Shown here one piece after another: positions 1 to 64,000 of a DNA stretch of 64,000 nt. This DNA comes from Tetracentron sinense (lineage: Eukaryota > Streptophyta > Magnoliopsida > Trochodendrales > Trochodendraceae). Position 1 is the first letter of the stretch, and every line of letters begins with the position of its first letter. The position numbers and the translations under genes are program-made. Below the pieces are notes generated by a model. The model was given only the letters and a program-made list of their open reading frames with translations. It searched no databases and was not told where the DNA came from. The stretch lies in assembly GCA_015143295.1 (NCBI GenBank), contig CM026565.1, positions 13,886,041 to 13,950,040 on the forward strand. The letters are read 5' to 3'.

Positions 1-3000
1 GGTCGCTAGCCCAATTTGGGCACTGAGAGGCCAAAATCCACACCTGGAAACTATACTTCGGCCTAAACCTAAAAAAGTGCACCACATTCAAACTGGGGGT
101 CAGGTTTCGATGTCGTTTCTTCTAAAACGTGTATTTCGACCCAACCTAAGTGTGAGAATTCGTTTAAATGGAATCCGAGATCGCTCGCCCGATATGGGCA
201 CCGAGAGGCCGAAATCCATACTTAGAAACTATACTTCGGCCTAAACCTAAAAATGTGCACCAAATGTAAACCGCGGGTTGGATTTCGATGCGGATTCTTC
301 AAACGTGGGTATTTCGACCAAACCATTGTGTGGGAAATCATTTCGATAGAACTCGATTTCTTTTGCCCGATTTGGGTACAAGAGTCCTGAAATTTATACT
401 TAGAAAGTATACTTCGGCTTAAACCTACAAATGCGCACCAAATCCAAACCTGTGATCTGATTTCTTAGTCATTTTTTCTGACGCGTATATTCCGATCTAA
501 CCTAAGTGTGGGAATTAATTTCGATAAATCCGATGTCCTTTGCCTGATTAGTGCACCGTGAGGCCGAAATCCATATTTAGAAAGTAAATTTCCTCCTAAA
601 CATAAAAATGTGCACCACATCCAAACCAAGGGTCAGATTTCGATGCCGTTTCTTATAACGCATGTTTTTCGACCCAACCTAAGTGTGGGAATTCGATTTG
701 ATGGAATCCGAGGTCGTTTGCAAAATTTGGGCACCGAGAGGCTTGAAATCTAAAATTATACTTCGGCCTAAACCTACAAATGAGAACAAAATCAAAACCG
801 GTGGTCGGATTTCGATGACCATTTTTCTAACGCTTGTATTTTGACCCAACCTAAGTGTGGGAAATCGTTTCGATTGAATCCCTGATCGTTTGCCAGATTT
901 GGGCATAGAGAGGCTCGAAATTCGTACTTAGAAAGTATACCTCGGCCTAAACCTACAAACCCGCAAAAAATCCAAACCTGTGATCGCATTTCAATTTCAT
1001 TTCTTCTAACACGTGTATTTCGATGCAACCTAAGGGTGGAATTCGTTTCGATAGAATCCGAGGAAGTTTGGTCGATATGTGCACTGAGAGGCCGAAATCC
1101 TTACTTTGAAAATATTCTTCGTCCTAAACCTAAAAAAGTGCACCACATCCAAATTGGGGGTCTGATTTCGATGTCGTTTCTTCTAATGCGTGTATTCCGA
1201 TCCAACCTAAGTGTGGGAATTCATTTCGATAGAATACGAGGTCGTTTGCCCGATTAGTGCACCGTGAGGCCGAAATCCATATTTAGAAAGTAAATTTCGT
1301 CCTAAACCTAAAAATGTGCACCACATCCAAACCAGGGTCGGATTTCGATGCCGTTTCATATAACGCATGTTTTTCGACCCAACCTAAGTGTGGGAATTCG
1401 ATTTGATGGAATCCAAGGTCGTTTGCAAAATTTAGGCACCGAGAGGCTCGAAATCTATACTTAGAAAGTACTCTTCTCCCTAAACCTACAAATGAGAACA
1501 AAATCAAACCCGGTGGTCGGATTTCGATATTCTTTTTTCTAAAGCTTGTATTTCGAGCCAACCTAAGTGTGGGAAATCGTTTCGATTAAATCCCAGATCG
1601 TTTGCCAGATTTGGGCACCGAGAAGCTCGAAATTCGTACTTAGAAAGTAAACCTCGGCCTACACCAACAAACCCGCACAAAATCAAAACCTGTGATCGCA
1701 TTTCAATTTCATTTTTTTGATGCGTATATTTCTATCCAACCTAAGGGTGGAATTTGTTTCGATAGAATCCGAGGTCGTTAGCTCGATTTGTGCACCGAGA
1801 GACCGAAATCCATACTTATAAAATATACTTCGACCTAAACCTGAAGCAGTTCACTAAATCCAAACTGGGGGTCTGATTTCGATGCTGATTCTTCTAACGC
1901 GGGTATTTCGACCCAACCTTTGTGTGGGAAATCATTTCGATGGAATTCAAGGTCGTTTGCCCGATTTGGACATTGAGAGGCCCGAAATTGATACTTAGAA
2001 AGTTGACTTCGGCCTAAACCTACAAACGCGCAACAAATCCAAACCCATGATCGGATTCCGATGTCATTTGTTCTAACGTGTGTAATACGATCCAACCTAT
2101 GTGTAGAATTCATTTCTATACAATCTGAGCTCGTTTGCCCGATTTATGCACCGAGATGCCGAAATCCATACCTAGAAAGTATACTTTGTCCTAAACCTAA
2201 AAATTTGCACCACCTCCTAACCGGGGATTGGATTTCGATGTCATTTCTTCTAATGCCTGTATATCGACCAAACCTGGGTGTTGGAATTCGTTTTGATGTA
2301 ATCCGAGGTCGTTTCCCCGATTGGGTCGCCAAGAGGCTCGAAATTGATACTTAGGAAGTATACTTCGGCCTAAACCTACAAGTGAGAACAAAATCAAAAC
2401 CGGGGGTCGGATTTCGATGGCCATTTTTCTAACGCTTGTATTTCGACCCAACCTAAGTGTGGGAAATCGTTTCGATTGAATCCCAGATCGTTTTTGCCAG
2501 ATTTGGGCACCAAGAGGCTCGAAATTCGTACTCAGAAAGTATACCTCGGCCTAAACTTACAAACCCGCACAAAATCCAAACCTGTGATCGCATTTCAATT
2601 TTATTTCTTCTAACGCGTGTATTTCGATCCAACCTAAGGGTGGAATTCGTTTCGATAGAATCCGAGGACGTTTGCTCGATATGTGCACCGAGAGGCCGAA
2701 ATCCATACTTAGAAAATATTCTTCGTCCTAAACCTAAAAAAGTGCACCACATCCAAATCGGGGGTCTGATTTCGATGTCGTTTCTTCTAAAGCGTAAATT
2801 TTGACCCAACCTAAGTGTGGAAATTCGTTTCAACAGAATCCGAGGTCGGTAGTCCGATTTGGGCACCAAGAGGTCGAAATCCACACTTAAAAACTGTACT
2901 TCGGCCTAAACCTTAAAAAGTGCACCGCATCCAAACTGGGGGTCATGTTTCGATGTCGTTTCTTCTCACGCATGTATTTCAACCCAACCTAAGTGTGGGA

Positions 3001-6000
3001 ATTCGTTTCAATGGAATCCGAGGTTGCTAGCCCGATTTTGGCACCGAGAGGCCAAAATCCATACTTAGAAACTATACTTCGGCCTAAACCTAAAAAAGTG
3101 CACCAAATGCAAACCGCTTATTGGATTTCGATGACGATTCTTCTAACGCGGGTATTTCGACCCAACCATTGTGTAGGAAATCATTTCAATGGAACCCGAG
3201 GTCTTTCGCTCGATTTGGGCACGAGAGGCCCGAAATTCATACTTAGAAAGTAAACTTCGGCCTAAACCTACAAACGCGCACCAAATCCAAACCTGCGAAC
3301 GGATTTCGAAGTCATTTGTTCTAACGCGTGTATTCCGATCCAACCTAAGTGTGGGAATTCATTTCGATAGAACCCGAGGTCGTTTGCCCGATTAGAGCAC
3401 TGTGAGGCCGAAATCCATATTTAGAAAGTACATTTCGTCCTAAACATAAAAATGTGCACAATATCCAAACCAAGGGTCGGATTTCGATGCCGTTTCTTAT
3501 AACGCATGTTTTTCGACCCAACCTAAGTGTGGAAATTCGATTTGATGGAATCCAAGGTCGTTTGCAAAATTTAGGCACCGAGAGGCTCGAAATCTATACT
3601 TAGAAAGTATACTTCGCCCTAAACCTACAATTGAGAAGAAAATCAAAACTGGTGGTCGAATTCGATGGCAATTTTTCTAACGCTAGAATTTCGACCCAAC
3701 CTAAGTGTGGGAAAATGTTTCGATTGAATCCCATATCGTTTGCCAGATTTGAGCACCGAGAGGCTCGAAATTTGTACTTAGTAAGTATACCTCGGCCTAA
3801 ACAACCAAACCCGCACAAAATCAAAACCGGTGATCGCATTTCAATTTCATTTCTTCTGATGCGTATATTTCGATCCAACCAAGGGTTGAATTCGTTTCGA
3901 TAGAATCCGAGGTCGTTAGCTCGATTTGTGCACCAAGAGGCCGAAATCCGTTCTTAGGAAATATACTTCGACCTAAACCTCAAACAGTTCACAACATCCA
4001 AACTGGGGGTCTGATTTCGATGTCGCTTCTTCCAACGCGTGTATTTTGACCCAACCTAAGTCTGGGAATTCGTTTCAACAGAATCTGAGGTCGGTAGTCC
4101 GATTTGGGCACCAAGAAGCCGAAATCCACACTTAGAAACTATACTTCGGCCTAAACCGAAAAAACTGCACCAAAGGCAAACCGCGGGTTGGATTTCGATG
4201 CCGATTCTTCTAACACGGGTATTTCGACCCAACCTTTGTGTGGGAAATCATTTCGATGGAATCCGAGGTCGTTTGCCCGATTTGGGCATCGAGAGGCCCG
4301 AAATTCATACTTAGAAAGTATACTTCGGACGAAACATACAAACGCGCACCAAATCCAAACCCATGATCGGATTCCGATGTCATTTGTTCTAACGTGACAA
4401 ATTCGATCCAACCTATGTGTAGAATTCATTTTGTTAGACTCCGAGGTCGTTTGCCAGATTTATGCACCGAGGGGCCAAAATCCATACTTAGAAAGTATAC
4501 TTTGTCCTAAACCTAAAAATGTGCACCACATCTAAACCAATGGTCAGATTTTGATGCCGTTTCTTATAACGCATGTTTTTCGACCCAACCTAAGTGTGGA
4601 AATTCGATTTGATGGTATCCAAGGTCGTTTGCAAAATTTAGGCACCAAGAGGTTCGAAATCAATACTCAGAAAGTATACTTCGGCCTAAACCTACAAATG
4701 AGAGGAAAATCAAAACCGGTGGTCGAATTTCGATGGCCATTTTTCTAACGCTTGTATTTCTACCCAACCTAAGTGTGGGAAATTGTTTCGATTGAATCCC
4801 AAATCATATTTGCCAGATTTGGGCACCGAGAGGCTAAAAATTTGTACTTAGAAAGTATACCTAGGCCTAAACCTACAAACCCGCACAAAATCGAAACCGG
4901 TGATCGCATTTCAATTTCATTTCTTCTAATGCATATATTTCGATCCAACCGAAGGGTGGAATTTCTTTCGATAGAATCCGAGGACGTTTGCTCGATATGT
5001 GCACCGAGAGGCCGAAATCCATACTTAGAAAATATTCTTCGCCCTAAACCTAAAAAAGTGCACCACATCCAAATCAGGGGTCTGATTTCGATGTCGTTTC
5101 TTCTAATGCATGTATTTTCACCCAACCTAAGTGTGGGAATTCATTTCAACAGAATCCGAGGTCGCTAGTCCGATTTGGGCACCAAGAGACCGAAATCCAC
5201 ACTTAGAAACTATACTTCGGCCTAAACCTAAAAAAGTGGACCACATCCAAACTGGGGGTCATGTTTCGATGTCGTTCCTTTTCACCCGTGTATTACGACC
5301 CAACCTAAGTGTGGGAATTCGTTTCAATGGAATCCGAGGTCACTAGCACGATTTGGGCACCGAGAGGCCGAAATCCATACTTAGAAACTATACTTTCGCC
5401 TAAACCTAAAAAAGTGCACCAAATACAAACCACTTATTGGATTTCGATGATGATTCTTCTAACGCAAGTATTTCGACCCAGCCATTGTGTAGGAAATCAT
5501 TTCAATGGAACCCGAGGGCTTTCGCTCGATTTGGGCACGAGAGGCCCGAAATTCATACTTAAAAGTATACTTTGGCCTAAACCAACAAACGCGCACCAAA
5601 TCCAAACCTGTGAACGGATTTCAAAGTCATTTGTTCTAACGCGTGTATTTCGTTCCAACCTAAGTGTGGGAATATTCATTGCCATTGAATACGGGGTCTT
5701 TTGCCCGATTAGTGCACCCTGAGGCCGAAATCCATATTTAGAAAGTATATTTCGTCCTAAACCTATATATGTGCACCACATCCAAACCAAGGGTTGAATT
5801 TCGATGCCGTTTCTTATAACGCATGTTTTTCGACCCAACCTAAGTGTGGGAATTCGATTTGATGGAATCCAAGGTCGTTTGCAAAATTTACGCACCGAGA
5901 GGCTCGAAATCTGTACTTAGAAAGTATACTTTGGCCTAATCCTACAAATGAGAAGAAATCAAAACCGGTGGTCGAATTTCGATAGCCATTTTTCTAACGC

Positions 6001-7350
6001 TTGTATTTCAACCCAACCTAAGTGTGGGAAATCGTTTAGATTGAATCCCAGATCATTTGCCAGATTTGGGCACAGAGAGGCTCGAAATTCGTAATTAGAA
6101 AGTATACCTCGGCCTAAACCTACAAACCCGAACAAAATCAAAACCGGTGATCGCATTTCAATTTCATTTCTTCTAATGCGTATATTTCGATGCAACCTAA
6201 GGGTGGAATTCGTTTCGATAGAATCCGAGGATGTTTGGTCGATATGTGCACCGAGAGGCCAAAATCCATACTTAGAAAATATTCTTCATCCTAAACCTAA
6301 AAAAGTGCACCACATCCAAATCGGGGGTCTGATTTCGATGTCGTTTCTTCTAATGCGTGTATTCCGATCCAACCTAAGTGTGGGAATTCATTTCGATAGA
6401 ATATGAGGTCGTTTGCCCGATTAGTGCACCGTGAGGCCGAAATCAATATTTAGAAAGTATATTTCGTCCTAAACCTAAATTGTGCACCACATCCAAACCA
6501 AGGGTCGGATTTAATTGCTGTTTCTTATAACGTGTGTTTTTCGACCCAACCTAAGTGTGGAAATTCGATTTGATGGAATCCAAGGTCGTTTGCAAAATTT
6601 AGGCACCGAGAGGTTCGAAATCTATACTTAGAAATTATACTTCGGCCTAAACCTACAAATGAGAAGAAAATCAATACCGATGGTCGAATTTCGATGGCCA
6701 TTTTTGTAACGCTTGTATTTCGACCCAACCTAAGTGTGGGAAATCGTTTCAATTGAATCCCAGATCGTTTGCCAAATTTGGGCACAGAGAGGCTCGAAAT
6801 TCGTAATTATAAAGTATACCTCGGCCTAAACCTACAAACCCGCACAAAATCAAAACCGGTGATCGCATTTCAATTTCATCTCTTCTAATACGTATATTTT
6901 GATCCAACCTATGGGTGGAATTCGTTTCGATAGAATCCGAGGTCGTTAGCTCGATTTGTGCACCGAGAGGCCGAAATCCATATTAGAAAATATACTTAGA
7001 CCTAAACCTCAAACAGTTCACCACATCCAAACTGGGGGTCTGATTTCGATGTCGCTTCTTCCAACGCATGTATTTTGACCCAACCTAATTGTGGGAATTT
7101 GTTTCAATGGAATCCGAGGTCGCTAGCCCAATTTGGGCATCGAGAGGCCGAAATCCATACTTAGAAACTATACTTCAGCCGAAACCTAAAAAAGTGCACC
7201 AAAGGCAAACCGCGGGTTGGATTTCGATGCCGATTCTTCTAACGCGGGTATTTCGACCCATCCTTTGTGTGGGAAATCATTTCGAGGGAATCCGAGGTCA
7301 TTTGCCTGATTTGGGCCGCGAGAAGCCCGAAATTCATACTTAGAATGTGT
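1..7350. repeat. ~178-bp satellite array with higher-order repeats
   Basis: About 41 head-to-tail monomers of roughly 178 bp fill this stretch. The anchor CCTAAGTGTGGG or a close variant recurs near 145, 323, 501, 678, 850, 1029, 1206, 1383, 1562 and 1740, and so on to the end. Neighbouring monomers differ strongly, but types recur in order. Using the variable segment around the second GATTTCGATG box, I can label types P (TTCTTATAACGCATG), Q (CCATTTTTCTAACG), R (TTTCAATTTCATTTC), S, W, T and U. The series S-W-T-U-P-Q-R-S-T-U-P-Q-R, 13 monomers or about 2.3 kb, starts near 2,640 and again near 4,955. Shorter P-Q-R-S blocks occur at about 600-1,300 and 5,760-6,470. The array continues beyond the left edge of the window. 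There is no gene here: the open frames are by-products of the repeat. Monomer size and hierarchy fit a plant centromeric, pericentromeric or subtelomeric satellite; which one cannot be told from sequence. Confidence 0.95.
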
Positions 7351-7362
7351 ACTTCTCGAAAT

Positions 7363-7482
7363 TTGATCCCAGTTTGGATGTGGGGCACTTTTTTAGGTTT
7401 AGGACGAAGTATTCTTTATAAGTATGGATTTCGGCTTCTCGTTGCGCATATTGGGCAAACGACCTCGGATTCCATCGAAATC
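7363..7482 (-). repeat. Inverted satellite monomer at the array edge
   Basis: The sequence here is the reverse complement of the satellite monomer. It reads CCCAGTTTGGATGTGG, then TTTTTTAGGTTTAGGACGAA, AAGTATGGATTTCGGC and CAAACGACCTCGGATTCCAT, in the order expected for a minus-strand copy. The direct array breaks off around 7,350, so the two orientations meet within about 15 bp. The LINE begins directly after it. About two-thirds of a monomer is present. Confidence 0.9.
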
Positions 7483-7489
7483 AAAGTGT

Positions 7490-8620
7490 GCTGCACTTTT
7501 CAACCTTCCCATTTTGGTGAATAGTCTGTTTCTTGGGAAAGAAGGTCCCCCTTATCAGTTTGACTTGGGGAATACTAAAGATGGGATGGGAGTCGAGGAC
7601 AATGAGGTGTCCAAATCTCTTGACCTTGGGCCTGTCGCAAATGTCCTTGAAACGAGTGGGTTCAGGCAGATGGCTGCCTCAGAAGAATTTTTTGCAGCAG
7701 GGGTAGGTGGTGTTACACTTCCTTCTGCTGGCTCATCTGGAGCTCATGCTGAGATTGCGTGGAATGGTGGCACTTCATCCCAAAGGAGTAGATCTCCTCC
7801 TCTGGTGATTGAGGGCCCCCCTCCGGCAGCTTGGTCAAATCTGTTCCATTCGATCAAAGGTAAAAAAGCTTAGAGAGCCTTAGAGTTCATGCAACCCAAT
7901 ATTGTTGATGGAAAGCTGGTGTTTGAGAGAACTAACGAAGAACTTGATGCTAATTCCGAAGAGTGGAAGTTCTCTTTGGTGGGTTTTTTTGTTGGGCCTA
8001 AACCCCCATTTCTTACAACTAAGCGTACGCTTGAAAATCTTTGGAGAGTGCGCGGTCATATGGAGGTATTTTCACTTGATTCGGGACTTTTTGTATTCAA
8101 GCTAAATTGCAAGGAGGATAAGCACCGTATTCTAGAGGGTGGCCCATGGAGGGTCAGGAATTCCTTGCTTGTTCTTAAAGAGTGGGACAGAACTGTCAGG
8201 TTGGGGAAAGTGGAGTTCTCCTCTATGCCAATCTGGGTTAAGGTGCTAGACCCACCACTTTTCATGTGGAAGGCATCCTATCTAAGCGCCATTGGCAGTA
8301 TGATAGGGAAGCCAATCTACCTTCTGAGGTTGTTATCCAGATAATGGGCAACGGGGAATATCAGCTCCAACTTCAATATGACTGGAAACCTATGAGGTGC
8401 TCGCAGTGCATGGTATTTCACCATGGTGATAAGTCCTGTCCTAAAAACAAAGGTCAACAGCCAACCAGTGATTAGAGGCAGACGTAAAAGCAGAAGCCGA
8501 TCTAAATGGCCGTGCCAAGGCAGCAGTACCGGTCAGTGCCGCTATAAACCACTGATCCGGGGGTTCAAGAGGATAGTACTAAGACTCATGAGCAAGCTGC
8601 ACCTGATGTTAGGGAAGACC
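7490..8620 (+). pseudogene. LINE ORF1, 5' part (DUF4283 + zinc knuckle)
   Basis: In LINEs this ORF encodes the RNA-binding protein of the retrotransposition particle. One frame stays readable from about 7,490 to 8,344, broken by a TAG at 7,871-7,873. After a low-complexity, Pro/Ser-rich leader comes a DUF4283 domain at about 7,920-8,280 (key stretches WKFSLVGFFVG, LENLWRVRG and LEGGPWRV). Near 8,270-8,340 the reading shifts to the next frame, which continues to 8,475 and holds the zinc knuckle RCSQCMVFHHGDKSC, a CX2CX4HX4C motif at about 8,398-8,440. Downstream sequence is ORF1-like but closed, and is cut at 8,624 by the solo LTR. It is a decayed ORF1; the family assignment is firm. Confidence 0.85.
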
Positions 8621-9484
8621 CCATTGTAATGCCCCAAAATCCCCCTTAGGAGTTACGAGGCTTTGGCGACGTCACTTACACTTAAAATCATCTGCAAAGA
8701 GTATACAAGACATGCTAAATAGTGAACTGAAAATTTCTTTAATAACTTGACTGTATTTCATGTTTAATCATTTACAATAATTGGATATAAACTAAGACAT
8801 ATACATAAAATCCTTAACATGAGTTACCAACTCAAACTGATACAAATATCCCCATAAATAAAACCCAAAATACATGTCTCTCCCTCTACATCACTCAACC
8901 ATAAGGTCATATGTCAAGACCCCTATCATCCTCAAGAACATCCCAAGAAGGTTCCTGCCCTCCATAATCCATCTCAATCTAATGTCCTGGGATACAATGT
9001 TGAATGAACCTGCCGACATAAAATGTACGGCTGAGCATGGAATACTCAGCGTCTACAAACTACTAACTAACCATGTTATGAACTTCATTTTACATATGTA
9101 TTAAAGTAGTTCACAATCTAAATAGCATAATCAATAATAATAATCAGAGTACGGAAGCATAATACTATTTTATAAGCCTTGATTCTTGTCTTGATCTTTG
9201 ACTAGTGGAACTCATTTTGCCTTGTCTTGCCCTTGAGCGAATCATAATATTCTTGTCTTAGTTCTTGTCGTGTCAGGTTCATCATTGTTCATCTTTTCTT
9301 ATCATGTGTACATTGCGTGTCTAGTTCATGCTTGTTTTATCTCATTCTTGCGTAGATCATGCTTGTCTCCTCTTATTCTCCGTGTATCATGGTTGTCATG
9401 TCTAGTTCGTGCTTGTCTTGTTCATTTCATGTTTACCTGATATTTCTTGTATCGTTTTTCTTGTCTTGTGTTGTTCTTGCTTTG

Positions 9485-10035
9485 AGACAAATGCCAGTAC
9501 CCGTACCTGGTCATAGTATACTTGCATCATCTCTTGTATTCTCGTTAACTTGCTTGTGAGTTTCTTATGATCTTGCTTGCTTGGAAACAGATGATAGTGC
9601 CCGTACCTGGTCATAGTACATTAGCACACTTTATTTCTTGACTCAGAAACCTATACCAGTGCCCGTACTTGGTCATAGTACACTGGCATACTTTCATATT
9701 TGGAGACAGACACTAGTACCCGTACCTGGTCATTGTATACTAAGTATCCTCTCATGCTTGTCACTGATGTTAATGTCCGTACCTGGTCATAGTACATTAA
9801 CATAATTTATTTCTTGTCTTGGAAACAGATGACAGTGTCCGTACCTGGTCATAGTACACTGGCATCCTTTCATTCTTGTCTTGGAAACAGATGACAGTGC
9901 CCGTACCTGGTCATAGTACACTGACATCCTTTCATATTCTTGCTTGTGAAGTTTCTTCTCATTTCTTGTGCATTTGTCTTGTCTTGGAAACATATGTTAG
10001 TGCCCGTACCTGGTCATAGTACACTAACATACTTC
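9485..10035. repeat. Tandem hairpin array in the solo LTR (conserved loop, covarying stems)
   Basis: Eight repeats share the core CCCGTACCTGGTCATAGTA or a one-base variant, near 9,499, 9,599, 9,664, 9,719, 9,777, 9,838, 9,900 and 10,002. The flanks of each core pair with each other and change together. Stems include ATGTTAATG/CATTAACAT (about 9,767-9,804), ATGTTAGTG/CACTAACAT (about 9,992-10,029), ATACCAGTG/CACTGGCAT (about 9,653-9,690), GATGACAGTG/CACTGACATC (about 9,890-9,928) and ATGCCAGTA/TACTTGCAT (about 9,491-9,527). An inner GTAC/GTAC pair lies within the core. Spacing is uneven (50-100 bp). It is not a CRISPR: the host is a plant, spacing varies and the repeats are hairpins. Confidence 0.9.
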
Positions 10036-10904
10036 CTTATTCTTGTTTGTGAGTTATACTTGTTCTTGATCTTAGAATCATGTTTGTTCTTGGTTTATTA
10101 TACTCGTGTTGGTCATGGGAAATCATGCTTGTTCGTGTTCTTGGGAATTCATATTTATTCTTGATCTTACGAGAATCATGTTTCATTCGTGTTCTTGGGG
10201 AGTCAAGTTTGATCATGGCCTTGAAACATTGTTTTTGTCCTTTGTTCGTGGTAACTCATACTTTGTTTGATCTTGGGAAATCATGTTTGAGTGGCATCAT
10301 ACATGAGAGAATGTCAAACACATAGGAGTGGGTGTGTGCATATGCTTGGTGTACAGTTAAGGAAAACAAGGAATCATACAAGTCCTCATGCATAATGAGG
10401 GAAAACTAATAAGTCATCGAAATACATATGCAATTTAGGGAAAAAAAGGAAATCTTATCAATACACCATACATAGCATTCATTTTACAAATACAAGGCCA
10501 TATGCCATAGATCAACCAAAAACATTCATCCACCCTAGATCTAACATGATTTTATTTGTGAGCTTTGCACAAAATGGAGAGTGAGTAAAATGTTCTACTC
10601 TGTCATCATTACCCATCCATTCCTCCTTAATATCAAGAATTTCTAACTCGCCATTTAGAGAGTGCATTCACATTCTCTTTGTCTAAACCCTTTCCTTTCA
10701 TCTTATTTAAACAAAGTCATGCATCAAAACTTAATTTGCATAGAGGAATCATAACTAAGTTCTCCTTCAATCATACTAGAAATCATTGAAGAATCATCAC
10801 ATGAAATAGTAGAGTGTTATACCTTAAGGAGATCAAATCTCCACTTGAGGATGCCTTGGACCCAAGATCCAAGCTTGAATGGCATTGGAAAAACATTTCT
10901 GGGT

Positions 10905-11020
10905 GATCTCGCTCGAGTGGGCCTCCATCTCGCTCGAGCGGGTTGCTCCCGGTACTCAAAAACAGCATTTTGGTCAATCTTGCTCGAGCAGGTTTGGATC
11001 TCGCTCGAGCGAGTTTGTCT
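10905..11020. repeat. Palindrome array CGCTCGAGCG in the solo LTR
   Basis: Four palindromes centred on GCTCGAGC or a near variant stand about 25-60 bp apart: CTCGCTCGAGTGGG, CTCGCTCGAGCGGG, CTTGCTCGAGCAGG and CTCGCTCGAGCGAG. In the third copy the outer C/G pair is replaced by T/A on both arms. The array sits immediately before the conserved block TTTTGGCCATAACATTTGAC. That is the position of the unlike palindrome arrays at 19,895-20,090 and 54,750-55,200 in the two related LTRs. Confidence 0.88.
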
Positions 11021-12185
11021 GCAAAAACGTCCCTTGGCATTTTGGCCATAACATTTGACTCGGTAGTTAGATTTTGACAATTCAACTTGCGTTGGATTCG
11101 TCTTTCGAAGAGGAACAACTTTCATGTTTTATATAACTCTTAATTTTGAGTTTACTTTTCCAAAAATGGCTCTAAAGCCGACTGATCTGCAAATAGGTTT
11201 CGTCAACCCATACTGCAGTAGATCTGATTTTGGAAATCGGGAGTTTGACTTAACCCCGACTCAAAATCTGGAAAAATGGTAAACATGAACTCGAAGAGGC
11301 TTCTAATACCTTTCCAAAAATTCAATACTCACTCAATTCCGAACAACGATGACTAAACTAGAGCCCTTTAAAGTTGAGGTAAATGCCGAAACATACCTTT
11401 TCAACACCCAGAACTCTTCGAGTGTTTTCACACTCTTTTCCCTTGGGTCCAACACCATACTCACATGTCATAAATCGTTCTCCATAGGTTTTTAACCCAC
11501 CTCAATGATCAAGAAATTCACACCGAAATGCATGAGAGGTTCCGGCCTCTTTATGCCTCATGCACTAGCACTATTCACCTACAACCCATTTAAACACTTA
11601 GAGTATCTTTATATTTTCTTTTGAGATTCAAAACACACACCTACAATCCTCACTTAACTCCACACGCTAACTAGAACAAAATGGACCATCCTACCAAGAA
11701 CAAAATGTAAAGGCCTTAAGCCTTTACACACACCACACAAGGCACTATCCACACACTAGTCATGGCACTATTCTCGGCCTAGGGAACTCGGTTCCGGGTT
11801 TCTACATACATACTAAGGGTATTTTCATAACCCATCCACCTCAAATCCAACCCCTATTCCATTCTCATAACTCCTGACCCTAGGTTCTTAAAACAACTAA
11901 GGTAACCCATTGGGCACAACCCAAATGCATGGGAGGCCCCGGCCGCTACAAAATCGCTCAAATTGAAACTTAGAGTGTATAAACTCTTGCATGTATTCCC
12001 AAAACACCTTACACCTCTTGATTCATACACCGACTCCCATCACTCTCAAGCCATGAGGAAACCCTCACTCTCATTAACCAAACCCAACTTATAATAAAGG
12101 CCTTTGGCCCTTCCAATGCTAGTGCCCTCGACACTATTCACTCACATGAACAGTGCTTGTAGAAAATCCGGGGCTCTACACCCAT

Positions 12186-12580
12186 TGTCGATAAGCCCCC
12201 TGTGGAGGATGCAGTGGTAAGAGAGGATGGTATTAACACTGTGGGGATACCTAGCACAGGAGCCAGCGCTAACTAGGAGACTGTCAAAAAGCGGAGAGCT
12301 CGTCGTGCCGAGTCTTCTGTCCAAGAAGGCATTCAGAACAGCCCGAATAAGTTTGAGTTGCTGCCAACTTCGGACAATGAAGAGCTTGGCCATGACCGAA
12401 ATAGATTTACTCGCAAGCTGACTCCGTATCGAGAGAGACAAATTGCGACAAAAAATGGAGATGTTAGCCAGGGATCGGGTAGGGCTGTGAATGGTGTGAA
12501 GCATCATGTGAGCAACCCCAAAAGGTGTTTTGAGAAAAGCCCTACCCCGGTGCATATTGAACCGGGATTGGGTCCTAGGT
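12186..12580 (+). pseudogene. LINE ORF1, 3' part
   Basis: This is the continuation of ORF1 on the far side of the solo LTR. Readable peptides include the run NKFELLPTSDNEELGHDRN just before 12,420, which resembles the conserved ORF1 tail of plant L1-like elements (F-x-x-L plus acidic residues). The stretch runs to about 12,580, 40 bases before the ORF2 start. Several stops break it. The basic, low-complexity composition is usual for this part of the protein. Confidence 0.65.
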
Positions 12581-12623
12581 AGATTGGTTTTTGGGTGTGT
12601 GGTCTCCCTATCTTTAGTGTGTA

Positions 12624-14980
12624 ATGATTTGGGGATCTTGGAATGTGAGGGGACTTAATAGCTCCCTAAGACAAAAGGATGTTCGAGATTGGTTGTGGTT
12701 AAACCATATTAGCTTTGCTGGGTTGATGGAGACAGAAGTCACTAAGGATAATGCTGATCGTGTTATGAGGAAGGTGGGTCCATCTTGGAATCGCATTGAT
12801 AATTATTTTACTCATCCGAATGGCTGAATTTGGATTCCGTGGGATGTTGCTCAATTAACTGTGACTCCTGAGATTATCTCCGACCAATTTGTTCACTGCT
12901 CTATTATGCAAGTATCTTGGACTAAGCCTGTTTTAGTCACGGTGGTGTATGGATCTAACTTACCTTCAGAGAGAGAAGCATTGTGGCATGGCCTCTCGAG
13001 AATTGCTGGAAGGATTTCAATGGCTTGGATGGTGTTAGGTGACTTGAATTCTATTGTATTTCCATCGGAGAAGCTAGGTGGGAACCATGTCCCGCAAAGG
13101 CTGTTGGAGCCTTTGCAAAACAGCCTCACTGCATCTAATTTATCTGATTTGAAGTGGAAAGGAGCATTGTTCTCATGGACGAATGGGAGAATAGGTCCGG
13201 GCCGATATCTTGTAAGCTTGATCGTTGGTTGGTTAACCCTGATTGGATTGAAAGATTTCCTGAAGCCGAAGTTTGGTTCAAGGGAGGGAATACGTCCGTT
13301 CACCACCAAATTCTAGCTCGGTTCAACTTTGATGCTCGAAAGTCGAGTCGGACCTTCAAGTTCTATAACTTTTAGACCCAACATCTAGAGTTTCTCAATG
13401 TTGTAGCTGAGGTGTGGGAATCCCAATGGCATGGCACGGCCATGTTTAAGTTGCAATGTAAACTGAAGGCTATTAGACGTGCTCTTATTGATTGGAGCAA
13501 TACTACGTTTGGAAAAGTCCAACGATGGACAGCTGAGGCCCGTACTTGTGTAGAGGAAGTGCAAACACGAATGAACTCTGACCCTTCTAATGCTGCTATT
13601 CACAAGGAGTATGCTTGTGCTAAGAAGAACCTAAGTCATCTCTTGCAATGGGAAGAAGCGAAGTTGTGGCAGTGCTCTAGAGTGAACTGGCTCCAGTTAG
13701 GAGACTCTAATAGCTCCTTTTTTCATAAGTCCTTGTGTGCTTGCTGAAGCCGAAATCGAATTGACTCTATCATCACAGCTGATGGGATGGTTACTGATGC
13801 TAAAAAGATTGGAGAGGAAGCCATTTCCTTCTTTTCCGAATTATTGAAGAGGCGGACTGAAAGCATCCAAGCCTCAGATACTCCCCACCTTGCCTCACTT
13901 AGTGAAGAGGAAAAGTTGATGCTAATGATGCCGATTTCGGGTGATGAGATCAAAGAAGTGGTGTTCAACTCGTATGGGAATAAAGCCCCAGGTCCGGATG
14001 GTTTTACTGCGCATTTTTTTCAAAAGAGTTGGAACATAGTGGGGCCGGACCTCACTAGGGCTATAGTGAATCTTTCTCCAGTGGGCAATTGCTTGGAGAA
14101 ATGAATGCCACGCTAATTTCCTTAATTCCTAAAATCGAGAATCCGAGTCACTTTGGTGATTTGCAGCCTATCTCTGTATGCAACGTGGTCCATAGGTTCA
14201 TCTCCAAGATCTTGGTGGGCCGGATGCAACGTGTCATGCCTTCCATAATTGATTCCAACCAATCGGCTTTTATCAAAGGGCGGTGTATCTCCGACAATAT
14301 TCTCTTGTGCCAAGAGTTAATGCATAATTATCATCTTCAAAGAGGTAAGCCTCGTGTGGCTATTAAGATTGATCTGAGGAAGGCGTATGACTCTGTATGC
14401 TGGAAATTCCTTGAGCATGTCCTGATTAAAATGCAGTTCCCGGCTATTTTTATTGCTCGTATCATGGCTTGTATCACTGGTGCGTGATTTGCAGTGATGA
14501 TTAATGGTAAGCGAGAGGGTTTCTTTGTCAGTGGGAGTGGCCTAAGGCAAGAGGACCCCATGTCTCCGTATCTTTTCATGATGGTCATGCAAACATTATC
14601 CAGTGACTTGGCCCGTAAAGTTCATGATGGTGCTATTATTCCTCACCCAGCCTGTAAGCAGCCGTTGATCACCCACTTGTGCTTCGTTGACGATCTTATC
14701 ATCATCTCAGATGCAGCTATTGGCTCTATTATTAGCATCAAAAGCTCTCTTGAATGCTTCAAAAAGGCTAGTATGGATATGAATATGAGCAAACCTCAGG
14801 TGTTCTTTGGGAATGTGAATGCAAATACGACCCAGTCTATTGAGCAAATCTTGGGGCTTAGAAGGGGATCCCTGCCTATTAAGTATCTAGGCATCAACTT
14901 TTCCTCTTCACTCAGTGAGGGGGGAATATCCGAGTGGATCAACCAAAAAGTCATCATGCTAATGATGCCGATTTTGGGAC
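12624..14980 (+). pseudogene. LINE ORF2: AP endonuclease and reverse transcriptase (broken)
   Basis: ORF2 nicks target DNA and copies the LINE RNA. It opens with MIWGSWNVRGLN at 12,624, the usual endonuclease start; VVYGSN (about 12,945) and GDLNSI (about 13,038) are further endonuclease motifs. The RT begins with KAPGPDGFTAHFFQ (about 13,983), followed by LISLIPK, QSAFIKGR, IKIDLRKAYDSV and the catalytic FVDDL (about 14,684; family consensus FADDL), then KYLG at about 14,881. Stops lie at 12,825, 13,373, 13,745 and 14,485, and frame changes near 13,200 and 14,095. After about 14,890 the sequence is rearranged and LINE similarity is lost until 15,982. Confidence 0.9.
14890..14980. repeat. Local inverted plus direct re-copy of LINE sequence
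   Basis: Bases 14,891-14,935 (AACTTTTCCTCTTCACTCAG and onward to ATATCCGAGTGG) are the near reverse complement of about 13,870-13,918 in the same LINE. Bases 14,955-14,980 (CATGCTAATGATGCCGATTT) repeat 13,917-13,936 in direct orientation. Two adjacent patches thus come from one donor site about 1 kb upstream, one of them flipped. The normal LINE reading stops at this point. This looks like template switching during repair or reverse transcription. Confidence 0.75.
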
Positions 14981-14999
14981 TTTTAGCAACTTCTAAACA

Positions 15000-15660
15000 T
15001 TGTATTGAGTTCCCTATAAGTGGGGAACCCTTCTACTTCGTGTAGTAAAACTTTGGGAGAGTATAGAGAAGGTTTTTAACTCCTTCTAGAGTTCTTAAAA
15101 ACTCTGGAAACCTATTGTTCTCCTCCTCTTTGTTAGTGCATTCAACCTAGAGTTTGCAAGCCCAAAGTTTCAATTTTGCTTGTTTGGACTTGTCCTTTGA
15201 AAGAGTTCATCTAGGTATTGATTTTTATAAAACCATCAACCCGTTCTAGATAGAACACTTTGGCCAGAGTGTTCCAGAGCTTCTGGGAAGGAGATCGATC
15301 TGAGACGGATCATGGATGTGTGAATTGGTCAGTGGAATCTGAAGCCGTCATTGACGGAGATCGATCGAAAGGTCATGGATTGTTTTTGAGACACAAAGAG
15401 AAGTACGAGTTGCTGCGGTTGATCACGGGACTTGTGAGTACATGATGACTTTTCGAGGCGTGGAGGACTAAAAATTGAAGGATCGTAGTGTCGAGTCCGA
15501 AGGAGTCAAGTTCGAGTTCTGTAAGTTCTTGTTTACTTTGTCTTATTGGATTCTTATGGCTGGACTAGGTCCCGTGGTTTTTCCCGGAAGGGTTTCCACG
15601 TAAAAATCCTTGTGTTATGGTTTGCTTGTTTTCTATTTCCGCACTTAAATTTTATCATCC
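15000..15660 (+). mobile_element. Copia-type LTR fragment (probable)
   Basis: This stretch lies between the LINE RT and RNase H parts. It has no gene. The segment around 15,560-15,660, with GACTAGGTCCCGTGG, GGGTTTCCACGTAAAAATCC and a following T-rich, pre-internal region, resembles the R-U5 part of plant copia LTRs. Where it starts cannot be fixed; TGTAGTAAAACTTTGGGAG at 15,041 is one candidate. I see no target duplication. It is a fossil fragment. Confidence 0.45.
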
Positions 15661-15981
15661 CTTAAGCTAATAACTTAATTGTTAAAATCATCAAAAGGGT
15701 AGATAGACTTTTAGGGAAACCGAACCATCCCCTTGAAATTGTGAGATTCTCAACTCAGACATCGGATTTGAGGTTCACCGAATTTTTTCAGTTATGACGG
15801 ACGGGACTTAGAACACATAAGGTTTTATATGTTTAAAAAAAATTGTATGCTTCTGCTATTTTGTGCCTTGTGTGTTTCACAGGTTGGTAAGTACGCCTTA
15901 TGTGTCATCACAAGATGGTGTGACATGACGATCACGAGCCAAAGTATCCCTAACTCCTAGGGGGTATTTTTGGTCGCAACA
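15661..15981 (+). mobile_element. Fragment of the long-LTR Ty3/gypsy family (outer LTR edge)
   Basis: The last about 140 bp (15,840-15,981) match the outer edge of the long LTR family in the orientation of the solo LTR at 19,687-22,083. Shared marks are CACAGGTTGGTAAG, CCTAACTCCTAGGGGG and the terminal GGTCGCAACA. Bases 15,661-15,840 are not assignable and may belong to either neighbour. LINE sequence resumes directly after 15,981. It is a truncated fossil. Confidence 0.6.
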
Positions 15982-16407
15982 ACAGATGTCTTGCAAATGG
16001 AAATTTTGGCTATTGAAAGAGGTATTGATCTAGCCATAGCTCAAGGGATTCAGCGCCTCCACATTGGTTCAGATTCGTTGCAAACCACTCAGCTTTTGTA
16101 GGCTTCTAGTGATCCTCCTTGGTACTTGGCGAATTTAGTTTCAAGATGTATTATAAAGTTATCCAGCTTTTCTGCGCATTCTATTCACCATATTTGGCAG
16201 GAAAGTAATTCTGGAGCTGATTTTCTACCCAAATTTTGTAATGTCAATAGTTCCATTGTTTTTTTGCCAATGGAATTTCCCTCTGATCTTTTGTCCATCT
16301 TGGAAAAGGACAGAGCGGGTTGTAATAACCTTAGATTGTAATCCTCTTTCTTATTTATATATCTGGTCGGGGTCTGCCTATCCCCAGCTTACCTTCCAAA
16401 AAAAAAA
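15982..16407 (+). pseudogene. LINE ORF2 C-terminal RNase H, 3' UTR and A-tail
   Basis: The translation reads like the RVT_3 RNase H tail of plant LINEs: ILAIERGIDLA, then LHIGSDSLQ with the conserved SDS, and later SIHHIWQESNSGADFLPKF (about 16,158-16,220), where H-x-x-R/Q-E-x-N-x-x-A-D is the family hallmark. A TAG at about 16,098 breaks it. The frame ends after 16,338. The 3' UTR follows with a GGGG/CCCC foldback (TCGGGGTCTGCCTATCCCC) and ten A at 16,398-16,407. The same end, with 15 A, is found at 44,310-44,560. Confidence 0.85.
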
Positions 16408-16710
16408 TGACAGTCATAAAAAACAATTTCACTCAATTCTGGACAAAAATTTACAAGTGGCATACTCAAACTTCTTATGTGCAGCTGACCAATAAGTTTG
16501 AAACTTAGAGTTATATGACTCAACAAACTTGTTTAGAAATAATAATCTAAGAGACTTTGAGGATAAAGGACCTAGGAGTATGCCATAAAGATAATCTCCC
16601 TAATACTACTAGAATCATAGTTAAAAGTAATAGGTGTACTGCCTGTATCAAACAAGTATAGCCCATTGGATTCACAACCACCTCTAATCGTCCTCTTCAT
16701 ATTCAAGTCT
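16408..16710 (-). other. Copia fossil remnant, no readable gene
   Basis: This AT-rich stretch has no open frame of note. Around 16,650-16,710 the minus strand resembles the tail of a copia GAG-pre-integrase domain (a G-R/C-E-S-x-G-L-Y type signature). This suggests that the copia fossil to the right once continued through here. Confidence 0.35.
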
Positions 16711-17262
16711 TTTTTTTAATCTATAATCAAGAATGTATGTTAGAAAAGAGAGAACATAATTACAAACCATAAGATAGTTCACGAGCTCGTGAACCCTAAA
16801 GAGAGAGACCGAAAGAAAGAAAGCAAATTATATGGTAACCCCTAACTGGTTGCCCAAAACTTATCCTAGCAGCACAATCAGGCTAACAGAACCCCCAGAC
16901 GTTCTACAAGCCTACCGAACTCATCAATTTCCCAATTGTTTATCCTCCTTCTCAACTTAGGACCCCATAACACCCCAACACTCCCCCTATCGATGTAATC
17001 CCCAATAGACTCATTCCTATCGACACCTAAACGGAAGATGATACCAAAGTCATCCTGAAGTTTCGTGACACTATACCACACATCCTTCTGAAACCTAACC
17101 TCTGACCCATCGCTCATATTAAACTCAAAATATGGAACTACTAATCGAGAAACCGTAATGATCCCCTTCCACATCCCCACACCATGGGGAACCCTTGACG
17201 AGTTGACGTCCTTCGGGACCCAATGAGATTGTTCCCCGAATTTGACCACAATTAGGAAAGCA
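16711..17262 (-). pseudogene. 5'-truncated LINE fragment nested in a copia fossil
   Basis: On the minus strand the reading changes near 17,262 from copia to LINE-type sequence. That sequence runs KFGEQSHWVPKD, VGMWKGI, then DGSEVRFQKDVWY and LGVDRNESIGDYIDR, ending with WEIDEFGRLVERL near 16,900. This is the region just upstream of the zf-RVT domain in plant LINEs (G-x-x-V/I-R-F-W-x-D-x-W). A run of A on the minus strand (16,711-16,718) follows a short non-coding tail, as expected of a LINE insertion. Most of the LINE 3' part is missing between 16,878 and the A-run, so the copy is internally shortened as well. Copia-like sequence resumes beyond it. Confidence 0.6.
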
Positions 17263-18705
17263 CTATGAGTAGGAAACAAAGTTACACTACAATTCAACTG
17301 TTCAGTAATACTACTCACGGAAAGAAGGCTTGAACGAAAACAAGGCACATGAATAACAAATAGAAAAGATGAGAGTTTATACATTTTACTAGTAGAATTT
17401 GACAAGGTACTATTGGCAAGTTTAATATTGGTAGAAGTATCATAGGAAAGAAAACCATCTCTTACCAATCATATGAGCAGAGATTCCAGAATCGATGATC
17501 CTTTGAGTGGATGAATGAGGAGAGTCAATTAGAAGTTACAAATATACTTGACTGCTCTATAGGTGTCTCTGTGTCTGAGATTGAAGAGATGTCTTGAGAG
17601 CAGCAAGTTATTTTTGTAACTAACTGATGGGTCAGGTCTTGTGAGTCTGATAAAGAGTTATTGGAGTTCAGCTGTGTGGCAAGTGTAGGATCTCCCTGAA
17701 TAGCAATGTTGTTAGCATTTACATTCCTCAGCCATATACCCTGTCTAGTATTGCTAGTAATAGCAGAATGCTCAATAATTGGATTAGAACCTTCGGCAGC
17801 AGCCTATCTACTGGCGCTTCCCCTATGATATAGTATATACAGATATCCCTAAAACTTGTACCTCTCATACTTCCATTTGCTTCTTCATTTTCGTGAAACT
17901 CATTATGGACAAGATGGGCTGTTAGTGATCTAACACTTCCCATTTTTGTCTTAGTTTCATGAAATATTCTTCAACCACTTTTTTGCAAAGTGGCTAATTC
18001 CTGATACAACTACTATATACAGGTTAAATCATCTTTTTGAGAGTAAGTTTCAACCACAGTATCCCAAATTTCCTTTTCAGTCTGTAATAGTAACAGTCCA
18101 TGACTGATACTGACATGACATCACCGTCAGATTATTACTTTTCCAATCCTCATGGGATGGATCATCCACAGATGACTCCTTTTTTTAGCCTGTGATATAC
18201 CTGAGCTTTCTTCTACTACCACCAATAAACACTCTGGTGGACTGAGACCAGGCCAAATAACTTTTACCATCAAATTTGACAGTGATAATCATCAATCCTG
18301 GGAGGTCATTGTGATTACTTGGATGAGACCCCCTTTAACTATTTTCAGGCATACTACTTGAATACTAATCATTCATCGTAATTCAAATCATAAATCAGCC
18401 AAAGGAAGGTAGAAATCATCAATGTGACCTGATTCACGGCAGTCAAGATCGTCCCTAAGCAGAAGCCTCAAATGATAATCTCCTTGTTTGCAAGCATGAA
18501 AGAGTAGAAGCGCAGCAGCAGCATGTAGGATGATTTGGCAATCCAGCTACTACTCTGATAGCATGCTAGGGTTTTGTTGTTAAAAAATCTAGTCATGTAG
18601 CAGTACTTAGTTTGCCTGCAGATACACAGGGATAGAGTCCACCATATTCATCACACCCTTGGACAAATTAGAGTTGGGGTTAAGATTTAAGAATATTCTT
18701 CAAAC

Positions 18706-18719
18706 CTACTTTGATACCA
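18706..18719 (-). other. Copia primer-binding site (initiator Met tRNA type)
   Basis: The minus strand reads TGGTATCAAAGTAG immediately inside the LTR. This is the common plant primer-binding site for initiator methionine tRNA, with a small difference from TGGTATCAGAGC. Confidence 0.7.
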
Positions 18720-18926
18720 TGTTATTTTACAAATCACAAATAGATCAAGAATAGATCAAATAAAGATAAAAATAAAAATAAACAACCAGCAATGAGGGAC
18801 GAATCGGAGAGAGAGAGAGAGGGAGAACATAACATGAGGTGTTGTGAGAACTAATTCTCACACACACGATATGTCTATTTAATTAATATTGGTTTAGTCT
18901 TTCAGACTAAACTGTACATGATTACA
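18720..18926 (-). repeat. Copia LTR (207 bp)
   Basis: On the minus strand it begins TGTAATCATGTACAG and ends GTAAAATAACA, directly followed by the primer-binding site. A (GA)n run at 18,810-18,829 and the foldback TTTAGTCTTTCAGACTAAA lie within. No partner LTR is visible in the window. Confidence 0.6.
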
Positions 18927-19019
18927 ATACGTGGGGAAAAGGGACATTACGCATATTACTCCATGTTCCTTCTCCATAAACCCCAAAAATGATCATACCC
19001 CAAGATTACATAAGGTAAC

Positions 19020-19400
19020 ATATTACATACCCCAAAAAGTATTGCCTCATACTGCCAAACAACCAGCAATAAGAAGAAACCCTAGATGCTCCATGCTACC
19101 AAACAATGGAGAAAAGGATGGTGGACATCTTCCTCGGCCCTTTGACACATACAACACATGTTAGGGAACTGCGTGTTCCTTACTCTTAAGATGAACAATA
19201 GTTAGATCCAAGGTCGATGACCATGCAAATGCTTGAACCTTGGCAGGAACCTGAAATTTCCCAATTTGCCTAAATTTTGGCATCCTTACCAAATCCACAT
19301 TCTCACTAAGAAGGTTGTTTTGGAAGTAGAATAAAATAAACTTCGAGAAAAAAATAGAACTTAAATTAATTATCCCACCACAAACCTGGACCATGTTCTT
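19020..19400 (-). pseudogene. LINE zf-RVT domain fragment
   Basis: The minus strand holds the zinc-binding reverse-transcriptase-associated domain of plant LINEs. Visible parts are GKFQVPAKVQAFAW (near 19,215-19,260), where W-x-x-x-x-P-x-K-V-x-x-F-x-W is the usual form, followed across a stop or frame change by a CMCQRAEED segment and an HHPFLHC segment (near 19,090-19,155), i.e. C-x-x-C...H-x-x-x-x-C. It lies just outside the copia LTR and could be the chromosomal LINE into which the copia element inserted. It is too broken to place in a subfamily. Confidence 0.65.
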
Positions 19401-19686
19401 AGTTTGACTATAACTTGATCAAATTATGTTCAAAACGTGCAATTCTAGGCTCATTGGATTGCTGATCAAAAAAAATTTCTGATGTAGAAAAACAGAGCCA
19501 CAAGTACAAGATATCATGAGTTTTAATCCCATGCTTCTCAAACCTTGACAATCCGTGTGCTCCTACATGTTCTAGTGCTATCTTCCGATTCTGACGCCAC
19601 CTGCATCAATGGATCCGGTAGATCCATCCCAGATTTATTTTTTGGCATCTATTAAGTAAAATAATAGTGATAGCATTGTATAAATG
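19401..19686. other. Unassigned sequence
   Basis: I see no gene or recognisable repeat between the LINE fragment and the solo LTR. The last five bases, AAATG, are the left copy of the target duplication of the solo LTR. Confidence 0.5.
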
Positions 19687-19892
19687 TGTAAAGCCCCGGA
19701 CCTTTTCACATTTAATGCATGACACTTTCGTTGACATTTTGCCTTTAAAAAGGTATAATTAATAAATAAGGAAGAAATTGGAAATTCCGAAATGTCAGAA
19801 ATGTTCGTTTTCGAAGTACGAACCCAACGCAAGTTGAATCGTCAAAATCGGACGAACGAGTCAAAAGTTATGGCCAAAACAGTTTGGACCTG

Positions 19893-20090
19893 CAGACCAC
19901 CGATCGCTCGGTCCATGGAGCGATCGATCGGTCCAAAACCGATCGCTCGGAGGCTATCGACTGGTCAAGATTTTTGTATGGGAAAATTTTCCAGAGAGTG
20001 AAATTTTAACCGATCGCTCGGTTATGAAACCGATCGATCAGTAGGCAACCGATCAATCGGTCATTAACACCGATCGCTCGGTACTCGCGT
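19893..20090. repeat. Palindrome array ACCGATCG(A/C)TCGGT in the solo LTR
   Basis: Eight or so copies of the form CCGATCGATCGG or CCGATCGCTCGG occur, for example ACCGATCGCTCGGT at about 19,901-19,914, GCGATCGATCGGT at about 19,920-19,932, AACCGATCGCTCGGTT at about 20,009 and ACCGATCAATCGGT at about 20,048. The array is bounded by the same conserved blocks (TTTTGGCCATA type on one side, TTTTTGCAGAAATTTC on the other) that bound the ACAACGT array at 54,750-55,200. Confidence 0.88.
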
Positions 20091-20999
20091 TTTTGCAGAA
20101 ATTTCAGTAAGGGTATTATGGTCTTTTGGTCGGTTCACTCTTACCTTAAGAGTTTAACCCGAGCCTTTAGGGCTTCATTTCGACACTTAGAGAGATTGGG
20201 AGATAAGAAGAGAGGAGAGGGCGATTCCTAAATCTAGGGTTTCTATTTTGGAGAGAAATCAAGGGGTTTGTGAACCCACACTCAACTCAAGCCCATTTTT
20301 CTTCAAGATCAAGGCACAAGCTCGTGAGGAGCATCTCCTCAAGCTAGGGTAGCAACTCACAATCGTTTTTGGAAGGGGATTTCTTCCTCACTTGATCAAG
20401 GTCGGTACTTCTTACTACCCTCCTAGTTATAGTTCCTCTTTTCCCTTTATTTCTCTTTATTTTCCTTTATTTACACATGTGCTATGAGATAAATGGTTGT
20501 GAATGGTGAATGGAGATGGAATGGGCGATTGGATGCCAATGGTTGTGCTGTGATGATTAAAATGGGGAGGGCATTGTTCCAATAATGAACATACATGCAT
20601 GATTTGAGTAAAACCCATCTAGAAAAGCATGTTGTAGGGTAAATCAATAATGAACACACCATGCTTGATGAAATGTCAAGATGAATGAAATGAATAATAA
20701 ATAAAGAAATTGCATGCTTAAACATTCATGGAAATTGCTAGGGTTATGGTAGTGTGTTTTCGTGCTTTCCCTAAATTGTTTAATTTATTACTTGTATATA
20801 TGGTGATGTGCAATGTATTGTGAATTCCCCAAAATGTCATATTAAATTTCCATTGCAAGTGTGTACACGATTACACGAGCACGACATGAAACGACGTGAT
20901 TTACCAATGTTTTCAAGGACGAGATGTAGAGGTGGGGCATATCCTACGATATGTTTTCACTTCACTTTTGTCAAGGACAAGATGATCATGCATTGCATA

Positions 21000-21330
21000 G
21001 GGAAGGGTCTCCCATCCCATCGCATTACACGCATGGCATGGCATCGCATTACACGCATGGCATGGTATCGCATGACACGCATAGCATAGCATTTCATGAC
21101 ACTCATGGCATGACATGACACGCATGGATGCTAGTTGCGACGGACTATGAAAGGCAACTAGGCATATCATTCTGCATGGATGCTAGTTGCGACGGGCTAT
21201 GAATGGCAACTAGGCACGTCATTCCGCATATAAGGTACTGGTTGCGACGGACTATGAACGGCAACTAAGCATGTCATTCCGCATATAGGGTACTAGTTGC
21301 GACGGACTATGAACGGTAACTAGGCATGTG
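21000..21330. repeat. Tandem hairpin array (about 56-bp units) in the solo LTR
   Basis: Four units carry AGTTGCGACGGACTATGAAC followed by GGCAACT, near 21,130, 21,183, 21,240 and 21,296. AGTTGC pairs with GCAACT around a constant loop; copies with GGTTGC or GTAACT keep pairing through G-T wobble. Before them (21,000-21,120) lies a run of GCATGGCATGGCAT-type short repeats. The position within the LTR corresponds to the hairpin arrays at 9,485-10,035 and 53,698-53,830. Confidence 0.85.
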
Positions 21331-22454
21331 AACATGTTTAAATTCTGAATAAGCAAGCATGATACACGCATGACATGGCATGCATGATACAAGCATGACA
21401 AGCATGACACGGTAAATAAGTTCCCAATTACGCGAAGGATATTTTAAGTCAAGTCAAGTGCATGGTGTTTTTCAAGGATTTTATCGGCTTTTCATGAACT
21501 GCAAGCATGATTATGAATTTCCTTATTTCTTTGTATGATATTAACTATTCCTGATTCATATATATCTATATTGTTTCCTGGGTATGCATTGCTATCTTTT
21601 GCTATAACTGTTGGTTAGTATTTAGTGCCCGCTGAGTATTCCATGCTCAGCCGTACTTCTTATGTCGGCAGGTTCTGAGGGAGCTACTGCTCTATTTGAT
21701 ATTTGTGCTCCTGATCCATGGGTGGAGGAGGAGTACATCGAGGAGCCTTTGGAGGAACCTCCCGTAGAGGGTTATCAGTAGGTGGTATTAGATTCTGAGT
21801 GGATTAGCTGTGGGTGAGCATGAGTGATTATATCTATGTATTTTGGCGGGCATGTCCGCACTTTCTTTGTTTTGAATTCTTTGTATTAAAACTTGGACCA
21901 TGTGTATATACTTAGAGGTTTGTTAGACTTCCGCTGTGTTTTATAGTTATGCTTCCGCTGTTATCCTCTATTGTATATGCTCTGTGGGTGTTTTGCAGGT
22001 GGTTTGTCAAGCAAGTCATGTAAGTCATGATTTAGTCGTCCACGATTCACTCTAACTCCTAGGGTGGGTTTTGGGTCGCGACAAAATGGATATCACCTAT
22101 AATATAAATTCATAAGAATTATTGTTTGACTGTAAGTAAAACAAACAATTTATAAGGATCTAACTTTATAAATGAACTTTTAACATCCAATTGGATGCTG
22201 ACTATGGAAACTTACCTAAATGAAAGGTTTTATTTCCATTTGATGAAGAACTAGTTGTGGTTACATTGTTACAAGGAATCTATCATGTGTTCTGGTGGAG
22301 GCACTATATTCCCCAGATGCCTTAGCATAGGTCCAAGGCTCTATGATGTCATTTGCTGCAAGCCTACAACATACTGTAGAGTGCCAATTTTGTGAATAAA
22401 ATGTGTTAGAAGAAAAGAATAAATTGATCCTGATTTATATTTTTTCTTTCCAGG

Positions 22455-25221
22455 CCATCTTCCGGAATCCAAATTAGTTAGACCATGAGTGATTCCAAAT
22501 CCTGAACGCTGCAATGTACCTACTGCAGCGATATATGCATCACCGGATTCTGTCATGGTTGTTGATATAAATGCTCCAGCTGCACGCATTGCATTGCACA
22601 AGTGGCAACCAAACAAACCTGATGGCCAAGGCACATCGTTCCTTTTTCGACATGGGAAAACCATTGCAAGCTCCACTAGAGGAGCGTTCATGCGCATGTT
22701 CAAACGACCAGTGGGGCCTGGTTTTGAAGAATGGCACTTTCCCCAGGCACTAGCATTCGCATCATCTGGAATCAGAAGCTCAACTGTGGTTTCTGTCACA
22801 TGTGACAGAGAAATTATCACTGGTAGGCAATCAATTAATTCTTTCTAAATTTAGCTTTCCTCCTATGTATTCTTATATGATATAATTTATTCTCTAAATT
22901 CGCATGCTTTCAATTTCAGAAATCCATAGATATGTTTATTTTTTGCCAAGGAGGAACTCTCCTTGGATATGATTATTTTTAGTTGATTGAAAAAGGAATT
23001 ACTTGATTGAATCAAAGAATCATGCAGTCCTTCAGCAAAAAGTTTCTGAAAAAAAGGAAATAGTTGATTGAAGTTCAGAATCCTCTAACCCTCTTCCTTC
23101 ATAAGTGACAGTGTTCCATGTATGCACTTCAATGTGGAGGAGGAAATATGGACTCTTCTAAACTCGGAAAAAATAATTTAGAAAAGGAAGTTAAAAAAAT
23201 GAAAGGGAAAAAAAGAAATAATTGAAAGGTAACTATCTTTTTGTCTTTTTTAACACAAGATATATGAAGGGTTTATTAAACCTTTGACTTAAAATATCTC
23301 ATCATTTTTTTTCTTCTAATTTAGGTCTTCCCACTTTTCTATTTCGCCATGCTTCCAAGTCCCGACTGTTTTTACTTGATTTTTTTTACATGTGTTTTGA
23401 GTAATGCTGTCATTACTGTATAACTAATAGGAAAAATATTCATGTGTCATTCATGAATGGTAATATTATAATTGTGCATTGGTTGGATTTGTTACAAAAA
23501 CCTGAAAAAAGGAAGTGAGAATGTCAACCAATGAGTCTCAAAACCCTTTTAGCAGTTCTTTATTTTTTATTTTTTTTCGTATATTCTTTTTTCTTCTATG
23601 AACCTGGGCTGTTTAACTTGGAGCACCCCCAAAGATATAAACTTCCAACCCCTGTCCAGTTTTGCCATCTATTTATCTTTTGTGTGCTTCTATGGTTGGT
23701 GAATGACCTCTTGAAACGACTCAAAATAGGTAATTGGAGAGTCAGGCAGGTATGATGTGGACCCCACTATTGACTTGTCAAAAGAAATATGGGTCGAGAT
23801 CTGCTTATTTAAGGATGCTACAACCTACAAAAGGATTAAGGGATTCTGAACAATACTTGTTTGGTTAATGTGTATCTCCCTTGAGAGTCATTTGAGAAGA
23901 TCATTTCCCATTTATGAATTGTTTGGATCTCTAAGGGACTACTTGTGACAATTGTCTAAGGAAACTTGCCTTTTGATCTGGACGCCTGCACTATGAATGT
24001 TGTTTTTGTGTTTAGAGTAAATGCACTATTGTCTCACTCCATATCTTCTAGGGATGTAACTAGGTGGATATGCGGACAATAGTGTCAAGTTGATATCATC
24101 TGAGGGGGCAAAAACCATTGAAACAGCTACAACGCATTGTGCTCCTGTGACTTGGCTCACTTAGTCACCTGATAGCAACTATCTTGTGACTGAGTCATGG
24201 GATACAACAGTGATACTACGGCGGATACATCGGGCATCTGCATCACACTCAAGCAACATCTCAGAGCCTTCTACCACCTCTGGCATGCCTACTTCTACTA
24301 ACAGTGGTAGCTTTGCAAACGTCATGGGAGACAATAGCAGGAGTCGTCGTATTGAATGCCCCTTGCATGTTCTGAGAGGGCATCTCAGGGAAATAAGTTG
24401 TTGCTATGTTAGTTCCGATCTGGGGATCATTGTTTCATGCTCCCACTCTTCAGATGTCCTTCTGCATTCTATAAGGAGGGGTCGGTTGATGAGGAGGCTG
24501 GTTGGTGTGGAGGCACACACGGTCTGCCTTTCTTCTTGAGGAGTTACAGAGCATATGCTCAACACCTTCACCATCAATGGTGTTCTGATTGCCAGGGCAC
24601 GGGTGTCTTTCACTGGCAGCATCAATTGCATAGAGGTTTCCGTCAATGGAGAGAGTGCTCTAATTGGGACAAGCTTATGCGTCGAGGAGAATGATAGCGC
24701 CAGTGGTAACAATAAAGATTTGGAGTTGAACAAGCATGAGGGTGAAGATCTTTCTCTGGTAACAGATGACAATAATGCAAACGAATGGGTTGTTCCAGTG
24801 CCTTCAATATGCTTCCTGGATATGCATACTCTGAAGGTATGACAACTATCTGACAACAGAGGTTGACTTGCATTTTCTTTTTTCCCCTTATTTCCCATTT
24901 TAGGCATGTTCTGTTATAACAAGCAAAGAATCCTTCATGCTATCAGGTATTTCATGCATTGAAGCTGGGAGAAAGGCAAGATATCACTGCTCTGGCTCTG
25001 AACAAGGATAATACAAACCTTATGGTGTCAACAGCTGATAGTCTTCACTGATCCAGCCGTAAGTTAGAATAGGTGATAAGCTTTTTTTTTCTTCCCCTAT
25101 CTAGACTTTCCTTTTTAGAGGTTCTTGCTACTTCTCTTGTTTGTAGTTGAGCTTGAAGGTGGTGGATCACATGCTTAAGCTTGGTTGGGAAGGCGATGGG
25201 CTCAGCCCCCTCATAAAATGA
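22455..25221 (+). pseudogene. BEACH-WD40 (SPIRRIG-like) gene, 3' fragment with introns
   Basis: The exons match the C-terminal WD40 part of plant BEACH-domain proteins of the SPIRRIG/BCHA type, large cytosolic proteins in membrane traffic and mRNA-body functions. Exon A, about 22,455-22,822, reads NVPTAAIYASPDSVMVVD and later FEEWHFPQALAFASSGIRSS, ending at a GTAGGC donor. Exon B, 24,064-24,836, reads ADNSVKLISSEGAKT, LHVLRGHLREISCCYVSSD and RGRLMRRLVGVEAHTVCLSS. Exon C is 24,947-25,058 and exon D 25,147-25,221 (LSLKVVDHMLKLGWEGDG to a natural-looking stop). Splice sites are largely kept, so this is a duplicated gene piece, not a processed copy. It is dead: in-frame stops at 24,162 and 24,537, a deletion after the second, and a shortened exon C. 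The BEACH domain and everything upstream are missing. A functional paralogue should exist elsewhere. Confidence 0.88.
22823..24063 (+). other. Pseudogene intron (1.2 kb)
   Basis: This lies between exon A (donor GTAGGC) and exon B (acceptor AACTAG). T-rich runs and AT-rich sequence are typical of a plant intron. The 75-residue open frame at 23,531-23,755 is hydrophobic by base composition and has no family resemblance I recognise. Confidence 0.6.
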
Positions 25222-27114
25222 AGTCTAATTGGTTTTGATTTTTCTTGAGAAGGAATTTAAGAGTTGTCCCTAATATCAAACTAACTCTTGGCTGTATACT
25301 TCGAAGGCAGGCCAACAACCCCATTTGAATCTCAGATCCAAGATGCATAGTTACTGTTGGCAGGTAACTGACCTTGAGACTGTAAAATATGTATCCGACA
25401 AGTGGAACAACTTTCTACATATGTATACTGTGTCCATGTGTATTCAGAAGTATTGCAGGGTTGTTCCGCATTTTTTGACTTGATCAATTGTAAGTTTGTG
25501 ACCCTTGAGATGATATTGAGTTTTAGGCCTTGAGCTGTTTGCGGGATGGATAATTTTTATTGTATCTTCCAATTTTTTTCATAAAGTTTTAATGAAAATT
25601 CACACCTTTTGTTGTGCGTGTTCATTCCCAAAAGAGAATTCGATTCTCATTTGTCTTATGAACCATTTAAAATCTGAGCTCTCAAACATGGAGATTTTGG
25701 TGCTAATAGAGCTCATAGATTATTTTTTAAAAATGGAAAACCAATATTTACGGCTTCAGGCTTGTGCAAGTATTGCTAGAGTCAGTGTGAATGGAGGAAG
25801 GTAGAGCGACACCAAGCTGTTAAGGAGAATCAAAGATACTACCTTCAACTGGAAATTAGGAAGGCTGTAGAAAAAACCTCAGATTGAGAATTCCTAACGA
25901 ATTTTGAATTGTGATCAGCTTATCATGCATGGGTGAATCCATATACATCCTTTGAACTGGGAGACCAAGGAGGCTGATCTATTGATGTTGTGCATTTCTT
26001 CCCCTTAAAATAGTTGGGTGTGGGGTGTGCCAATAATGCGTCACCATGGTATATTATATAAACCCAATAGAAAATAATTACTTTCTTGCTCAAAAGGCGT
26101 CTCTTCCCCCTTTTTCTTGCCATGTGTCCCCTTTTAAAGAAAAAAATTAACCATGACTTAAAACTTGTTAAACATAGTTGAAGGCAGTTAAAAAGAGGCT
26201 TTGTGAGAGAGGCTTTGTGAGGACGAGGAGCAATAGTCCGCTCCATGCCCAAGGAGAGGACTATTGCTCAAACCAAATTTAATAGAGACAAAAAAAAATA
26301 GTACAGATATTCTCTTTGCCCAACTAATTTAGAATAACCAATGAAATAAGCTTGTTGAGGCCCTTGAGAGAGTGTTAGGCTCAATCTATGAACAAATGAA
26401 GGCATTGAGCACCTCATCACATTTAATTTACTTAAATTTAAGCACAAATTTATCTCTTCAAGCAACATAGGTTTCTACTATTAAATTTTATCAGTGTATC
26501 AATTCAAATGAATGAAAATATCGATTCAAATTTGCAGTGTCTAGGACAAAACTTTGAATCTCTGATTGAACAAAAGGTAAATTACTAACAGTGAGGCAGC
26601 CAAAGTATTTCTGGTAGGCCTATAGAACAAATTTTCAGTCATTTTTCTGGACTAGAACCTATTATTATTCCTCACAGGGACAAGAGAGTCAGAGACTTGT
26701 GTAGAAGTCGTCGATCACGCCTCGTTCAATATAGCTCACATTGTGTAGTTATATAATGTAGGACATAAAAAAAATTCAGACAATTAGTTTCTTTCATAGA
26801 AAATTTTGAAGCAAAAGTATATAACTTAAAAATACAAGAAATAAGAAAATGATTGTATTTAGATCGAGTAACAAAAAGGGAATTTCCCTTAACGAAGACA
26901 TCTAATCACTGTTGACTAACTCGTTAAGATAATTTGATAAATGATAAAAAAATGATGCATCAATATAACTAAGGAGATTGATAGCCATATATGCCCCCAC
27001 TATCTTGGAAAAATGAGATACTTTGGGGTGGGCCTCACCAAACCCCAAGTGTTTGTCAAACTGGAAAGAGTGGGACGTCGACAACCCATCGAGTTTTCAA
27101 ACAGTAAAATCATA
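25222..27114. other. Degenerate intergenic sequence
   Basis: This follows the stop of the BEACH-WD40 pseudogene. The first few hundred bases are probably its old 3' UTR and downstream region. The short frame at 25,592-25,804, with RLQACASIARVSVNGG at its end, is not a family I can name. From about 26,000 the sequence is AT-rich with no gene, RNA or clear repeat until the satellite-like array at 27,115. Confidence 0.5.
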
Positions 27115-27893
27115 TATGATAAAACAAATGCGTCGGAGCAGGCTGCATCGAAAAGGGAGTCCCTATTGGGATTCTATGCACAACTCTAGGTTACTTTTTT
27201 TAGTAAGTTTGAAACTTCGGCAACTTATGAGCCTCGTTGCCCAAATTGGAATATGACATCTAAACTGAACGAAGCCAATTCTTAAACTTAAGATAGACTG
27301 AAACGAATGTGTCGGAGCAGACCGCATCAAAAAAAGAGTCTCTGTTGGTATTATGTGCACAGTTCAGTTTCTTTTTTAGTAGTTTGAAACTTAAGAAACT
27401 TACTATCCCTATTGCCCAAATCGGACAAATGAGGACTAAACTGAACGAAACCAATTCTAAAAGTTAGGATATATTAAAACAAATGCGTCGTAATAGACCA
27501 CATAGAAGGAGTCCCGATTAGGATTTGTGTGTAGCTCTAGGTTACTTTTTTTAGTAGTTTGAAACTAGGCAACTTTTGAACTTCGTTGCCCAAATACAAC
27601 AAACAAGGTCTAAATTGAACAGAACAAATTCTAAAAGTTAGGATAAATTGAAAAAGATGCGTCTTAGCAGGCCTCGTCAAAAAAGTAGTACTAGTTAGGA
27701 TTCGGTCTACAACTCTAGTTTACTCTTTTTAGTAGTTTAAAAATTAGGCGACTTATGAACCTCATTGCGCAAATCAGGCAAACGAGAATTAAATTGAACA
27801 AAACCAATTCTAAAAGTTAGGATAGGTTGAAACAAATGCGACAAAGCAAATCACGTCGAAAAAGGAGTCCAATTGGGATTTTGTCCACAGTTA
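27115..27893 (-). repeat. Diverged array of the same satellite superfamily, inverted
   Basis: About 4.4 units of 173-180 bp occur; the box AAATGCGTCGGAGCAG or a variant recurs near 27,127, 27,307, 27,482, 27,655 and 27,835. The unit resembles the reverse complement of the 178-bp satellite at 1-7,350: TTGCCCAAATCGGACAAACGA against GTGCCCAAATCGGGCAAACG, TTAGGATAGATTGAAAC against TTAGGTTGGGTCGAAAT, and CGCATCGAAAAAGGAGTCCC against CGACATCGAAATCCGACCCC. By eye one 55-base stretch matches at about 65%. Unit size and block order agree, so common origin is likely. No protein-coding content. Confidence 0.82.
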
Positions 27894-28338
27894 GGGATAA
27901 TGATAATAGAAGGATTAATCGAATACATAAGTTCATGTGGCGGGATTCTTATTGGTTTATGTTCTTACACTGGGATTCAATTACAACATAGATATCTCAC
28001 ATCATTTGCAATTTCGGTGTCCTCCCTATTAAGGGTCAATGGGATAACACTGGGTAAGCCAGGGTTAGAATGTCACAGAGCAATCTATGGAGGTGCTCAT
28101 AAAGAAATAAAAGTTCGTAAAATTAGATTAAATCTTAATCTATTATAATGGATTAAATGTTAATTTATAGTTTAAATTAAATGTTAATCTAATTTAAATG
28201 GATATTATAATAATTATTTGACCAACCAAATATAAGGGAATATGGGTTTGACCCATATTCATAAAACTCATATTAAAAGGACATCATAGGTGGGTTGAAG
28301 CCCATAGGATAGATACCCAAGGTGGCGCCTACTATTAT
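27894..28338. other. AT-rich left flank of an LTR element, possibly part of an older LTR
   Basis: No gene. The stretch from about 28,070, with TTTGACCCATATTCATAAAA and AT-rich TTAATCTAATTTAAATGG, resembles the U3 part of plant copia LTRs. The sequence that would follow once the two large insertions are set aside lies at 34,684-34,864 and 50,382-50,890. The last five bases, ATTAT (28,334-28,338), are the target duplication of the next element. Confidence 0.35.
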
Positions 28339-29144
28339 TGAAGTGGAAATTTTCGGGGAAGACACGCTTCGGCAGCTACAACACAACAAGTTCACTGGTA
28401 GAAGGAAGATAGCAAAACTCCACTGCTGATGAGGCTGAGGGGGCGGGTGTGTACCCTAAAATAAGCTCCAATGACAAAGTCAGTGAACAAAAGAGTTGAT
28501 GACTAGTAAAGACACTAAAGCACTAAGAGAGAGAGCTCTTAGATTAAGTCCTATGCACTAAGACTCAAGGTAAGCACTTAGAAGATGTGAACGCTCATGT
28601 GATCAGCTCCAAATTCATCGATCCCTATGCACTGGGTCTCTGGGGGTATTTATAGGTTAAGCTTTGGATGCCCATAGATGATCATCAATGACCATGGATG
28701 ACCATGTCACTAGCTTTTCACTCATTACCAAATATGTCAAACATATCTGAAGCCTTACGTGTCACACGTGTGAGCCTACTCTCTAAGTCGGTTTCGGGTC
28801 GAAGACCCATTTGAGGTGACTAGCATTAAATGCTAAGGCGCTGCTTTCCACCTAACATCAGAGACAAATGATCACCTCTTGAGGATCGGGTCCTGATAGT
28901 CGATCTCGTTGTTGACTAAAGCACAGGTCCGTTGTCACACCGAGGACGATATCATTGTCATTCGGACTACAAGTTCATTGTCTAGAGGACAACATTCCCA
29001 TTGTGCGGAGTACAATGAGTCCATTGTCAAGCGCACAATGAATACATACTGAAAAATGCATACGAGCTCATATCCACCGTTATAACACCAAAAACGTGCT
29101 CGTTGTCAAAACACTCGCATATTTTATGAATTTTATCATTTACA
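28339..29144 (-). repeat. 3' LTR of the antisense-ORF element
   Basis: This 806-bp repeat is the downstream LTR for a minus-strand element. It contains a CACGTG-like pair ACGTGTCACACGTGTGAGC near 28,759 and a run of GACCATGGATGACCATG repeats near 28,690. It matches 33,926-34,683 along its whole length with small gaps. Confidence 0.85.
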
Positions 29145-29157
29145 TTTAGCCCTTTTA
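29145..29157 (-). other. Polypurine tract
   Basis: On the minus strand AAAAGGGCTAAA runs directly into the TG of the LTR, the usual place of plus-strand priming. Confidence 0.55.
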
Positions 29158-29861
29158 TGATGCTTTGAACGTAGTTCAAAGTATCATAAACCTCTCAGCA
29201 CACCAAAGAAGAATACCTTCGTCCGTAGACACTGAAACGTTGTTTGCACTGTACGCGAAGCTGTATCGCCGTGCCAGTTGTATCACGTTCACGAGTCTTT
29301 CACGCCTCATTAATGCATGGTAGGCTATCATCATTGCTTTTTCGAAACTCGAGATGCTTTATTCTCTCCGACGGTTAATCTGTTTGTCTAAAAAAGACAA
29401 TCATGCCCCTGATACTGTTTAGGTGTACGCTTGAGATGAAGGCTAACTCCGTCTTGCAAGAAGATTAGTCTGACATGTTATATCTGAATTTATGAAAATG
29501 TCCATCTTACCCCTACGCTTGTCCACGTGTATGGCAACAATTGAGGTTGTTCCCGTCTTTGGTACTTTGACATTGTGTATAAATATAGGGCACATAGAGC
29601 TTCTTGTCCCTTACTTGAACTTTTGCACTGTTACTCTGCTGGAATCTCTTCTCACCGACGATTTGCAGCCCCTTGCTTTCTCAGTTCCTCAGCACAGCAT
29701 CTTGCTTGGTAAGACTCTTTCCTTTGCTTCATTTGTTCTCTTGTTTCTCTTTTGCTCCTTTTCTGGTTCACTTGGTTCATCCTTAACTTCTACTTCTCTG
29801 CTTTTTTTGTTTCGTCACTCTCTAGTTTCCCTCTCCTGTTGCATTTTCTGTTATTTCACCA

Positions 29862-32224
29862 TGTCTGCCGAAGTTGTCCGAGTTGATAGTGCTGACGAAG
29901 TCAGCTGTTCTGGTAGCACTCCTCACGATGTTGTTGCCTCTGCTCCCAAATCCAAATCCAAACTAGCTTATAGATACGCCCTCGACTTTTACAGAACCCA
30001 GTACCAAATTCCTCCTCACGTTCATCTGCATTTCAAGCAGGAAGACATTCACATTGACCACCGCTCTACCTGCACCGTTGTCTACCTTGCTCAGTTCGAG
30101 GCTAGACTTCGGTTTCCCCTGGATCCCGTCATTGATCCGTTCTCGCTGCCCTCAAGTAGCCCCAGGTCAAATGCACCCAAAATTTTACAAATACATGTCT
30201 CTGATGGCCAAGTTCAACAGAGACGGGTATAACATAGAGGCTAGGCACATCTTCCACTTTCGCCACGCTGTTAAGTGCCGGGGGACTATCGAGGATGGAG
30301 GAAATACTTACTTCAATTAGAGTTAACAACCCAAGATCCCCGATATCGTCGCACATCTCCCTGATTTAGAAAGACATTAGAAGGAAATGCTCTTCTTTGT
30401 CTCTGGTGCCTGGAGGGCTGAGATTGCTCGTCTGGTCCCCAACACATTCACAACAGGTTTGTTGACTTTGCTCTATCTTCCGTTGTCTAACTCTGTTGTC
30501 CATTTCCCTTACGTACTTCCGTTGTCACTGATGATGAACATTTCTCTTCTTTTGCACAGACATTTCCAAGCCACGCTTCGCAGGGCTCACTGCCAAAGAG
30601 GAACAACCACTACGGGACATTCGTAGCGAGAAAGGAGATGAGTACATCACCTGGAGACCACTACTAACTCCAGAACCCACACTTGCTACAGACAGCGCAC
30701 CACAAACTGCTAGTCCTGCTGTTCCCACTGCTCAAATACAACTCAGGCCTGCAAGCTACCTTGACGAAGGCGTTGAGGAAGAAATGGTTGAACCAATGCC
30801 TTCGATGCACAGAGCACCACGAGCTCCAAGGTCCACCCATCTTCCCCGTCTTACCACATCGGAAAAGAAAGCTGAGAAGAGGAAGAGGGATGCAGCTCTA
30901 AAAAATCTAAAGGCCAAAAGAGCACGACGAGAAGAAAAGTATGATCAAAGACTCCAAGAATGCCAAGAAAGAGAAGCAGCCGCCATGACCTCAACCCCAA
31001 TTGAGCTAGATACCGAAGAACCAACCTCACAAGCTAAACCACTGACTGAGAATCAACCTCTAGTCATCATGACCACTCCCACTACCACTGCCACTACTAC
31101 CCCTTCTCGTACTCCCACTCCTGCCACTGCTACTGCTGCTATCAACGTTGCTTCATCCTCTGCTGCACCACAGGAGGAAGCCACAACGGAGAGACCTACT
31201 GAATGGAATCCTATCTTCCCACACGGATATCCTCGCCCAACTGTTGCGGACTCGGCGATGGACCACAACTTCATAGCCACGTCGATGAGCTTAGCAATGA
31301 GGCTCCCTGAAGACATCGCTATAACGAGAGAGATGCACTGGATGGGGAAGTTCAGCACTGCAAACCAGGCTTTCGTAACAGTAAGATTCACGTTACCTTT
31401 GCATGCTCTCGTTCTCCATCTGCACTTCTCTACATTGATATCGCCTTCTCTTTCCCCAGCTGGGCAACATGCTCGCAGGGATGCCCGAGGACCACAATGA
31501 CCTTAGACGCACATCCACTGAGCTGAAGGAACATATTGCAGACATGAAAAATAAGAGGTCAGAAGAGACAACGGAGTTGAACCTTGAATTGGCGAAGGCT
31601 TGGGCTGATCTGCGGAACGCTGAAGGCAAGCTCGCCTCAGTTATAATACAACGAGACGTAACTCAAGAAGAGGCTCACAAAGCAACAAAGGGAGAGAAGA
31701 AAGTACTAGAACAGGCTGAAAGGGTTGTTTTCCAGATCAGCGAGCTAGGCGAGTTCTTGAACACTCTGCGCAGACGGCTCGAGGCATTTGATGCCGAGAA
31801 GGAAGCTCTGGTGGCTGAGAAGGAAGCTTTGGAAAAGTAACTCGAGGAGGTCATAGCTGCCAAAGAAACTCTAATGAAGAGTCTCCGCATTCACTTCAAG
31901 AATTAGATGGATCGGCTGTTTAATGAAGACTAAAAGGAGACTGAAGAGATATTACTAAGGCAGCTCCGAGAACAGGGAAGATTTGCCAAGTCTCCCTAGT
32001 AATCAAAAGACGAGACTATCCGCTCTGAGACCGCTGGTCAAGAAGATGCCTAGGACGATGATGAAGATAGCGAGGTTGAACGATTTGAAAGGCCTCCTCT
32101 ACCCGTTGAGCCAGCTCCCGTTGCGCCTGCCCTTCCTGCTGAAGTTGTCTCCATTGATGATGAAGATGACATCATCACTCCGCCTGCCTCTGCCCCTAGA
32201 CCAAACGCTGAATCCGTTGTCTAG
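29862..32224 (+). pseudogene. Antisense ORF region with putative gypsy-type transposon domain (PF04195-like)
   Basis: The region starts near ATGTCTGCCGAAGTTG (29,862). Its first domain shows TQYQIPPHVHLHF and FEARLRFPLDP near 29,995-30,130, which resembles the plant 'putative gypsy type transposon' domain (Y-x-I-P...F-x-A-G-L-R-F-P-L-x-P). The middle (about 30,780-31,200) is Lys/Arg-rich, then Thr/Ala/Pro-rich. The later part (about 31,470-31,840) is strongly coiled-coil, with heptad Leu/Ala and many Glu and Lys. A Pro-rich acidic tail follows to about 32,224. Open stretches are separated by interruptions, some of which look intron-like. Function is unknown even in intact relatives. It runs opposite to the element's own transcription. 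Confidence 0.65.
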
Positions 32225-33904
32225 CTTTCTTTTCTCTTTCTCCGTTGTTGTTTCTTTTCCCCTTTTTCCGTTGTCCATTGTACGCTTTCTCTATCAATGA
32301 AACACTTTTTTGCACTTGTCTCTCGTCCATCGTACTGCACTTATTACAAACTTTCACAAGGCATAGAGCACATAAATGTCACAGGAAACTAAAATGAGAG
32401 AAATAATACACTTGAGTACGAGTAAGTGTATAGAGCACAAGAACTAACGATAAGAAACACTTGACATGAACACAAAGTTATTGAACCCATACACTCAAGA
32501 ATTGACACTACGAACACGTCGTAGAGACAAAACACCGCAAATGTAACTACGCAAACAATCTCTCACACTCTAAATCCTTAAGGAACCTGTAGTGGGGCAC
32601 TATGAAATCATGCTCAGATGACATTACTTCCCAGAGAATAAGCCACTTGGTTTGCTTAGAGGACAATGTATGTAACTGAGCCACGTATACCCCACAGTGA
32701 GTACCAAGCTCTTGATGACCAACCATTTGATATTGCATTTACGATATTTTGACATTCGATCAATCATTGAGAAGACCTCATGCATTAAAGGAACACTTAG
32801 CACTGATGAGTTCAAAATAAATTGAGTAAAAACACTTAGCACGGACCTTGGTATCACCGGATTGATTTGCCTCCATTTGTGACCCTGTTACACCATCACT
32901 TATGTTACACCATCACTTGTACTGATGTAGACCACTTTTAGTTGTAATGCACCGAATACACTCAAAGATCAATTAACACCGAGGCCAAGTGCATGGACAA
33001 CAAGAACAACTTTCGTTAGCGAGGACATGTCATCAAACAACGAGGACGTGTCAACGATGCCGACTTAGAGGTCAACGAGGACGAGCCTGCGAACAACGAG
33101 GACGTACCAGCGAAGTCGACTTGGCGGGCAACGAGGACGAGCTTGTGTTAGCGAGGACGTGCCAGCAGTACTAATTTATTGAACAATGAGGACGTGCCAA
33201 CGTTAACAATGATGAGCTCATATCAGCGTAAATACACTTGCATTCGTCCTTCCTCCAGTCATCTTACGCATAACACCTCGAAGGATGATAGAACGCTGGA
33301 CCATACATGCATGACAATATCAAGCAAAAATGAAGGCATTAGATATTTCGAACACGGGAAGATACAAGAACACAAGAAATACCTCTTTGATATTGCTTTG
33401 AAAGCCCCATATATATTCTTGAACTAACAACCCCAGTCAAGCGTAACGAACACTCACCATTGGTCGCACGTTGCTTGCAGTTCATGGACTTACTCACAGT
33501 TCATCGGCAAGAAGCACGTATTGTCCCAAGAAGCCTTCCTGCACCAACCTCTCCAGGTAGGCCCTTAAGATGTTACATCGATTCGTATTATGGCCACGAC
33601 TTTTATGATAATGGCAGTACTCTCGTGCTCGTGGTCCCTTGGAGATGTCACGACATGCACGTACAGGTCATTCGAAATTTGGGTCGTCCTCTATAGTTTT
33701 CATGATTGTTGCAAAACGGGCCACGAACTTCACCTGCTTAGCTCGACTGGAGTAGCACACGATTCGATTCAGTTAAGCCATGCGCCCATGCCTCTATTTG
33801 CTCTTGAATCAACTGCTGCTGGCTGGCCAACTGCGTTAAGAGGGATTAGTGATATCGCAACAGCATGGCGGTGGAGATGAGCAAAGGGAGGTTTGTTTAT
33901 TATT
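32225..33904. other. Interior of the LTR element without recognisable gene
   Basis: This 1.7-kb stretch, where an autonomous relative would hold gag and pol, shows no gag, protease, RT, RNase H or integrase motif in any frame. It contains the short repeat cluster at 33,000-33,215. Confidence 0.6.
33000..33215. repeat. Irregular tandem repeat built on CAACGAGGACGTG
   Basis: The motif AACGAGGACG or GCGAGGACGTG recurs about seven times at irregular steps of 20-40 bp (for example 33,039, 33,074, 33,096, 33,129, 33,151 and 33,182). Related words (CCGAGGACGATATC, ACAACGAATACG) occur in the flanking LTRs. Confidence 0.7.
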
Positions 33905-33921
33905 TCCCACAGACGGCGCCA
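33905..33921 (-). other. Primer-binding site
   Basis: The minus strand reads TGGCGCCGTCTGTGGGAA next to the inner edge of the right LTR. This resembles PBS sequences I associate with Tat-lineage Ty3/gypsy elements, and it sets the orientation of the element. Confidence 0.7.
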
Positions 33922-33925
33922 ATTT

Positions 33926-34683
33926 TGAAGTGGAAATTTCTAGGGAAGACACGCGTTAACAGCTGCAACACAACAGGTTTACTGGTAGAAGGAAGATTGC
34001 AAAATTCCATTGTTGATGAGGCTGAGGGGGTGGGTGTGTACCCTAAAATAAGCTCTGATGACAAAGTCAGTGAACGAAAGAGATTATGAATAGTAAAGAC
34101 ACTGAAGCACTGAGAGAGAGCTCTTAGATTAAGTCCTATGCACTAACTCAAGGTAAGCACTTAGAAGATGTGAATGCTTATGTGATTAGCTCCAAATTCA
34201 TCGATCCCTATTCACTGAGTCTTTGGGGGCATTTATATGTTAAGTTTTGGATGCCCATAAATGACCATCAATGACCATGGATGACCATGTCACTAGCTTT
34301 TCACTCATTCCCAAATATGTCAGACATATCTGGAGTCTTACGTGTCACACGTGTGAGCCTACAATCTCTAAGTCGGTTTTGGGTCGAAGACCCATCTGAG
34401 GTGACTAGCATTAAATGCTAATGCAGTGCTTTCCACCTAACGTCATAGACAAATGATCACCTCCTAAGGATCGAGTCCTGATAGTCGGTCTCGTTGCTGA
34501 CTAAAGCACGGGTCCGTTGTCACATCGAGGACGATATCGTTGTCGTTCGGACTACGAGTCCATTGTCATGTGCACAACGAATACGTACTCAAAAATGCAT
34601 ACGAGCTCGTATCCGCCTTTATAACACCAAAAATGTGCTCGTTGTCACAACACTCGCATATTTTGTGAATTTTATCCTTTACA
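33926..34683 (-). repeat. 5' LTR of the antisense-ORF element
   Basis: This 758-bp partner of 28,339-29,144 keeps the same start and end words and the same order of blocks. Its outer end abuts the target duplication ATTAT at 34,684. Confidence 0.85.
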
Positions 34684-34864
34684 ATTATGTTCCCTATGTT
34701 TAAGGGATTTTGGTTAGTAGATAATTATTAATTAATTATCTCTTATCTAATGAGATTAGATAATTACTTGGCCTTGAAGAAACAAAAGATTAGAGGATAA
34801 ACCCTTATCCCTACAAAGTAGCTCACGCCCACCCCTTGCTCATGCCCCCCTCTTGTGGAGTATC

Positions 34865-35310
34865 CACTACGTCAAAAGTCGGTAAAAACCACGGTCAAAA
34901 ACCGTGGTTTTCGATCATCAACAACGGTTCCTAACCGTGGGTTTTTCCATCATGATTTTTCTAGTGGTTTTTATAAACAACAAACTGGAACAGTGGTAAA
35001 TGGTCGGCCAAAACAACGGTCGAAAACCGTGGTTTATGTACAAATAAACCACGGTCGGTATCCATTGTTTATTTATCGTAAACAACAGTCATAAACCGTT
35101 GTTGTAATTGATTACGTAAATACATTTTTTAAATAAAAACAACGGTCTTTGATCGTGGTTGTTCCAACGGTTAGAAAACGTGGTTTATGTATAATACGTA
35201 AACCACGGTCAATATCCGTTTTTAATTTATCACAAACAACTGTCCTAAACCATCGTTTTTGAATTTTCTTAACAAAAACAATGGTCTCTGACCATGGTTT
35301 TTCCAAATAA
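34865..35310. repeat. CACTA left terminal repeat and subterminal repeats
   Basis: After the CACTACGTC terminus come about a dozen copies, in both orientations, of AACCACGGTC, AACCGTGGTT and AACAACGGTC, between 34,889 and 35,305. In En/Spm such subterminal motifs bind the element-encoded TNPA protein; a similar role here is inferred. Many adjacent pairs form small hairpins (for example AAAACCACGGTC followed by AAAAACCGTGGTTTT). Confidence 0.85.
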
Positions 35311-35590
35311 TTTAGAAAAAAAATATTTATATTTCAACCAAACAGCACCTGTACCTGTAATACTTTTCAATAAATTTAACACTCACCCAACATGGTAGAT
35401 AAGAACACTAAATCATCACTTCAAATACCCTATAAACACACTACACTTCAAAAAATTAATCATTACTTCAAACATCCAACCATCATAATAAACTCCAAGT
35501 TCAAACTTGTTAGTTATGTACATATAAAAATGTTGAGAAATAAATTGCTAAGTAATGAATTAAAAAAAGTAAAATTACACATGAGAAAAA
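35311..35590. other. CACTA 3' non-coding sequence
   Basis: AT-rich, no gene. It lies downstream of the last recognisable exon on the minus strand, so it is probably the 3' UTR and terminal spacer. Confidence 0.5.
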
Positions 35591-35850
35591 TCAAAGAACT
35601 CGTGTAAAAGGTTTGGGCCAAGTAATAATATCCCCAGGTGTAATATCTCCAAGTGTCCATTCTCCTTCATACAAATTTAAATAGATATCATAAACTTCAT
35701 CTACGATGACGCTATAGGAATTGGCAGATGGTATTGCATCTCTATTCACGCGTCCGAGCGCAACAGTCTTCCTCTTGAAATTCACTAATAAACAACGTGA
35801 AGATCTTAGGTCAATAGGAGACTCGGGGAGAACTGAAGGTCGCCTTACCT
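35591..35850 (-). pseudogene. Last exon of the CACTA Ptta-type gene
   Basis: The minus strand opens after an AG acceptor near 35,851 and reads LPESPIDLRSSRCLLVNFKR, then VALGRVNRD and WTLGDITPGDIITWPKPF, ending at TGA (35,591-35,593). Plant CACTA second-gene products end with a similar module (x-V-A-L-G-x-V...G-x-x-I-x-W-P). It is separated from the other exons by about 2.8 kb, part of which is inserted DNA. Open throughout. Confidence 0.6.
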
Positions 35851-35944
35851 ACAAACATTCAAAATATATTATGTGAGACACTTCACAAAATGTTAATCAT
35901 TTAAATACAATTAAGTCTAAATAAATTGTCTATTACATATAAAA

Positions 35945-36684
35945 CTAGCAAAAGGCACGTGCAATGCGCGTGAGTGTACAATCCTGACGATTGTGTAATA
36001 ATAAAAGGAATAACATGCTTGAAGAGCTTGAATTGAATAAATTTATCATTCAATAGATGAACACAATTCCGAATTTTATGACGATGTGCTAGATCCAATA
36101 CAACAAATATTTGAAAAAAACATATCAACACAAAGTATCACTTGAAAGTAAAAAAATTATTTAATAATGATAATGAACAATAACAAATAAACAGTAACTA
36201 ATTCAAAAACTCAACCATACCCTAATTTAAATTTAAGCCTGGATGGATGAACCCTAGGAGTGAATAAATCTAAACCACAATTAGTGGGCATTAAAAAGGG
36301 TGGTGTGGGACAATGAGGACCGGCATTCAATTACATAGTCAAATAAATGCTTTGTCCACTATCTATTTCCCAATTGAAAAATTCAATTGGCCGAATTGCA
36401 TTTAATTTATAAAAAATGGTAGCAACCTTTAAGTTGGTTATAGGATCTTGAATGTTAGGTCTTGTTAAAACTATGGGCATCTAGATGAAAGATTGACAGA
36501 ACCAATATAAAATTCTTAGTTCAAGTATTCAAGTATTAAAAAAATAAATTGAATTTGTTTGCTAATCAATGAACATATTTCCTAATCTGTATGATGATCT
36601 GCTAGATCTAGTACAACAAACATCAGGTATTAAAAAAATATATTAACCCAAATTATCCCAATGCACATACATATATAGTATAGA
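35945..36684 (-). mobile_element. Helitron-like non-autonomous element 1
   Basis: Read on the minus strand, the left edge ends CACGCGCATTGCACGTGCC, then TTTTG and CTAG: a hairpin (CACGCGC/GCACGTG) a few bases before a CTRR terminus, as in Helitron 3' ends. It is preceded on the plus strand by A. The right edge on the minus strand starts TCTATACTATATATG, like plant Helitron 5' ends. The expected flanking T is not present at 36,685, so the right edge is less certain. No Rep/helicase gene is present. Confidence 0.45.
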
Positions 36685-38687
36685 AGTTTGATGGGCATTT
36701 TAGAAAAAAAAATTAAGGGACATTTTGGATCCAAAAAATTATGAGGGGAATGCTCTGTTTGAATTCAAATGGTTTGATACTCTGCAAGTAATAGAAAGGT
36801 GTGAAGTGAGGAGAGATAATGGGGATCGAATTTGGTCTGGCCCTCTCCAGGCCAAAACCATCTGGCCCACTCTCAGAGCTCCTTTAACTGCACTTCTAAC
36901 CCTAGTTAATAAAATTTAACTCCTATGATTAAATTTTTATTAAATATTTTTTTCCAAAAAACCAAGGTTACATGTTTGAACACTAAGAATTAGTGAATCT
37001 TAAGCATAGTTAAGAGGTGTCATAAGGGGCGCGTGTCCACTTGTGTGGGATGAGGACCACACGAATTTGGCCTAGACCGTGTGGCCTAGCGAGGGCTAGA
37101 CCAAATCTCATTCCGAGAGAAAGAGGAGGGTCGTGAAGATGGGAAATGCCGAATTGGGAAAACCTGGGTAAAAGCACCTCTTCATCAAGACTGCTCTACT
37201 ATAATAAAAAAAAAAAGACCTCTAGGCCTCCACTACCTAATAAAATTTTAGATTTTGCTTTAATTAATATGTTATGACTCCACTCCTTTATAAAGAAGAT
37301 AGATTACTTGAACATTCTCAAGAATAGATTTCAAACACGCGTCCATCACATGTGTGGCATCATCAAATTTTTCACCTAAGTTTCAATATGAAGTATTTCA
37401 GGGAGAAAATAATAAAGTAATAGATAGAAAATGTCTCAGAACAACAATCTTCTTCAAAAAACAGGATGTGCCTATGTTCATGTGTGGAAATACCAAATCC
37501 AGCTCAATTTAAAAACCATCCCCGAAGTAGAGCTCCAATCAAGGTTAACTTCATTATTTGCAAATATTTTTAAGAACTACAAGCCACACACACCTAACTT
37601 GTTCCACTAAACACATTTACCTCAGTACTCACAGCTCATAGAGTGGATTTTTTTAGTGGATTCACTGGTTCAGCACTTAAATTTAGTTAGTGGATTCACT
37701 GGTTCATCACTTAAATTAAATTTTTACTTTATTTGAAGATTTGCATATAAAGGAATGGGGTCATAGACGCAACCGGGTGGCTACACATGTCAAAGATATT
37801 CTGATTTTTAATATGTTAAAATATGAAAGATCTCAACGTGTTAGCACCATTCTTGTGTCTATGGAAAGATTTTGAGTAAATGTGACTGGGGCTAGCACTC
37901 CTCTAAAATATTTAGATTATTTTTAGGTTTTAAGGATAGTTTTTGAGATGACCCTCCTCTCATTATAGTAGCAGTAGAAATATTAGTATAGATTACTATA
38001 TGATAAATTTAATCTGCTTATCTTAGATGATTTGTCTTAACCCCCTTCACATTTACTCAAGGATATTCATCCTTCACTATTTGTCAGGGAAATCAAAATC
38101 ACTGGAGTGAACTATAACTGAGATATGGTGAATTAAAACCACAGGAGTGTTAGCCTAGCATTCCCCTTGGTTATAATAGGATATGTTGGGACACAACTAG
38201 GATTTTAGGCCAAATAGCAGTTACAAGGAGTAAACACCAAGTTGCGTATTCCAAACCAGACTCTAATCATTCAACCATCGAGCACATGTCAGAAGAATGC
38301 AACACATTAGGTATCTTCCTAACAATTGAAGCACTAGTAGCTAACTAACTCAGTAACTCTAGTTCCCTGTATTTCTATCACACAATTTCATTTTATTCTA
38401 GTTTTTCCTGTATATCCTGTTTTTGGACAAGAAAAAAGAAGATAAGTACTCTCAATGTTAAAAGATTTTGTATCAACATTATGCCTCACCCTAGACTCGG
38501 TTTATCAAATATACCTAACATGTTTTCCACCGTGGAACAGATATCTAGTCACAAATCAACACGTGCACAAAAACTATTATAATAAAGCCCATAAATATAA
38601 ATATAAATAAAGAAATAATGAACATTAAGATAACAAATCATCCTCTCAAGAAAATAAAACATACAAAAAATAACTTAAGTAGATAAT
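36685..38687. other. Large CACTA intron with foldback remnant
   Basis: No gene. Around 36,900-37,070 a diverged copy of the foldback unit seen at 48,002-49,060 is recognisable (CCAAGGTTACATGTTTGAAC and GAATCTTAAGCATAGTTAAG). The rest (37,100-38,687) is AT-rich, with no RNA or clear repeat. Confidence 0.5.
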
Positions 38688-40150
38688 TTATACCTGAGAA
38701 GTATTACAAAACTCTGAGGAATCCGGCATATGTCCCCCTTGAGTAGAAGATTGGCTTGATAATTCAGCTATTCGTCGATCAATGGCATCAAGTCTCGATT
38801 CAAGACTTTTACGTGATTTCTTCTCTAATTGAGCAGTCTCCTTGTAAGGAGCTGAAGCATGAAGAGTAGTCTTAGAGAGACCACTACCCATTCCCCGTAC
38901 ACGACCCTTTCCATCACGACCACAAACCTGAGTAAGCAAAAAATTACACTAAATGAGAATTTTAACGAGAACGAACACAATACAAGCGGAGTTCAAGGTA
39001 TCACATACCAGTGCAACAGGGTCATGGTCTAAATCTGCCTGTCCCAATAACGGATCCATGCTAATAATTTTTCTAATTTCATCCTGCAAAATAAAAAATT
39101 ACAATAAAATAATAATTAAAGACATAATAGAAAAACTTATATTACTTACTTATTGACATAAATGAATAACATTGAGATTTTGTTCCCACTATTTGTTGGC
39201 TCGAAGTGGAAGAAGGACAAGTCCCATCCTTATTGGTGTGGGTGGCGATGTATAATTCTGTCCTATTTATTGTACCACTAGGACTCTCCTTTTTCTGTAA
39301 AAGAATAAGCAAATACATAAGCAGACATTAATATTTTAATGAATTAAATAAATAGTAATTTTAGATAGATATTACCAACTTTTCTGCAGTCCTAGCTGCT
39401 CCTCGTCTACCAGACGTATGCGGGCTCTTCATATTTTTCCTAGAAGATTTTCCCTTTTCTCAGCGAGCCTGGTCATCTACTGTTGAGCATAGGTCAACAA
39501 AACCCTCCCAGTCTTCTCTCCTCACACCATCTGGTAGATTTCTCTTTCGTTCGACGTCCGTCTGAAATTTATCATTATGCAATCGAAGTTCATGTTTCCA
39601 TTGTTTCCACATTAGATTGGCTTTCACCAACACCGAGCTTTTGTAGGTAGCTGGAATGGCATACCTAGCCTGTGATAAACATTAGAAATAAATTAATGAA
39701 TAAATAAACTAACCAACAAATAAGTTTATGAATAAATGAATTAACGTACCACATGAACTCACCTGGACAAGGCTCCGTATAAGATCCTTGATAGCAGCGG
39801 GCACATAACGCCAATCAGTGTATGTAGGTGGACAATGCATCCTTGTTATCCATCCCACAAATGTGGAGAACTGTACTGATTCATCTCCAATTGGTTGTCT
39901 CTCCTCATTGAATTCTATATGTCTACGCGTATCTAAACAAATAATATATTATTAGCAAACAATTAATAACAATTATAAAACTAATGAATGTAATAAACTC
40001 ACCTCTCGGTTGACACCCACTTGCTTGGGACTCATTGGGCTCAGACCCACTCGCTTGAGTCCCATTGGCCTCAGACCCACTCGGTCGAGAACCATTGGGC
40101 TCAAACCCACTCCACTGATGTCCACTCATGGAATCGAATAATTGATACAT
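38688..40150 (-). pseudogene. CACTA Ptta/En-Spm (Transposase_24) protein gene
   Basis: This is the second gene of plant CACTA elements, thought to act as a DNA-binding accessory like TNPA. On the minus strand exon 1 (from 40,150) starts MYQLFDSMSGHQWSG and has direct repeats of a GSEPNESQASG type, four in number. The next exon (about 39,760-39,932) reads HIEFNEERQPIG, FSTFVGWITRMHCPPTYTDW and AAIKDLIRSL. The core exon (about 39,374-39,670) reads KANLMWKQWKHELRLHND, then REDWEGFVDLCSTVDDQAR; a TGA at 39,460-39,462 breaks it. Later exons (about 39,155-39,300, 39,010-39,085 and 38,688-38,930) end with a basic, then coiled-coil segment (KSRKSLESRLDAIDRRIAEL). Splice sites look usable. Except for the one stop it is well kept. 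Confidence 0.8.
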
Positions 40151-40217
40151 GCTAGAATTTTGTAACCAAATAAAACAAATTTAGCAATATGAATAGCAAT
40201 TCTCTATTTTAAAAGAA

Positions 40218-41470
40218 CTAGTTGGGTTGGCACATGCAAGGCACATGTAGAGTTGTAAATAGGGGAGAGCATAGGAAACTTGACAATGTAGAGAAAGATG
40301 GTGAAATTAGAAGTAATTTCTTATTTTTATTATTTTAAAAAAAGAAATTAAAAATGACTAAATGCTCCTATATATATATATATATTCATATTCAAGAATG
40401 GGAGAAGAGGGGCTTTTGATGTATATTCATTTAGGGAGTTTATGTAATTTAGTAAAGAGTAAGGGTTATAATAAAGTAAAAAGAGGAAGTCTTTGTCTTC
40501 ACCGGTTGCAAAAGCATCAAGTTACTACTAAAACATGTGGTGGCATAGGCTTGCGACTTTGGAAAATATTCAAATTGTGAGATTGGGGTTAGCATTCATT
40601 TTCGAATAATTTCTTAATTAGAATTACATCAATTAATTTTCTCAATTAGACTGAGAATCTTGTGATGACTTTTTCTCCCCTCCACTATATTGGGATTCTC
40701 CAACTCTACAGTCTTTTGTCAAATAGCATCTCTCACCTTAATCAAATCTCCCCCTTTTAGATTTTACTACCGAACCCTTCATGAAAAATATGACCAAAAT
40801 CAGTTGCAATAAGAAAAGGCAACTACAACAAGCGCCCAAATTCAATGATTTTGAACATGAATAACATAGGCAAATACCCATTTTCCTTAGGTGTCGATTT
40901 GACCACACTGGATGCCACTAATTATAATTACATCAACATACAAACGATCAATTTCTCAAATTGATTTAGGTAAACTACAGATGCAAAGACATAAAAAAAA
41001 TGCAAAGATCAACAACTCGATGACCATTGTTACTAATCTCCCGAGGATGATGAGTGAATAATTGGGTAGGGCCACCAGTAACAAGGAGAACTGATTTTCA
41101 AGAAGAAGCTTACCAGCTGGCAAATGCATGCAATTGGAGCAACAAGGGTGTACCGGTAGAAAGAAAAGACAAAAAGATGGAAGGGAGAAGAAAATAAGAA
41201 CTTAAAATCAATTTTCAAGTAAAAAGTGTGATAAGGTATTGCTATAGAGATGGACAGAATGAGGGGAGGGAGCGAGGGAGTAGGAAGAACCTAATGAAAA
41301 ATGGGGAGCGGTGTTAGTACAAAGAGATAAGGCAGGTGGCAGTGTTGAGGGATGAGGGAGTCAGTGATAGACAGGTGTAACAAGTAAAAGACCTCTTTTA
41401 CAGAGGGTGTTTTCGGAATCTAAATGTTGGTTGGCACCAACTACTGTGACTTTTATCATACGGTTATAGA
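40218..41470 (-). mobile_element. Helitron-like non-autonomous element 2
   Basis: Read on the minus strand it starts TCTATAACCGTATGATAAAA (edge at 41,470) and ends CATGTGCCTTGCATGTGCC, then AACCCAA and CTAG (edge at 40,218). The flanks are A at 40,217 and T at 41,471, as expected for Helitron insertion between A and T. The 3' hairpin pairs CATGTGC with GCATGTG using two G-T pairs. No coding region. It sits between the two CACTA genes. Confidence 0.6.
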
Positions 41471-41747
41471 TAACATATGACTAAACAACCCATTTGTGTG
41501 TTATCTTAAAAGCAAATACAGTTAACACATAATTACCTTACTCTATTACAAAATTAACCTAGTTGATCCTTGCAATAGAAGACTTGCAATATAAAAACAT
41601 ATATCAAAATAAGAAATTCTCTAAAAGTTTTAAGAATTGTAGCAGCAATTAAAACAAAATTTTAATAATCAGATTCCATTAATCATTTCAGTCAATGATG
41701 TTAACATTCAAAATAATATAATCTTTAGGCTTATAATCTGTCCTACA

Positions 41748-42470
41748 TTAATCTTCATCGTCTTCTACTACATCAGCTACTAAAGTTGATGTTAAAGCAT
41801 CCGCTTTCATTCTTGCTTCAAAGACTAAGGGATCTTCATAAGCATCCGCATCTCGATTTAATTTCTTTGGAGCATCTATGACAACATACCAATTATCCCT
41901 AGTTTGATCCTTACAATAGAAGACTTGTGTGGCTTGAGATGCAAGAAAAATTGGCTCATCGTCTTCAAATGAATTTCTTTTGAATTTTCCCAAATTAACA
42001 AATACCAAATTCGTTTCTGGACCAATATAACATCCATTTGTTTTATCTTCTACACGCACCCAATCACAAAAGAATACCATTTCTTTAAAGTCATAGTAAT
42101 CCAATTCAAGTATTTGTTTAACGATGCCATAATAAGTGATTTCTTCTTCGACAAGATTCTTATCCTTGGCACTTGCTCTGAAACTAGTTACAGCCTTCAT
42201 AAAGACCCCACTATTTTGTGTCGTCGTGCTCATTTCTGAATCCAATGTACGAAAAACATATCCATTTACTGCATACGCACTATATAACATGGCATCAAAA
42301 CTTGGACCATCAGCAAGCCTCTTCAGGATAGATATATCTTCTTTTTCTAGTTGTTGTCTTAACCAAGGAATGTAATTCATCGCCTTTTTTATTGGTTGAT
42401 TTGCCCTTCGATTTTTATCGCCAGAGTTATGACCTTGAAGATATGTCTGATACTTTCTGCGAAAGAAACG
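41748..42470 (-). pseudogene. CACTA DUF4216 domain exon
   Basis: The open frame of 210 codons (42,380-41,748) carries the DUF4216 module found after the TNP2 and DUF4218 modules in CACTA transposases. Marks are YAVNGYVFRTLDSE, TQNSGVFMKAV, EITYYGIVKQILEL, FCDWVRVEDKTNG, FVNLGKF, ASQATQVFYCKD and NWYVVIDAP. It ends in an acidic tail (VEDDED) and TAA. A little upstream sequence (to about 42,470) belongs to the same exon. Intact within itself. In the full protein it would form the C-terminal part; its biochemical role is unknown. Confidence 0.85.
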
Positions 42471-42539
42471 AGATACGCCTTTAGATAAGTATTAACATAC
42501 ATGGAATCGAAATAATAATTTATAATAAATGAATATCAA

Positions 42540-44885
42540 TTTTGCTTACTTCTCCCACTCAGCATTTTCAGGAGATTGTTATAGAACCCATCTACACGCT
42601 TGTTGGAACAACAAATTTTGAAGAGGATAAATCTTTCCCTTTTTATCGATGGGGTAGGCATTCAAGATCATCATCCATAAATGTATTTCGTCCTCGTTTA
42701 TGGCTTCCTTCTCTACTCTCGGGTATGTACTCCATACAATACCTCATTGATTCTTCCATGAGGTATTGCTCTGTAATACACCCTTCTGGAAAAGTCTGAT
42801 TACAACATATCGTTTGTATATTTTCATCATCCTGTACACATATCATCAATTAGATATCGATGCTAAACATATTAATTAAAAAATTAATTAATTCAAACAT
42901 TTCAATTACCTCTCAAATGGATACATCCATCGATATCTAACAAGTCCGCATATCTGTGCCTCATCCGCCAAATGCACAACAAGGTGTGTCATAGAAACAA
43001 AAAATGAAGGCGGGAAGTACTTTTCGAACACACAGTGTTTCCACAATGCATTTTCTCATATTGGAAAGCTCTATACGGTTAATAACCTTAGAAACACAAG
43101 ATATTGAAGAATATTGACAATTGCCGAATCACGGCATGCAATGGCTTATGTTTCTTGAATGCGTACATCAGCAACACTAGTAGTAGTTGTTGTATGAGGA
43201 TGTGATAATCATGTGACTTCAGGCCCTTGAGTTGAAAATCTTGTAAACTCACATTATGCTTCCAATTTGCACTATATCCTATTGGAACATTCAACTTATG
43301 CAAGGTTTTACAAATTATTTCTTTTTCCAATCTAGTCAAGGAAAAAGGAGCTATGGGATAAGATAACTTGTCGTTCTTTTCGACCAGCCATAAGTTTTTC
43401 TTTATCTTCATCGCCTTAAGGTCCTGACGGGCTTCAATACCATCCTTAGTCTTACCCTTTGTGTTCATAATCGTTGCAATTAGGTTCTCTGCAATATTCT
43501 TTTCCACGTGCATCACATCCAAATTATGACGAATAGGCAAATCCTGTACAGATTTACGATATATGTTAGTATACAAGCGATGTATAGCACATCACATTAA
43601 TATCATGAAATATATGATAAGTCACCTTCCAATATGGCAAGTCAAATAGGATCGATCTCTTTGACCATGCACTGCTCTCCTCACCCTTATATCTCTTTCT
43701 CTTCTTTTCTGCTACCTTTCCAAACTTGGTCTAAATAGTTTCCATTTTGCATAATACTTCAGATCCACTTAAACGGCGGGGATGCTTCCTATGTTCTTCT
43801 GTCCCATTAAATTGTGTTTTTTGGCTCCTGAAAGGATGACTTGCATCTGCTAAGAATCTTCGATGGCCCATATAAGCAAATTTCTTTCCATGTGCTAGCC
43901 ACATTGAGTCTGTCCCTTCGCTACAAACAGGACAACCATACTTTCCTGCTGTCCTACAACCCGAAAGATGGCCAATCAAAAATCGTGTATAGCCCACAAC
44001 AAAATTGCTTTCATAATGAACCTATTCTTAGTGTAGGAGTCATATGTTAACGTTCCAGTAGACCACAATTCAGTCAACTCTACAATCAATGGCTGCAAAT
44101 AGACATCAATGTCATGCCCAGGACCAGTTGGGTCGGGGATCAATAGTGTTAACATTGTAAATTCCTTACGCATGCATAAAGATGGGGGAAGGTTGTACGG
44201 AACAATCATAACAGGCCAACAACTATAAGAGTTGCTTTTGTTCCCAAAAGGATTGAATCCATCTGTTGCAAGTCCTAACCGAACATTACGTGACTCGACA
44301 GCAATCCCACTTTTTAGCATATTCTATTCATCATATTTGGCGGGAAAGTAACTCGGCAGCTGATTTTCTAGCCAAATTTTGTATTCTCAATAGCTCTATT
44401 GTTCTTTTGCCAAGGGAGTTTCCCTCTGCACTTTTATCCATTTTGGAAAAGGACAGATCGGGTTGTAATTACCTTAGATTGTAATCCCTTTTCTTTTTTA
44501 ATTTATATATCTGGTCGGGGTCTGCCTAACCCCAGCTTACCTTCCAAAAAAAAAAAAAAAGTCACTCCACCTAGTATTTATTGATTTCCAACAAGAAGAA
44601 TCTACTGGATGACGCATGTGGCTATCATTTTCAACTAAGTTTGCATGCCATGTCATATTCTTTGCAATCCACGGTACACTATACATTCTTTGTAACCTCT
44701 GTGATAATGGAAAGTATCTTAACTTCTTCCACGGTAAACTTTTTGCCCTTGGCTTTGATTCGCCCACCGGTTTCCATCTGCTATCACCACACGTAGGACA
44801 ATTATCCTTAATTGCATGCTCTCTCCAATATAGTATGCAATCTTTACGACATACATGGAAGGCGCTTACAAAAAAATCTTGAACT
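42540..44885 (-). pseudogene. CACTA TNP2-type transposase (broken, split by a LINE)
   Basis: This is the main transposase of the CACTA element, expected to cut at the termini. On the minus strand from about 44,885: CRKDCILYWREHAIKDNCP with the Cys pairs, LRYFPLSQRLQRMY, MTWHANLVE and MRHPVDSSCWKS. After the LINE insertion it continues with ESRNVRLGLATDGFNPFGN, YNLPPSLCMRKEFTMLTLLI, GPGHDIDVYLQPLIVEL and AILLWAIHDF. Near 43,985-43,997 the frame changes, then CPVCSEGTDSMWLAHGKKF and YMGHRRFL follow. After an intron (about 43,577-43,640) comes HNLDVMHVEKNIAENLIATI, within the catalytic region, then a DUF4218 part that decays after 43,088 into separate frames (about 42,900-43,085 and 42,643-42,849, the latter with EGCITEQYLMEESMRYC). 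At least two frameshifts and one insertion break it. Confidence 0.88.
44310..44560 (+). mobile_element. 5'-truncated LINE copy (RNase H tail, 3' UTR, A-tail)
   Basis: The sequence matches the 3' end of the LINE at 16,160-16,407: ATTCTATTCATCATATTTGG, the HIWRESNSAADFLAKF coding stretch, the CTGGTCGGGGTCTGCC foldback, and 15 A at 44,546-44,560. Its RNase H tail is open, unlike in the longer copy (ADFLAKF against ADFLPKF). It lies inside the TNP2 gene, so it arrived after the CACTA element. A target duplication is not clear; GTGGAGTGACT and GTGGGATTGCT on the minus strand are a weak candidate pair. Confidence 0.88.
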
Positions 44886-46309
44886 TAGAAATTACTGTAG
44901 GGTTAAATAAACAAGGTACTAGGGTTTCAATAAATAAGTTTTCGAGCTACAGATTTAGGACTTCAAGGGTCTGAAACAAAGGGTGGACAAGTCTATAAAG
45001 TTGGTATAGATGTTGCTATGGACCTAAACCAAAAGTAGAAAATGAAAACAAGAAGAAAATATAGGATAAGATTGAGAACTGAGTCATTTAGTCCAAAACA
45101 TGAGTATTGGCGTCCGACCTTGGACCTCTAATTTGAGATTTGACTCACCAATCAACCGAAGTTGCTACACCTCCGAAATCAGCACCAATGCAGCTAAAAA
45201 GAAAGTTTATCCAACTCTAAGAATAAATGAACTACTCCATGGCCCATGCAAATGTGCTGAACAACATCTCTAAGCAACTCCCATTTAGACTCACACTATG
45301 ACTTACTAGCAAAATAACTGAGAACTTGGAATTAATGACTTTCCTAAACCTATCATGATTGTCAAAACAAATATGGAACTTATAGAAAAAGAAACTTGAG
45401 CACAAAAATAGTAATCCTGCCATGGATATGCATCTATCATAATTGGACATATACTCAAAATCGTATCCCAAATTGTGTAATCTTTCTATTGTTGGATAGC
45501 AAATCGAATAAGACCTCTAATGAAACCAAATTGCAGCATAGAAAAAGGCAACAAGTGAACTGACAGGATTGGATTTTTTTATCGGGAAAAGGTATATATA
45601 GATTGATTAAAAAAGAGAATAGTATAAAAAAGAAAGGAAACCATATGTGTACATGAGTGTGTGTGTTTAACCATTCAAACAAACAAAATCAAAGAGGGTT
45701 ATACTTACCCAGACTTGGATGGTTGGTCTAACCAATTTAGTCCCTCACTGGTTAGCATTGCTAACCTTGAGTCGATATAAGTTTCCTTCCGCTCACCAAG
45801 AGATAGGCTCTTTTGGTGAGATGGGTTATGTTTAGCCTCATGTGGACCGAGTGTGTGCGTGTGTTGGCCTATGTGAGTGTTTGTGTGTTTAACATTCAAC
45901 CAAAAAAAAACTTTTGAAGTAAAGTATTGATAACATTATTAATAAAACAATCAATCAACACTGTCCCAAACCCATATGACAAAAGTTCAACTTTCTAAAT
46001 TCATTTCTACATAGAACTAACTACTCCCATCTACCAAAAATGACAAAAGCACATTTTCCAAATAGAAACTCCATATATCTTGATAAAACAGCCCAAAGTT
46101 TATCAAAACATAAAGAAATCCATGAACTCGTCTGGTTTTCCTACCTGGGGAATACCTAACAATCCAACTCATCCAATACATTACTACTCATCAAATAACT
46201 CCGCACAAAATACAAACATGAAGAACCCACTTGATAAAACAATCCAAGTGCATGGAATTAAGAATCTTAACTATTTTAATTCCATTTCTAACAAAACTAC
46301 TTAGAAATC
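44886..46309. other. CACTA upstream/intron sequence, no recognisable gene
   Basis: The N-terminal part of a TNP2 gene would be expected here on the minus strand, but I recognise no such exon. Short frames (for example 45,232-45,682 on the minus strand) look like chance. Low-complexity GT-rich sequence occurs near 45,650-45,890. Confidence 0.45.
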
Positions 46310-46447
46310 ACAGGTTGAACTCAAGGAGAGTTCAATCTCACCCACATGTCCCTTTTTAACCCCTATTAACCATGGTTAAGATTCCCTAACCCTTAAAGTT
46401 TACCCATCTAACCTTGCTTGGTGTTTAGATTTTTATTTAGAAAAAAA
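46310..46447. repeat. Foldback repeat unit, left part
   Basis: Sequence such as GAGAGTTCAATCTCACCCAC, AACCCCTATTAACCATGG and ATCTAACCTTGCTTGG matches the second half of the tandem unit at 48,002-49,060. It breaks off exactly where the Helitron-like element 3 begins (46,448), and the missing continuation is found at 48,002. Confidence 0.7.
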
Positions 46448-48001
46448 CTAGTAAAGACCCCGTGCGATGCATACCAGTAATTCATTAGGGAAAAATAATT
46501 TGTAATGAAATTCAGCAAAATAAAAGCTAGTCAAGTTGCTAATGTTTCTGGGGTTATTTTATGAATAGTGGACCATATGTCTAGACAGTAATAATAAGAA
46601 ACATAAATATTTAATATTATCAATCCAATTGGGCAATTTGTTAGTATAAAGTTTTATAAGTGATTTTATTTCCGTTACACAATAAGTGTTTTTTTCTTGA
46701 ATCGAAATTAGATTGTGTTACTAAGAGTGAGTAGTTCTTAAAAAGGGAGGCATGGACTACAGGGCTGCACATTTGACTATGACTATGCGAATCATAATTA
46801 AATTAAGTTTTAAGGGAAACACGTGGCAAGAAAAGGGTAGCCACGCTCATTCTCACGTCATCGACACCGAGGAGGAGAGTTATATTCCATTCCACAATTC
46901 TATTATGGCAAGACAATGTTCCACATCATCGATCCAAGCAAAGACCAAAATTTCATCGTTAACCGTGATTACCCACCAGTAGCCAAATGTAGAGTTCATC
47001 GTATACCTTTTAACACCCGACACACCTTTATCTATGTTCGAGGTTAAATTGCTTAACCCTAGGATTAAAAAGGGAGGCATGGACAAATGAGGCTCTCACA
47101 TTTGACTACATAGTACATGGTCAAATGCGGCCCCATCAACTACTATTAACTCGGGTTAAATTTGTTTAACCTTATGGTTAAATTTTTTTATCACTAAAAA
47201 CCAAGTTTGGCAATTTAAATTTTAGGTTCATTTCTTAATGGCACCATGAAAACTTGTATTCGTAGTAGCAATTTAGTTATTAAGAATTTTTTAATAAATA
47301 AATAAATGTAAGATCTGTGATTGTTGGGCAGATTCCAGAAGCAAACTCACATATCTGACTCACACCGATGACATCTTGTGATCATCCAATTGAGTGAAAC
47401 GATTTGAGAATGGAAGAGACGGTTAGAGGCTGAGAGGAGAAAGATATAGATAGACCTATAGGTCGGGTTTTTCTTCCTTCGATGCTATTTTATGGAAAAC
47501 TGAGAAAAGTAAAACCCATAAATCTGAAAATATATTCTATCGAAAAATCAAAGTCGCAAAAACAATAAATTAGTGAGTGAAAAGGGTCAACGGTGGGTAC
47601 CTTCTTCTTGAAGAGAAAAGGGGGCACAGGATGGTATCATGTACAGAAAGATGGTTGGAGTGGTCGCACGGAAGGGTGTCGAGATATTTGACCGCATGGG
47701 ATGGTGTTGAGTAGAGAAAGATGGTTTGGAGATATTTGGAAGATGAAGGGTGATGAAAATAGGAGTAGTTATATCTTGTCTTTTAAGAGGTGTGAAGAAG
47801 ACGGAAAAAGTGTAATGTGAAGGGTTGCAAGCTAACGGGATAATAGGGTTTAGAGAGGCATGTAAGGACACAATTCTTCGACCACCTGCTCTTCCAAATT
47901 GTAACTCTTTAGGAGGAAAGAAATTGAAAGAGGGTTGGTTTTAACATGCCGACGTGGCTTCACCAATGAAGAGAAGGACATTTTGCCTTAGTATTAGGTA
48001 A
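46448..48001 (-). mobile_element. Helitron-like non-autonomous element 3, inserted in the foldback array
   Basis: On the minus strand the left edge ends TATGCATCGCACGGGGTC, then TTTA and CTAG, preceded on the plus strand by A. The hairpin is partly eroded but has the GTGC(A)TCGCAC look of many plant Helitron 3' ends. The right edge reads, on the minus strand, ACCTAATACTAAGGCAAAAT and ...GTCC, resembling plant Helitron 5' ends, though the starting TC is not clear. Removing it would bring the two halves of a foldback unit together. It holds no Rep/helicase gene; frames at 46,752-47,086 and 47,587-47,871 are short and unrecognised. Confidence 0.55.
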
Positions 48002-49060
48002 TTAACCGTGGAGTTGAATTTTCTTTACCCTAAGGTAAATGTTTTTTTTTTTTAAATCAAGGTTAGATTTTTAAACCCTAAGGGTTAGGGAATCTTAAAC
48101 ACTGTTAATAGGGGTTAAAGAGACACATGTTGACATGTGGGTGCGATTGACATATGGATCACAGTCAATTGCGATTCACCTCAGGGAAAGTTCAATCACA
48201 GCCACAAGTCAATACGTGTCCCTATTAATTATGGTTAAGATTCCCAAACACTTCGGGTTTAACAATCTAACCTTGATTTTTAGAAAAAAAATTTAAACAT
48301 GGACCCTAAGGTTAGTTTTTTTAATATTTTTTAAGAACCAAGGTTAGATTGTTAAACCCTAAGGGTTAGGGAATCTTAAACACGGTTAATAGGGATTAAA
48401 GGGACACATGTTGACATGTGGGTGCGATTGACCTATGGATCACAACCAATTGTGATTGACCTCGGGGAAAGTTCAATCACACCCACAGGTCAACGCGTGT
48501 CGCTTTTAACCCCTATTTACTGTGGTTAAGATTCCCAAACCCATAAGGTTTAACAATCTAACCTTGATTTTTAGAAAGAAAAAAAAATTAAACATGGGGT
48601 TAAAATTTCTTAACCCTAAGGTTAAGTATTTAATATCTTTTAAAAACCAAGGTTAGATTGTTAAACCGTAAGGGTTAGGGAACCTTAAGCATGGTTAATA
48701 GGGGTTATAGGGACACATGCTGACATATGGGTACGATTGACCTATGGACCACAACCAATTGTGATTGACTTCGGGGAGAGTTCAATCACACCCACAGGTC
48801 AACACGTGTCCATTTTAACCCCTATTAACCATGGTTAACATTCTCAAACCCTTAGGGTTTAACAGTCTAACCTTGATTTTTAGAAAAACAATTAAACATG
48901 GGATTAAAATTTCTTAACCCTAAGGTTAATTTTTAAATATTTTTTTAAAACCAAGGTTAGATTGTTAAAACCTAGGGGGTTTGGTAATTTTAACCATGGT
49001 TAATAAGGATTAAAAGGGTTGTCAAGCATTTGAACTCTCCCGAGTTCAATCGCGATTGGC
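48002..49060. repeat. Tandem foldback array, units of about 300 bp
   Basis: Three full units (starting near 48,050, 48,345 and 48,650) and two partial ones follow in tandem. Each unit is itself a near palindrome. One arm has CAAGGTTAGATTGTTAAACC, AAGGGTTAGGGAATCTTAA and ACACATGTTGACATGTGGGT. The other has ACCCACAGGTCAACACGTGT, TTAAGATTCCCAAACCCTTA and ACAATCTAACCTTGATTTTT. The centre is CAACCAATTGTGATTGACC. There is no coding sequence. Units differ by scattered substitutions, so it is old. It could be a MITE family multiplied in tandem. Confidence 0.85.
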
Positions 49061-50254
49061 TGTGATCCTATCTCCTAAAAACTAAGTTTCCATTAAACAA
49101 ATCCAAACAACCTGGATGTCACCAAGAATTAGACCCATGAACTCTTCCGCCTCTATAGACAATGCATGATTGAGGCATGTTAACAAGACATCCTTTGAGA
49201 TTTTCACACATTAAAGATTTGATTTGGAGAATACCTCATTCGGTGAATGAATTCGGAAATTATTGAATGTAAAGAGAAAAAAACCCTCAATAATTAATAA
49301 TAAATTTAAGAGACTTGATGCCCTAGAAAAGTTACAAAGACCAATGAGGGATGAACATTGAAAAACGTAGTATAAATTTAACAAAATGGAGGTAGAATTC
49401 TTCCAAAAAAAGTCGAATTTGTTGGATTTTAACTAAAAATTGGGGGTTTCTGCTTTGGAGTCAGATTCAAAATGCTTGGCCTGCAACTCTCTAGAAATTT
49501 CATTCGCAACATCCTGAGACCAAGACAAATTAGTAACTGTGAGGAATTACAATCCCCACATGCTTACTGTATACTTTGCTCAGTCAATATAAAGTTAAAA
49601 ATTCTTATGTAACTCAAACATCATGGAAGATAAACCCTAAACCCTCTGATGCTTGCCCATACTCCACCACCACAAATGGAAACCAGAGAGAGGAAAATCA
49701 CTATTGCAGAAAAACACACTCTATTATTAGTTCAAACCAGTAAAAAAATAAGCCTAGAAATCATCTCAGACCACCAAATGCTGAAAGGAGAATAAATATC
49801 AGACGATTTAAGACCCAAAAAAGTAGAACTAAAAGGACTTAAACTAGATCGATTACCATCAACATCAACCAGTTATTCCACAAAAACCAAAAAATAGAAA
49901 GGATGAGAATGGAAAGAAGGAAAGAGAGAGAGAGACTCACCTGATGAGATGGAAGAAATGGAGACGGCAGCCGGGATTTGAGAGCTGAGAGCCAAGAGAA
50001 CCGAGCAAATATCAACGAGAGTTTGTGTGTTGAGAAAGCAGAAGAAAAGGAATGGTTTTAGAGATGGTTTCAATTGAAACTACTTAGAAGAGGAATTTCA
50101 CCAAACAAGACGTGGAATGAGTATTGTGCGGGAGCACGATACTCTTTAAACTCTCTTCAACCGTCGGATGCTAATTAATGGCTGTGATTAAAATGCTGAC
50201 CACAATAGTAGTAAGTGTAGGCGATTAGAACACCACTCGGACTCAAAAAAGATG
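49061..50254 (-). other. CACTA 5' region with possible leader exon
   Basis: For a minus-strand element this is the promoter-proximal part. The minus strand has a Ser- and Phe-rich open frame (50,073-49,873), and within it a good splice donor, CATCAG followed by GTGAGTCTCTCTC, at about 49,943. This would suit a 5' leader exon. I recognise no protein domain. The rest is AT-rich. Confidence 0.35.
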
Positions 50255-50381
50255 GACACTGACTGTGGTTTTTACCGAAAAATTTATACTACGGCTGGGA
50301 GCCATAGTTAATGTAACCACGGCTAAAATCCGTTGTTTTTCGCATTAATTTGTGTTGCTTTTTGCCCCTTTTCACGTAGTG
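50255..50381. repeat. CACTA right terminal repeat and subterminal motifs
   Basis: The end reads inward CACTACGTGAAAAGGGGC. Inside it are GACTGTGGTTTTTACCG, AACCACGGCTAAAATCCG and ACTACGGCTGGGAGCC, which are variants of the AACCACGG/CCGTGGTT words of the left end. There are fewer copies than at the left. Confidence 0.8.
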
Positions 50382-50890
50382 CTAGATTGTCTAGAATCCC
50401 TATTTTTTAGGAAGTTAGTTATATCCCTATTATTTAGGAATCCATTTTGGAAAAGGAAACTTAAATTAGAAGTTTTGTGAAAACAAACCTCTGGTGGATA
50501 AACTAGGAGTCTAAGAGATAAGTATCATTATTAAATAATGATCAAGATATGGATAAGATCCACTTTTATATATACTCCAAGCCAAAACCGTGTGGGGAGA
50601 GAATTCAGTATTATTCAATAATTTTTGTGAGCTATAGAGTGGAGCCCAAGGGATTTTCGTGAGCTAGGGTTTGGAACCCTAATGATTTTTGTGAGCTAGA
50701 GAGTCTACTCCATAATCTCATTCATCTCTTTGTTCTTCAAAAGCCAAGAAAAGATTTGAAAGCTTTGCGGAGATAACGAAGAGCGAGGATTGACCTTAAA
50801 ATATTTCTTCGAGAAATCTCTACAAAAAGTTCAGAAGTTCTATTGTTTAGTTCGTCACCAGTGAAAATCATTCACCGAGGTATTCTTCTT
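50382..50890 (+). other. LTR-like sequence right of the CACTA (possible R-U5 of an older copia LTR)
   Basis: No gene. A TATA-like TTTTATATATACTCC at about 50,560 is followed by a leader with three copies of TTTTTGTGAGCTAGAGAG or near (50,622-50,705). Together with 27,894-28,338 and 34,684-34,864 it may be one old LTR split by the two big insertions. This is inferred from composition only. Confidence 0.35.
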
Positions 50891-52380
50891 TCTTCAATAT
50901 AGTTAATATTAAATGTTTTCTATGATGTTAAGATCTTCGGGATCCAGTATTCCGTATAATTTTTTATCTAGATTCTCTTCAATCTTATCTCTAAAGGTTT
51001 GGAATTCGGGATTGGTGCAGATATTGCACCATCCAGTCGACTGGATGGTCCCATCCAGATGACTGGATAGGCCAGAAATATGGACTCTAGCCTCTATACA
51101 TTAACTCTTTAGATTGTACTCTTTGATCAATCCAAAGATCAATGGAAAAATATCTTATACCTTTTAAATGATCTTAAAAACATGTTTACCATATTTATAA
51201 ACAAAAGAAAAATGTTTTTGAATTGAATCAAAGTGCCAAAAGTATGAAAATCGGATGCGTACAAAAATTACACAATCCAGTCGATTAGAGGGTCCCATCC
51301 AGACGATTGGATAAGCCAAAAACACGATTTTGGCTTTTAACTATTTTTCCAATTCCTAAGCTCGCTCACGATCATCTAAATTGTTTTAATAATTATAAGA
51401 CAATGATTTTAATCTTCTAAAATGTATTTAAAATTATTTGGAAACCATTCGGATCTTTAAAAATCTTTAAAATGGATTTTGGGATGATTGGCATCATCTA
51501 AACGACTGGATGCTATCATCCAGATGACTGGATGAAAGTCTAGATTCAATGTCTGCACTGTGCGATCATCCAGACGACTAGATGCTTGTATCCAGTCAAC
51601 TGGATGACCCGTGATCATCATTAATGACTCCAATGGCTATATTTAAAATGGGAAGATCGCATTAAATGCATCTCCAACGGCCATAATTGTCTGGGATCTA
51701 TAAATAGAGATTAAATATGAATGATTTAGCAGGAATGCTGCAATCCAAATCGCCTGAATCTCACTCATCATTGTTCTAAGTGAAAAATCTCCAAAATCCT
51801 CATACTTTGTTTTCTGAGCTTTTCAACGCCCACTGTTGAGTGACTTTATTAGAAATCAGAGAGTGCTATTCAATTCAGATTCAGCTCATTTGAGGAGCTT
51901 TTCAAGAGTGTTATTAAACTCCAATCCAGCTCAATGTAGAATTATTTCGGATTGTTAAATCCAAAATCTTTCATTGTAAAAGAAAGTCAAGAATCTAAGA
52001 TTCTTGCAACTAAAGCTGCTGCTTCATTTTCAGCAAGAGAGGTTTGAGCTCTTGTGGTGTAAAGGCTCCATCTTGGCCTGAAGTAGGGATTGTAAGGGTT
52101 CTGTCTCGACTTGGAAGAGATGCTGTAACGGTTTGAACTTCACCTGGGAATAAGTCTGTGCGATTAAGGAATCATGGTGAATTCTCTAGCTAGAATAGCT
52201 TGAGGTGGGGAGTAGGCTGGATTTGCCAAACCTCGTGGACAAATCTTGGTGTTTGATTCTCTAACTCTAACTCCTTTAATTTCTGTATTGCTTTATTATT
52301 CTTAGTAGTTGTATAAATATCATTTCTGCATAAAAGACTTAGAGTATAAATTTTAAATCCGCCATATTCACCCCCCCCCC
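50891..52380 (+). mobile_element. LTR-like segment with palindrome pairs
   Basis: No coding sequence. The palindrome-pair array at 51,031-51,606, a TATA-like TCTATAAATAGAG at about 51,696, a leader with AATCTCACTCATCATTGTTC, and the end near CACCCCCCCCCCTTTAGGG (about 52,368-52,387) give the order U3, R and U5 as in long copia LTRs on the plus strand. I find no second copy and cannot fix the ends, so it may be a solo or truncated LTR. Confidence 0.45.
51031..51606. repeat. Paired palindromes ATCCAGTCGACTGGAT
   Basis: Four pairs occur: ATCCAGTCGACTGGAT and ATCCAGATGACTGGAT (51,031 and 51,053); AATCCAGTCGATTAGAG and ATCCAGACGATTGGAT (about 51,274 and 51,297); ATCTAAACGACTGGAT and ATCCAGATGACTGGAT (about 51,495 and 51,517); ATCCAGACGACTAGAT and ATCCAGTCAACTGGAT (about 51,568 and 51,590). 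Partners in each pair are 22-23 bp apart, start to start. Confidence 0.85.
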
Positions 52381-52892
52381 TTTAGGGTCAATACTTGGCC
52401 AACACACTCTCCTCCTTTCTGTTGCTCCCTTATTAAGTAGGGAAGGTAGACACGTTCAGAACGCCACATCGTTGTAGTTAGTGACTTAAGTACCGTGGGG
52501 ATCAATGAGGCATTGTCCGAATTGGGGTTTTCGCCATATCTTCTAACCAGACTACTGCCTAACGTATCAGGCGCAACTGTATTCATATTTTTAAAAGATG
52601 AATCCCGCCATAGGAAAAAAAAAATCAGCACATTATATATATTAGTTGTCAAATTTAGAACATATTAAACTTTGATTGTTAGCTTATTGTAAACAACTCA
52701 TTTGCAATAAATTTATGGGTGAATATGTCGGGTAGCGCACATGCCTCTCGGATAATAAAATCATGTAGACGTCCATTTCCTAAAAACATTAAAGTATGTT
52801 AGTGCATAGTTTAATATGCTAGTTTTAAAAAGAAATATCCGTAGAAAATCCCTCAATTGCCCAATTCTTGAACCAACGGGTAGGGGATGACA
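52381..52892. other. Unassigned sequence left of the Ty3 element
   Basis: A 94-codon frame on the minus strand (52,652-52,368) resembles no family I know. The rest is AT-rich with no gene or repeat. It ends TGACA before the LTR start. Confidence 0.45.
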
Positions 52893-53697
52893 TGTCGCGA
52901 CCCAAAACCCACCCTAGGAGTTAGAGTGAACTTTGGACGACTAATCATGGCTTACATGACTTGCTTGACAAACCAACCTGCAAAAACCCACAGAGCATAT
53001 ATACAATAGAGGATATAAACAGCGGAAACATACTCTAACATAGCACAGCGGAAGTCTAAACAAACCTCTATGTATACACGAATCCAAGTTTTCACAAAAG
53101 GAATCCAAAAGAAAGTGCGGACAGACCCGCCAAAATACATGGATATAATCACTCTTGCTCACCCACAGCTAATCCACTCAGAACCTAACACCACCTACTG
53201 ATAACCCTCTATGGGAGGTTCCTCAAAAGGCTCCTCGACGTACTCCTCTTCCACCCATGGACCAGGAGCACAAACATCAAATGGAGCAGCAACTCCCTCA
53301 GAACCTACCGACATAAGAAGTACGGCTGAGCATGGAATACTCAGCGGGTACCAAATACTAACCAATAGTCATAGCATAAAAATGGCAATACATAAATCAG
53401 GAGCAATTCATATATGTTAGACAGAAACAATTCATATCATACAAGGAAGTAAAGCAATTTATAATCATGCTTGTATTTCGTAGAAAGCCGATAAAACCTC
53501 TTGAAAACATCGTGCACTTGACTTGGCTTGAAATATTTTTCGTACTTGAAAGCTTGTCGTGTTTGTCTTACTTGATCTTGTCGAGCGTGTCGTACGTGTC
53601 ATGTCATGCATGTCATGCGTGCTTGCTTGTGATCATGTAACTTGTGAGATACACTTGTGAGATATCCTTGTGAGATGCGCTTGAGAGATGCCTTGAG

Positions 53698-53832
53698 AGG
53701 GAAGGGAGACCCTTCTTTATGCAATGCACTTGCGAGGGAAGGGAGACCCTTCTTCATGATATGTATGTACTTGCGAGGGAAGGGAGGCCCTTCTTCATGA
53801 TATGCACTTGTGAGTGAGGGGAGACCCCTCGT
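53698..53832. repeat. Hairpin array GAAGGG-AGA-CCCTTC in the left LTR
   Basis: GAAGGGAGACCCTTC stands at 53,701-53,715 and 53,738-53,752, GAAGGGAGGCCCTTC at 53,779-53,793 and GAGGGGAGACCCCTC at 53,816-53,830. In the last copy an A/T pair has become G/C on both arms. Just before it (53,641-53,690) are repeats of CTTGTGAGAT. The right LTR carries the same set at 61,441-61,570. Confidence 0.88.
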
Positions 53833-54749
53833 GGAATGTTGGTTCTTATTTTCTTGTGAAAAGCGAGGTAAAACATATCATAGGATATGTCCCACCTCTA
53901 ACCATGTTCTTGAAAACCTCGATAAATCATGTCATGCATGTCGTGCTCGTGGGAACCGTGTACATACTTGCATTTAAATTTAAATATGACATTTGGGTAA
54001 TTTCACAACACATATAACATCAATGATTGAGCAATGTAATATTCATATCATTTAGGGAAAGCAAGAAAACACACTATCATAGACCCTAACAATATTCATA
54101 ATTTATTAGGCATGCATTTCCTAATTTACAACTCATTTTATTCACCTTGGCATTTCATCAAACATGGTGAGTTCATTATTCATTATTCATTTAAACCTAA
54201 ATCATGCTTTTCTAGGTGAGTTTACTCACATCATAACTTGTATGTTCATTATTAGTACAATGCCCTTTCCCATTCATTCATCACATCATCCACACGGCAA
54301 CCATTCGCCAACATCCATCTCCATTCACCATTCACAACCATCCATCTCATAGCACATGTGTAAATGAAAGGAAATCAAAAGAAATAAAGGGAAAAGAGGA
54401 ACTATAACTAGGAGGGTAGTAAGAAGTACCGACCTTGATCAAGTGAGGAGGAAATCCCCCTTCCAAAAACAACCGTGAGTTGCTGCCCTAGGTTGAGGAG
54501 ATGCTCCTCACAAGTTTGTGCCTTGATCTTGAAGAAAAATGGGCTTGAGTGGAGTGTGGGTTCACAAACCCCTTGATTTCTCTCCAAAATGGAAACCCTA
54601 GGATGGAATCGCCTTCTCCCCTTTCTCCTATTCTCTCAAACTCTCTAAGTGTTGAATGATGCCCTAAAGGCTCGGGTTAAACTCTTAAGGTAAGAGTAAA
54701 CCGACAAAAAGACCATAATACCCTTACTGAAATTTCTGCAAAAACGCGA

Positions 54750-55200
54750 GTACTGAACACGTTGAGCTGTGAATAGTGCCAAACACGTTGTGCTGTGAAC
54801 AACGCTGAACACGTTGTGCTGTGAACAGTGCCGAACACGTTGTGCTGTGAATAGTGCCAAACACGTTGTGCTGTGAATAGTGCCAAACACGTTGTCCTGT
54901 GAATAGTGCCAAACACGTTGTGCTATGAATAGTGCTGAGCTCGTTGTCCGTTGTCTTATGTACAACGTACCCATTGTGAGCTGTACAACGTACTCGTTGT
55001 TTGATGTACAACGTACACGTTGTCTGCTGCATGACGTACCCGTTGTCTGTTGCACAACGGATGCACAACGTACACGTTGTGAGCTATACAACGTACTCGT
55101 TGTTTGCTGTACAATGTACACGTTGTCTGCTGCACGACGTACCCGTTGTCTGTTGCACAATGGATGCACAACGTACACGTTATCAGAGTACGTTGTCTAT
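54750..55200. repeat. Palindrome array ACAACGTACACGTTGT in the left LTR
   Basis: The left part (about 54,752-54,945) is a 26-bp tandem repeat built on CACGTTGTGCTGTGAA and TAGTGCC. The right part (about 54,946-55,200) alternates ACAACGTAC with CGTTGT to give palindromes such as ACAACGTACACGTTGT and ACAACGTACTCGTTGT, separated by TCTGCTGCACGACGTACC-type spacers. It is bounded by GCAAAAACGCGAGTACTG on the left and, after a spacer, TTTTGGCCATATCTTTTGAC on the right. Confidence 0.9.
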
Positions 55201-55501
55201 GCGTTGTCTGTGCCTTATCAGAGCACGTTGTCAGAGCTACGTCCTTAGTGCCTTCCGAGCTACGTCCTTAGTGCCTTCCGAGCTACGATTGCCTACAGGT
55301 CCAAACTGTTTTGGCCATATCTTTTGACTCGTTCGTCCGATTTTGACGATTCAACTTGCGTTGGGTTCGTACTTCGAAAATGAACATTTCTGACATTTCG
55401 AAATTTCTAATTTCTTCCTTATTTATTAATTATACCTCTTTAATGGTAAAATGGCAACGAAAGTGTCATGCATTAAATGTGAAAAGGTCCGGGGTTCTAC
55501 A

Positions 55502-55515
55502 TCCTCCCCCCCTTA
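55502..55515 (-). other. Polypurine tract of the Ty3/gypsy element
   Basis: The minus strand reads AAGGGGGGGGAGGA directly before the TG of the 3' LTR. Confidence 0.85.
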
Positions 55516-55602
55516 CAAAAATTTCATCCTCGAAATTTAGACGCTACTTGCATTACAAACCAAAAAGAAAATTACAAGTCATATACAAACTTATACAAAA
55601 AC

Positions 55603-58600
55603 TCATTCAATTAATTCTGGGTACTTTGCTTTGACTTCGACTTCACGCTCCCATGTAGCTTCTTCCCGAGCATGGTGTTGCCATTGCACAAGAACCAAAG
55701 GGATTGTCTTGTTGCGAAGCACCTGATCTCTTCGATCCAAAATCTGAACCGGCTTTTCAATCAAGGTGAGGTCCTCTCGAATCTCCAACGGTTCCAAGTC
55801 TATGACATGCGAAGGATCCGTAATGTACTTCCCAAGCATAGACACATGGAAGACGTTGTGAACTGCGGCCATGTGAGGTGGGGGAGCTACTCTGTAAGTT
55901 ACCTCACCAACTCGCGTGATAATCTCAAAAGGCCCAACATACCGAGGACTGAGCTTGCCTCGCTTGCCAAATCTCATGATCCCTTTGCTAGGAGATACTT
56001 TCACAAAAACTTGATCCCCTACTTGAAATTCCAAGTCCCTAAGGCGCGTGTCCGCATAACTTTTCTGGCGATCTTGAGCGGCTTTCAATCGATCCCGAAT
56101 GATCTTAACTGTGTTTGCAGTTTGCTCAATCAACTCTGGACCAAGTACTTTCCTTTCTCCTACCTCATCCCAATAGAGAGGAGACCTACAACTTCGCCCA
56201 TACAAGGCCTCAAATGGTGCCATTTGGATACTCGCCTGATAGCTGTTATTATAGGCGAATTCAACCAAAGGTAAGTGTTCTTCCCAACTGCCTCTGAAAT
56301 CCAACATACAAGCCCGAAGCATGTCTTCAATGACTTGGTTCACTCTCTCGGTTTGTCCATCCGTCTGTGGATGAAAAGCGGTGCTGAAATCAAGTCGGGA
56401 ACCCATAGCCTCCTGGAAGCTTTTCCAGAATCGTGATGTGAATCTTGGATCCCGATCTGACACAATACTAATGGGCACTCCGTGCAACCTCACCACTTCC
56501 TTGATGTACAAAGCGGCTAACTGACTAGAGTTAAAAGTAGTTCGGTAAGGTAAGAAGTGAGCGGACTTCGTCAAACGATCCACTACTACCCATATCGCAT
56601 CTGAGCCCCTTGCCGTCTTTGGCAAGCCAACTATGAAATCCATGGATATGTTCTCCCATTTCCACTCGGGAATCGGAAGGGACTGTAATAGACCTGCGGG
56701 CCGCATGTGTTCTGCTTTTACCTGTTGACACACCAAGCACCGTGCTACATATTCCGCAACCTCCCTCTTCATATTCCGCCACCAAAAGTGACTCTTGAGG
56801 TTCCGGTACATCTTTGTACCCCCTGGATGCACTGTGTACTTCGAACGGTGTGCTTCATCCAAAATCTCTCTTCGAAGATCTGCATTGGCTGGGACGCACA
56901 GCCTTCCCTTGAATGTGATAGCACCACGACTAGTGAGAGAGAAGTCCTCACTACCCTTAGCAACTTCCTTGTCCCGATAAGCCAACAATTCAGCATCCGA
57001 GGCTTGGTACTCTTGGATCAATCTATAATGTATGGCCGAACCGTGACGTTTGCCAAGATAGGACTACGAACAGAGTCATTCACACTAATGTCCAGATTTG
57101 TCAAGTCTTCAAGTAGCTTCCATTCCTGCACCAACATGTGTGCTAATAACCCCGGAGGTCTTCTACTCAAAGCATCAGCCACTACATTTGCTTTACCCGG
57201 GTGGTATTGAATGGTACAATCATAGTCTTTCAAAAATTCCATCCAACGCCGTTGCCTTAGATTCAATTCCTTTTGGGAAAAGAGGTACTTGAGGCTCTTG
57301 TGGTCCGTATACACATAGAATTCCACCCCGTATAAGTAATGTCGCCAGATCTTGAGTGCAAACACGACTGCGGCAAGCTCTAAGTCGTGCATGGGGTAAT
57401 TCTTCTCATGCTCCTTCAATTGCCTCGATGCATAGGCAATGACTTTCTTGTGCTGCATGAGTACACACCCAAGTCCAACGTGTGAGGCATCACTATACAC
57501 CTCATACTCATAAGGTCCAGATGGCACAGTAAGGACAGGGGCTGTAGTAAGCCTCTTCTTCAGTTCCGTGAAATTGATCTCGCACTTATCACTCCATACA
57601 AACTTGGCGTTCTTCCTTGTCAGGTAAGTGAGCGGTGCTGCAAGGCTAGAGAAACCCTCTACGAATCTCCTGTAGAAGCCTGCCAACCCAAGAAAGCTGC
57701 GTATCTCGGTAACACTCTTGGGCCTCGCCCAACTCATAATTGCTTCGATCTTCTTTGGATCTACCGAGATACCTTCTGCAGAAACAACGTGGCCTAGGAA
57801 TGCCACCTCTTCCAACCAAAACTCACACTTACTAAGTTTGGCTTATAGCTTGTGCTCTCTTAGTATTTCCAAAGCCAGGCATAGGTCACGTGTGTGATCT
57901 TCCCGTGTCTGGGAATAGACCAAAATGTCATCAACAAATACAATCACGCACCTATCAAGATATGGCCGGAACACCCGGTTCATCAAATCCATAAAGGCTG
58001 CCGGCGCATTCGTGAGTCCAAAGGGCATCACCAAGAACTCGTAGTGTCCATACTGAGTCCTGAAAGTAGTTTTGGGAACATCTTCCACCTTAATCTTCAA
58101 CTGGTGATAACCCGATCGAAGGTCTATCTTCGAGAAAAATCTCGCTCCCTTCAACTGATCGAACAAGTCATCAATCCTAGGCAAGGGATACCTATTCTTT
58201 ATAGTGACTTTGTTCAATTGCCTGTAATCGACGCACATCCGCATCGAGCCATCTTTCTTCTTAACAAACAACACCGGGGCACCCCACGGTGAGACACTTG
58301 GTCGAATGAAACCAAGACCTTGTAATTCTTCCAACTGGGTCTTTAACTCTTTGAGTTCAATAGGGGCCATTCTATACGGAGCCCTGAAAACAGGAGCTGT
58401 GCCTGGTGCAAGCTCGATCACAAACTCAATCTCCCTGTCTGGAGGCAATCCTGGCAACTCCTCTGGAAATACATCCAGGAACTCACTCACAACTGGAATT
58501 GTCGATGAGTCCTTTGCCTCGGGGTTAGCTAAGCTCAACGCCACAAAACGAGCGATATCTCTACCCTTCAACCCCCGAAAGTGAAATGGTTTTCCTTCTA

Positions 58601-59018
58601 CCGGCTTGAAGAGTACCACCTTCTCAAAGCAAGCTACGTGCCCATGATGCGCTGCTAACCAATCCATTCCCAATATAAGATCAAAGTCATGGAATCCAAG
58701 GACGATGAGATCAACCGCCAACTCGTGGCTTCCAACTTGGACCACACTATTTCTATACACTTTATCTGCCAATACTGTTTTGCCGAGAGGAGTCGAAATG
58801 GCTAACTCCGGTTCTAGCTGACTTGGCTCTACAGAAAAGCCTTCTGAAAAACTCGGCGAGACAAATGAATGAGTAGACCCGGTATCAATCAACACTCGAG
58901 CCAAATACTCATTGACTAGTAGGGTTCCTGAAATTTTAACTAGCGGAGTTAATCCATGCATCAACAGTGTATACATGTAGGTATATATACATATATAACA
59001 TGCCAAGTACGTATACAA
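55603..59018 (-). pseudogene. Ty3/gypsy pol region (protease, RT, RNase H, integrase, chromodomain-like tail)
   Basis: All pol parts are recognisable in the Ty3/gypsy order on the minus strand. The protease has [13 protein letters not shown] near 58,890. The RT lies at about 57,850-58,400, with [18 protein letters not shown] and the catalytic [10 protein letters not shown]. The RNase H has [14 protein letters not shown] near 57,490. The integrase has a zinc-binding HHCC region (HPGGTKMYRNL to CLVCQQ) near 56,740-56,840 and a DDE core near 56,290-56,650. The C-terminal tail ends with VLVQWQHHAREEATWERE, a chromodomain-like module, near 55,630-55,680. The region falls into about three long open stretches, so it is broken in roughly two places. 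Confidence 0.93.
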
Positions 59019-59061
59019 TCAATTAATACTTAACAGTTTAATTTACGGATAATTAAATAAG

Positions 59062-60273
59062 CTACAACTGCGTACCTTGCACTACATCGTCAGATGCAAG
59101 TGCATCACCCTCTGTTAAGGCAAAAACTCGCCCCTGGTTCGCCTGGCGAGACTGAGGTGTAGACCGAGTAGTCTGAGATGACGCCTGATATGATCCTGCT
59201 GGGCGTGCTGGTGGCCTAATCCCCTGAGACTGGCCTGGTAAATGCCGACTGGGGCAATCCCTGATCATATGGCCCTGGCGACCACAATGAAAACATCCAC
59301 CCGATGCTCTTCGGCAATCTCCTGCCAGGTGCCTTCGGTCGCATGAAGTGCAGACCTCGTGTGTATAAGTCGGAGGGGCTGGAGGTGGAGCATACCTCAT
59401 CGTCTGAGGTGCAACAGGCCGTGGGGCCGGAAGAGCCTGAGGTCGCGGTGCCTGAGGCGCATACTGCCGTGGAGCTGGAGGCGCATAAGATGGTCTCATT
59501 GGTGGTGCTGGCCACGTATACTGATAAGGGCCAGTACGAGCCCGCCTCTCTAGAGGTGCTGAACTACTGGATTGACCTCTCGTCAATTCCCTCTTCTTGG
59601 ACACCGCCTCAGAGTTGGTCTCAACCAACAAGGCTTTATCCACCACTTCAGTGTAAGTGGCGTGCCTAAAGACCGAGACTTTCTCCATGATGACATCCTT
59701 GAGTCCTTGCTCAAACCTCCTCGCCTTCATTGCCTCGGTGGAAATCATATGTGTCGCGAAGCGTGATAGCTCTGAGAACTTGGCCTCGTATTGAGCCACC
59801 GACATCAAACCTTGCTCGAGGTTGATGAATTCTCTCTCTTTCTTTTCCCGTGCTCCAATCGGAAAATACTTCTTATAGAACGTATCCTTAAACTCCTCCC
59901 AAGTCCACGGTTGACCTTGCATGGTCAAGTCCCGTGTCCTCAATGCGGACAACCACCAATGGTGGGCTTCACCTTCTAGCATGAAAACTGCCCATGCTAC
60001 TCTATCCTCCTCTGTAGGCAAGAGGACCGCAAAGATCTTCTCCATCTGGAGGATCCATGCCTCCGCAGCAAGAGGGTCCGCGGTACGATGTACTGGAGCT
60101 GCGGGCGGTGGAGTAGGTGCCGCCGATGATGGTATAGCCTGCCGAGCCGCCAGTATGGCGAGTGTCTCAGCAATAGAGCCTAAGACCTGAGAGAGGTCCG
60201 GCTGCTCATCCTCATCCCGTGAAGAAGAGGAAGCTCTGGTATGTGGTCCACGACTCCGTGTGTTCCGTCTCAT
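59062..60273 (-). CDS. Ty3/gypsy gag
   Basis: This open frame of 403 codons starts MRRNTRSRGPHTR (60,273) and encodes the capsid and nucleocapsid. The retrotransposon gag domain spans roughly residues 75-205, with AWILQMEKIFAVLLPTEEDR and FKDTFYKKYFPIGAREKKER. A Pro/Ala/Tyr-rich linker follows, then the CCHC knuckle CFHCGRQGHMIRDC near residue 335. A lone extra Cys cluster (CTSCDRRHLAGDC) stands just before it. Gag and pol lie in separate frames with a short gap, as often found where the family uses a programmed expression step. It is open throughout. Confidence 0.9.
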   Translation of the reverse strand: MRRNTRSRGPHTRASSSSRDEDEQPDLSQVLGSIAETLAILAARQAIPSSAAPTPPPAAPVHRTADPLAAEAWILQMEKIFAVLLPTEEDRVAWAVFMLEGEAHHWWLSALRTRDLTMQGQPWTWEEFKDTFYKKYFPIGAREKKEREFINLEQGLMSVAQYEAKFSELSRFATHMISTEAMKARRFEQGLKDVIMEKVSVFRHATYTEVVDKALLVETNSEAVSKKRELTRGQSSSSAPLERRARTGPYQYTWPAPPMRPSYAPPAPRQYAPQAPRPQALPAPRPVAPQTMRYAPPPAPPTYTHEVCTSCDRRHLAGDCRRASGGCFHCGRQGHMIRDCPSRHLPGQSQGIRPPARPAGSYQASSQTTRSTPQSRQANQGRVFALTEGDALASDDVVQGTQL

Positions 60274-60611
60274 GACTAAAGTCCTGAGAATAATAACACC
60301 ACATGAGTCTAACTTGAAACCACAGTTTATTTCAATGCCATTTCACAATAATTCAATTTGTATTAGTTGTATAATACTAATACACATCACATCAAGTCAT
60401 CAGAGTATTCATCACATTATACTTATACTTTAGTGTTCTGGCGTACCTAGGACCGTACTTGGTTAAAGCAACCATTTTAGACTAAGACTAAAGTTTAGTC
60501 TTAAACTTGGAACCAGACTCGTTCCCGACTCACTTCTTTCGTAATTTGTTTCCCAACATATGCTCTTGTCAAGCCGTAGTATAAGATTCTAAGTGACCCT
60601 AGAGACCTAAA

Positions 60612-60629
60612 GCCTAAGCTCTGATACCA
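60612..60629 (-). other. Primer-binding site (initiator Met tRNA)
   Basis: The minus strand reads TGGTATCAGAGCTTAGGC four bases inside the 5' LTR. This is the classical plant PBS for initiator methionine tRNA. Confidence 0.9.
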
Positions 60630-60633
60630 CTTC

Positions 60634-63017
60634 TGTCGCGACCCAAAACCCACCCTAGGAGTTAGAGTGAACTTTGGACGACTAATCATGGCTTACATGA
60701 CTTGCTTGACAAACCAACCTGCAAAAACCCACAGAGCATATACAATAGAGGATATAAACAGCGAAAACATACTCTAACATAGCACAGCGGAAGTCTAAAC
60801 AAACCTCTATGTATATACGACTCCAAGTTTTCACAAAAGGAATCCAAAAGAAAGTGCGGACAGACCCGCCAAAATACATGGATATAATCACTCTTGCTCA
60901 CCCATAGCTAATCCACTCAGAACCTAACACCACCTACTGATAACCCTCTACAGGAGGTTCCTCAAAAGGCTCCTCGACGTACTCCTCTTCCACCCATGGA
61001 CCAGGAGCACAAACATCAAATGGAGCAGCAGCTCCCTCAGAACCTGCCGACATAAGAAGTACGGCTGAGCATGGAATACTCAACGGGTACCAAATACTAA
61101 CCAATAGTCATAGCATAAAAATGGCAATACATAAATCAGGAGCAATTCATATATGTTAGACAGAAACAATTCATATCATACAAGGAAGTAAAGCAATTTA
61201 TAATCATGCTTGTATTTCGTAGAAAGCCGATAAAACCTCTTGAAAACATCGTGCACTTGACTTGGCTTGAAATATCTTTTCGTACTTGAAAGCTTGTAGT
61301 GTTTGTCTTACTTGATCTTGTCGAGCGTGTCGTACGTGTCATGTCATGCATGTCATGCGTGCTTGCTTGTGATCATGTAACTTGTGAGATACACTTGTGA
61401 GATATCCTTGTGAGATGCGCTTGAGAGATGCCTTGATAGGGAAGGGAGACCCTTCTTTATGCAATGCACTTGCGAGGGAAGGGAGACCCTTCTTCATGAT
61501 ATGTATGTACTTGGAGGGAAGGGAGGCCCTTCTTCATGATATGCACTTGTGAGTGAGGGGAGACCCCTCGTGGAATGTTGGTTCTTGTTTTCTTGTGAAA
61601 AGCGAGGTAAAACATATCGTAGGATATGTCCCACCTCTAACCATGTTCTTGAAAACCTCGATAAATCATGTCATGCATGCCGTGCTCGTGGGAACCGTGT
61701 ACATACTTGCATTTAAATTTAAATATGACATTTGGGTAATTTCACAACACATATAACATCAATGATTGAGCAATGTAATATTCATATCATTTAGGGAAAG
61801 CAAGAAAACACACTATCATAGGCCCTAGCAATATTCATATTTTATTAGGCATGCATTTCCTAATTTACAACTCATTTTATTCACCTTGGCATTTCATCAA
61901 ACATGGTGAGTTCATTATTCATTATTCATTTAAACCTAAATCATGCTTTTCTAGGTGAGTTTACTCACATCATAACTTGTATGTTCATTATTAGTACAAT
62001 GCCCTTTCCCATTCGTTCATCACATCATCCACACGGCATCCATTCGCCAACATCCATCTCCATTCACCATTCACAACCATCCATCTCATAGCACATGTGT
62101 AAATGAAAGGAAATCAAAAGAAATAAAGGGAAAAGAGGAACTATAACTAGGAGGGTAGTAAGAAGTACCGACCTTGATCAAGTGAGGAAGAAATCCCCCT
62201 TCCAAAAACAACTGTGAGTTGCTGCCCTAGGTTGAGGAGATGCTCCTCACGAGTTTGTGCCTTGATCTTGAAGAAAAATGGGCTTGAGTGGAGTGTGGGT
62301 TCACAAACCCCTTGATTTCTCTCCAAAATGGAAACCCTAGGTTGGAATCGCCTTCTCCCCTTTCTCCTATTCTCTCAAACTCTCTAAGTGTTGAATGATG
62401 CCCTAAAGGCTCGGGTTAAACTCTCAAGGTAAGAGTAAACCGACCAAAAGACCATAATACCCTTACTGAAATTTCTGCAAAAACGTGAGTACTAAACACG
62501 TTGAGCTATGAATAGTGCCAAACACGTTGTGCTGTGAACAGCGCTGAACACGTTGTGCTGTGAACAGTGCCAAACACGTTGTGCTGTGAATAGTGCCAAA
62601 CACGTTGTGCTGTGAATAGTGCCAAACACGTTGTGCTGTGAATAGTGCTGAGCTCGTTGTCTGTTGTGTTATGTACAACGTACCCGTTGTGAGCTGTACA
62701 ACGTACTCGTTGTTTGCTGTACAATGTACACGTTGTCTGCTGCACGACGTACCCGTTGTCTGTTGTACAACGGATGCACAACGTACACGTTGTGAGCTGT
62801 ACAACGTACACGTTGTCTGCTGCACGACGTACCCGTTGTCTGTTGCACAACGGATGCACAACGTACACGTTATCAGAGTACGTTGTCTATGCGTTGTCTG
62901 TGCCTTATCAGAGCACGTTGTCAGAGCTACGTCCTTAGTGCCTTCCGAGCTACGATTGCCTGTAGGTCCAGACTGTTTTGGCCATATCTTTTGACTCGTT
63001 CGTCCGATTTTGACGAT
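60634..63017 (-). repeat. 5' LTR of the Ty3/gypsy element (right copy)
   Basis: It matches the left LTR from TGTCGCGACCCAAAACCC onward, at about 98% by eye over the stretches compared. The hairpin array is at 61,441-61,570 and the palindrome array at about 62,492-62,885. The palindrome array is shorter than in the partner. Similarity ends at 63,017. Confidence 0.93.
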
Positions 63018-63483
63018 GAACTCAGTGTTTTAAAACACGAAAACTCGGACCGACTCGAAACCTTGTTGAGTCGAGTCAACTCGAAAACTCGGCCAAAACT
63101 CGATACTAAAAACTCGAAAAATATAATATATTTTTATTATGTATTATATTTATAAAAAATAATATAAATTAAAAATTCAATTATTAAACTAAATCTAATA
63201 TGATATTATATATAAAAATAATATTCTTTAGAAAAATTATTTTTAAAACTTCTATAATGAATTATTAATTGCTATTTTACCATATTGCTATTTTTTAGAT
63301 GTTATAAATGATTAATTAACAAATAATTCATCAATTATATGAATATTCCATAATATCATTTACCATCAACATCTAATCAACTAATTGACTAAAAATATAT
63401 AAAACAAACTAAAAAGGTTATCATCTATTGATGGCTTAAAATGTAGTCACCAATTAACAAACTAATTATTACAAGTTCAAATT
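63018..63483. other. AT-rich spacer with ACTCG repeats
   Basis: Bases 63,030-63,120 contain about eight irregular copies of AACTCG or ACTCGG with the foldback GTTGAGTCGAGTCAACTCG. The rest is AT-rich without gene. It may be the 3' UTR or downstream region of the hAT gene. Confidence 0.5.
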
Positions 63484-63941
63484 TTAATTATTTAAATCAA
63501 TATCGAGATCAGAATAAGAGTCTGGTGGTAAAGTCTCACTTCCATTCCCATACTCTCTTGTGTCAGCTTCCAACAACCAATCATCTTCTCCAAATCTGCT
63601 ATGATCAGGATTTGGTGGGTCTGCTTGCGTGTCATCATCACCAGGTTCACAAGCAACCCACTCATCCTCACAACTCTCTAGCAAGATGTTTTCCAATAGG
63701 ACGGGATCATAATTTGAAGTGTGTCTCCTTAGCTGTCGCTCCCTAAGCCTCAAGTTGTAATGTACAAACACCAACTTATCTAACTTCTCTTGCTTCAATC
63801 GATTCCTCTTCTTGGTATGAATTTGATCAAATGTACTCCAGTTCCTTTCGCATCCAGTTGAGGAACAAGTTTGACTCAAAATGCGAATGGCGATTCGTTT
63901 GAGAGTGGGAGTTCCCCAACCATAGTTTTCCCACCAAGAAA
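63484..63941 (-). CDS. hAT-type transposase or domesticated hAT protein, last exon
   Basis: On the minus strand an acceptor (TTTTACAG) at about 63,942 opens an exon that runs to the stop at 63,484. It starts WWENYGWGTPTLKRIAIRIL and continues SQTCSSTGCERNWSTFDQIH and KKRNRLKQEKLDKLVFVHYN, which is the hAT C-terminal dimerisation domain (hallmark S-x-x-x-x-E-R-x-W-S). The remaining about 70 residues are acidic (EDEWVACEPGDDDTQADPP, then SDLDIDLNN). The exon is open without break. The rest of the gene lies beyond the right edge. Whether this is a transposon or a host gene derived from one cannot be told from one exon; such acidic tails occur in both. Confidence 0.85.
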
Positions 63942-64000
63942 CTGTAAAATAACAAAATGTAATTAAAATCGTTAATATAAAAAAGAAGATTATTGTAAAA

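Follow-up and report, generated by a model that had tools for sequence, protein, structure and literature searches.

The window, a stretch of 64,000 nucleotides of the Tetracentron sinense genome, contains at 8625-12180 on the minus strand a solo long terminal repeat (LTR) of 3,556 bp. Its ends and flanks were read directly: the termini are TGTAGAG...TTACA, running from 12180 down to 8625, and the target-site duplication ATGGG is present on the left (8620-8624) and on the right (12181-12185). An earlier note on this DNA had called a solo LTR, which is borne out by the TG...CA ends, the 5-bp ATGGG duplication and the sequence directly past the window LTR end, where no primer-binding site was found. 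The LTR has piecewise homology to the 3.17-kb LTRs of a full-length relative, L043, which are 96.7% identical to each other. L043 has a 5-bp target-site duplication (CATCC), a primer-binding site after its 5′ LTR (TGGTATCAGAGC, which we take to match the initiator tRNA, tRNA-iMet) and, in this one full-length copy, a gag frame (4014-4535) that matches PF03732 (4.6e-19) and the Ty3 capsid PF19259 (2.2e-7). Because this gag frame runs opposite to the core quoted in the earlier note, as does the primer-binding site, the sense strand of the element is the minus strand, the loop in sense is TACTATGACCAGGTACGGG, and the letters quoted earlier are those of the antisense strand. With a TG...CA LTR, a 5-bp duplication, a gypsy-type gag and a primer-binding site, the carrier is, as far as sequence features classify it, a Ty3/gypsy-type LTR retrotransposon. 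The interiors of L043 and of another relative, L045, are short, the longest frame being at most 333 aa. L045, presumed to be a non-autonomous element of the same LTR group as the array carrier, has at 3655-4653 a frame that matches PF20167 (Transposase_32, putative plant transposon protein; E 3.8e-28).

A TATA-like stretch (TTATATAAAACATG) at 11123-11136 on the minus strand lies just before a shared box, at LTR position about 1046 in the window copy and 478 in L043; no TATA-like stretch was found at the corresponding place in the second and third LTR families of the window. Because this stretch is a possible promoter, the hairpin array described below probably lies inside transcribed sequence. 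The upstream part of the solo LTR also contains a repeated palindrome, CTCGCTCGAGCGAG, at 10880-11020 (fold z -4.9 on the plus strand and -3.1 on the minus strand).

The eight tandem repeats reported by the earlier note are present, with 19-nt cores that start on the plus strand at 9500, 9600, 9662, 9719, 9776, 9838, 9900 and 10003, at a core-to-core spacing of 57-103 nt, in an array that spans 9482-10038. Numbered in the sense direction, all on the minus strand and with their covariance model scores, the hairpin units are unit 1 at 9985-10038 (81.5 bits), unit 2 at 9882-9935 (82.3 bits), unit 3 at 9820-9873 (77.6 bits), unit 4 at 9758-9811 (64.3 bits; three of its four outer pairs are broken), unit 5 at 9701-9755 (63.9 bits), unit 6 at 9644-9697 (70.3 bits), unit 7 at 9582-9635 (69.2 bits; four inner pairs and one outer pair are not Watson-Crick) and unit 8 at 9482-9535 (76.1 bits). 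A unit in sense consists of an outer stem strand GAAA(G), a 10-bp inner stem, a 19-nt loop region and the two partner strands. The four outer pairs, which the earlier note had not seen, extend the stem, with GAAA/TTTC and GAGA/TCTC switching jointly and GGAA/TTCC being rarer. Among the arm pairs quoted earlier, ATGTTAATG/CATTAACAT and ATGTTAGTG/CACTAACAT are perfectly complementary, and ATACCAGTG/CACTGGCAT, GATGACAGTG/CACTGACATC and ATGCCAGTA/TACTTGCAT have one non-complementary position each; the list is slightly kinder than the actual DNA. Even so few units are informative about pairing: 69 of the 80 inner-stem cells of the window are Watson-Crick, a number reached by only 2 of the 40,320 ways to re-pair the 5′ arms with the 3′ arms, the true pairing counted among them.

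The 19-nt loop region probably folds into a 3-bp UAC/GUA inner helix, a CGGG bulge and a 9-nt apical loop. Across 136 units, pairing amounts to 95.8% in the UAC/GUA helix, in which two-sided variation never occurs, and to 84.0% over the 14 pairs of the outer and inner stems, 11 of which have changes in both arms. Loop columns are less variable than most arm columns, a conservation that is partly built in because units were gathered by their core (at most four mismatches), although few units are near this cut-off. The stretch 8600-12200 of the window matches no family of Rfam 15 at E up to 1. Stems of 10-15 bp seem too short for dicing, and with stems of that length a reading of the units as small-RNA precursors was set aside.

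The 19-nt core has 873 exact copies in the 1.16-Gb genome (426 forward and 447 reverse), as against none for the reversed control, and a 13-nt part of the core has 1,756 exact genome copies as against nine for its control. The units analysed here number 837 in 101 loci (812 of them distinct, all with at most four core mismatches), with a median of eight and at most 16 units found per locus. Forty loci came from exact core hits, 20 from LTR hits and 40 via three other arrays, in addition to the window itself; the sample is non-random, since its loci are exact-core hits from the first three contigs plus best BLAST hits. Units with more than four core mismatches, units cut by the end of a locus and identical rows were left out before counting, and the branch tests described below drop 49 and 81 units that belong to second LTRs or to the near-copy L048.

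The two arms of the hairpin were said in the earlier note to vary together, and they do so more than in shuffles, with slid partners or under a phylogeny-aware null. A separate tool counted, in 136 units, 214 cells changed on both sides, compared with 87 in shuffles, and gave a covariation score of 0.291, compared with 0.184 when shuffled (equalled in 0 of 500) and at most 0.128 with slid partners. Covariation score, paired cells and two-sided cells each exceed all 500 shuffles, while two of the five shuffle measures are not exceeded in this set: pairs changed on both sides (11 vs 11.0) and further pair types (36 vs 33.5, 78 of 500). The inner stems of all 812 distinct units contain 7,109 Watson-Crick, 415 G-U, 202 A-C, 334 other and 60 gapped cells.

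As related units can seem to covary through descent, the paired columns were also simulated independently of each other on unit trees, each column keeping its own number and kind of changes, with 200 simulations on a tree built without the stem columns and 200 on a tree built from all columns. The 14-bp stem is Watson-Crick in 9,913 of 11,368 cells (812 distinct units, 101 loci), which no simulation reached on either tree (0/200 on each), the maxima being 7,926 without the stem columns and 9,101 with all columns. Compensated cells number 1,156, as against simulated maxima of 1,055 and 699, respectively. Counted from the core, pairs -1/19, -6/24, -7/25 and -13/32 are individually significant on both trees (at most 2/200) and the other 10 of the 14 pairs are not so on both; -13/32 is the only such pair among the four outer ones, and the outermost pair, -15/34, has fewer compensated cells than the simulated mean. 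The tandem hairpin covaries beyond what phylogeny explains.

The units fall into 21 classes, each found in at least four loci; recurrent types are common to many loci. These 21 classes have 16 distinct inner stems, in which 200 of the 210 inner cells are Watson-Crick, six are sense G-U, none is A-C and four are other. In four of the 21 classes one inner pair is fixed as a mismatch (TT or CT), and many units of these four have an insertion in one arm; the outer stem is broken in some fixed classes. The earlier note had proposed that recombination between a few fixed units would refute it; the units are indeed recurrent types across many loci, but the types differ by paired changes that block shuffling does not explain. 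It is therefore very unlikely that the array has no function and that a few unit types matched by chance have been propagated as whole blocks through duplication, unequal exchange and retrotransposition. The recurrence of types, the number of units per locus (varying up to 16), the unpaired drift after insertion and the hybrid units visible, for example, in L022, which join arms from two types, would all be accommodated by such spreading. The paired differences between 16 inner stems, the four individually significant pairs and the failure of independently evolving sites to reach the observed pairing on unit trees would not be, and exchange within the identical core should presumably often yield mismatched hybrids.

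Pairing has not been kept equally at all times. Between LTRs of one element, 720 pair positions contain 66 one-sided changes and five two-sided changes, where about two of the latter would arise by chance; not one of the five leads from one pair to another. An earlier run with 39 unit pairs from seven presumed LTR pairs gave 56 one-sided changes and a single two-sided change (AT vs GC in L045); in the later run three presumed pairs were added, L045 and L051/L052 were dropped, another locus being closer, and 52 unit pairs remained. The LTRs of L045 align with each other at 93.8%, although they were dropped. The LTR pairs of L042, L043 and L045 were recognised by self-alignment and the rest by distance and spacing only, with L049/L050 barely passing as a pair (0.045 vs 0.045). 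Between units of different loci, the two-sided share of changed inner pairs climbs with divergence from 0.32 to 0.57 and is 0.50 in the smallest, most diverged bin. In the inner stem, compensated changes and one-sided losses stand at 43:78 on branches shared between loci and at 44:485 on single-locus branches when the tree is built without stem columns (p 9e-13). The all-column tree, which itself uses the stem letters, gives no significant enrichment on shared branches (5:112 vs 7:393, p 0.15). Compensated differences separate old unit types. By the contrasts between shared and single-locus branches and within LTR pairs, pairing is maintained as long as the element replicates and decays in dead copies.

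The same data bear on the copying of one arm from the other, which the earlier note had offered as an alternative to selection. Such copying after insertion is unsupported, given the 66 one-sided and five two-sided changes with none from pair to pair. Hairpin-templated copying during reverse transcription or replication, by template switching or quasi-palindrome correction, could match the arms without selection and, acting in the life cycle, could spare the changes that follow insertion. Two details of the alignment would suit it: a transversion from G-C to T-A at pair -10/28 without a wobble intermediate, and two pairs changed at once on seven of the 20 deep branches with a compensated change on the tree without stem columns (the other 13 being single-pair and uninformative here, with all five on the all-column tree single-pair too). 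The mechanism has been described for RNA genes in sections of PMC8794818, and the hairpins resemble the template-switch hairpins described there in their compensatory stem changes and stable loop. Unlike those, they show no loop inversion: copying that runs through the loop would be expected to invert it now and then, and units in both orientations are found in 0 of 101 loci, although loop inversions are rare in those sections also. One-sided wobble states moreover persist as unit classes, and the five two-sided changes after insertion, where about two are expected, include none from pair to pair. Templated copying is accordingly quite unlikely to account for the array.

Selection on a folded RNA or DNA, the other possibility raised by the earlier note, is favoured, and the fold is more likely to be that of the sense RNA than that of DNA. 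The whole array has a fold z of -2.16 in sense and +0.19 in antisense (-1.82 and +0.28 in a repeat run), and of 200 single units 179 have the better fold in sense, with means of -15.1 vs -11.4 kcal/mol. The antisense hairpin, which is on the strand quoted in the earlier note, was rejected: it folds worse, and RNAalifold found no structure on the antisense strand. The RNAalifold consensus in sense amounts to only -1.65 kcal/mol for 136 units and -3.75 kcal/mol for 450 units. At the level of classes, sense G-U and A-C inner cells number 6:0 of 210 at a cut of 0.16, 7:0 of 320 at 0.13 and 1:1 of 120 at 0.19, the coarsest; three of the six G-U cells at cut 0.16 reach 60% of their class, which leaves three as against no A-C.

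Branch by branch, the G-U:A-C ratio in 388 rows is 35:15 on shared branches and 60:67 on private branches (p 0.007), where a private branch is a single tip, and in 739 rows it is 58:29 and 145:118 (p 0.06), where a private branch is a single locus. On trees without stem columns, this test is not significant (p 0.35 and 0.33). The shared 58:29 departs by itself from an even ratio (p 0.002), a bias that unpaired columns lack (220:249 on shared branches of the all-column tree). The evidence on the strand leans to sense RNA and is not proof.

It is unlikely that the fold acts instead as DNA, in the form of cruciforms, of hairpins in single-stranded cDNA or of a dyad read by a dimeric factor, with the array serving as an enhancer or silencer of the LTR. 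In the outer stem, one-sided changes on shared branches favour neither strand, having no G-U preference (G-U:A-C 13:12), and the same solo LTR contains strict DNA palindromes near 10880-11020, both of which would agree with a function in DNA. A factor that reads a dyad, however, would be expected to fix the arms and free the spacer, whereas the arms vary more than the 19-nt spacer, the conservation of which is partly built in; a loop steadier than its arms, in units collected by core, fits the recognition of an RNA loop better than that of a DNA dyad. The better fold of the sense strand and the class-level wobbles, which are sense G-U by six to none at the middle cut, also argue against DNA.

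With slightly more confidence than doubt, the array may be annotated as a multi-copy cis-acting stem-loop signal in the element's own sense RNA. Each unit would present a 10-bp stem with about four outer pairs, closed by the conserved 19-nt loop region. If the stem need only pair, its letters would be free to drift as compensated pairs, and the loop, as the recognised part, would stay fixed. Tandem repetition would supply many binding sites for one trans factor, so that binding could be cooperative and the loss of a single unit tolerated. We infer selection on the RNA, transcription of the array and binding of the loop by a protein; its likeliest role would be as a signal for the packaging, dimerisation or nuclear export of the genomic RNA.

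LTR retrotransposons make up much of plant DNA, and to our knowledge little is known of the cis-acting RNA signals of those in plants. In retroviruses, the packaging and dimerisation hairpins are structured cis-acting elements of the genomic RNA, and the constitutive transport elements of simple retroviruses have repeated like loops on stems that are read by a host protein. The array differs from a constitutive transport element in sequence and layout, and its own role in export and a host reader would be putative; the Rfam search of the LTR gave no match to any family. The 5′ domain of Ty1 has kissing hairpins in which compensatory mutations rescue retrotransposition, as a part of PMC5454406 describes. 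By analogy with Ty1 and retroviral genomic RNA, the units may be stem-loops of the element RNA with loops that matter; in contrast to those systems, which have a few different hairpins near the RNA start, one hairpin, of putative function, is repeated here in tandem inside a long LTR. The tandem repeats in U3 of tobacco Tnt1 are described as transcription-control repeats in a portion of PMC3601003; they too are short tandem repeats in an LTR, but the units of the array are inverted repeats with covarying arms. The same paper also considers the LTRs of plant Metaviridae too variable in length for its profile models.

LTRs of the Del/Tekay lineage measure 1.1-4.4 kb according to the main text of PMC4029996, in which the words 'tandem', 'hairpin', 'palindrom' and 'inverted repeat' have no occurrences. 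The carrier resembles this lineage in its very long LTRs (3.17 and 3.56 kb) and gypsy-type gag, the likeness to the lineage as such being one of LTR length. No description of such arrays is among the literature matches listed, which cover titles and the beginnings of abstracts and leave most subscription journals outside. A covarying hairpin with a conserved loop would be a concrete bait with which to find the factor responsible for packaging, exporting or translating such RNA. Hundreds of replicate stems, linked by common descent, also make the array a natural compensatory-mutation experiment: every insertion frees its stems from selection, at a time that can be dated if both LTRs are still there, and the stepwise evolution of stems through wobbles can be compared with template copying.

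The three LTR families of the window have in common an LTR box, located in the solo LTR at 9007-9079 on the minus strand, that contains a hairpin of its own, GCTGAG-TATTCCATG-CTCAGC (9030-9050). The box is also found at 21603-21674 (plus strand) and 53302-53362 (minus strand), with the hairpin followed by CGTACNNNTTATGTCGG[CT]AGGTTC; the end of the box resembles a 3′ splice site. Of 41 long loci, 15 have a strict pattern of the box at most 1.5 kb downstream of their array, and the other LTR families of the window likewise have tandem inverted-repeat units upstream of the shared GCTGAG...CTCAGC box. It may be proposed, tentatively and with more doubt than confidence, that long-LTR plant gypsy elements carry an undescribed class of cis-acting RNA consisting of tandem stem-loops with like loops and freely turning-over stems, and that different LTR families keep this platform in the same position, upstream of the hairpin box that they share, on stems that differ but with one loop word in common (ACUAUGA in two families), as if one element or host protein reads the loop.

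The second LTR family has at 21131-21329 (plus strand) tandem 55-bp units with the hairpin CTAGTTGC-GACGGACTATGAACG-GCAACTAG, and the word ACTATGA is common to its sense loop GACGGACTATGAACG and to the sense loop of the array. These hairpins were rejected as homologues of the array, for at E up to 10 the covariance model matches nothing in the window but the eight units; because it detects no homology, the shared ACTATGA is only a word match, and the permuted-word control for it tallies copies of whole families and hence gives no probability. In 20 further loci the arms of the second family are nearly invariant. Some of its recurrent one-sided arm changes are of the sense G-U kind (CTGGTTGC and GCAGCTAG), with A-C changes (CTAGTTAC) also present, and its fold z is weak for the whole array (-0.98 in sense) and good on either strand for single units (-2.30 in sense and -2.47 in antisense).

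The third LTR family has tandem 37-bp units with the hairpin GAAGGGTCTCCCTTC at 53688-53827 and 61438-61566 (minus strand), presumably in the two LTRs of one element, about 7.7 kb apart. The 37-bp units fold well on both strands. Tandem 23-bp near-palindromes, ACAACGTACACGTTGT, are found near the LTR start at 54948-55181 and 62672-62871, with fold z of -2.3 to -3.0 on both strands. Elsewhere in the window, a satellite-like tandem array of a 178-bp unit occupies 1-7355 (41 copies, 75% matches), and a 309-bp tandem repeat of 2.3 copies at 48303-49014 is strongly self-complementary, with fold z of about -21 to -23.
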